Below, in pieces: positions 1 to 35,303 of a stretch of DNA of 35,303 nucleotides. The position numbers and the translations under genes are program-made. Each line of letters starts with the position of its first letter. Within the stretch, counting starts at the first letter, position 1. The DNA is taken from positions 1 to 35,303 of the forward strand of contig CAOJBM010000010.1 in the NCBI GenBank assembly GCA_948329525.1, in the 5' to 3' direction. The notes beneath the pieces are model-generated. The model did no database searches, was not told the DNA's origin, and worked only from the letters and a program-made list of their open reading frames with translations. Origin of the DNA: an uncultured Mycoplasmatota bacterium (GTDB lineage: Bacteria; Bacillota_I; Bacilli_A; RF39; UBA660).

Positions 1-128
1 AAAAAGGCACATAGAGAGATTTTATTTTCTAAAAAGTGATAAATTTGAGAATATAGTTTATCAAAAAATGCTAATTATTAAAATAGTAATAATTTAAAGT
101 TAAGCACATAATTTATCATTAGATGATG

Positions 129-157
129 TTGTATAAATTTTATAAAAAATATATAAT
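129..157 (+). promoter_or_regulatory. Predicted sigma-A promoter for the 78-aa coiled-coil gene
   Basis: TTGTAT at 129-134 and TATAAT at 152-157 are separated by 17 bases. The expected start of transcription, near 164, would leave a leader of only about 15 bases carrying the AAAGGA ribosome binding site (165-170). This is read from sequence alone. Confidence 0.5.
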
Positions 158-178
158 AAATGCCAAAGGAAAGATTGT

Positions 179-415
179 ATGAACGAGTTAAGTAAATTAA
201 AAGAAGAATATATGACTTTAAAAAAGCAAATTAAAGAATTATATGATAAACAAATAAAATTATATAAAGATATGATTGCAGATGAAGTATTAGTAAAACA
301 AAGAAAAAATGAATATGAAGAATTAAAAAAGCAAATTGAAGATTTACATAATAAACAAGTTAATTTATATAAAAATATGATAGTTGAAGAAAGTAGTTCT
401 TATAAACATATTTAG
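179..415 (+). CDS. Small coiled-coil protein with a 35-residue tandem duplication
   Basis: This is a 78-residue protein of unknown function. It is almost entirely charged and predicted helical, rich in Lys, Glu, Leu and Ile, with no signal peptide or membrane segment. Residues 10-36 and 45-71 are clearly duplicated: each begins EY, contains LKKQI, then KQ, LYK and MI, and ends with an acidic pair. The period of exactly 35 residues is five heptads, consistent with a continuous coiled coil. AAAGGA at 165-170 is 8 bases before the ATG and supports this start. A likely terminator follows immediately, so it appears to be its own transcription unit. It could be a structural or adaptor peptide; I do not recognise the family. 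Confidence 0.65.
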   Translation: MNELSKLKEEYMTLKKQIKELYDKQIKLYKDMIADEVLVKQRKNEYEELKKQIEDLHNKQVNLYKNMIVEESSSYKHI

Positions 416-416
416 T

Positions 417-444
417 AAAGATAAAAATAAAGCTATCTTTTTTT
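417..444 (+). terminator. Weak rho-independent terminator
   Basis: AAAGATA (417-423) pairs with TATCTTT (434-440) across a 10-base loop, followed by a run of T to 444. The stem is AT-rich, so strength is uncertain. It lies two bases after the stop of the coiled-coil gene. Confidence 0.45.
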
Positions 445-470
445 ATAATATTTTCTAATTATGGTACAAT
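442..470 (+). promoter_or_regulatory. Extended -10 promoter for the dehydrogenase-whiA unit
   Basis: TGG-TACAAT at 462-470 is an extended -10 element. The -35 position (TTTATA, 442-447) is poor. The predicted start near 477 would give a leader of about 12 bases. Confidence 0.4.
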
Positions 471-488
471 AATATTAGGTGATTATAA

Positions 489-1241
489 ATGAAAGCATTA
501 ATTACAGGTGCAAGTAGTGGTATCGGAAGAGACATGTCTTATTATATGAGCAGTTTAGGATATGACTTGTTTTTAGTTTCACGTGATAAAGAAAAGTTAG
601 AAGAAGTTAAAAGTAAATGTTCTACCAAAGTGACTATAATTTCTCTTGATTTAATTAAAGAAGAGAACTGCTTTAAGCTTTATGAAAAAGTTAAAAAAGA
701 AAACATTGATGTTTTAATAAATGGAGCAGGATTTGGTCTATTTGGAATGACTTACAAAACAGATTTAGATAGAGAATTAGAAATGATTAACCTAAATATC
801 AAAGCGGTTCATATTTTAACTAAATTATTTTTAAGTGACTTTGTTAGACGAGACAGCGGCTATATCATGAATATAGCATCGAGTGCTGGTTTTTTATCTG
901 GACCAAGGCTTAATACTTACTATGCTACGAAAAACTACGTTGCCAAATGGACGATGGCTATTTATGAAGAACTAAAACATCTAAATAGTAATGTTCACAT
1001 ATGCACTTTGTGTCCTGGTCCTGTAAGAACGAATTTCAATAAAGTAGCAGGAGGACACTTTGCTATTAAAGAAGCAAGTAGTGGGTATGTAGCTAAATAT
1101 GGAATAGATAAAATGTTCCAAAATAAACTTATTATTGTTCCTAAATTTAGTGTTAAGTTAGGCTTGTTCTTAAATAGATTTATTCCTTGGAAATTAAGTC
1201 TTAAAATAACTTATAAAATTCAAGAAAGGAAAAGTAAATAG
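489..1241 (+). CDS. Short-chain dehydrogenase/reductase, classical SDR
   Basis: A 250-residue NAD(P)-dependent oxidoreductase, the usual length for a classical SDR. The cofactor motif TGASSGIG is at residues 6-13, NGAG at 78-81, the catalytic Ser at about 131, and the YxxxK pair at Tyr144/Lys148. S31-R32 after the second beta strand resembles NADP-preferring members. Sequence style is closest to the DltE/YqjQ-type SDRs of Firmicutes; the substrate cannot be read from sequence. It is soluble and cytoplasmic. AGGTGA at 477-482 precedes the ATG. The unknown gene at 1246 starts four bases after this stop, and whiA follows, so the three are likely cotranscribed. Confidence 0.9.
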   Translation: MKALITGASSGIGRDMSYYMSSLGYDLFLVSRDKEKLEEVKSKCSTKVTIISLDLIKEENCFKLYEKVKKENIDVLINGAGFGLFGMTYKTDLDRELEMINLNIKAVHILTKLFLSDFVRRDSGYIMNIASSAGFLSGPRLNTYYATKNYVAKWTMAIYEELKHLNSNVHICTLCPGPVRTNFNKVAGGHFAIKEASSGYVAKYGIDKMFQNKLIIVPKFSVKLGLFLNRFIPWKLSLKITYKIQERKSK

Positions 1242-1245
1242 AAGT

Positions 1246-1959
1246 ATGAATATTGATTTTAATAGTATAATCAAAAAAGCAAGTGGAACAATTAATAATA
1301 TAGGAAACTCTGCTTTAAAAAGTGTTAATAAAATGGTGGCTAATATCCCTTTAGAATATGCTTATGTGGGATTTTTGGTAAGCAAAGGAATGACTTTAGA
1401 AAATAACACTTTCAATAATCAAGTAATAAGAGATTTATTTTTATATACTTATGTATCTTTAAAACCATCTTTTTTCGCTTTAATGGAAGATGGCACTTAT
1501 AAAGATTTAAGTACAGGTTTAAAATATTCGAAGCTGCAATTTGGTGACTTAATTAGTAAACATATAGCTAGGGGAGAAACTATTGATATGACAAAGTATC
1601 CGCAAATTAGTAAAAATAATTATATTGGAGTATTTAATTTAACAAAGTTTGAAAGTATTGTTGATATCGTTGTCGATAGAGAGTTAAACTCGAAGGAAAT
1701 AAATTTAAAAGTTGCTACAAAAAAGAAGAATGCTTATACTTTAGTTGAAATGGAAGGAATATATAAAAGATATAAAAAAGAAGAAAATACAGTTAATACT
1801 TTTATCGTTCCACCAGTATTAATGGATGAGCTAGATGATATCAAAACAGTTTATACCTTAGAAAGTAACTTTATGTATGAATATTATGGTAAAACTGATG
1901 CCGAAATATATAATGATTTACTTAGTAAAGCTAATGAATATTTAAAAATAAAAAGGTAA
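1246..1959 (+). CDS. Hypothetical protein between SDR and WhiA
   Basis: A 237-residue protein I do not recognise. The N-terminus (residues 1-35) is a lysine/serine/asparagine-rich helix without an obvious signal peptide. The rest is a mixed alpha/beta soluble sequence with aromatic-rich strands and an acidic C-terminal helix. It starts four bases after the SDR stop, with AGAAAGG-like sequence (about 1225-1231) inside that gene as a possible ribosome binding site, and ends 25 bases before whiA, so it is very likely in the same transcript. No catalytic motif or metal-binding cluster is visible. Confidence 0.7.
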   Translation: MNIDFNSIIKKASGTINNIGNSALKSVNKMVANIPLEYAYVGFLVSKGMTLENNTFNNQVIRDLFLYTYVSLKPSFFALMEDGTYKDLSTGLKYSKLQFGDLISKHIARGETIDMTKYPQISKNNYIGVFNLTKFESIVDIVVDRELNSKEINLKVATKKKNAYTLVEMEGIYKRYKKEENTVNTFIVPPVLMDELDDIKTVYTLESNFMYEYYGKTDAEIYNDLLSKANEYLKIKR

Positions 1960-1984
1960 ATAAAAATAAAAAAGGAGGCATAAT

Positions 1985-2920
1985 ATGACTTTTACAACAA
2001 GAGTTAAAGAAGAGATGTCAAAACTTACATATAATCGTTTAGAAGCAACTTGTGAGTTAGGAGCATTTCTAAGATATAATTCCCAAATAAAAAAAGATGC
2101 TATAAGTATAACAATTGAAAATGCCTCTGTTGCAAGAAGAATATATACTTTAACTAAAGAATTATTTAATATCAACTTAAAAATAATCGTCAGAAATCAA
2201 AAAAGATTTCGGATAAAACAAATCTATATTTTAGAAATCAAAGAGAAAGTAAACACTATTTTAGAAACATTAAATATTTATAAAGATAGGAAAAAGATTT
2301 TACCAGAAGATTATTTTTTAGAAACAGAAGAAGAAAAACTTTCCTTTATTAGAGGCTTATTTTTAGCAAGTGGTAGTTTAAATGATCCATCTACTAGTGG
2401 TTACCATTTAGAATTTACTGTTTTATCCAAAAAGGAAGCTATGTTTATAAGTAAATTACTAAAAGATTTTTATATTGTAGCTAAGATACTTAAAAGAAAT
2501 AATCATTATATGGTTTATATTAAATCAGCAGAAATGATAAGTGATTTACTAAAAATATTTGGAGCTACTAATTCTTTATTTTATTTCGAAGATATAAGAA
2601 TTTATCGTGACCACAAAAATATGGTTAACCGTCTTAACAATTGTGAACTTGCTAATGCCGAAAAAACCATTAAAACAGGACTTAAACAATTAGAAACAAT
2701 TAATTATCTGGAAGATAATGATTTAATAGATTTACTAGATGAACGAATTAAAGAAGTTATTGAATATCGCAAGAAATACCCTGAAACATCTTATAATGAA
2801 CTTGCCGAGATAATTTCTTTAGAAACAGGAAAGCAAATAGGAAAGTCTGGTATAAATCATTATTTTATTAAGATGAATAAGTTAAAAGAAAATCATCAAA
2901 AACAAAATAATAAAGTTTAA
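1985..2920 (+). CDS. whiA: DNA-binding protein WhiA
   Basis: A 311-residue WhiA homologue, close to the 316 residues of the Bacillus subtilis protein. The N-terminal half carries the degenerate LAGLIDADG-homing-endonuclease fold: N-terminal TTRVKEEMSKL and the RGLFLASGSLNDP segment near residues 125-137. The C-terminal half has the conserved YRD...NRL.NCE..N segment and a helix-turn-helix ending in GKSGINHYF. In other Firmicutes WhiA affects division, chromosome segregation and fatty-acid composition. The usual neighbours rapZ and yvcK are not here, but clpP, which lies a few genes from whiA in Bacillus, is about 2 kb away. GGAGG at 1973-1977 sets the start. Confidence 0.95.
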   Translation: MTFTTRVKEEMSKLTYNRLEATCELGAFLRYNSQIKKDAISITIENASVARRIYTLTKELFNINLKIIVRNQKRFRIKQIYILEIKEKVNTILETLNIYKDRKKILPEDYFLETEEEKLSFIRGLFLASGSLNDPSTSGYHLEFTVLSKKEAMFISKLLKDFYIVAKILKRNNHYMVYIKSAEMISDLLKIFGATNSLFYFEDIRIYRDHKNMVNRLNNCELANAEKTIKTGLKQLETINYLEDNDLIDLLDERIKEVIEYRKKYPETSYNELAEIISLETGKQIGKSGINHYFIKMNKLKENHQKQNNKV

Positions 2921-2924
2921 TTAG

Positions 2925-3638
2925 TTATATTATTACATAATCTATTGGTTTTTTGACATATTTTAATTTTTTAGAAAGTTCATATGTAATATTAGTAGTA
3001 CTGTCAATAGGAATGTCAGAGATTTTTGTATAGAAATCTCTTAAGGCTTCCCTTTGATTTTCTATATTTGGCATACTATGTGTCCAAATACTTTTAAATA
3101 ATATTAATAAGTGTGTTTTATTGTTAAAGGCTATTTTTTCTTTAACTTTTGTTGATATATAAAATGAATCTGGATCAATTAAAATAATTCTTTCTTTAGT
3201 AATAATTGTATTTTCCCTTTTTGTATCATCAACAATAATAGAATTACTAGTAAATAAATCAAATAATTTTTCTAATTCATGGAAGTTATCAAGCAAGTAA
3301 TCAACTGTTTCATATAATGGATTAATTTCTTTTTCATCATAGTATTTAGCAGTATAAGCATCAACTATAAATTTTTTCATATGTGTTTTTAACTGTACTA
3401 GTTCTTGTAAATTCATATTACTATAAATTTCTAATAATTTTATAAAATTAGGATTATCTATATCTTTTAAAATATCAAAAACATCTTCTTTTAGTTTATG
3501 TTTTTGTGGAGTTTCTGAAAAATATTCTTTAAATATTATTTCACTATTATGATATATACTTGCACATTCTCCAGCTCTCAAATATTCCATTTTATTCAAA
3601 TTTCTCAAAGGTTTTCCTAATCTATTATAATAAGCCAT
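2925..3638 (-). CDS. Protein-kinase-fold protein
   Basis: A 237-residue protein that keeps the core signature of the protein kinase fold. K37 sits in a strand (IIFKEY) suited to the ATP-binding Lys, with E51 a possible helix-C Glu. A D61-N-P-N segment resembles the kinase HPN loop. D138-x-K140-x-x-N143 matches the catalytic loop DxKxxN, and D155 in LIDPD occupies the DFG Asp position 12 residues later. No glycine-rich loop or RD-type activation segment is obvious, so it may be a small-molecule kinase or an atypical protein kinase. GGGGG at 3646-3650 (read leftward) precedes the ATG. It is convergent with whiA and divergent from the coiled-coil gene at 3771. Confidence 0.7.
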   Translation of the reverse strand: MAYYNRLGKPLRNLNKMEYLRAGECASIYHNSEIIFKEYFSETPQKHKLKEDVFDILKDIDNPNFIKLLEIYSNMNLQELVQLKTHMKKFIVDAYTAKYYDEKEINPLYETVDYLLDNFHELEKLFDLFTSNSIIVDDTKRENTIITKERIILIDPDSFYISTKVKEKIAFNNKTHLLILFKSIWTHSMPNIENQREALRDFYTKISDIPIDSTTNITYELSKKLKYVKKPIDYVII

Positions 3639-3662
3639 AACTAATCCCCCTTTTTTTGTCTT

Positions 3663-3694
3663 ATCTTACCATACTTTTTTAAAAAATGTAATTG
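3663..3694 (-). promoter_or_regulatory. Candidate promoter for the kinase-fold gene
   Basis: Read leftward, TGG-TAAGAT (the -10 hexamer is the complement of 3663-3668) forms an extended -10. A 4-of-6 -35 match (ATTACA) lies about 18 bases upstream. Confidence 0.35.
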
Positions 3695-3770
3695 CTTGAC
3701 AAAAAAACTTGCAAGATATTCAAGAATATAGTATGCTTTTGAAGTTGTGTGTTGAAAGGCGATGGATAAT

Positions 3771-5006
3771 ATGGCTAAAATTAATTACGAATTAGAAAAA
3801 GAATTGTTGATTTATGAAACTTTAAAAAAATCAATCAAAGAATTAAAAGAATATTACAAAAATAATCCTGACTCTAGAATTATCAACGAAAAAAGCACTA
3901 TTCCTTATTTAAAAGAACAAATAGATTGTTTGAAAAATATTAATAGATTTAAAATGTCTATTTTAAATCACTTTTTATATTATATAAAAAGAATTTCTAA
4001 TTCTCTTGAATTACATCGCCTTGATGGCACTTTAAAAATGCAGATTAGAATAAGTCTTTATTTGCTTTCATTTGGAATCATTGCAAGTACAAATAGTTCT
4101 TCATATAAAGAAGAACTGCTAACAGCCGAGGAACAACATGCTATTATAAATGATTTATCTAATACTATAAAAGATATTACTACTGAATTTGATGAAAAAT
4201 ATAGGGAAGAAAAAAGAATAAAAAAAGAAAGCGAAGAGCAGACTAAAAAATTATTAAAAGAAATTAATAAATCTATTGAAGAAGTTAAAATAAACGAGAA
4301 TGAGAATTATTTAAAAGAATATAGTAATTATTTTAATTTAGATAGTGAAAAAGTTATTGAAATTGCTAAAACTTTAACTAATAATTTTGAAAATGATGTC
4401 ATTATATCTATTGGAAATAAAAAAGTTACATCAAGTAATTCTGAAACTATGGCCATGTTTTTAGTATGGGATTTATATAAAAACTCATCTGATTATGGAC
4501 TGACAAAAGAAGAATTAACTACAAGTGATGAAATAAGTCATTTAAAATATGATGAAGAAGGAAAAATCATCTTACGTAATGGACTAACTTTTAGTGAGTT
4601 TATGGGTAAAGTAAGTGATAGTATTGAAAGTGATAGATGCTTTAACTTAGCTGTATCTAATTTTGAATCAGATGAACAAACTAATTCTCAATCAATTGAA
4701 AAAAATAACTTTGGGGGATGGCGTTATACAGAAGAAGAATATTTAACCAATATTTCTCCTGAAGCAGGCGTTATACAACATTGTATGAATATCGAAAAAT
4801 TACGTCTTAGAAAGCATGATAATTTAAGCGAATTTTCTGGGATTTATACTTTAAATGATAAAAAAAGCCCTAATCCTGAATGGGTGTCCAATGTTACCTC
4901 TAATATCAACTTAATAGCTTCTAATGAAGAAAAATACTTTATTTTAGAAGAAGAAATAGAAAAAGACTCTAGCGAAATAATACTTGCCATGAGTCTTAGC
5001 GAATAA
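3771..5006 (+). CDS. Hypothetical coiled-coil protein
   Basis: A 411-residue protein of unknown function. Residues about 1-45 and 125-175 are Lys/Glu-rich heptad-like helices, separated by a less charged helical region. The C-terminal 230 residues are mixed alpha/beta with many Ser, Asn and Asp. There is no signal peptide; a moderately hydrophobic stretch near residues 85-100 could be buried or membrane-associated. The GAAAGG at 3754-3759 is 11 bases from the ATG at 3771 but only 2 from the in-frame ATG at 3762, so I prefer 3771. Its last 11 bases overlap the end of clpP on the other strand. It is divergent from the kinase-fold gene, and a functional pairing is possible. Confidence 0.65.
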
Positions 5007-5568
5007 CTTTATCTATAACCCCATAAGCTAGGGCTTCATCTGCTTCCATATAAAAATCTCTTTCTGTGTCTTTGCAGATTTTTTTATAGGAATTTTTAGT
5101 ATTTTCTGCTAAAATTCTATTTAACTTTTCTTTGATTTTAATAATTCTTTCTGCAGCAATTTTAACATCTGTTGCTTGCCCACTAGCACCACCTAAAGGT
5201 TGATGCAGCATAATTTCAGAATTTGGAAGAGCCATTCTTTTTCCTTTTTTTCCGCAAGATAACAAAAATGCTCCCATTGAAGCTGAAAGACCAACGGATA
5301 TTGTTCTAACATCACTTTTAATAAAGTTGAAAGTATCATATATAGCAAGCCCAGCTGTCACACTGCCTCCTGGACTATTAATATAAACCGAAATATCATT
5401 ATGGTTAATAGAGTCTAGATATAAAAGTTCACTAATAATGATATTAGCGTTAATATCATCTATCTCCCCATAAATAAAGACTATCCGATCTTTTAACAAT
5501 CTCGAATATAAATCGTATGCATACTCCCTATTACTACTACGTTCAATTACTGTTGGAATAATATTCAT
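4996..5568 (-). CDS. clpP: ATP-dependent Clp protease proteolytic subunit ClpP
   Basis: A 190-residue serine protease subunit that forms the tetradecameric chamber working with ClpX or ClpC-type unfoldases in the cytoplasm. The triad is complete and at the classical numbering: Ser97 in SASMGAF, His122 in MLHQP and Asp171 in ERDFYM. The oxyanion GGS (67-69) and handle-helix region are intact. The N-terminus MNIIPTVIE matches family members without a long propeptide. AGGTGA read leftward near 5577-5582 precedes the ATG. No CtsR-type operator (paired GGTCAAA heptads) is visible upstream. The 3' end overlaps the convergent gene by 11 bases. Confidence 0.97.
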
Positions 5569-5623
5569 AATGTTTCACCTAATAATATAATAAGTAAAGA
5601 AAAAAATAATATACTTAAAAATT

Positions 5624-5652
5624 ATGACAAATAATAAAATATTTGATAGAAT
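5624..5652 (+). promoter_or_regulatory. Predicted promoter for the TGS/uridine-kinase gene
   Basis: ATGACA (5624-5629), a 17-base spacer, and an extended -10 TGA-TAGAAT (hexamer 5647-5652). The predicted leader is about 18 bases and contains AAAGGGG (5662-5668). Confidence 0.5.
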
Positions 5653-5676
5653 AATGATAATAAAGGGGCATGTATT

Positions 5677-7323
5677 ATGAATGACACAATAAGAGTAATT
5701 TTTAATGATAATACAATTAAAGAATATAAAAAAGGGATTAACTACTATGAAATTAGTAAAGATTTTAATAACAAAATAATTGGCGTTAAAGTTAATAATG
5801 AAATAGTAGCAATGGATAAATTGGCTAATAATAATGACAAAATAGAATTCTTTGATGCTAGTGATATTAATGGTTATAAAATGAATCAGTCAGGCTTAAA
5901 ATTTGTTTTAGAAGTTGCTTTAAAAGAAACGTTTGGTGCTAATTTTGAAGTGATATATGACCATTCAATTGCTAGAGGTCTTCATATGACTATTAATTCT
6001 CCTTATCCATTTAGTAAAGATGATACAGATAAATTAAAACAAGCAATGCAAAAATTAATTGATGAAAATACAAAAATAGAGCATTTAAATGTTTCCAAAA
6101 AAGAATTGATGATGTATTATGAAAAAACAAATAACAAGGAAAAAGCTCTTAATATTCATAATGTTACTAATAACTTAGTAAGTGTCTATCGCCTAAAAAA
6201 TTATATTAATTATTTTTATACAGAAATGCCTTATAGTACAGGTTCGTTAAACCTTTTTGATTTAGTTTGGTTAGAAGATAATATTTTGGTATTACTTTAT
6301 CCGTCAAAAGAAGAAAACTCTAGTATTCCTTCATATGTAAGATATGATTCAGTTATCAAATGTTTTAATGAAAGAAAAAATTGGCTTCTTGCTATGGATA
6401 TTCCTTATTTAGCCGATTTAAATAAACAAATAACTTATAGTAATATTGAAAATATCATAAGAGCAAGTGAGATAAATTATGATAATGCCATTCATGATAT
6501 AGTTGAAGATATAATTACTAAAAAAAGTAAATATGTTATGATGGCAGGCCCATCTTCAAGTGGTAAAACGACTAGTACTAAAAAGTTAGCATTAGCACTT
6601 CGAACACGTGGATATGAACCATTAATATTGTCTATTGATAATTATTTTGTTGAGCGCGAAGACACTCCGAAATTAGAAAATGGCGAATACGACTTTGAAA
6701 GTATTAATGCTCTAGATTTAAAACTTTTAAATGAGCATTTACAAAAACTAAATAATAATGAAACAGTTGTCATTCCTGAATATAACTTTATCTTGGGAAA
6801 AAAAGAATACAATAATAAGCCAATTAAACTTGGTAATAAAGGTATAATTTTAATGGAAGGTTTACATTGCTTAAACGATGAAATGACTAAAGAAATTGAT
6901 AATTCTCTAAAATATAAAATATATATTAGTCCCTTTATTGCTTTAAATATGGATAAACACAATTACATTTCAACTACAGATTTAAGGCTCCTTAGAAGAA
7001 TTATTAGAGATAATAGAACAAGAGGAAAAGATGTTGCTTTTACAATAGGGTATTGGAATACAGTTAGAAGTGGCGAAGAAAAATATATTTACCCATTCTT
7101 AGAAAATGCTGATAAGATACTTAATACAGCACTAGTTTATGAAATTGGCGTTTTAAAAGTCTTTGTGGAACCACTTTTATACTCAGTACCGCAAGAGTCG
7201 CCATATTATGAAGAAGCAAGAAGATTAATTAATTTTCTAAAAGGGTTTTTCCCAATAGCAACAGATTTAGTTAGTAAAGATTCAATATTAAGAGAATTTA
7301 TTGGTGGAAGTTCATTTGAATAG
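5677..7323 (+). CDS. Uridine-kinase-family nucleoside kinase with N-terminal TGS/ThrRS-like domains
   Basis: A 548-residue fusion well known in Firmicutes. Residues 1-62 form a TGS (ubiquitin-like) domain. Residues about 65-250 resemble the threonyl-tRNA-synthetase second additional domain and its linker. Residues about 280-548 are a phosphoribulokinase/uridine kinase domain, with Walker A GPSSSGKT at 291-298, the substrate-site SIDNYF...REDTP, the MEGLHCLND strand and an RRIIRDNRTRG lid. It probably phosphorylates uridine or another nucleoside; the physiological substrate is not certain for this fusion type. AAAGGGG 8 bases before the ATG fixes the start. gap begins 15 bases after the stop, so cotranscription with gap is likely. 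Confidence 0.88.
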   Translation: MNDTIRVIFNDNTIKEYKKGINYYEISKDFNNKIIGVKVNNEIVAMDKLANNNDKIEFFDASDINGYKMNQSGLKFVLEVALKETFGANFEVIYDHSIARGLHMTINSPYPFSKDDTDKLKQAMQKLIDENTKIEHLNVSKKELMMYYEKTNNKEKALNIHNVTNNLVSVYRLKNYINYFYTEMPYSTGSLNLFDLVWLEDNILVLLYPSKEENSSIPSYVRYDSVIKCFNERKNWLLAMDIPYLADLNKQITYSNIENIIRASEINYDNAIHDIVEDIITKKSKYVMMAGPSSSGKTTSTKKLALALRTRGYEPLILSIDNYFVEREDTPKLENGEYDFESINALDLKLLNEHLQKLNNNETVVIPEYNFILGKKEYNNKPIKLGNKGIILMEGLHCLNDEMTKEIDNSLKYKIYISPFIALNMDKHNYISTTDLRLLRRIIRDNRTRGKDVAFTIGYWNTVRSGEEKYIYPFLENADKILNTALVYEIGVLKVFVEPLLYSVPQESPYYEEARRLINFLKGFFPIATDLVSKDSILREFIGGSSFE

Positions 7324-7338
7324 AGGAGGAAGATAAAA

Positions 7339-8349
7339 ATGATAAAAGTTGCCATAAATGGATTTGGAAGAATAGGAAGGTTAGCTTTCCGTGAAATGAT
7401 TACAGGAGTCGATTTTGACATTGTAGCTATTAATGATTTAACAGATGCCGAGACATTAGCTTACTTACTTAAATATGATACAAATCACAGGACTTTTCAT
7501 GAAGATAAGATAAGTTATGAAAATGATGAAATTATTATTAATGGTAAGAAAAGAATTAAGGTTTATGCCGAAAAAGACCCAAGTAATTTACCTTGGGCAT
7601 ATTTAGGAATAGATGTTGTTTTAGAGTGTACGGGGAAATTTACAGATTTTGAAGGTGCTCATAAACACATCGAGGCAGGAGCTAAAAAAGTTATTATCTC
7701 TGCTCCATCAAAAAGTGATGTTAAGACAATTGTTTATAATGTTAATGAAAGTATATTAGATGGAAGCGAGGAAATAATTTCTGCTGCTTCTTGTACAACT
7801 AATTGTTTAGCACCAGTGTTAAAAGTTATTGATGATAATATTGGTATAGAACGAGGATTCATGACAACTGTTCATGCTTATACAAATGACCAAGCTACAC
7901 TAGATATACCTCATAATAAAGGCATTCTTGCTCGTCGTGGTAGAGCGTGTGCTAGTAATATTGTTCCAGCATCCACTGGTGCTGCAAGTGCAATAGGTAA
8001 GGTTATTCCTTCGTTAATGGGTAAGATGGATGGAAATGCTTTTCGTGTACCTGTTAGTGATGGCTCAGTAATTGATGTTACTTTAGTCTTAAAAAGAAGT
8101 ACAACAAAAGAAGAAATTAATACCCTTTTAGAAAATAACCAAAATGAGACATTAAAATTTACAATAGAGCCAATTGTATCAAGTGATGTTATTGGTAGAA
8201 AAGTTGGAGCTTTAGTCGATGGTTTATCAACAACTGTTTTAAAAGATGGGGAGCAGGAACTTGTTAAAATTGTTGCTTGGTATGACAACGAAATGGGTTA
8301 TACTTCGCAAATGATGCGAACTGCAAAGTATATAGCTAATTTAAAGTAA
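7339..8349 (+). CDS. gap: Glyceraldehyde-3-phosphate dehydrogenase (NAD-type)
   Basis: A 336-residue phosphorylating GAPDH, converting glyceraldehyde-3-phosphate, phosphate and NAD to 1,3-bisphosphoglycerate. The NGFGRIGR Rossmann motif is at residues 7-14. The NDL triplet (32-34) is typical of NAD-preferring glycolytic enzymes. Catalytic Cys152 lies in SCTTNC with His179 in TVHAYT. Length and motifs are fully conventional. GAGGAGG at 7323-7329 precedes the ATG. In Bacillus gap is followed directly by pgk; here a hairpin terminator and two accessory genes intervene. No CggR-type repressor gene is adjacent. Confidence 0.98.
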   Translation: MIKVAINGFGRIGRLAFREMITGVDFDIVAINDLTDAETLAYLLKYDTNHRTFHEDKISYENDEIIINGKKRIKVYAEKDPSNLPWAYLGIDVVLECTGKFTDFEGAHKHIEAGAKKVIISAPSKSDVKTIVYNVNESILDGSEEIISAASCTTNCLAPVLKVIDDNIGIERGFMTTVHAYTNDQATLDIPHNKGILARRGRACASNIVPASTGAASAIGKVIPSLMGKMDGNAFRVPVSDGSVIDVTLVLKRSTTKEEINTLLENNQNETLKFTIEPIVSSDVIGRKVGALVDGLSTTVLKDGEQELVKIVAWYDNEMGYTSQMMRTAKYIANLK

Positions 8350-8353
8350 TGTT

Positions 8354-8381
8354 TTGATTGAAATGTATAATATGATAATAT
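8354..8381 (+). promoter_or_regulatory. Possible promoter downstream of gap
   Basis: TTGATT (8354-8359), 16 bases, then TGA-TAATAT (hexamer 8376-8381). It would start RNA near 8388 and read straight into the hairpin at 8427-8450, giving a short RNA of about 70 bases. It may be chance in AT-rich DNA. Confidence 0.3.
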
Positions 8382-8426
8382 CTAAATATAAAGACACGAG
8401 TGATTGCTCAGCACCTTTTGTTGACT

Positions 8427-8459
8427 GCCGATACAACTTAATGTGTCGGTCTTTTATTT
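8427..8459 (+). terminator. Terminator after gap
   Basis: GCCGATACA (8427-8435) pairs with TGTGTCGGT (8442-8450), with two G-U pairs, over a 6-base ACTTAA loop, followed by CTTTTATTT. It closes the kinase-gap transcription unit. Confidence 0.7.
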
Positions 8460-8518
8460 AATAAAACATTCTATATTTATTATAAATATTAATATAAGAA
8501 AAAAATGTTATAAAATGT

Positions 8519-8546
8519 AATTTTGTCTTCTGTATAAGACAAAATT
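8519..8546 (+). repeat. 11-bp perfect inverted repeat abutting a promoter; operator candidate
   Basis: AATTTTGTCTT (8519-8529) and AAGACAAAATT (8536-8546) are perfect inverted arms around CTGTAT. The right arm ends inside the -35 hexamer of the ATPase promoter. There is no T-run on either strand, so an operator is more likely than a terminator. Confidence 0.5.
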
Positions 8547-8573
8547 GACTTTTTGGAATAAATCATATATAAT
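8545..8573 (+). promoter_or_regulatory. Near-consensus sigma-A promoter for the AAA ATPase
   Basis: TTGACT (8545-8550), a 17-base spacer, and TATAAT (8568-8573). The predicted start near 8580 leaves about 13 bases of leader, which holds AGGAGG (8580-8585). Confidence 0.75.
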
Positions 8574-8592
8574 GAGGACAGGAGGAATAATT

Positions 8593-9801
8593 ATGGTAAT
8601 AAGAGAAAATTATTTAGAAAAGATAAGACCTTTTTATAATCAAGATTTGATTAAAGTTATTACTGGAATTAGAAGATGTGGAAAATCAGTTATTTTAAGA
8701 CAGATAATAAATGAGATAAAAGAGTCTGGTGTTAAAGATGACAATATTATTTATATGAATTTTGAGTTATCTGATTATTCAGATATAAAAACGGCAAAGG
8801 AATTAGATAGGTATATCAAAAATAGGATAATTAATATTGATAAGTATTATGTATTTCTTGATGAAATACAATATGTTAAGGAATGGGAAAAAACTGTTAA
8901 TTCTTCTAAAGCAAAATATGGAGACAAAATATCTATTTTCTTAACTGGATCTAATAGTGATTTACTTTCTGGAGAACTCGCAACACTTCTTTCTGGTAGA
9001 TATGTAAGTTTTAAAATAAAACCTTTCTCTTTTATGGAAGTTTGCAAATTTAAAAATTATGAATTAGACAAGTATAAATTAGAAGAACAATTTAATAATT
9101 ATATTAAATGGGGTGGATTACCTCAAAGGTTTAATTTGCATGATGAATATGAAATTAGAACATATTTAACAGATGTTTACAATTCAATAGTTGTTAAAGA
9201 TATAATAAATAGATTTAAAGTAACAGATTTAGAGTTATTTAATAGAATTGCAGAATATATTGTAACTACACCATCTCAAACTTTCTCGGCTGAAAGTCTT
9301 GCTAAATATTTTGAAATGAATGATGATAGAGGTGTTGGAAAAACTACATTATATAATTATTTGGAATATATGTGTAAGGCACATTTAATCGAAAAAGCTG
9401 ATAGATATGATGTTAGGGGAAAGAGAATTTTAAATGGTAAATATAAATATTATTTAACTGATTTAGGATTAGGACAAACACTAAATGTATCCAAAAAAGA
9501 ACAAATGGGAGCATATTTAGAAAACATAGTTTATAATGAATTAGTTTATAGAGGTTATGATGTAAAGGTCGGTAATTTAGATAATGGTGAAATAGATTTT
9601 ATTGCACTTAAAGATGGAAATAAAGAATATTATCAAGTTTGCTATTATTTATTAGATGATAAAGTTATAACAAGAGAATTTGATGTTTATAATAATATCA
9701 AAGATAATTATCCAAAATATGTTATTTCGATGGATAAGTTTGATTTTTCCCAAAACGGTATAATTCATAAAAATATAATAGATTGGCTATTAAATAAATA
9801 A
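8593..9801 (+). CDS. AAA-family ATPase with DUF4143 C-terminal domain
   Basis: A 402-residue member of the AAA_14/DUF4143 family, P-loop proteins widespread in bacterial accessory regions; their cellular role is poorly established. Walker A GIRRCGKS is at residues 25-32, Walker B FLDE ends at D90/E91, and a sensor-like FLTGSNS is at 117-123. The C-terminal DUF4143 part carries a restriction-endonuclease-fold-like pattern (E..., GEIDF, then QV) without the usual final Lys, so nuclease activity is doubtful. I chose ATG 8593 because AGGAGG lies 7 bases upstream and because the upstream in-frame TTG at 8545 coincides with the promoter. It has its own promoter and an operator-like inverted repeat, and it separates gap from pgk. 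Confidence 0.9.
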   Translation: MVIRENYLEKIRPFYNQDLIKVITGIRRCGKSVILRQIINEIKESGVKDDNIIYMNFELSDYSDIKTAKELDRYIKNRIINIDKYYVFLDEIQYVKEWEKTVNSSKAKYGDKISIFLTGSNSDLLSGELATLLSGRYVSFKIKPFSFMEVCKFKNYELDKYKLEEQFNNYIKWGGLPQRFNLHDEYEIRTYLTDVYNSIVVKDIINRFKVTDLELFNRIAEYIVTTPSQTFSAESLAKYFEMNDDRGVGKTTLYNYLEYMCKAHLIEKADRYDVRGKRILNGKYKYYLTDLGLGQTLNVSKKEQMGAYLENIVYNELVYRGYDVKVGNLDNGEIDFIALKDGNKEYYQVCYYLLDDKVITREFDVYNNIKDNYPKYVISMDKFDFSQNGIIHKNIIDWLLNK

Positions 9802-9835
9802 GAAAGAATTTTATTTGAAGTAAAGGTGTTAGAAA

Positions 9836-10432
9836 ATGACTAAAGTATTAATTTTTAGAGTTGGAATAGAAGGATTAGAAGATAAAATTTAAAGAGAGAT
9901 AGAAATAACAGATAGAAGAACTCTTGCAGATTTAGCATATACAATACTTGCAACATTTGATTCGCTTGCATATCATCTATATAATATAAAATATAATGGC
10001 AAAGTTTATGACTGCTGGATTTGTATAGAAAATGATCATAGAGAAATACCGCTAATTAATGCGGTAATTACGAGATTAAGTAGTTTAGGTTTTAAAGAAA
10101 ATGATACTATGGAAATGGAATATGATACTGGTTCAACAACAACGTTTAAAATTACATATTTAGGTTCTAGAGATTTAGAAAAAGGAAATGGTACACACTA
10201 TCCATATATTACTGATGGAGCAGGAAGAGGAATGCTTGATGATATGTGTGATTTTGAATTAAAAGAAATAGTAGAAGATATTGATAAAAAAGGCTATTCT
10301 GAACATTATTTTCCTCCAGGATATGAAAGAACTATAAAATATGATTATAGAAAATTTAATATAAAAAATAATAATGCTTTATTAAAAGGACAAATGTTAG
10401 ATATTAAAAATGGTTATGAAATAGGTGAATAA
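9836..10432 (+). pseudogene. pRiA4b ORF-3-like gene with one in-frame stop
   Basis: A single frame runs for 199 codons but contains TAA at 9890-9892 (codon 19). Before it the frame reads a short strand (VLIFRV); after it the frame continues REIEITD...LADLAYTILATFD, then YHLYNIKYNGKVYD. This order matches the plasmid pRiA4b ORF-3 (IS1096 TnpR-like) domain, in which the stop replaces an aromatic position (usually I-W-R). AAAGGTG (9822-9828) is well placed before ATG 9836, so the original start is intact. The next good Met in frame is at 10109, which would leave only about 107 residues and lose the conserved region. The function of the family is not settled. The rest of the frame is undamaged, implying a recent mutation, a base-call error, or readthrough. 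Confidence 0.7.
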
Positions 10433-10456
10433 CTTGATGAGAAAAAATAAATTTAA

Positions 10457-10487
10457 TTCAAGGATTTATACTAATATATGCCTTGAA
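10457..10487 (+). repeat. Inverted repeat before pgk
   Basis: TTCAAGG (10457-10463) and CCTTGAA (10481-10487) are perfect arms around 17 bases that include TATACT. They lie 26 bases before the pgk ATG. This could be an mRNA hairpin or an operator; there is no T-run. Confidence 0.35.
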
Positions 10488-10512
10488 CGAAATGAAAGGA
10501 ATGAATCTTATT

Positions 10513-11724
10513 ATGAAAAAAACATTAAGAGATATGGATTTAAAAAATAAAAAAGTACTATTAAGATGTGATTATAATGTACCAATTGAAAATGGTGTAA
10601 TAATAGATGATACGAAGATTTTAGCTTCCCTAGATACTATTGAGTATTTACTAAATCAAAATTGCTCTATTATAATCTTATCCCATTTAGGTAAAGTTAA
10701 AAGTGAAGAAGATAAACTAAAATATACTTTAGAACCTGTGGCTAAAAGATTAAAAGAGTTATTAAATACAAAGGTTACCTTTTCCAAACAATGTGTAAGT
10801 ACTATTGTTGAAGAAGCAGTAGCAAAAATGGCTCCTCTTGATATAATCTTACTTGAAAATACAAGACACAGAGATTATCCCAATAAAGAAGAGAGTGGTA
10901 ATGACTTACAACTTGCTAATTACTGGGCAGGACTTGCTGATGTTTTCGTAATGGATGCTTTTGGGTCTGCGCATCGTCGTCATGCCTCAACTTATGGAGT
11001 AGCCAAACTCCTACCTAGTTGTATTGGCCTTTTAGTCGAACAAGAAATTAATGCTTTAAAGAAATATGTTATGGAACCTAAGCGACCGTTTACTGTTTTA
11101 ATGGGAGGAGCAAAAGTTGATGATAAACTTCCGATTATTGAAAAATTAATTCCATCATGTGATTATCTTCTTTTAACTGGAGCTTTAGCTAATACTTGTT
11201 TACAAATTCTAGGTTTTAATATTGGAAATTCTATAGTAACAAAAGAACCTCATTTAATAGAACAAATGAAAAAAATATTAGTTGCCAATAAAGAAAAAAT
11301 AATGCTTCCACTAGATGTTATAGTTGGAAGAAAATATAATAATGATTATCTAAAACATCTTAATTTAATCGATATATCTGATGATGATATTATATTAGAT
11401 ATTGGAATGAAAACAGTAGAAAAATATAATAATGCTATTTTAGAATCTAAAACAATATTTATCAATGGTACAGCAGGAAAATACGAAGATGACAGATTTG
11501 CCACAGGAACAAGAGAGTTACTTTTAAAAGTTGCTTTAACTGATGCTATTACGGTTATTGGTGGTGGAGATAGTGTCTCTGCTGTTAATAAATTTGGTTT
11601 AAAAAATGAATTTACGTATCTATCAACAGGCGGTGGAGCAACGTTAGAATATATCAAAGATGGAAAATTAGATGCTTTTGATGCAATAGAAGAGGAAAGT
11701 AGTTATGAAGTACTTGATGTGTAA
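10513..11724 (+). CDS. pgk: Phosphoglycerate kinase
   Basis: A 403-residue enzyme transferring phosphate from 1,3-bisphosphoglycerate to ADP. Family motifs are the N-terminal LRCDYNVP, SHLGK, ENTRHRDYP, AFGSAHRRHAS, GGAKVDDK, GGGDSV and STGGGATLEY. One motif is odd: the usual WNGPMGVFE near the nucleotide site reads INGTAGKYE at residues 317-325, keeping N, G, G and E but losing W and P. Start choice: ATG 10513 gives the normal N-terminus (MKKTLRDMDLK); AAAGGA at 10495-10500 is 12 bases away, somewhat long, and ATG 10501 is too close. The 3' end overlaps tpi by 20 bases, indicating translational coupling. Confidence 0.96.
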   Translation: MKKTLRDMDLKNKKVLLRCDYNVPIENGVIIDDTKILASLDTIEYLLNQNCSIIILSHLGKVKSEEDKLKYTLEPVAKRLKELLNTKVTFSKQCVSTIVEEAVAKMAPLDIILLENTRHRDYPNKEESGNDLQLANYWAGLADVFVMDAFGSAHRRHASTYGVAKLLPSCIGLLVEQEINALKKYVMEPKRPFTVLMGGAKVDDKLPIIEKLIPSCDYLLLTGALANTCLQILGFNIGNSIVTKEPHLIEQMKKILVANKEKIMLPLDVIVGRKYNNDYLKHLNLIDISDDDIILDIGMKTVEKYNNAILESKTIFINGTAGKYEDDRFATGTRELLLKVALTDAITVIGGGDSVSAVNKFGLKNEFTYLSTGGGATLEYIKDGKLDAFDAIEEESSYEVLDV

Positions 11725-12433
11725 TCTAAAATCAAATTTAACTCTCGAAGAAATAATGGATTATGAACATGATTTAAGAAATTTTTCTAAAAAAGATGTT
11801 AATTTAGTTATTTATCCTTCTAGTCCATATCTAGTATTCTTTCGTAATAATAAATACAATCTAGGTAGTCAAGATGTTTCTTCTTATGAAGGTGGTGCTT
11901 ATACAGGAGAAGTAAATGCAACTCAGCTAAAAAGTTTAGGTGTTAAATACTCTTTGATTGGGCATAGTGAAAGAAGAATTTATTTTAATGAAGATAATAA
12001 AATAATTATTCAAAAAATAAAGAGAATTATAGCTAATAATATAAAACCAGTCTATATAATTGGGGAAACAAAAGAAGAAAAATTACGAGGTAAAACCATG
12101 AGTGTATTAAACTCTCAAATAACAAAAGTTTTTAATCATTTTACGAAAGAAGAATTAGAAAATTTCATTATCGCTTATGAACCAGTATGGGCAGTAAATA
12201 AAAGTGATAGTATTACAAAAGATGAATTAATTGAAATAGTTTTATATATAAAAAAAATAATGCAAAAGTATACCGATAAAGAATTATCTATTATCTATGG
12301 TGGAGGAGTTAATAAAGAAAATATTTTGGATTTTTATCCATATATAGATGGTTATTTAATCTCTTCATCTGCCCAAAATCCGAAGAGTTTAGAGGAAATA
12401 TACAATAAAATAATAAATTTTGACAAAAATTGA
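11705..12433 (+). CDS. tpiA: Triosephosphate isomerase, divergent
   Basis: A 242-residue TIM-barrel enzyme interconverting dihydroxyacetone phosphate and glyceraldehyde-3-phosphate. Catalytic residues are kept: Asn7/Lys9 (CNLKSN for the usual GNWKMN), His87 in IGHSERR, and Glu159 in AYEPVW. The flexible loop 6 is unusual: the family has AIGTGKTA after W, but here residues 163-170 read AVNKSDSI. The phosphate-binding GG motif is present as YGGGV. It starts inside the end of pgk, and a strong hairpin terminator follows its TGA stop by 7 bases. No other tpi is seen, and the position next to pgk supports the assignment. Confidence 0.92.
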   Translation: MKYLMCNLKSNLTLEEIMDYEHDLRNFSKKDVNLVIYPSSPYLVFFRNNKYNLGSQDVSSYEGGAYTGEVNATQLKSLGVKYSLIGHSERRIYFNEDNKIIIQKIKRIIANNIKPVYIIGETKEEKLRGKTMSVLNSQITKVFNHFTKEELENFIIAYEPVWAVNKSDSITKDELIEIVLYIKKIMQKYTDKELSIIYGGGVNKENILDFYPYIDGYLISSSAQNPKSLEEIYNKIINFDKN

Positions 12434-12439
12434 CATATG

Positions 12440-12474
12440 AAGACAAGATATTTTATGGTATTTTGTCTTTTTAT
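12440..12474 (+). terminator. Rho-independent terminator after tpiA
   Basis: AAGACAAGATA (12440-12450) pairs with TATTTTGTCTT (12459-12469) over an 8-base loop with one G-U pair, followed by T-rich sequence. It lies directly after the TGA of tpiA, which also shows that this TGA is a real stop. Confidence 0.75.
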
Positions 12475-12516
12475 ATTTTATAATCTTTTTAGGCAGTAAT
12501 AGAAGGGACAAAAATT

Positions 12517-13302
12517 ATGAACTGTAAAGTTAAAGCATTAATGATAATTAATGACGAAGTGCAGTACGAGTTGTTCAAGAATTACTTTAAAGAATCGGAA
12601 AAAGTTGTAGCAGATATTAAAAAGTTTGATGGCGAAACAGCGTATCAATACATTAAAGAAGAAGGAGGAAATTACAATATTGTTATATTAGACATTGGAC
12701 TTCCTAAACGTGATGGACTTTCCATTATTAATGAACTTTATAAAGAAGATATCAAAAATAAATACATCTTAATTAGTGAATATAATACTACTTGCTTAAA
12801 GAAAATAACAAATATTATACCAACTATTGAAGCAGTTTTTATAAGTCCTAAATATTTAAAAGATATTGAAACAGTTATCATTAATTCTGCTTCCCAAGAA
12901 CAAGTTATTGAAACTCCAGATGAAATAGAAATCAAAACAATTATTAGTAAGCAATTACATAAACTAGGAATGCCTGCTCATATTAAAGGTTATCAATATA
13001 TTAGAGAAGGTATATTTCAAATGTTTACTAATGGTACAAAAGTAAATAAAATAACGAAAGATTTATATCCACTAATTGCTGGTATGTATGATACTACTCC
13101 ATCAAGAGTTGAACGAGCTATAAGACATTCAATTGAAGTAAGTTGGAGTAGAGGAGATTATGAAGTAATGGAATCTATTTTTGGAAATAGTGTTGATTTT
13201 GAACGTTCGAAACCTACAAATTCCGAATTTATATCTTCTGTAGCTGATGCGATTCTTTTAGAAACAAAACTTAAGTGCTCTAAGCAGGTAAATTACAATT
13301 AA
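12517..13302 (+). CDS. spo0A: Spo0A-like response regulator
   Basis: A 261-residue regulator with a receiver domain (about 1-120) and the Spo0A effector domain (147-250). The effector is very well conserved: LHKLGMPAHIKGYQY, the LYP..A..YDTTPSRVERAIRH recognition region (193-204 within it), and W.RG...., F......KPTNSEF. It is therefore expected to bind 0A-box DNA. The receiver is weaker. Asp59 in VILDIGLP is the phosphoacceptor and Ser87 the switch residue, but the paired acidic residues are Asn12/Asp13, and the conserved Lys-Pro reads Ser-Pro-Lys (110-112). AGAAGG at 12501-12506 precedes the ATG; TATAAT at 12479-12484 is a possible -10. It sits between tpi and gpmI, an unusual place. Confidence 0.93.
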   Translation: MNCKVKALMIINDEVQYELFKNYFKESEKVVADIKKFDGETAYQYIKEEGGNYNIVILDIGLPKRDGLSIINELYKEDIKNKYILISEYNTTCLKKITNIIPTIEAVFISPKYLKDIETVIINSASQEQVIETPDEIEIKTIISKQLHKLGMPAHIKGYQYIREGIFQMFTNGTKVNKITKDLYPLIAGMYDTTPSRVERAIRHSIEVSWSRGDYEVMESIFGNSVDFERSKPTNSEFISSVADAILLETKLKCSKQVNYN

Positions 13303-13305
13303 CTT

Positions 13306-13333
13306 TTGTCATTTATCTGTTTTTTTGTTATTA
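13306..13333 (+). promoter_or_regulatory. Predicted gpmI promoter
   Basis: TTGTCA (13306-13311), 16 bases, and TATTAT (13328-13333) lie in the 48-base gap after spo0A. The leader would be about 11 bases with GGGTGAG at its start. Confidence 0.45.
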
Positions 13334-13350
13334 TTAAATAGGGTGAGAAC

Positions 13351-14871
13351 ATGAAAAAAGTAATTACTGTTATCCTAGATGGTGTTGGTATGAGAGATGA
13401 AGTACATGGCAATGCTGTTAAACAAGCTAGTATGAGTAATTTTATAAAATTATGGAATAAATATCCACACTCTTTGTTAAAAGCATCTGAGTCGTCAGTT
13501 GGACTTCTAAAAGGGCAGTTTGGTAATTCGGAAGTTGGACATTTAACGATTGGTGCTGGAAGAATGACGAAACAAAAAGTTACAATTATAGAAGAACTAT
13601 TTCAAGATAATCGTTTAAAAAATAATATTGTCTATAATGAAATGATTAATTATGTTAAAAATAATTCTAAACCATTACACTTAATGATGTTAACTTCTTC
13701 AGGTGGAGTCCATTCAAGATTAAAATTTTTACTTGATATGTTAGAGCAACTAAAATCTGATGGAATTACTAATGTTTTAATTCATGTCATAACAGATGGA
13801 CGTGATACCAAAGAAAAAGTAGCTTATGAATATATTAAACAAGTAGAAGAAAAAATTAAAGAATTAGGTATAGGAAAGATTGTGACAATGTGTGGTAGAT
13901 ACTATGCTATGGATAGAGATAAAAATTATCAAAGAACGAAACTATATTATGATTTAGTAACAAGAAATAGTGGTAATTATTCGAATAACATTCAAGTAGC
14001 ATTACAAGCTTGTTATGAGAAAAATATTACTGATGAGTTTATTCCTCCTTTTGCTTTTGAAAGAGGAACTGTTATTCGCGATGGAGATGCTTTGTTATGG
14101 CTAAATTATCGTACAGATAGAGCTAAGCAAATATTAAAAGCTTTAAAAGACTCTAATTTTAAAGAGTTTGAAACCCTTAATATGAATAATTTAAAGTTAT
14201 ATACTTTGTATAAAGTTGATGAAAAGAATGAAGGCTTAGAAGAAAAAAATATGCTTGAAGATTTAGTTGTTACAAATCCTTTAGGAGAATATATTTCTAA
14301 ACTTGGACTTACTCAAGCAAGAATTGCCGAAACTGAGAAGTATGCCCACGTTACATATTTCTTTGATGGTGGAAAAGAGTTGGTTCTTGAAGGGTGTGAT
14401 AGATTTTTAGTTCCATCTCCAAAAGTTGCTACCTATGATTTAAAACCAGAGATGAGTGCTGTTGATATTACAAAGCAAGCTATTAAATGTATGGAAAAAG
14501 ATTATGACTTTATTTTAATTAATTATGCTAATGGCGATATGGTTGGACATACAGGGAACTTAAAGGCAACGATTAAAGCTTTAGAGGCGGTTGATATTTG
14601 TTTAGGTAAGTTGTATGAAAAAGCCGAAGAAAATTTCTATAATATGGTTATCTTAGCTGACCATGGTAATGCTGATATTATGTTAGATGAAAATGATGAA
14701 CCAGTAACTACTCATACTTTAAGTCAAGTTCCATTTATTATAACTAATTCTAAGCTAGAACTTGCTAATGGTGACTTAACAATGGTTGCTCCAACTATTC
14801 TTAAATATATGGATATAGCTCTTCCAAAAGAGATGAAAGAAACTGAGGATTTGTTTACGGAAGAAGATTGA
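13351..14871 (+). CDS. gpmI: 2,3-bisphosphoglycerate-independent phosphoglycerate mutase
   Basis: A 506-residue cobalt/manganese-type mutase interconverting 3- and 2-phosphoglycerate, of the alkaline-phosphatase superfamily. Metal-site Asp10 is in LDGVG and the phosphorylated Ser60 is in FGNSEVGH. The phosphotransferase domain has HVITDGRDT, CGRYYAMDRD and WLNYRTDRA; the C-terminal metal ligands lie in NYANGDMVGHTG and LADHGNAD. Length is normal (about 510). It completes lower glycolysis with gap, pgk and tpi; enolase is not in the window. Its TGA stop lies within the -35 hexamer of the next promoter. Confidence 0.98.
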   Translation: MKKVITVILDGVGMRDEVHGNAVKQASMSNFIKLWNKYPHSLLKASESSVGLLKGQFGNSEVGHLTIGAGRMTKQKVTIIEELFQDNRLKNNIVYNEMINYVKNNSKPLHLMMLTSSGGVHSRLKFLLDMLEQLKSDGITNVLIHVITDGRDTKEKVAYEYIKQVEEKIKELGIGKIVTMCGRYYAMDRDKNYQRTKLYYDLVTRNSGNYSNNIQVALQACYEKNITDEFIPPFAFERGTVIRDGDALLWLNYRTDRAKQILKALKDSNFKEFETLNMNNLKLYTLYKVDEKNEGLEEKNMLEDLVVTNPLGEYISKLGLTQARIAETEKYAHVTYFFDGGKELVLEGCDRFLVPSPKVATYDLKPEMSAVDITKQAIKCMEKDYDFILINYANGDMVGHTGNLKATIKALEAVDICLGKLYEKAEENFYNMVILADHGNADIMLDENDEPVTTHTLSQVPFIITNSKLELANGDLTMVAPTILKYMDIALPKEMKETEDLFTEED

Positions 14872-14896
14872 CACAGTAAAGTTGTTAATATATAAT
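14868..14896 (+). promoter_or_regulatory. Perfect consensus sigma-A promoter
   Basis: TTGACA (14868-14873), exactly 17 bases, then TATAAT (14891-14896). The TGA stop of gpmI is inside the -35 box. It points at the interrupted gene starting at 14925, with about 22 bases of leader including GGAGAG (14910-14915). Confidence 0.85.
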
Positions 14897-14924
14897 AACA
14901 ATTAATTTTGGAGAGAAGAATGGT

Positions 14925-15785
14925 ATGGAGAAAGTAAAAAATTCATATATATCAAATATGAAAAAAACTAAAGCTGCTGCACTTGAAGTTTGCTCGAAAA
15001 GTGTTAAAAATTTGTTTAAGAAGTTTTTTGATAAATGTATAGAAGCAATGATAGAACAAGATGATGAAAATATTATTTCTAACATAAATTTTTTATTAGA
15101 AGCAACGTTGTATTTTGCAAAGAACACCTGAAAAGAAGAAATTATTGAAGGTGAAAATTTACAATATATTAAATTGATAATATCGGAGTTAGAAAGCATT
15201 TATGTAAAAATTATTAATTCCAATTCTCATGATAAAAGTGATTATTATTTTAATAGAATAAATTTTATAACACTAATATTTGATCGAAATGTAAATGGAA
15301 TTTATCTTTATCATGATGGAAATGGTTATCGTAGAGGTAAAGCATTTGAAAGTTATAAAAATTTATACTTTATTATAAATTTAGTTAATGAATATTATGA
15401 TGAATTAGTAAAAAAAGGTTTTAAATCACCCATTGTTTGGTATCAAACTGTTTGGTCTCCTTTTTTAGAAGTAGTGGAAAAAAATTTAATGAGTGAAGAA
15501 GAAAAAATAAAAGCTTTTTTAGGCTTAGTAAATGGTACTATGAAGTTTCATCCTGTTTATAAATATGAAGTAGTAGGTTATGTAATAAAACCGATTGAAT
15601 ATGATAAAACGATAGGTTATGATAAAAAGTGGCATTATGAACAATTAGAAGAATTACCTAATACAAGTGTAGAATTGCCTCAAACAGATACTATATTTGC
15701 AATTGAAGGAGAAGGAGCTAATCAAAAGTTAGTTAAGAAACCTAATATTAAGGAAGAATACATCACTCTTAAGTGGTATTTTTAA
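14925..15785 (+). pseudogene. Unknown gene interrupted by a single in-frame TGA
   Basis: One frame of 287 codons is broken only by TGA at 15129-15131 (codon 69). The 5' part is a basic, helical 68-residue segment. The 3' part (15132 on) is a 217-codon soluble alpha/beta sequence with LYHDGNGYRRGKAF, VWYQTVW and a C-terminal LKWYF. I do not recognise the family. The second half has no usable start: the first candidate (TTG 15174) has no spaced ribosome binding site, and the GAAGGTGA upstream of it is 22 bases away. This argues that both halves were one protein. The promoter is consensus and the start signal (GGAGAG, 9 bases) is intact, so the mRNA is probably still made. TGA is a stop elsewhere here (tpi, gpmI). 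Confidence 0.65.
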
Positions 15786-15820
15786 ATGTTAATTAAAATA
15801 AAAAGTTGATGAAAAAAAGT

Positions 15821-15849
15821 TTGACAATGTATATTATTAGTAATATGAT
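15821..15849 (+). promoter_or_regulatory. Strong promoter with a palindrome in its spacer
   Basis: TTGACA (15821-15826), 17 bases, TATGAT (15844-15849). The spacer contains ATATTA (15831-15836) and its inverted copy TAATAT (15841-15846) around TTAG, which could be an operator or chance AT symmetry. Confidence 0.65.
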
Positions 15850-15878
15850 ATTGAAAATAAAAAAGGAGAAAAAATATT

Positions 15879-16718
15879 ATGAAAGAAAATAAAATAACTG
15901 TCTTAGTGGAAAAAGTTAATTATGAGAAATTTAGAGAGTTAAGGAAAGAAAATATATATCCTTTAATTGTGGAAACTAATTTCTTAGATATTTTTGAGTC
16001 TAAGGAATATTTAAAAGATGGTAATTTATATAAGTTAAAAATCCAATATTTAAAATCTCATTGTTGGAAAAGAACTTGCAAAAATAAGGGTTTTAATTAC
16101 GAAAAAGATGTTTTAGCTTACAATGATGGTACTAAGTTTAATGTTTTAACGCCTGTAGAAGCTTTTGAAAGACAAGATAATCAAGAAGGGATTATTGTAT
16201 CTAATGATTTAGGAGAAAGTTTTATTTCAATGGAAAGTTTATATAACAAAGCATTAGGAATGAAAAAAGAAGTACAGGAAGATGATAAAGAGAAAGTAAC
16301 TGTTTATAAAGAAGTAGCAGATTTTCATAGTTATCAAATTATGAAATCTAATAGTATTCTTCCTTTAGTAGTAGTTTTAACAGATTTTGAAAGTCAAGTA
16401 GTAAAATTTCCGTTTGATGGTCTTTATATCAAAGCAAATTTAGATTATGATAAAAGAGATGTATTAACTTTAGATTTAAGAATATTAAAGAAACTTACTT
16501 CTGAAAGTAAAATAGAGTTAGAGGGAATTAAATTAGATGATGGTGTTATTCACAAAATAGATAATATGTTTGGCGGCGATTACGATTCATTAAGAACATT
16601 TTCTATAGATGGACAAAAAGAAGAAATAATGAGACTAACTAAAAAGTTATTAGAACCTAAAGAATTTAAATCTAGTAATTTACAAACAGAAACAAATGAT
16701 TACCCTTATCTTTATTAA
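15879..16718 (+). CDS. Hypothetical protein
   Basis: A 279-residue soluble protein of unknown function. It has an N-terminal basic alpha/beta segment, a Cys pair near residues 66-72 (HCWKRTCKNKG), a charged linker rich in Glu/Lys near 130-150, and a C-terminal part of alternating strands and helices. No signal peptide, membrane segment or catalytic motif is recognised. AAAAGGAG (15861-15868) is 10 bases before the ATG, and the promoter upstream is strong. It sits between an interrupted gene and a very short gene in a region of accessory genes, so horizontal acquisition is plausible but not shown. Confidence 0.65.
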   Translation: MKENKITVLVEKVNYEKFRELRKENIYPLIVETNFLDIFESKEYLKDGNLYKLKIQYLKSHCWKRTCKNKGFNYEKDVLAYNDGTKFNVLTPVEAFERQDNQEGIIVSNDLGESFISMESLYNKALGMKKEVQEDDKEKVTVYKEVADFHSYQIMKSNSILPLVVVLTDFESQVVKFPFDGLYIKANLDYDKRDVLTLDLRILKKLTSESKIELEGIKLDDGVIHKIDNMFGGDYDSLRTFSIDGQKEEIMRLTKKLLEPKEFKSSNLQTETNDYPYLY

Positions 16719-16775
16719 TTGAAAAGAGTGTTATAGAATGAATTAGAATTAAATGAAATTAAAGGCAAAATTTTA

Positions 16776-17015
16776 ATGCAAACTCTTAAAAAAGAAACAC
16801 AAAAATATAAAGGATTACAAGAAATACAATCTAGAGAAAAAGAAGCCCAAAAGGAAAATAATAATCAAATAACTAGAGTAGAATATCGTTCACGTTTAAA
16901 AAGATTAAAAGATTATATAATGCTTCAAGTAAATAAAGAAGCAAATTGTGAATACGATAATGACCAAGGTTTAGTTTTCTTTTTAAATCATAAGATGGAT
17001 AATACTGAAAAATAA
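16776..17015 (+). CDS. Small hypothetical protein
   Basis: A 79-residue Lys/Glu/Gln-rich, predicted helical protein, with a basic central part (YRSRLKRLKDYI) and a C-terminal DNDQGLVFFLNHK. AAAGG at 16761-16765, 10 bases before the ATG, supports the start. The same frame is open for 12 more codons upstream (from 16740, after TAG 16734) and reads Glu/Leu-rich sequence there, so the gene may be a truncated form of a longer one. Its stop abuts the end of the convergent NUDIX gene with no gap. Confidence 0.45.
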   Translation: MQTLKKETQKYKGLQEIQSREKEAQKENNNQITRVEYRSRLKRLKDYIMLQVNKEANCEYDNDQGLVFFLNHKMDNTEK

Positions 17016-17519
17016 TTATAATCTAATTTGTAGCCAATCACAATTAATGTTGTGACTTATATTTTTGTATTCTTCTTGTTTTATTAACTCTTTTATCGTT
17101 TTAGGTCTAATATCTAAACTATTGATATCTTTTATATCAAAGATTTTAAATTTATCCCAACCATTGTCTAAATTATTAACTAAATCAAAATTATCTATTT
17201 CCGCATAATAAACAAATTCTATCATATGGAATTGTTTTTCTTTGGCTATATTTTCTTCGATAGAAATAAGTTTATAATCTAAATTTAAATTTAATTCTTC
17301 TTTTATTTCTCTAGTAATCGCCTCTTTAGAGTTTTCTAATAGATTAAGTCTTCCTCCTGGCAATAAAAATGCTTCATGAGTAGTTATTGTTCTCATGTTA
17401 GCTAAAAGAACTCTTTTATACAATTTATCTTTGATAATACAAGAGCTTCTGACGTTAAAATTAATATCATTTATTTCAAACTTAATATCTTGTAAATTTT
17501 CTTTTTTTGTTGTGTTCAT
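17016..17519 (-). CDS. NUDIX hydrolase
   Basis: A 167-residue NUDIX-fold protein expected to cleave a nucleoside diphosphate linked to another group. The NUDIX box runs from G56: G-x5-E62-x7-R70-E71-I72-x-E74-E75, ending with Asn77 where Gly is usual, followed by a hydrophobic residue. The preceding LLPGG is typical. The C-terminal W.....FDIKDI strand-loop resembles ADP-ribose- or NTP-type members, but the substrate cannot be assigned. Upstream, read leftward, TGT-TAAAAT about 25 bases before the ATG is a possible extended -10. Confidence 0.88.
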   Translation of the reverse strand: MNTTKKENLQDIKFEINDINFNVRSSCIIKDKLYKRVLLANMRTITTHEAFLLPGGRLNLLENSKEAITREIKEELNLNLDYKLISIEENIAKEKQFHMIEFVYYAEIDNFDLVNNLDNGWDKFKIFDIKDINSLDIRPKTIKELIKQEEYKNISHNINCDWLQIRL

Positions 17520-17591
17520 ATAATCATCTTGTTAAGAATATTTTAACACATATAATGTATTTAGTATAAGTTTTGGTACATTTGAAATTCA

Positions 17592-17620
17592 TTGACAAGT
17601 GATAGAAAAGATTGTAGGAT
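17592..17620 (+). promoter_or_regulatory. Predicted promoter for the coiled-coil membrane protein
   Basis: TTGACA (17592-17597), 17 bases, then TAGGAT (17615-17620). The predicted leader is about 19 bases. Confidence 0.55.
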
Positions 17621-17645
17621 ATAAAAGCAATTGAGTGGTGATATT

Positions 17646-18293
17646 ATGAAAAATAATAGTTCTTATAATAATAATTTGATTTCTAAGCATTTTATAATAA
17701 AGAACCAATTAAAAATACAAAAGTTGATTATTTTGAAACTTTCTGATGATTTAAATAATTTTCAAATAGCTGAAAGAGAATTAACAACTCAAATTCAACT
17801 ATTAGAAAGTCAAAAAGAACAACTAGAAGAAATGAAAAAAGAAAAAATAATAACAATGTTAATTATGATGGCTACAAGTGTAATTACTTTATCGATTGTG
17901 GGAAATCTTACAGTTTTTACATTTATTGCTAATTTGTTAATTGCTTTTGCAATAAAGGCTGCAATAGAGGCTAAGATTTTTAATAAAGGTGATAAAATAA
18001 GTTTTCCTGATAATTTAGATGAAGATTTAAAAAATACAGATTTAGCATTGCAATATATTGAAAAAATGGTTGTGAAATTAAACCAAGTTATTGCAAGAGA
18101 AAACGAAAAATTACAAGAAATAGAAAATAATAAACATAATGAAAAGACTTTACTAACAGAAATTATTGTAAGCGAAGCTAATAATTATGATAAAATTTTA
18201 GAACAAATTCAAAAAGAAATATGGGATAGTACTTTTGAAGAGATAATTAGTGAATATGACAACAATCAAAGTTTAACATATACGTATGAATAA
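17646..18293 (+). CDS. Coiled-coil membrane protein of unknown function
   Basis: A 215-residue protein. Residues about 30-68 form a Gln/Glu/Lys coiled coil. Residues about 69-107 are hydrophobic and fit two closely spaced membrane helices (around ITMLIMMATSVITLSIV and FTFIANLLIAFAIKA). Residues about 120-165 form a second coiled coil, then an acidic tail. The arrangement suggests a membrane hairpin with both coiled coils on the same side, presumably cytoplasmic. GTGGTGA (17634-17640) 5 bases before ATG 17646 marks this start; the upstream in-frame TTG at 17631 lies before that site. A clear terminator follows, so it is monocistronic. Confidence 0.65.
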   Translation: MKNNSSYNNNLISKHFIIKNQLKIQKLIILKLSDDLNNFQIAERELTTQIQLLESQKEQLEEMKKEKIITMLIMMATSVITLSIVGNLTVFTFIANLLIAFAIKAAIEAKIFNKGDKISFPDNLDEDLKNTDLALQYIEKMVVKLNQVIARENEKLQEIENNKHNEKTLLTEIIVSEANNYDKILEQIQKEIWDSTFEEIISEYDNNQSLTYTYE

Positions 18294-18306
18294 AAAATAA
18301 GGATTG

Positions 18307-18331
18307 AGTACTTAAATTTGAGTACTTTTTT
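18307..18331 (+). terminator. Rho-independent terminator
   Basis: AGTACTTAAA (18307-18316) is an inverted copy of TTTGAGTACT (18317-18326) with one G-U pair, followed by a T-run. It also contains a direct repeat of TTGAGTACTT. It closes the gene at 17646. Confidence 0.75.
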
Positions 18332-18346
18332 CATTCTTAAAAAATT

Positions 18347-18355
18347 TGCTATACT
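18347..18355 (+). promoter_or_regulatory. Extended -10 for the glycosyltransferase
   Basis: TGC-TATACT is a good extended -10; no clear -35 is seen. The leader would be about 59 bases. Confidence 0.4.
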
Positions 18356-18420
18356 GTTAATAGAGATTGCCATTTTTAGTCTTTTGTGATATATTAAATC
18401 TTGTTTTAAGGGGGAAGGTT

Positions 18421-19548
18421 GTGAAAATAGGTTTATTTACTGATAGCTATCATCCGAAAATAAATGGTGTGATAACTAGTGTTGATTCTTTAAAATTTGG
18501 TTTAGAACAACTAGGACATCAAGTTTACATTATAACAGGTGGTAAAACAAAATATCCGATAGAACAGAATAATATATTGTACTTGCCAAGTGTTGATGTT
18601 TCTAAGTGGAATCTGAGAATGATAAATCCGTATACAATTAGTAATATAAATGCTGTTAGAAGTCTAAATTTAGATATTATTCATTCGCATAGCGAATTAA
18701 CAGTTGGTCTTCTTGCAAATAAAGTGGCTAAAGATTATGGAATTTATAAATGTCATACTGCTCATACTTTTTATCATGATTATAGACACTATGCTTTTAA
18801 TAATTTTTTGCATTTAGGAGATATGACAGAAAAATTTATGGTAGAAAACTTTTGCAATTCTAATTGTGATGATTTAATTGTCCCTTCAGAAAAAATGTAT
18901 AGTTATTTAATGAAAGATTTTTCTATTCAAAAAGAGCCTTATATTATAAAAACAGGGATTTATATGCCTTGTTCCCAAAAAAATCAAATTACAAGAGAAA
19001 AATTAGGATTAAGTGAACAAGATTTTATATTATTATATTCAGGAAGATTAGAAAAAGAAAAAAATATTGATTTTCTAATACAATGCCAGAAAGAATTAAA
19101 TAAGATTGATTTAAACATTAAACTATTATTAGTAGGAGATGGCACTTATACAAATTATTTGCAAATGGTGAGTACCAATTCTAAAGAAATTATAATGCTT
19201 GGAAAACTTCCATATGATCAAATGGCTTATTGCTACCAATTGGCAGATTTAACTGTTACAGCTTCCACATCAGAAACACAAGGATTATCTATTTTAGAGT
19301 CACTATATAATGAGATACCGGTTTTGTGCATAAATGATTCTGCATTTGACTATATAGTAAGAGATAATTACAATGGATATTTAATTAAAGATAAAATGGA
19401 CTATATAAATCGTGCTTTAGAATTAAAAATTGACTCTACTAAAATGAATCAACTAAGAGAAAACTGTAAGAAGGATAAAAGAGAATATAGTAGTGTTCAA
19501 TATGCTGAAGAAGTGGAAAAGGTTTATCAAAAAAAATTAACTTTCTAA
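18421..19548 (+). CDS. GT4-family glycosyltransferase, probably glycolipid-forming
   Basis: A 375-residue GT-B fold enzyme. The N-terminal domain opens KIGLFTDSYHPKINGVITSV, typical of diacylglycerol glucosyl- and related lipid glycosyltransferases, and has HSHSELTVG and AHTFYHDYRHYAF acceptor-side segments. The C-terminal donor domain has LLYSGRLEKEKN (Arg/Lys phosphate binding) and the E-x7-E motif in SETQGLSILE. By resemblance to the monoglucosyldiacylglycerol synthases of Acholeplasma and Firmicutes it may make membrane glycolipids at the cytoplasmic face; a cell-wall acceptor is not excluded. GTG 18421 is chosen because AAGGGGGAAGG (18408-18418) precedes it and homology begins there. Confidence 0.88.
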   Translation: MKIGLFTDSYHPKINGVITSVDSLKFGLEQLGHQVYIITGGKTKYPIEQNNILYLPSVDVSKWNLRMINPYTISNINAVRSLNLDIIHSHSELTVGLLANKVAKDYGIYKCHTAHTFYHDYRHYAFNNFLHLGDMTEKFMVENFCNSNCDDLIVPSEKMYSYLMKDFSIQKEPYIIKTGIYMPCSQKNQITREKLGLSEQDFILLYSGRLEKEKNIDFLIQCQKELNKIDLNIKLLLVGDGTYTNYLQMVSTNSKEIIMLGKLPYDQMAYCYQLADLTVTASTSETQGLSILESLYNEIPVLCINDSAFDYIVRDNYNGYLIKDKMDYINRALELKIDSTKMNQLRENCKKDKREYSSVQYAEEVEKVYQKKLTF

Positions 19549-19633
19549 AATAGCAAAATATAATGAGAACTTAATTACTATATTAATAATTTTATTTGTC
19601 TTTAAATTTCATCAAAAAACTGCAAAAAAATGC

Positions 19634-19662
19634 TTGCATTTCATATAATTTAATGGTAACAT
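19634..19662 (+). promoter_or_regulatory. Promoter of the S10-spc-alpha ribosomal operon
   Basis: TTGCAT (19634-19639), 17 bases, then an extended -10 TGG-TAACAT (hexamer 19657-19662). This is the only good promoter seen before L17, consistent with one long transcript. The stretch 19549-19633 shows no gene. Confidence 0.6.
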
Positions 19663-19668
19663 TAATCT

Positions 19669-19795
19669 TGTATGACTGCATAGATGTGTGAGGTTGCTGA
19701 TACACTAGGAGATGTTGTTAAATACTTTTCCTAAATCAGGGAATTCATTACGGAGCGAGTCTATACTAGATATAGGCGAAAGGAGGACATTGTTA
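19669..19795 (+). promoter_or_regulatory. Structured S10-operon leader, possible ribosomal-protein autoregulatory site
   Basis: About 127 bases of untranslated leader precede S10, several times longer than other leaders here. It is less AT-rich than its surroundings. It holds GTCTATA (19759-19765) paired with TATAGGC (19771-19777) over CTAGA, just before the AAGGAGG site, and a GTGT/ACAC pair further upstream (about 19686-19704). In bacteria S10 leaders are commonly autoregulated, by L4 in Escherichia coli. Here that is inferred from position and structure only. Confidence 0.45.
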
Positions 19796-20101
19796 ATGTC
19801 AAGTAACAAAGTTCGTATCAATCTTAAAGCATATGACCATCGTGTTTTAGACCAAGCATGTGCTAAGATTGTAGAAACTATCAAAAGAACAGGTGGCGAA
19901 GTATCTGGACCAGTACCACTTCCAACAGAAGTTGAAAAAGTTACAGTACTAAGAGCTGTTCACAAATACAAGGATTCAAGAGAACAATTTGAAATGAGAA
20001 CTCATAAAAGACTAATTGTTATTACAAATCCTAGTAAAGAAACTGTTGATGCATTAACTCGTTTGGATTTACCAAGTGGTGTTGATATCAAAATTAAATA
20101 A
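19796..20101 (+). CDS. rpsJ: Small subunit ribosomal protein S10
   Basis: At 101 residues this is the normal length. It is part of the 30S head and, as NusE, of antitermination complexes with NusB. Family sequence is seen in the N-terminal [25 protein letters not shown], and THKRLI....P..ETVDAL. ATG 19796 is the true start because AAGGAGG (19780-19786) lies before it and homology begins there; the in-frame codons back to 19712 belong to the structured leader. It is the first gene of the ribosomal cluster. Confidence 0.98.
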
Positions 20102-20122
20102 TAAATAATTGGAGGTAAGAAA

Positions 20123-20959
20123 ATGAAAGGAATCTTAGGACGCAAAGTTGGAATGACTCAGGTATTTACAAAAGATGGAAAATTAATTCCAGTTACAGTA
20201 GTATCCGTAAGTCCCAACGTTGTTACACAAATAAGAACAGAAGAAAAAGATGGCTATAGTGCTATCCAACTAGCAACTGTTGATAAAAAAGAAAAAAATG
20301 CAAGTAAAGCTAGTATCGGCCATGCTAAAAAAGCTGGCACAACTCCTAAGCGCTTCTTAAAAGAAATTAGAAACTTTGAAGGAACTTATAATTTAGGAGA
20401 TACTGTGGGTGTAGATATATTTGCAGCAGGTGAATATGTTGATGTCACTGGAACAAATAAAGGAAAAGGATTTCAGGGTGTTATCAAAAGACATGGTCAA
20501 AAAAGTGGACCATCAGGACATGGCTCAAGATATCATAGAAGACCAGGTTCAATGGGAACAATGCGACCAATGCGTGTTATGCCTGGTAAGAAATTACCTG
20601 GACATATGGGTAATGTCACAACAACTATTCAAAATCTTGAAATTATCGAAGTTAATACTAGCGAAAATTACATTTTAGTTAGTGGAAATATTCCAGGAGC
20701 AAAAGGAGCTTTAGTTTTAATCAAATCAGCTGTTAAAAAAGATAAAGCTAAAGAACCTAAAGAATTAATGTCTTATGCTTCTGAAACTGTAGTTGATGAA
20801 GTAGTAGAAGAAGTTACTACTGAAACTGAAGTTACAACTGAAGAAATAGCGGAAGAACCAGTAGAAAATAAGGAAGAAGTAGTAGAAAAAAAGGAAGAAG
20901 AAACTACGGAAACTACTACAGAAACTACAGAAAATGATAACCAAGGAGAAAGCGCTTAA
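20123..20959 (+). CDS. rplC: Large subunit ribosomal protein L3 with acidic C-terminal tail
   Basis: A 278-residue protein; typical bacterial L3 is 205-215. Residues 1-206 are a normal L3 with [20 protein letters not shown]...[28 protein letters not shown] and LPGHMG; the Q-rich tip loop approaches the peptidyl transferase centre. Residues 207-278 are an extra tail made mostly of Glu, Thr and Val (runs such as [13 protein letters not shown] and [11 protein letters not shown]), strongly acidic in an otherwise basic protein. The tail is continuous with L3 and L4 follows 25 bases later, so it is not a separate gene. GGAGG at 20111-20115 sets the start. Confidence 0.97.
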
Positions 20960-20983
20960 AGACGCTAGAAAGGTGAATCAAAG

Positions 20984-21607
20984 ATGGCAAAGATAAAATT
21001 AATAAATACAAAAGGTGAACAATTAAAAGACATAACACTTGCTGATAGTGTTTGGAAAATTGAAGTAAATGATATTGTTCTAAAAAAAGCAATCGACTTA
21101 CAACTTGCTGCTTTAAGACAAGGAACTGCTAAAACAAAGACTCGTTCTGAAGTATCTGGTGGTGGCAGAAAACCTTGGAAGCAAAAAGGAACAGGTCGTG
21201 CACGTCAAGGTTCAACAAGAGCTACACAATGGCGTGGTGGTGGAATCTCAGGTGGTGTAACTCCAAGAGACTACACATTCAAAATGAATAAAAAAGAAAG
21301 AGTACTAGCTTTAAAATCAGCTTTAACTCATAAATATATTGATAAAGAACTAGTTGTAATTGATAATGTTACATTAAAGACTTTAAAAACAAAAGAAGTT
21401 AAAGAAATATTAAAGACATTAAATCTTGATGGCAAAGTATTATTTGTGACGTTAGATGATAATGAAAACTTATATATGGCTACTAGAAACTTAGGATATG
21501 CATACTCTATCATGGCAGATGAAATCAACTGCTTAGATATAGTTAATAGCGATATTCTAGTAGTAGAAGAAGCTGCTCTATCTGTGATTGAGGAGGCACT
21601 TAAATAA
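20984..21607 (+). CDS. rplD: Large subunit ribosomal protein L4
   Basis: A 207-residue 50S protein that lines the exit tunnel through its long internal loop, seen here as the Gly/Arg/Lys-rich region from [19 protein letters not shown] to WRGGGISGG. In several bacteria L4 also represses its own operon through the leader. GAAAGGTGA precedes the ATG, and the last base of the stop is the first base of the L23 start (TAATG), so L23 is translationally coupled. Confidence 0.98.
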
Positions 21608-21882
21608 TGAAAGATTATACTGATATTATTATCGCTCCAGTAATTACTGAAAAATCAGCAACTGCTTCTGAAAATAATGTATATACATTCAAAGTAGCAA
21701 AAAGTGCTAATAAAATTCAAATCAAAAAAGCTATTGAAGCGGCATTTAAAGTAACTGTTACGAAAGTAAATACATTAAATACTAAAGCAAAGAAAAAAAG
21801 AGTTGGAAGATATACTGGAATGACAAAAACTTATAAGAAAGCAATTGTTACTGTTAAAGACGGTGACAAAATCGAATTTTAG
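21607..21882 (+). CDS. rplW: Large subunit ribosomal protein L23
   Basis: A 91-residue protein at the tunnel exit, where trigger factor and SRP dock. It shows the family opening APVITEKS, the [15 protein letters not shown] helix and KVNTLN....KRVGR...T. Its ATG overlaps the L4 stop by one base. Confidence 0.97.
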
Positions 21883-21896
21883 AAGGAGTGGAAAAA

Positions 21897-22730
21897 ATGC
21901 CAATAAAGAAATATAAACCAACGACTAATGGTCGTCGTGGGATGAGTACTTTAGCTAACACAGAACTTACAACTTCTACTCCAGAAAAATCTCTACTTGT
22001 AACAAAGAACAAAACAGGTGGAAGAAACAATCAAGGTAGAATGACAGTTCAACACATTGGTGGTGGAGCTAAACAAAAATACAGAATGATTGATTTTAAA
22101 AGAAACAAAATTGGTGTTCCAGGTCGTGTTGCATCAATTGAATATGACCCAAATAGAAATGCTAATATTTGTTTAATTATCTATAAAGATGGAGAAAAAA
22201 GATATATTATCGCTCCAAAAGATATTGAAGTAGGAAGTATTATTGAAAATGGTGTTAATGCCGATATCAAAGTAGGTAATGCCCTACCTTTAGAAAATAT
22301 TCCTGTTGGTACAGTGGTTCATTGTATCGAACTAAAACCAGGTAAAGGCGCAGAAATTTGTCGTAGTGCAGGAACAAGTGCTCAAATACTAGGTAGAGAA
22401 GGCAAATATGTTATGCTAAGACTTCAATCTGGTGAAACAAGAAAAGTTTTAGGAACATGTATGGCAACTATCGGAGTAGTTGGAAATGAAGACTATGAAC
22501 TAGTAAACTTAGGAAAAGCTGGAAGAAAAAGACATATGGGTATTCGTCCTACAAACCGTGGTTCTGTTATGAACCCTAATGACCATCCACATGGTGGTGG
22601 TGAAGGACGTGCACCTATTGGACGTAAAGGACCAGTTACTCCTTGGGGTAAACCAGCACTTGGATATAAAACTCGTAATAAGAAGAAAGCATCTAGTAAG
22701 CTAATTGTTAGCCGTAAGAAAAAGAAATAG
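21897..22730 (+). CDS. rplB: Large subunit ribosomal protein L2
   Basis: A 277-residue 23S-binding protein needed for subunit association and peptidyl transfer. Both domains are present: the N-terminal OB-like and SH3-like parts, and the C-terminal [18 protein letters not shown] loop with the functionally important His at about 230, followed by the basic tail. GAAGGAG (21882-21888) lies 8 bases before ATG 21897; a GTG at 21888 overlaps that site and is rejected as a start. Confidence 0.98.
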
Positions 22731-22742
22731 GAGGAAAGAAAG

Positions 22743-23006
22743 ATGGCAAGAAGTTTGAAAAAAGGACCTTATGTATTCGATAGATTACTTAGTAAGGTTC
22801 AAGAATTAAATAAAAACAATAAAAAAGAAGTTATCAAGACTTGGTCTCGTCGTTCAACAATCTATCCTGATTTCATCGGACATACATTTGCAGTACATAA
22901 TGGTAAAGAATTTATTCCTGTTTATGTTACTGAAGATATGGTTGGACATAAGCTTGGAGAATTTGCGATGACTCGTAAATTCGGCGGACATGCTGGACAA
23001 AAGTAG
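22743..23006 (+). CDS. rpsS: Small subunit ribosomal protein S19
   Basis: An 87-residue 30S head protein, a few residues shorter than usual (about 92) because the basic C-terminal tail ends early at GGHAGQK. Conserved [23 protein letters not shown], and [13 protein letters not shown] are present. AGGAGG precedes it at 22730-22735. Confidence 0.97.
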
Positions 23007-23020
23007 GAGGGAAATAAGTA

Positions 23021-23365
23021 ATGGAAGCATATGCAATACATAAAGGTGCAATGATAGCTCCAAGAAAAGCAAGAATGACACTTGACCTTATAAGAGGAAA
23101 AGATGTAGCTACTGCCGAAGCTATCTTAAAAAACACAAATACAAAAGCAAGTAGATTAATTGAAAAAGTATTAAAATCTGCTATCGCTAATGCTGTTAAT
23201 AATAATGGTGCTAATGAATCTCAATTATTTATCTCTTCTTGCTATATTAATCCAGGACAAGTTCTAAAAAGAATTAAATTCGGAAGCAGAACAAAAGTTG
23301 ATAGAAGAGATAAAAGAACAAGTCATATTACTATCAAAGTAAGTGATAATAAGGAGGCTAAATAA
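23021..23365 (+). CDS. rplV: Large subunit ribosomal protein L22
   Basis: A 114-residue tunnel-wall protein. It has the family opening ([16 protein letters not shown]), the central helix and the tunnel hairpin [23 protein letters not shown], shortened by the family standard at its tip. GGAGG lies 9 bases before the ATG, and its 3' end carries the ribosome binding site of S3. Confidence 0.97.
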
Positions 23366-23366
23366 T

Positions 23367-24044
23367 ATGGGACAAAAAGTTAATCCAATCGGCCTAAGAA
23401 TCGGAGTAAATAAAGATTGGGATTCTAAATGGTTTGCATCTAAAAAAGATTTTGGGGATTTATTAAACAAAGATATTAAAATTCGTGAATATATTGCCAA
23501 AGAACTAAAAGATGCTGCTGTTGCATCAGTTATTATTGAAAGAAACCCAAAAAGAACAGAAGTTAAAATCAACTCTGCTAAACCAGGTATCATTATTGGT
23601 AAAGGTGGAGAAGATATTGAAAAATTGAAGAAAGCCTTAAAAAAATTAGTAGATGAAGATATATATGTATCAATAGTAGAAGTTAAAAATCCTGATTTGA
23701 ATGCTCAATTAGTAGCTGACCAAATAGCTAGCCAAATCGAAGCCAGAGCTCCATTTAGAAGTGCTCAAAAACGTGCTATTAGAAACACAATGAAAGCAGG
23801 AGCTAAAGGAATTAAAACGTCTGTATCAGGTCGCCTAGCAGGAGCTGAAATGGCAAGAACTGAAGGTTATACTGAGGGTACAGTTCCTCTACATACTTTA
23901 AGAGCTAATATTGATTATGCTATAAGTGAAGCAAATACTACTTATGGTAAGATTGGTGTGAAAGTATGGATTTACAAAGGAGAAATCCTTCCTACTAAGG
24001 CAAGGAAAGGAGTTACAAAAGATGTTAATTCCCAAAAGAACTAA
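23367..24044 (+). CDS. rpsC: Small subunit ribosomal protein S3
   Basis: A 225-residue mRNA-entry-site protein. It opens [13 protein letters not shown] and has a KH type II domain with the GKGG loop at 78-81. The C-terminal domain has [26 protein letters not shown]-type (here SGRLAGAE) and the LRA.IDYA segment. ATG 23367 is used because GGAGG (23352-23356) precedes it; the upstream in-frame GTG 23343 lies inside L22. It overlaps L16 by 23 bases. Confidence 0.98.
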
Positions 24045-24456
24045 ATATCGTAAACCACATCGTATATCATATGATGGACATGCAAGAGGTAATTTAGAAT
24101 TACAATTTGGTGAATATGGTTTACAAGCCAAAGAAGGAGCATGGATAAGTGCTCGGCAAATAGAAGCAGCTCGTATAGCAATGACTCGTTATATGAAACG
24201 TGGTGGAAAAGTATGGATAAATATTTTTCCACACATGGCTCGTACTAAAAAACCTTTAGAACAAAGACAAGGTACTGGTAAAGGTAACGTAGAAGAATGG
24301 GTAGCAGTAGTAAAAACTGGTAAAATCATGTTTGAAGTTGGGGGCGTTTCTGAAAGTATTGCAAGAGAAGCTCTAAGACTTGCTAGTCATAAACTACCTA
24401 TTAAAACAAAATTTGTTAAAAAGGAAGTAAAGGGTGGTGAATCAAATGAAGGTTAA
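24022..24456 (+). CDS. rplP: Large subunit ribosomal protein L16
   Basis: A 144-residue protein near the A site. It opens [12 protein letters not shown], with [26 protein letters not shown], the PEKP region as [14 protein letters not shown], and [17 protein letters not shown]. The start is within the end of S3 with GGAAAGGAG about 9 bases before. The 3' end overlaps L29 by 11 bases. Confidence 0.98.
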
Positions 24457-24658
24457 TGAAAAATTACAAGATTTAAGAAAACTTGAAAATGCTGAATTAG
24501 AAATAAAAATCAAAGAAGCAAAGGAAGAACTATTTGGTTTAAGACTAAAACAATCAACAGGAACTTTAGAAAAACCTAATAAGATTCACGAACTTAGAAA
24601 AGATATCGCTAGAATGAAAACTATTCTAAGCGAAAGAAAAATTGGAGGCGAAAAATAA
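24446..24658 (+). CDS. rpmC: Large subunit ribosomal protein L29
   Basis: A 70-residue two-helix protein at the tunnel exit. It shows the [27 protein letters not shown] helix and the I.ELRKDIAR...TILSER ending. ATG 24446 follows AAAGGGTGGTGA; two in-frame GTG codons at 24434-24439 form part of that site. It overlaps S17 by one base (TAATG). Confidence 0.96.
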
Positions 24659-24918
24659 TGGCAGAAACTAAAAGACAAGAATTAATTGGTAAAGTTGTTA
24701 GTGCTAAATGCGATAAAACTATTACTGTTTTAGTTGAAACTTATAAAAAGCATCCACTATATGGAAAAAGAGTTAAATACTCAAAGAAATATGTAGCTCA
24801 TGATGAACAAAACAAAGCTAAAGAAGGAGATACAGTTAAAATAGTAGCAACTAGACCATTATCTAAAACAAAAAGATATGAATTAGTTGAAGTACTAATT
24901 GAAGCTGTTATCCTATAG
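24658..24918 (+). CDS. rpsQ: Small subunit ribosomal protein S17
   Basis: An 86-residue OB-fold protein binding 16S helices 7 and 11. It contains [35 protein letters not shown] and [15 protein letters not shown]. It starts on the last base of the L29 stop. Confidence 0.97.
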
Positions 24919-24930
24919 GAGGTACTTATT

Positions 24931-25299
24931 ATGTTAATGCAAGAATCAAGACTTAAAGTTGCTGACAACTCTGGAGCTAGAGAAATCCTTGTAATTAGGG
25001 TAATGGGTGGCTCTAAAGTAAGATATGGAAATATCGGAGATATAGTAGTAGGAACAGTAAAGAAAGCTATTCCAAATAGTAATATTAAAAAAGGTAAAGT
25101 AGTCAAAGCTGTAATAGTTAGAACAGTACAAGGTGTAAGACGTGCAGATGGCTCATATATCAAATTTGATGATAATGCTTGTGTCTTAATCAAAGATGAT
25201 AAGAGTCCAGTAGGAACAAGAGTTTTAGGACCAGTTGCTCGTGAGTTAAGAGATAAAGACTTCATGAAAATCGTATCTCTTGCACCAGAAGTATTATAA
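24931..25299 (+). CDS. rplN: Large subunit ribosomal protein L14
   Basis: A 122-residue five-stranded-barrel protein at the subunit interface. It has the family opening [34 protein letters not shown]-type (here [16 protein letters not shown]), FDDNACVLI and [24 protein letters not shown] at 24917-24922 precedes the ATG. Confidence 0.98.
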
Positions 25300-25309
25300 G
25301 GAGGCCAAT

Positions 25310-25624
25310 ATGAAAATTAAAGTTGGAGATAATGTTAAAATAATTACTGGTAAAGACAAGGGCAAAGAGGGAAAAGTAATCAAAACTCTAAAAACTAAAG
25401 ACAAAGTTATTGTTGAAGGCATAAATGTTGTTAAAAAGCACATTAAACCTGGAAGAACTAACGAAACAGGTGGAATTATCGATATAGAAGCTCCTATTCA
25501 TGTTTCAAACGTTAAAAAAATAGAAAAAGCTACAAAACCTAAAAAAGAAGAAAAAGCTGTAAAAGAAGCTAAAGAAGTAAAAACTACTGCTAAAAAAGAA
25601 ACTAAAAAGAAAGCTAGCAAATAG
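25310..25624 (+). CDS. rplX: Large subunit ribosomal protein L24 with an atypical C-terminus
   Basis: A 104-residue protein that helps start 50S assembly. Residues 1-66 are a normal KOW/SH3 domain ([20 protein letters not shown]) through EAPIHVSNV. The usual segment after this (roughly DPKTGKPTRVG...KVR.AKKSGE) is missing. A Lys/Ala/Glu/Thr low-complexity tail (about residues 67-104, containing KPKKEEK and [10 protein letters not shown]) takes its place. The overall length therefore looks normal although the content differs. AAGGAGG at 25298-25304 lies 5 bases before ATG 25310. Confidence 0.95.
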
Positions 25625-25632
25625 GTGATGAT

Positions 25633-26172
25633 ATGAGTAATTTTAAAGAATTATATAATGACAAAATAGTTGCTGAATTAACAAAAGAATTTAACTATAC
25701 ATCAAGAATGCAAGTGCCAAAATTAGAAAAAATAGTTATTAACATGGGTGTTGGAGAAGGTTCACAAGATTCAAAGTGGATTGAGGCAGCAGCTCGTGAC
25801 CTTGAGTTAATCGCAATGCAAAAACCAGTTGTAACAAAAGCTCGTAAATCTATAGCTGGTTTCAAAATAAGAGAGGGACAACCAATTGGTGTTAAAGTAA
25901 CACTTCGTGGTGAAAATATGTATAACTTCATGGAAAAATTAGTTAAAATAGCTCTACCTCGTGTAAGAGATTTTAGAGGAATATCTAAAACAGCATTTGA
26001 TGGTAAAGGAAATTATACTTTAGGAATTAAAGAACAACTAATTTTCTCAGAAATTAACTATGATGATGTAGCAAAAGTAAGAGGTATGGATATCATATTT
26101 GTTACAACTGCTAAAACTAACGAAGAAGCATTAAAATTATTAAGTGCATTTGGTATGCCTTTTAGAAAGTAG
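25633..26172 (+). CDS. rplE: Large subunit ribosomal protein L5
   Basis: A 179-residue 5S-rRNA-binding protein at the central protuberance. It contains [49 protein letters not shown], the PRVRDFRG loop and [11 protein letters not shown]...K..G.DI..VTTA. GGTGATGAT precedes the ATG, nine bases after the L24 stop. Confidence 0.98.
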
Positions 26173-26191
26173 AAAGAGGAGGAAAATATTT

Positions 26192-26377
26192 ATGGCAAAA
26201 ACAAGTATGATTGTAAAATCAAAAAGAGCTCCAAAATTCAAATCTAGAGCTTATACTCGTTGCGAAAGATGTGGACGTCCTCATGGCGTACTTCGCAAAT
26301 ATAAACTATGCCGTATTTGCTTTAGAGAATTAGCAAATGAAGGTAAAATACCTGGCGTAAAGAAATCTAGTTGGTAG
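26192..26377 (+). CDS. rpsN: Small subunit ribosomal protein S14, zinc-binding type
   Basis: A 61-residue short S14 with the four-Cys zinc site C-E-R-C-G-R-P-H and C-R-I-C-F-R. It opens [11 protein letters not shown] and ends [11 protein letters not shown]. This is the zinc-dependent form; no zinc-free long form is in the window. GAGGAGG at 26176-26182 lies before ATG 26192. Confidence 0.98.
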
Positions 26378-26395
26378 GAAAGGAGGAATTTAATT

Positions 26396-26791
26396 ATGGT
26401 AAATGATAGAATTGCAGATATGCTTACAAGAATTCGTAATGCAAATCAAATGAGATATGAAACAGTTGTTGTTTTAGGGTCAAAAATGACTTTAGGAATT
26501 GCTGAAATTCTTAAAAGAGAAGGATTTATCACTGATTATAAATATGAAAAAGATATTAAAGGAGATAAATTAACTATAACTCTAAAATATGGTGAGAAGA
26601 AAGAAAGAGTAATCACTGGACTTAAAAGAATTAGTAAATCAGGATTACGTGTTTATGCTAAAAGTAATGAAATTCCTCGTGTTCTAAACGGACTAGGAAT
26701 TGCAATTATTTCAACTTCAAAAGGATTAATGACTGACAAAGAAGCCCGTGAGGCTAGTCTAGGAGGAGAAGTACTTGCCTATATTTGGTAA
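26396..26791 (+). CDS. rpsH: Small subunit ribosomal protein S8
   Basis: A 131-residue central-domain 16S-binding protein that in E. coli also represses the spc operon. It has [23 protein letters not shown], the [15 protein letters not shown] loop and [17 protein letters not shown]....[17 protein letters not shown] precedes the ATG. Confidence 0.98.
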
Positions 26792-26803
26792 GGAAAATTA
26801 ACT

Positions 26804-27340
26804 ATGAGTAGAATAGGAAAAAGAGAGCTTGTAATACCTAGTGGAGTAACTGTTGAAATAACTGATAACTTAGTTAAAGTAAAAGGCCCTAAAGCGGAAT
26901 TACAAGAAAGTTACAATTCATTAATCGAAGTTAAAGAAGTTGAAGGAAAAATAATTACTAATAGAAAAAATGAAACAAAACAAGCTAAACAATTACATGG
27001 AACTACTAATGCTTTAATTAACAACATGTTGATTGGAGTAACAGAAGGATATAGTAAAAGCTTAGAAGCAGTTGGTGTAGGATACCGTTTCAACGTTGCA
27101 GGAAATAAAATTTCTGTTAATGCGGGTTATTCTCATCCAATTGAAGTAGTTGTTCCATCTGATATGAAGGTAGAACAAGTAAGTAATACTGAGATTACTA
27201 TTTCAGGAAGTAGTAAGCAAAGAGTATCTGAATTTGCGGCGAATATTCGTAAAATAAGAGAACCAGAACCATATAAAGGTAAAGGTATTCGTTATAAAGA
27301 TGAATATGTACGTCGTAAAGAAGGTAAGAAAGCAGCTTAA
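26804..27340 (+). CDS. rplF: Large subunit ribosomal protein L6
   Basis: A 178-residue protein of two similar domains near the sarcin-ricin loop. It opens SRIGKRELVIPSGV and has the central GTTNALINNMLIGVTEGY.K.LE.VGVGYR junction and the C-terminal IRKIREPEPYKGKGIRYKDE.VRRKEGKKA. Confidence 0.98.
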   Translation: MSRIGKRELVIPSGVTVEITDNLVKVKGPKAELQESYNSLIEVKEVEGKIITNRKNETKQAKQLHGTTNALINNMLIGVTEGYSKSLEAVGVGYRFNVAGNKISVNAGYSHPIEVVVPSDMKVEQVSNTEITISGSSKQRVSEFAANIRKIREPEPYKGKGIRYKDEYVRRKEGKKAA

Positions 27341-27360
27341 TAAGGTAAGGAGTCGAAATT

Positions 27361-27717
27361 ATGATAAAAAAAGAATCAAGAAATGTTGTACGTAAAAGAA
27401 GACATGATAGAGTTCGTGCTAAAATAAGTGGAACAAAAGAATGTCCAAGATTAAATGTTTTTAGGTCTAATAATGAAATTTTTGCTCAAATCATTGATGA
27501 TACTAATGGTACTACCTTAGTAAGCTCTTCATCAGTAGAACTAAAAATAAAAAATGGAAGTAATATCGAAGGTGCAAGCCTTGTAGGAAAAGATATTGCT
27601 GGGAAAGCTAAAAATAAAAAAATAAAAACTGTCGTTTTTGATAGAGGTGGATACCTTTACCATGGTCGTGTTAAAGCTTTAGCTGAAGCTGCACGCGAAA
27701 ATGGACTAGAATTCTAA
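27361..27717 (+). CDS. rplR: Large subunit ribosomal protein L18
   Basis: A 118-residue 5S-rRNA-binding protein. It shows [37 protein letters not shown] and the C-terminal [28 protein letters not shown]. Confidence 0.98.
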
Positions 27718-27731
27718 AAGGAGGTAAAAAT

Positions 27732-28235
27732 ATGCCAAAACAAGATATGGACTCTAAAAAGAATCTGCTTGAAGAAACAGTTGTATCAATTGGTCGTGTT
27801 ACAAAAGTAACAAAAGGTGGTCGTCACTTTAGATTTTCTGCTACTGTTGTAGTTGGAAATAGAAAAGGACTAGTTGGTATTGGTACTGGTAAATCAAATG
27901 AAGTACCAGAAGCTATTAAAAAAGCTATTCAAGCAGCTAATAAAAATGTAACAAAAGTTGCCTTAATCGATGGAAGAACAATTCCGCATGAAGCTACTGG
28001 TAAAGTTGGTCGTGCTTCAGTTTTAATAAAACCTGCTAAAGAAGGTACAGGAATTATTGCTGGAGGTGCAGCAAGAGCTGTTCTAGAACTTGCCGGAGTT
28101 AAAGATATCGTTTCCAAATCACTTGGAGCTAATACAAAAATTAATGTTGCTAAAGCTACTTTAGAAGCTTTAAAAATGCAAAAAACACCAGCGAAAGTTG
28201 CTGCACTTCGTGGTAAGAAAGTTGAGGAGTTATAA
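27732..28235 (+). CDS. rpsE: Small subunit ribosomal protein S5
   Basis: A 167-residue protein involved in decoding accuracy and mRNA unwinding. It has [41 protein letters not shown]...[23 protein letters not shown] and SLGA.T. The stop is one base before the L15 ATG. rpmD (L30), which usually lies between S5 and L15, is absent. Confidence 0.98.
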
Positions 28236-28236
28236 G

Positions 28237-28680
28237 ATGAAATTAAACGAATTAGCACGTTCACCCGAAGCGAAAGTAAGAAAAAGAGTAGGACGTGGCC
28301 CAGGTTCAGGCATGGGTAAAACATCTACTCGTGGTGAAAACGGACAAAAATCTCGTAGTGGCGTTAGTATCAAACCTTGGTTCCAAGGTGGACAATCACC
28401 ATTATATAGAAGAATCCCAAAAAGAGGATTTAATAATGCTCGTTTTGAAACAAAATATGCAACTATTAATTTAAGTGATTTGAATAAATACTTTCAAGAT
28501 GGAGATGTAGTTACTCCTGAAGTATTGAAAGAAAGAGGAATTGTTAAAAAGCAACTTAATGGTATCAAAGTCCTAGGTAATGGTGAACTTGAAAGAAAAC
28601 TAACTGTAAAAGCAACTCGTTTCTCAAGTACCGCTGTAACAAAAATTGAAAGAGCTGGCGGCAAGACAGAGGTGATTTAG
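28237..28680 (+). CDS. rplO: Large subunit ribosomal protein L15
   Basis: A 147-residue 50S protein with the Gly-rich extended N-terminus (KRVGRGPGSGMGKTSTRGENGQ), WFQGGQSPLYRR.PKRGF and LK..GIVKK..NGIKVLGNGEL. ATG 28237 follows GAGGAG inside the end of S5. Its TAG stop directly abuts the secY start. Confidence 0.97.
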   Translation: MKLNELARSPEAKVRKRVGRGPGSGMGKTSTRGENGQKSRSGVSIKPWFQGGQSPLYRRIPKRGFNNARFETKYATINLSDLNKYFQDGDVVTPEVLKERGIVKKQLNGIKVLGNGELERKLTVKATRFSSTAVTKIERAGGKTEVI

Positions 28681-29943
28681 ATGTTTTCTAAAATAAAACA
28701 ACTAATGTCTCCGACTAATAAAGACTTAAGGAAAAGAATTTATTTTACACTATTCTGCTTAGCAATATTTAGCTTTGGAACGAACATAACTGTTCCTTGG
28801 GCTTCTATTGTTTATGAAGAATTAGGATTTTTAGAAATTTACAACTTAATGAGTGGTGGAGGACTAAAATATTTCTCAATCTTTGCCTTAGGTGTAACAC
28901 CTTATATCACAGCTCAAATCATAACTCAATTATTACAAATGGATATCATTCCCTATTTTAAAGAGTTAAAAGAACAAGGATATACAGGTAGACAAAAAAT
29001 TAATAAAATAACTAGATATTTAGGAATAATTTTTGCTTTTATTCAAGCTTATGTCTTCTCGTATGCTTATATGGGAACACAAGATGCTATGACCCTTTTA
29101 AAAACATCTTTAGTAATAACTGCTGGAACAGCATTCCTACTATGGATAGGGGACCAAATTACTAAATATGGAATTGGTAATGGATTATCCCTAATAATAA
29201 TGGCTGGTATATTACAATCAATGCCAACAACATTTATAACAGCTTTCAATGACTTAGTTTTAGGTGAAACTTTTACAAAAGTAGTAGGAAGTGTTATGTT
29301 TGGCGGTTTCGTTATTGTTTACTTAGCTGTTATTATAGGAATTATTTGGGTACAACTAGCTGAGCGAAGAATTCCTATTCAGTATGCTAATCGTACTCAC
29401 TCAGCTATGAGCCAAAACCAAAATTTCTTACCAATAAAGTTAAACTCTGCTGGTGTTGTTCCAGTAATATTCGCCTCATCTATCTTAACTATACCAGATA
29501 CAATTATTAATTTTATTGGTAATGAAAAAGCGATTGAATTTTCTAGTAAATATTTATCATTTAATACATCAAATACAGGATTAATTTTATATTTAGCATT
29601 AATATTCTTCTTTGGATATTTTTATACATATTTACAAATGAATCCTGAAGAAATGAGTAAAAACTTAAATAAGAGTGGAGCTTATATACCAGGTGTAAGG
29701 CCGGGGGAAGCTACCAATAAATATATAAGTAATACTTTAGGAAAGTTAACAATTGTAGGAACAATCTTCTTAATGATAGTTGCAGGACTTCCTATTATCT
29801 TCTGTCGTTTATCTGGATTGCCTACATCAGTGTCATTAGGAGGAACTGGACTATTAATCGTTGTTGGTGTTGCTATTGAAACATACAAACAAATCGAAAG
29901 TAGCTTAGTAAGCCGTAGTCACAGAAGGGGAATAAAGAAATAA
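28681..29943 (+). CDS. secY: Protein translocase subunit SecY
   Basis: A 420-residue, ten-helix channel of the Sec translocon. Hydrophobic helices alternate with short loops. Characteristic stretches are FSIFALGVTPYITAQII, GQ.I.KYGIGNGLSLIIMAGI, the cytoplasmic ER.IPIQYA loop, LP.KLNSAGVVPVIFASSI, NPEEM.KNLNKSGAYIPGVRPG and SRSHRRGIKK. GAGGTGA lies just before the ATG, within the end of L15. The stop overlaps the adk start (TAATG). Confidence 0.98.
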   Translation: MFSKIKQLMSPTNKDLRKRIYFTLFCLAIFSFGTNITVPWASIVYEELGFLEIYNLMSGGGLKYFSIFALGVTPYITAQIITQLLQMDIIPYFKELKEQGYTGRQKINKITRYLGIIFAFIQAYVFSYAYMGTQDAMTLLKTSLVITAGTAFLLWIGDQITKYGIGNGLSLIIMAGILQSMPTTFITAFNDLVLGETFTKVVGSVMFGGFVIVYLAVIIGIIWVQLAERRIPIQYANRTHSAMSQNQNFLPIKLNSAGVVPVIFASSILTIPDTIINFIGNEKAIEFSSKYLSFNTSNTGLILYLALIFFFGYFYTYLQMNPEEMSKNLNKSGAYIPGVRPGEATNKYISNTLGKLTIVGTIFLMIVAGLPIIFCRLSGLPTSVSLGGTGLLIVVGVAIETYKQIESSLVSRSHRRGIKK

Positions 29944-30611
29944 TGCAAAATATAATTTTTATTGCTCCCCCTGCTGCTGGCAAGGGAACTCAAAGTGAGA
30001 AGCTTGTATCTAAATATGGTTATACACATATTTCCACAGGTGACCTTTTAAGAGAAGAAATCAAAAAAGGTAGTGAATTAGGTATAGAGATTAAAGCTTT
30101 AATAGATAAAGGCAATTTAGTTCCTGATGAAATAGTTACAAAAATGTTAAAAAATAAACTTGCAAATATTAAAGGTAATTTTATCCTAGATGGGTATCCT
30201 AGAGTTTATAATCAAGCTGAAATCTTAAATACTATTTTTGATGAATTAAATATTGGCAAAGATGAAGTTGTGGCGATTTATCTAGACTTAGATGAGACGA
30301 CAGCAACTAAAAGAGCTTTAGGAAGATTAACTTGTAGTAAGTGTGGGAGAGGATATCATAGTAGTATCGAAGAACTAATGCCAAAAAATGAATTTACTTG
30401 TGATGTCTGTAATATAGAATTAACAAAAAGAGAAGACGATAACGAAGAAACGTTTAAGATAAGATTTAATACTTACTTAAAGGAAACAGCACCTTTATTA
30501 GAGTATTATAAAGAAAAGGGAATCCTAGAAATTGTTGATTCAAATAAAAGTACTAAAGAAGTATTTGAGACTATAGAACAAATTTTAACAGGAGATAGAT
30601 TAAATGGCTAA
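29943..30611 (+). CDS. adk: Adenylate kinase with zinc-type lid and altered P-loop
   Basis: A 222-residue enzyme equilibrating ATP, AMP and ADP. The AMP site (STGDLLREEI), DGYPRVYNQAE and a four-Cys zinc lid (Cys131, 134, 153, 156) are all present. The P-loop is odd: the family has G-x-P-G-A-G-K-G-T, whereas residues 8-16 read A-P-P-A-A-G-K-G-T, so the first and fourth positions are Ala instead of Gly. Lys14 and the following Gly-Thr are kept. It is coupled to secY by one base and overlaps infA by 8 bases. The map gene, usual after adk, is missing. Confidence 0.95.
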   Translation: MQNIIFIAPPAAGKGTQSEKLVSKYGYTHISTGDLLREEIKKGSELGIEIKALIDKGNLVPDEIVTKMLKNKLANIKGNFILDGYPRVYNQAEILNTIFDELNIGKDEVVAIYLDLDETTATKRALGRLTCSKCGRGYHSSIEELMPKNEFTCDVCNIELTKREDDNEETFKIRFNTYLKETAPLLEYYKEKGILEIVDSNKSTKEVFETIEQILTGDRLNG

Positions 30612-30822
30612 AGAACAAAAAATTGAAGTTGAAGCAAAAATAATTGAAGTAATAAAAGGTGGCAAATACATTGCCAAATTACCAAATGGACATATTGTTG
30701 AAGCCTACGTTTCTGGTAAAATGCGAGTAAATACAATTCGTATCTTACCAGGCGACAAAGTAACAATAGAGTTGTCACCTTACGATTTAAAACGTGGGCG
30801 TATTATATGGAATAATAGATAA
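30604..30822 (+). CDS. infA: Translation initiation factor IF-1
   Basis: A 72-residue OB-fold factor that occupies the A site during initiation. It contains EV.AKIIEVIKGGKYIAKLPNGH.VEAYVSGKMR.N.IRILPGDKV.IELSPYDL.RGRI. Full length matches the family. GGAGATAGATTAA before the ATG lies inside the adk end. Confidence 0.97.
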   Translation: MAKEQKIEVEAKIIEVIKGGKYIAKLPNGHIVEAYVSGKMRVNTIRILPGDKVTIELSPYDLKRGRIIWNNR

Positions 30823-30835
30823 ATGGAGGTAAATT

Positions 30836-30949
30836 ATGAAAGTAAGACCATCAGTGAAAAAAATCTGTGCAAAATGCAAAATAATTAAAAGAAAAGGTAA
30901 AGTAATGGTTATTTGTGAAAATCCAAAACACAAACAAACTCAAGGTTAA
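30836..30949 (+). CDS. rpmJ: Large subunit ribosomal protein L36
   Basis: A 37-residue protein between infA and rpsM. It opens [11 protein letters not shown] and has a zinc-ribbon site C11-x2-C14, C27 and H32 (CENPKHKQ), ending QG. TGGAGG (about 30823-30828) lies 7 bases before the ATG. This is the zinc-binding form of L36. Confidence 0.97.
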
Positions 30950-30961
30950 TAGGAGGAAATT

Positions 30962-31336
30962 ATGGCACGTATTAAAAATATTGAATTACCAAATGAGAAA
31001 CATACTGTAATTGGACTAACGGCTATTTATGGAATAGGTAGAAGTCTAGCAGCTACAATATGTGAATCTGCTGGGGTAGAAAAAAGTAAAAAAGTTAAAG
31101 ACTTAACTAATGAAGAAATTACATCTTTAAGAACTGAAGTAGATAAATGCTTAGTTGAAGGTGACTTACGTAGAGAAGTTCAAACGAACATTAAAGGTAA
31201 GATGGAAATAAATTCTTATCAAGGAACTAGACATAAAAAAGGTCTTCCAGTTCATGGACAAAGAACTTCAAGAAATGCTCGTACTAGAAAAGGTAAGGGT
31301 AAAGTAGTTGCTAATAAGAAAAAAGTCGGTAAATAA
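30962..31336 (+). CDS. rpsM: Small subunit ribosomal protein S13
   Basis: A 124-residue 30S head protein contacting tRNA and the 50S bridge. It opens [11 protein letters not shown], has IYGIGRSLA, and ends [28 protein letters not shown] followed by a Lys-rich tail. The usual RGIRHRRGLPVRGQRT stretch differs at several positions ([16 protein letters not shown]) but keeps the pattern. AGGAGG precedes the ATG. Confidence 0.97.
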
Positions 31337-31354
31337 TAAATAGGAGGTTAAATT

Positions 31355-31738
31355 ATGGCTTATAATAGAAGAAAAAGAAAAGTTAAGAAAAATATCCCTG
31401 AAGCACAAGCACATATTCATTCTACTTATAATAATACTGTTGTATCAATAACTGATAAAGATGGTAATGTAATTAGTTGGGCCTCAGCTGGTACAATTGG
31501 CTACAAGGGAAGTAAAAAGAAAACTCCTTATGCTGCAGGAATGAGTGCAGAAGCTGCTGCCAAGGCTGCAATGGACTGTGGAGTTAAAAAAGTAGAAGTA
31601 TTTGTAAAAGGTTTAGGGTCTGGACGAGAAAATGCAATTCGTTCATTACAAACAGCAGGACTTGAGATAACAGCTATTAATGATGTAACACCAGTTCCAC
31701 ATAACGGATGTCGTCCACCAAAACGACCAAGAAATTAA
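31355..31738 (+). CDS. rpsK: Small subunit ribosomal protein S11
   Basis: A 127-residue 30S platform protein. It contains [11 protein letters not shown]-type sequence (here [18 protein letters not shown]), [42 protein letters not shown] and [18 protein letters not shown]. rpsD (S4) does not follow, as in Bacillus. Confidence 0.98.
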
Positions 31739-31756
31739 TGGAAGAGGGATTAGAAT

Positions 31757-32704
31757 ATGTTAAGATTTGAAAAACCAGATTTTAAAATCGTAGAAAGTAG
31801 TGAAAATAATCATTACGGAAAATTTGTTTTAGAACCACTTGAAAGAGGTTTTGGTACAACAATTGGTAATGCTTTAAGAAGAGTAATGTTACAAAATATG
31901 CCAGGTACGGCTATTACGTCCGTTAAAATTGAAGGTGTAGACCATGAATTTCAAAAGATTGATAATATAAGAGAAGATGTTACAACTATTGTCTTAAATC
32001 TTAAGAGTGTTGTTTTAAGAAACCATGGTAGTGATGAAACAGCAGTTATAAGACTTAGTGCAAATGAAGAAGGACCAGTTACTGCTGGAATGATTGATGC
32101 ACCTGCTGATATTGAAATTATCAATAAAGACCTAGTTATTTGTAACTTAGTTAAAGGTGGGAAAATTGATATGGAAATGACTGTTTCAAATGGTCGTGGC
32201 TATGTCGATGCTAAAGCTAATCAAAAATTGCTTGGTGACAATGTAATTGGAACTATCGCTATTGATTCCTTATATTCACCTATTGAAAGAGTAGGTTTCG
32301 AAGTTGAAAATGCTCGTGTTGGTCAAAATGAGAATTTTGATAGATTAATTATGAACGTTTATACAAATGGTTCAATTACTCCTGAAGAAGCTATGGCATT
32401 ATCAGGTAGAATTTTAATAGAACATTTTGAAATTATTACTGATTTAAATTCTATTAGCGATGTAACAGGATTAATGGCTGAAAAGAAAGTAGATACTATA
32501 ACTAAAACTCTTGAAACTCCAATTGAAGAAATTGAGTTCTCAGTTAGAGCTTATAACTGCTTGAAGAGAGCTGGAATTCATACAGTTCAAGATTTAATTA
32601 ATAAAAGAGAAGTGGAAGTTACTAAGATACGTAACTTAGGTAAGAAGTCATTAAAAGAAGTTTTAGACAAAGTATCAGAAATGGGACTAGAGTTCCGTAG
32701 TTAA
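31757..32704 (+). CDS. rpoA: RNA polymerase alpha subunit
   Basis: A 315-residue subunit that dimerises to nucleate RNA polymerase assembly. The N-terminal domain (about 1-230) has FVLEPLERGFGTTIGNALRRVML, GT.ITSV.I.GV.HEF and the DSLYSPIERV..EVE..RVGQ segment. The C-terminal domain (about 250-315) has the helix-hairpin-helix DNA and activator surface, LKRAGIHTVQDLI, IRNLGKKSLKEV. GAAGAGGG precedes the ATG. Confidence 0.98.
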   Translation: MLRFEKPDFKIVESSENNHYGKFVLEPLERGFGTTIGNALRRVMLQNMPGTAITSVKIEGVDHEFQKIDNIREDVTTIVLNLKSVVLRNHGSDETAVIRLSANEEGPVTAGMIDAPADIEIINKDLVICNLVKGGKIDMEMTVSNGRGYVDAKANQKLLGDNVIGTIAIDSLYSPIERVGFEVENARVGQNENFDRLIMNVYTNGSITPEEAMALSGRILIEHFEIITDLNSISDVTGLMAEKKVDTITKTLETPIEEIEFSVRAYNCLKRAGIHTVQDLINKREVEVTKIRNLGKKSLKEVLDKVSEMGLEFRS

Positions 32705-32721
32705 GTAGGAGGAAATATTTT

Positions 32722-33063
32722 ATGGCATATAGAAAATTAAACAGAGAGTCTCGTCAAAGAAGAAGTATTCTAGCTTCTTTAACTAAAACTGTAATTATGA
32801 ACGAATATGTTGTAACTACTGAAGCAAGAGCTAAAGAAGTTCGTAAATTTGTTGATAAAATGATTACTTATGGGAAAGATGGTTCACTAGTTTCAAGAAG
32901 AAAAGCACTAGCTTTCTTACATAACGATAAAGAAGTAGTTAGTAAAGTTTTTGATGAGTTAGCTAAAAAGTACGAAACTAGAAATGGTGGATATACTAGA
33001 ATCATTAAATTAAAAGAAAGAGTTGGAGACGATGCTCTAACTGTAAAATTGGAACTTGTATAG
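32722..33063 (+). CDS. rplQ: Large subunit ribosomal protein L17
   Basis: A 113-residue tunnel-exit protein. It contains YRKLNRESRQRRSILASL...I..E.V.TTEARAKEVRKFVDKMIT and the C-terminal NGGYTRIIKLKERVGDDA. It is the last gene of the ribosomal operon; a hairpin terminator follows about 50 bases later. Confidence 0.97.
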   Translation: MAYRKLNRESRQRRSILASLTKTVIMNEYVVTTEARAKEVRKFVDKMITYGKDGSLVSRRKALAFLHNDKEVVSKVFDELAKKYETRNGGYTRIIKLKERVGDDALTVKLELV

Positions 33064-33113
33064 AGTTCTTTTTTTTATAAAAGATTTAAAAAAATATTTT
33101 TATATTCTGTAGT

Positions 33114-33146
33114 AAAATAGCACAAATATATATGTTGCTATTTTTT
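33114..33146 (+). terminator. Terminator at the end of the ribosomal operon, probably bidirectional
   Basis: AAAATAGCA (33114-33122) pairs with TGCTATTTT (33136-33144) over 13 bases and is followed by more T. Leftward the complement also ends in TTTT, so it could stop the XRE gene too. The right arm overlaps the last codons of that gene. Confidence 0.65.
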
Positions 33147-33362
33147 ATATTCAATAATGTCTTCTATGTTACAATTTAAAGCTTTACAAAGCCGGCAAAT
33201 GATATCTAAATCAACTTTAACAATATCACCTTTTATATACCTTTGAATTGTGTCAAAACGAACACCACTTATAACGCTTAAGTGATTTTTGCTCATCTTT
33301 TCTTTTTCTAAAATACCTTTTAATTTAAATTTTATTTTTCCATAATTTACACTATTATACAT
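33138..33362 (-). CDS. XRE/Cro-CI-type transcriptional regulator
   Basis: A 74-residue single-domain HTH protein of the YozG/HTH_26 type. The five-helix core reads LKGILEKEKMSKNHLSVISGVRFDTIQRYIKGDIVKVDLDIICRLCKALNC in segments: helix-turn-helix at MSKNHLSVISGVRFDTIQRY, then the closing LDIICRLCKALN helix and an IEDIIEY tail. There is no ligand or protease domain. AGG lies nine bases before the ATG at 33362; TTG/ATG codons at 33371 and 33368 are alternatives. It is divergent from the exported-protein genes. The twin palindromes between them, one within its own promoter, suggest that it binds them and regulates both itself and the operon. Confidence 0.85.
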   Translation of the reverse strand: MYNSVNYGKIKFKLKGILEKEKMSKNHLSVISGVRFDTIQRYIKGDIVKVDLDIICRLCKALNCNIEDIIEYKK

Positions 33363-33402
33363 ATGCATCAACCTAAATAAATTTTAACAACAAATATACG
33401 TC

Positions 33403-33431
33403 TTGACATTATACGTTAAAACGTATAATAT
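33403..33431 (+). promoter_or_regulatory. Promoter of the exported-protein operon, operator-embedded
   Basis: TTGACA (33403-33408) with TAATAT (33426-33431) at 17 bases, or TATAAT (33424-33429) at 15. Palindrome O1 (33409-33428) occupies the spacer. A bound repressor would directly block polymerase. Confidence 0.65.
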
Positions 33432-33436
33432 ATAAA
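33408..33436 (-). promoter_or_regulatory. Leftward promoter for the XRE gene
   Basis: On the complementary strand TTTATA (33436-33431), 17 bases, TATAAT (33413-33408). It overlaps O1, so the two divergent promoters share the operator. Confidence 0.45.
33409..33428. repeat. Palindromic operator O1
   Basis: TTATACGTT (33409-33417) and AACGTATAA (33420-33428) are perfect inverted arms around AA. A related half-site, ATATACGTC, lies at 33394-33402. Confidence 0.75.
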
Positions 33437-33439
33437 TAG

Positions 33440-33459
33440 TTATACGTCTAGACGTATAA
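33440..33459. repeat. Palindromic operator O2
   Basis: TTATACGTC (33440-33448) and GACGTATAA (33451-33459) are perfect arms around TA, a fully symmetric 20-mer. Its centre is 31 bp (about three helical turns) from that of O1, placing the two on the same face of the DNA. Confidence 0.75.
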
Positions 33460-33487
33460 TAAAATTAGCAAGAAAGAGGTAAGAGAA

Positions 33488-34048
33488 GTGAAAGTAGAAG
33501 TAAAAGAAAAGAAGAATAAGAAAATAGTCATAGGACTTTTAATAATGATTACATTATCTATTATGGTCGTAATAGGAGTAAGTTATGCCTATTGGCAAGT
33601 AACAAAAACACAAGAAACAAATAACGTAGTAGCAACAGGATGTTTTAATGTCACCTTAACAGAAAAGAACCCCATAAATTTAGCAAGTGCTTATCCTATA
33701 AGTAGTACTAAAGGAATGCAAACAACACCATATGAATTTACTATAAAAAATACTTGTCAATATAATACTGCATATACTGTAAATTTAGAGTCACTAGCAA
33801 ATACAACATTTGCAAACACTAGTATTAGAGTAGCACTAAATACTACTCATAAGCTATATAATCAATATGATGTAGCAACGAAGTATTATAGTACAAGTAA
33901 AGAGTCAAGAAAGTTAGTATCAGGAACATTACAAGCAAATGGCACAGTAACCTATAGTTTAAGATTATGGGTAGATGAAGCAGTAACAACAAGTGAAACA
34001 AATAAAAAGTTTGAAAGTAAGATAATAGTAACAGCAACAACAAGTTAG
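33488..34048 (+). CDS. TasA/camelysin-like exported protein with SipW-type signal
   Basis: A 186-residue protein. A basic N-terminus (to Lys12) and hydrophobic helix (13-31) end in SYAYW, the hallmark of signals cleaved by SipW-type signal peptidase. The mature part begins QVTKTQETNNVVATG-CFNVTL and contains YEFTIKNTC, paralleling TasA/CalY proteins, where an N.F.AG.L.V strand is followed by FTIKNTG. C52 and C90 fall in these strands and could pair. TasA-type proteins form extracellular fibres or surface layers; fibre formation here is inferred. Start GTG 33488 follows GAGG about 10 bases upstream. The next gene begins 12 bases after the stop. Confidence 0.75.
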   Translation: MKVEVKEKKNKKIVIGLLIMITLSIMVVIGVSYAYWQVTKTQETNNVVATGCFNVTLTEKNPINLASAYPISSTKGMQTTPYEFTIKNTCQYNTAYTVNLESLANTTFANTSIRVALNTTHKLYNQYDVATKYYSTSKESRKLVSGTLQANGTVTYSLRLWVDEAVTTSETNKKFESKIIVTATTS

Positions 34049-34059
34049 GAGTAATGAGT

Positions 34060-34311
34060 ATGAAAAGATTTAAGAAAGATAATAAAAAGAAAAAAGTAAT
34101 AATAAGTTTCTTAGTAATAGCATTAGTAGGATTAGTCCTAATCCAAAGTTCCTATGCTTACTTTCAAAGACAAACAGAAGTAAGGTTTATCAATGCCAAA
34201 GTAAGATTTCCAAAAGCTAGTGAAGTAACATATACAACTACAAGTAATGCAAGTGTTAAAAATGTCGAACAAGCATTAAATGATTTGTATGAAAAATTAG
34301 GAGGTTTATAA
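34060..34311 (+). CDS. Small exported/membrane-anchored protein with SYAYF signal
   Basis: An 83-residue protein. It has a very basic N-terminus, a hydrophobic helix at about 13-30, then SSYAYF (30-35), again resembling a SipW-type signal. The short exported part has two strands and a helix KNVEQALNDLYEKL (67-80), preceded by SEVTY (54-58). This part is shared with the N-terminus of the next protein. ATG 34060 has AGGAG (34047-34051) at 8 bases; the ATG at 34054 is only 2 bases away. Its stop overlaps the next start by one base (TAATG), so the two are coupled. It may be a minor subunit, anchor or chaperone for the partner. Confidence 0.7.
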   Translation: MKRFKKDNKKKKVIISFLVIALVGLVLIQSSYAYFQRQTEVRFINAKVRFPKASEVTYTTTSNASVKNVEQALNDLYEKLGGL

Positions 34312-35180
34312 TGCAGAAGTTTAAAAAAAGAATACTTATACTATTAGCATTTATGATTGTTCTAAGTACAACTGTGACAGCAGCAACAGTGTTTAATTCC
34401 AAAGACATAGCTTATAGTAATAGTGCTACTACAAAGAAAAATGTTAAAGACTCGTTAGATGAACTTTATACAAAGGCATCTAAGATAGGACAATGTCCTG
34501 AAGGCCAATATTGTTATTCTATTCCTGAAACAATATCAATGACTACAGTGGGTGATTATATAAGAATGACACCAACAAGTACAAGTTATACAATTCCAGC
34601 AAGTGTAACAGGATATACTAAAGATGTAGTAATTCATCCTAATAGATTAAACTTATGGAGAGTTATTAAAAAAAATAGTGATGGATCAGTAGATGCTGTT
34701 AGCGTATATGTTGATGGAGTAATGATTTATATCTCTAGTTTAGAAGGATGTAGAAATTTTATTGGTACTTTACAAACAATAGCATCCCAGTATAAAAATA
34801 CAAAATATACAACTGCCACAAGATCTATGGGTTATGAAGGACAAAGTTCTTACTGTAGTTCTGCTGCTGGTTGTGTTTATAATGATAAATCTACTCTTAA
34901 AGATGAGATTTTAGTAGAGAATCTCTTTGGAGATATTGTTACTACAACACCTGGTGGAAGTTCAATCCTGTATTCTTGGAAAACTTATAGAAAAACTGAT
35001 TCAAGTACTTGTGAGCTCATAAAATTTAGAGATCGTGGTTCGTATGCTATGTATACTTATAGGAGCGGTGGTAGTGTATCTACTGGATCAACAATAAGGC
35101 CTGTTGTAACAATTAAAGGAGACGTTAATGTGATTAGTGGCGGTGGCAAAACTGCATCAACACCATATATTTTGGAATAA
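34311..35180 (+). CDS. Exported Cys-containing surface protein
   Basis: A 289-residue protein with a signal peptide (basic start, hydrophobic 8-22, cleavage plausibly after TAA near residue 25). Residues 30-56 share the SxDIxY...KNVxxxLxxLYxK pattern with the small upstream protein. The remainder is rich in Ser, Thr, Tyr and Gly with six Cys (including C62 and C68), suggesting disulfides. The C-terminus reads TIRPVVTIKGDV, then GGGKTASTPYIL; I associate this ending with exported proteins of uncultured Bacilli, from memory rather than a search. No sortase motif or membrane anchor is seen at the C-terminus. It could be an adhesin or fibre component. GGAGG at 34299-34303 drives translation. Confidence 0.7.
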   Translation: MQKFKKRILILLAFMIVLSTTVTAATVFNSKDIAYSNSATTKKNVKDSLDELYTKASKIGQCPEGQYCYSIPETISMTTVGDYIRMTPTSTSYTIPASVTGYTKDVVIHPNRLNLWRVIKKNSDGSVDAVSVYVDGVMIYISSLEGCRNFIGTLQTIASQYKNTKYTTATRSMGYEGQSSYCSSAAGCVYNDKSTLKDEILVENLFGDIVTTTPGGSSILYSWKTYRKTDSSTCELIKFRDRGSYAMYTYRSGGSVSTGSTIRPVVTIKGDVNVISGGGKTASTPYILE

Positions 35181-35303
35181 TATTTTGATTAGTTAATTTA
35201 ATTATTCCCCATATTGAAGAATATTTGAAACTTTTAGTAAAAATATTGTATTAAAGTTGTTCGGAAACTAAAAATATGTTAACATATAAAAGTCAAACAT
35301 GAA
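35181..35303. other. Intergenic end of the window
   Basis: No gene is supported. A 14-bp perfect palindrome ATATGTTAACATAT lies at 35274-35287. An ATG at 35299 is cut by the window edge and has no clear ribosome binding site. No convincing terminator for the preceding operon is visible. Confidence 0.4.

Follow-up and report, generated by a model that had tools for sequence, protein, structure and literature searches.

Multiple fimbrial operons of the PapB type encode several surface structures that are each regulated locally; their regulators are related to one another and their switches rely on methylation or inversion. In Bacillus, the XRE-type regulator SinR controls tapA-sipW-tasA (PMC9674648, PMC13082335). 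In Enterococcus faecalis, CylR2 is encoded divergently from the operon that it represses, and a signal acting via a membrane partner releases it (PMC5454873). For uncultured gut Bacilli such as the one considered here, surface biology is largely obscure. We analyzed a stretch of 35,303 nucleotides (the window), which is contig C10 of a 1.79-Mb metagenome-assembled genome in 121 contigs (G000, referred to as the own genome), and found a locus that resembles each of these systems in part. As in the fimbrial operons, several surface structures appear to be under local regulation, but here the regulators belong to different families and seem to reassort with near-identical payloads. As with SinR, an XRE-type regulator, presumably a repressor, is associated with TasA-type surface proteins. 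However, SinR is one global regulator with an antirepressor, SinI, whereas here many unrelated regulators lie adjacent to and divergent from surface genes. The likeness to CylR2 consists of an HTH-only XRE protein of ~66 to 77 aa, divergent from an operon for exported products, with a palindromic putative operator in between. CylR2 acts at a single locus and together with CylR1, a membrane protein, whereas here the arrangement occurs many times over, with regulators that differ; moreover, the window locus has no CylR1-like neighbor, the gene behind the XRE gene being rplQ.

The first-pass annotation of the window had described a leftward XRE gene, two 20-bp palindromes, and three tightly spaced rightward genes for exported proteins, and we found all of these in place (Table 1). 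The XRE gene is convergent with rplQ and divergent from the payload genes, which we call g1, g2, and g3. The g1/g2 junction measures 5 bp, and g2 and g3 overlap. Each of the three products has an N-terminal hydrophobic segment, and the signals of g1 and g2 end in SYAYW and SYAYF, respectively.

Table 1. Features of the cassette locus in the window
Feature	Position	Strand	Details
XRE regulator gene, 77 aa, HTH_26	33138..33371	-	ORF and Pfam match, E 5.5e-13
Predicted payload promoter, TTGACA-17-TAATAT	33403..33431	+	Consensus match only
Predicted regulator promoter, TTTATA-17-TATAAT, overlapping the payload promoter	33408..33436	-	Consensus match only
Putative operator 1, TTATACGTTAAAACGTATAA	33409..33428		8-bp arms, 4-bp center
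Putative operator 2, TTATACGTCTAGACGTATAA	33440..33459		Perfect 20-bp palindrome
Ribosome-binding region, AAGAAAGAGGTAAGAGAA	33470..33487	+	
g1, 186 aa, predicted exported TasA-like head domain	33488..34048	+	
g2, 85 aa, predicted exported stalk/adaptor	34054..34311	+	
g3, 289 aa, predicted exported variable tip module	34311..35180	+	
Repeated element of ~165 bp with 23-bp inverted ends (ATTCCCCATATTGAAGAATATTT), start only	35204..35303		Cut by the contig end

The g1 protein combines a signal/TM helix ending in SYA-YW with a predicted beta-sandwich and two conserved cysteines, Cys52 and Cys90. Its AF2 model (pLDDT 84) consists of a helix plus a beta-sandwich, for which fold matches in the PDB were weak (TMq 0.18 to 0.37 among the matches listed, with the bundling pilin 7ueg at rank 12). 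When aligned with the genome's own camelysin/TasA-family protein, g1 matched over its full length (hhalign probability 92%, E 5.5e-7, 170 columns). In contrast, g1 does not match the Pfam profile of camelysin (CalY), PF12389 (Peptidase_M73), which was matched weakly by 2 of 50 g1 relatives and reached above the cutoff in the own genome only by C16:4139-4693. Thus, the proposal of a TasA-like first protein was borne out by the alignment with the family member from the own genome but not by the Pfam profile. Together with the SxA signal end followed by aromatics and the beta-sandwich model, the alignment supports g1 as a probable distant TasA-like protein. It differs from TasA and camelysin in lying below the Pfam model, in lacking a linked SipW in its neighborhood, and in having a conserved cysteine pair, variable C-terminal tips, and many paralogues. 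The g2 protein is characterized by its SYAYF signal end, an EVRFINAKV motif, and a NVEQALNDLYEKL segment, and g3 by the motif series VGDYI..TPTSTSYTI...LWRVI...RPVVTIK...PYIL. The AF2 model of g3 was poor (pLDDT 39, from an alignment of only five sequences), and g3 had no recognized relative in named families. None of g1 to g3 fell into a named family of Pfam, NCBIfam, or PHROGs, and PDB sequence searches with the g1 and g3 profiles gave no match.

The window locus is one of ~26 paralogous cassettes in the own genome, which contains ~20 clear relatives of g3 and ~18 of g1, plus copies cut by contig ends. The modules are separate genes in the window and in C15, whereas C18 and C2a carry g2-g3 fusions and C12, C32, C45, C58, and C72 carry g1-g3 fusions. 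The g2 and g3 genes of the window are therefore the split form of proteins fused elsewhere, g2 corresponding to the N-terminal part of the longer g2-g3 fusions. Some relatives have fibronectin-like modules between the cassette modules, and the copies in C4 and C6 are broken. Across the 60 genomes searched, matches were confined to the window's own family and occurred in 19 genomes, with up to 37 copies per genome. Named records with relatives are bins of uncultured Bacilli, Erysipelotrichaceae, and Tenericutes, several of them labeled animal gut or rumen. Accordingly, the single dedicated module of an XRE gene plus three genes that had initially been proposed is not a lone cassette, but the divergent arrangement of regulator and surface gene does recur. 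We rejected the occurrence of the same XRE gene plus three genes everywhere, because the regulators differ in family and sequence. Two g2-g3 fusions (L061, 6527-8164; L064, 5653-7095) carry the fibronectin-like modules between stalk and tip, and their sequences suggest that such inserts may vary stalk length. The repeated element at the end of the window has 17 end-copies in the genome, against 0 for a control pattern, and is also found at L198-L214; in 8 of 10 places it lies 3' of a cassette. It could be a small nonautonomous mobile element or a recombination or terminator structure.

Immediately upstream of ~12 of the 26 cassette heads in the own genome lies a small, divergently oriented DNA-binding gene, namely, at C10 (window), C15, C18, C2a, C2b, C80, C13, C6, C58, C39, C78 (partial), and C7. 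In the remaining cassettes, about half of the total, the upstream gene is codirectional and unrelated, or there is none. The regulators are mostly XRE proteins, and those tested by Pfam matched HTH_3, HTH_19, or HTH_26. The C7 regulator is ribbon-helix-helix-like, an assignment made by inspection, as for that of L133, and neither had a Pfam match; the L097 regulator matched HicB/RHH weakly. Pairwise identity among the eleven XRE domains compared from the own genome has a median of 22.5% and a maximum of 49%, and the window XRE has no close relative in the own genome. At L067 (4410-5261), two different XRE genes stand in a row, both divergent from cassette C18, and possibly form a two-step regulator.

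Similar payloads were found behind dissimilar regulators. Over 33470-34370 (900 bp), the window shows 100% identity to C15, which could be a mis-join given the fragmented metagenome assemblies, and the two have different XRE genes and putative operators upstream. Homology breaks abruptly in the ribosome-binding region, and the tips diverge again downstream. The mismatch is repeated without identical DNA in C18 and C2a, which show 75 to 92% identity when compared in 100-bp steps along that part of the window, and in a second species, in which the first 735 bp of L146 and L152, counted from the start codon, show 96% identity against 18% for their XREs. The converse was also observed: the XREs of C2b and L146 are 68% identical and their payloads 37%, and C7 and L133 carry different payloads behind regulators that share 74% identity. 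In the sister species G001, the slot after rplQ also holds an XRE gene convergent with rplQ, but a different one. There, a strong promoter (TTGACA-17-TATAAT) is accompanied by a putative operator, the direct repeat ATCGTAA(A/T)ATATTAAG, whose two copies occupy the spacer and a position just downstream, and the g2-type payload that follows has a reading frame broken where the contig ends. C2b and L095, however, are orthologous in both regulator and payload (regulators 99% identical), and regulator identity correlated weakly with payload identity (Mantel r 0.22, p 0.016). The weak correlation indicates that reassortment is incomplete, and together with the C2b/L095 orthology it indicates exchange superimposed on inheritance.

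We consider it likely that these cassettes form a modular surface-protein repertoire in which many members are locked by private repressors and in which regulators, heads, and tips reassort. In each unit, a variable tip (g3) would be carried by a constant exported head of TasA-like type (g1), a stalk (g2), or both. In approximately half of the units, a private divergent small DNA-binding repressor, usually XRE and sometimes ribbon-helix-helix, would lock expression, and in the best-resolved units it would bind repeated operators in the -35/-10 spacer and over the payload transcription start. Given that the units differ in their regulators and operators, each surface protein could be turned on or off while the rest stay as they are. 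Over time, regulators, heads, and tips would be reassorted by recombination, which would take place at the start codon and where head and tip join. The earlier reading of the locus as encoding regulated exported surface proteins is supported, and we infer both the repression and the surface display. More tentatively, and with less than even confidence, we propose that this is a new type of surface variation, based on interchangeable repressor-operator modules, constant heads, and variable tips, the members of which are shown independently without invertible promoters. The novel element is the multiplication with unrelated regulators and the exchange of parts; our search of the open-access literature found no described system with such an arrangement. 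If the proposal is true, near-identical surface proteins behind unrelated repressors would represent a distinct route to bacterial surface diversification. The cassettes would also amount to a naturally occurring set of small repressor-operator pairs that differ in specificity, and they would allow a test of the idea that regulators and structural genes evolve as exchangeable parts.

The intergenic region of the window locus illustrates how such a lock might work. Operator 1 sits in the 17-bp -35/-10 spacers of both divergent predicted promoters and operator 2 directly downstream of the rightward predicted -10, as judged from a consensus scan that yielded no more matches in the intergenic region than in shuffles. 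The palindrome centers are 31 bp apart, and the two palindromes are the sole exact matches to the TTATACGTNNNNACGTATAA motif in the whole genome; the better one was matched by 1 of 200 shuffles of the intergenic region. With operator 1 in both core promoters, binding would cause autoregulation as well as payload repression, and operator 2, on the payload side only and three helical turns from operator 1, may permit cooperative binding. Repeats of this twin-operator geometry, lying in the core promoter and close to the transcription start, were found at the window, C6, the G001 rplQ locus, L105, L110, L126, and L148 and in the C2b/L095/L146 group. C15, C80, C39, and L152 also contain repeats, of which one copy lies at or close to the core promoter, and C7 and L133 have a GCATTGC-type palindrome in common. 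There was no clear twin site at C18, C2a, C13, C58, L107, and L155. A blind operator-pair test gave p<0.05 for 7 of 24 regulated promoters versus 3 of 40 controls (rank test p 0.086). This is a trend only, and the twin-operator design is therefore well supported for a subset only.

Two alternatives are narrower forms of the modular repertoire proposed above, and our confidence in them is therefore not additive with our confidence in the latter. In the first, each XRE answers its own cue (a small ligand, a peptide, or a membrane partner), each surface protein thus being induced in its own host niche. This is possible but rather unlikely: of the solved proteins, the one closest to the window XRE is CylR2, which is signal-released via a membrane partner (PMC5454873), but the E value is modest (0.0068), there is no partner gene beside the regulator, and the small XREs are HTH-only, without a visible sensor domain. 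In the second, private autorepressors are noisy or bistable switches, and single cells display random members, which would amount to phase or antigenic variation without inversion. Regulators and operators that differ per unit, the position of operator 1 within both of the divergent promoters predicted, the combination of constant heads with variable tips, and decayed copies would all suit such switches. However, negative autoregulation alone gives stable and not bistable output, and no antagonist was seen. We also looked for an invertible promoter or slipped-strand tract and found at the locus neither inverted repeats flanking the promoter or an invertible segment nor a long slipped-strand tract. 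We judge random display to be unlikely.

It is very improbable that stray phage-type repressors landed upstream of the cassettes by chance and exert no control over the surface genes. The window XRE does match phage repressor families, and the own genome has ~50 HTH_3 matches. However, across the window and the loci examined, a divergent XRE gene lies within 400 bp of 17 of 111 g1 genes versus 5 of 674 other genes (Fisher odds ratio 24, p 1.7e-11), and two of those five are g2/g3 cassettes of the same family. In the own genome, at least 10 regulators were observed versus ~0.3 expected, a rough figure based on an approximate gene count. Furthermore, the divergent geometry is constant, the regulator-head gaps are mostly 45 to 175 bp, and the putative operators are embedded in the predicted payload promoters. 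Payload and flanks are not phage: a PHROG search gave no match for g1 to g3 and none of the viral contigs searched encodes g1, on which grounds a prophage origin of the locus was rejected.

An ordinary single regulated TasA/SipW fiber locus under SinR control as in Bacillus, to which the distant TasA-like head and the XRE-type regulator (SinR is also XRE-type) might point, is already disfavored and hardly credible, given the canonical M73-sipW loci elsewhere in the genome (C16 and C17) and the many paralogues, a good number of which sit beside an unrelated local regulator. The absence of a signal peptidase, claimed in the first-pass annotation, holds for the neighborhood but not for the genome, in which the sipW search revealed that contigs 16 and 17 together encode three SipW-type peptidases. 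On C16 (L245, 4049-7847), a canonical camelysin/TasA-family gene, a gene for a DTDGDGKPD-type calcium-loop-like repeat protein with long repeats, and a SipW-type peptidase gene form one run. A second surface locus, on C17 (L246, 2365-9236), encodes two SipW-type peptidases together with several exported proteins of large size.
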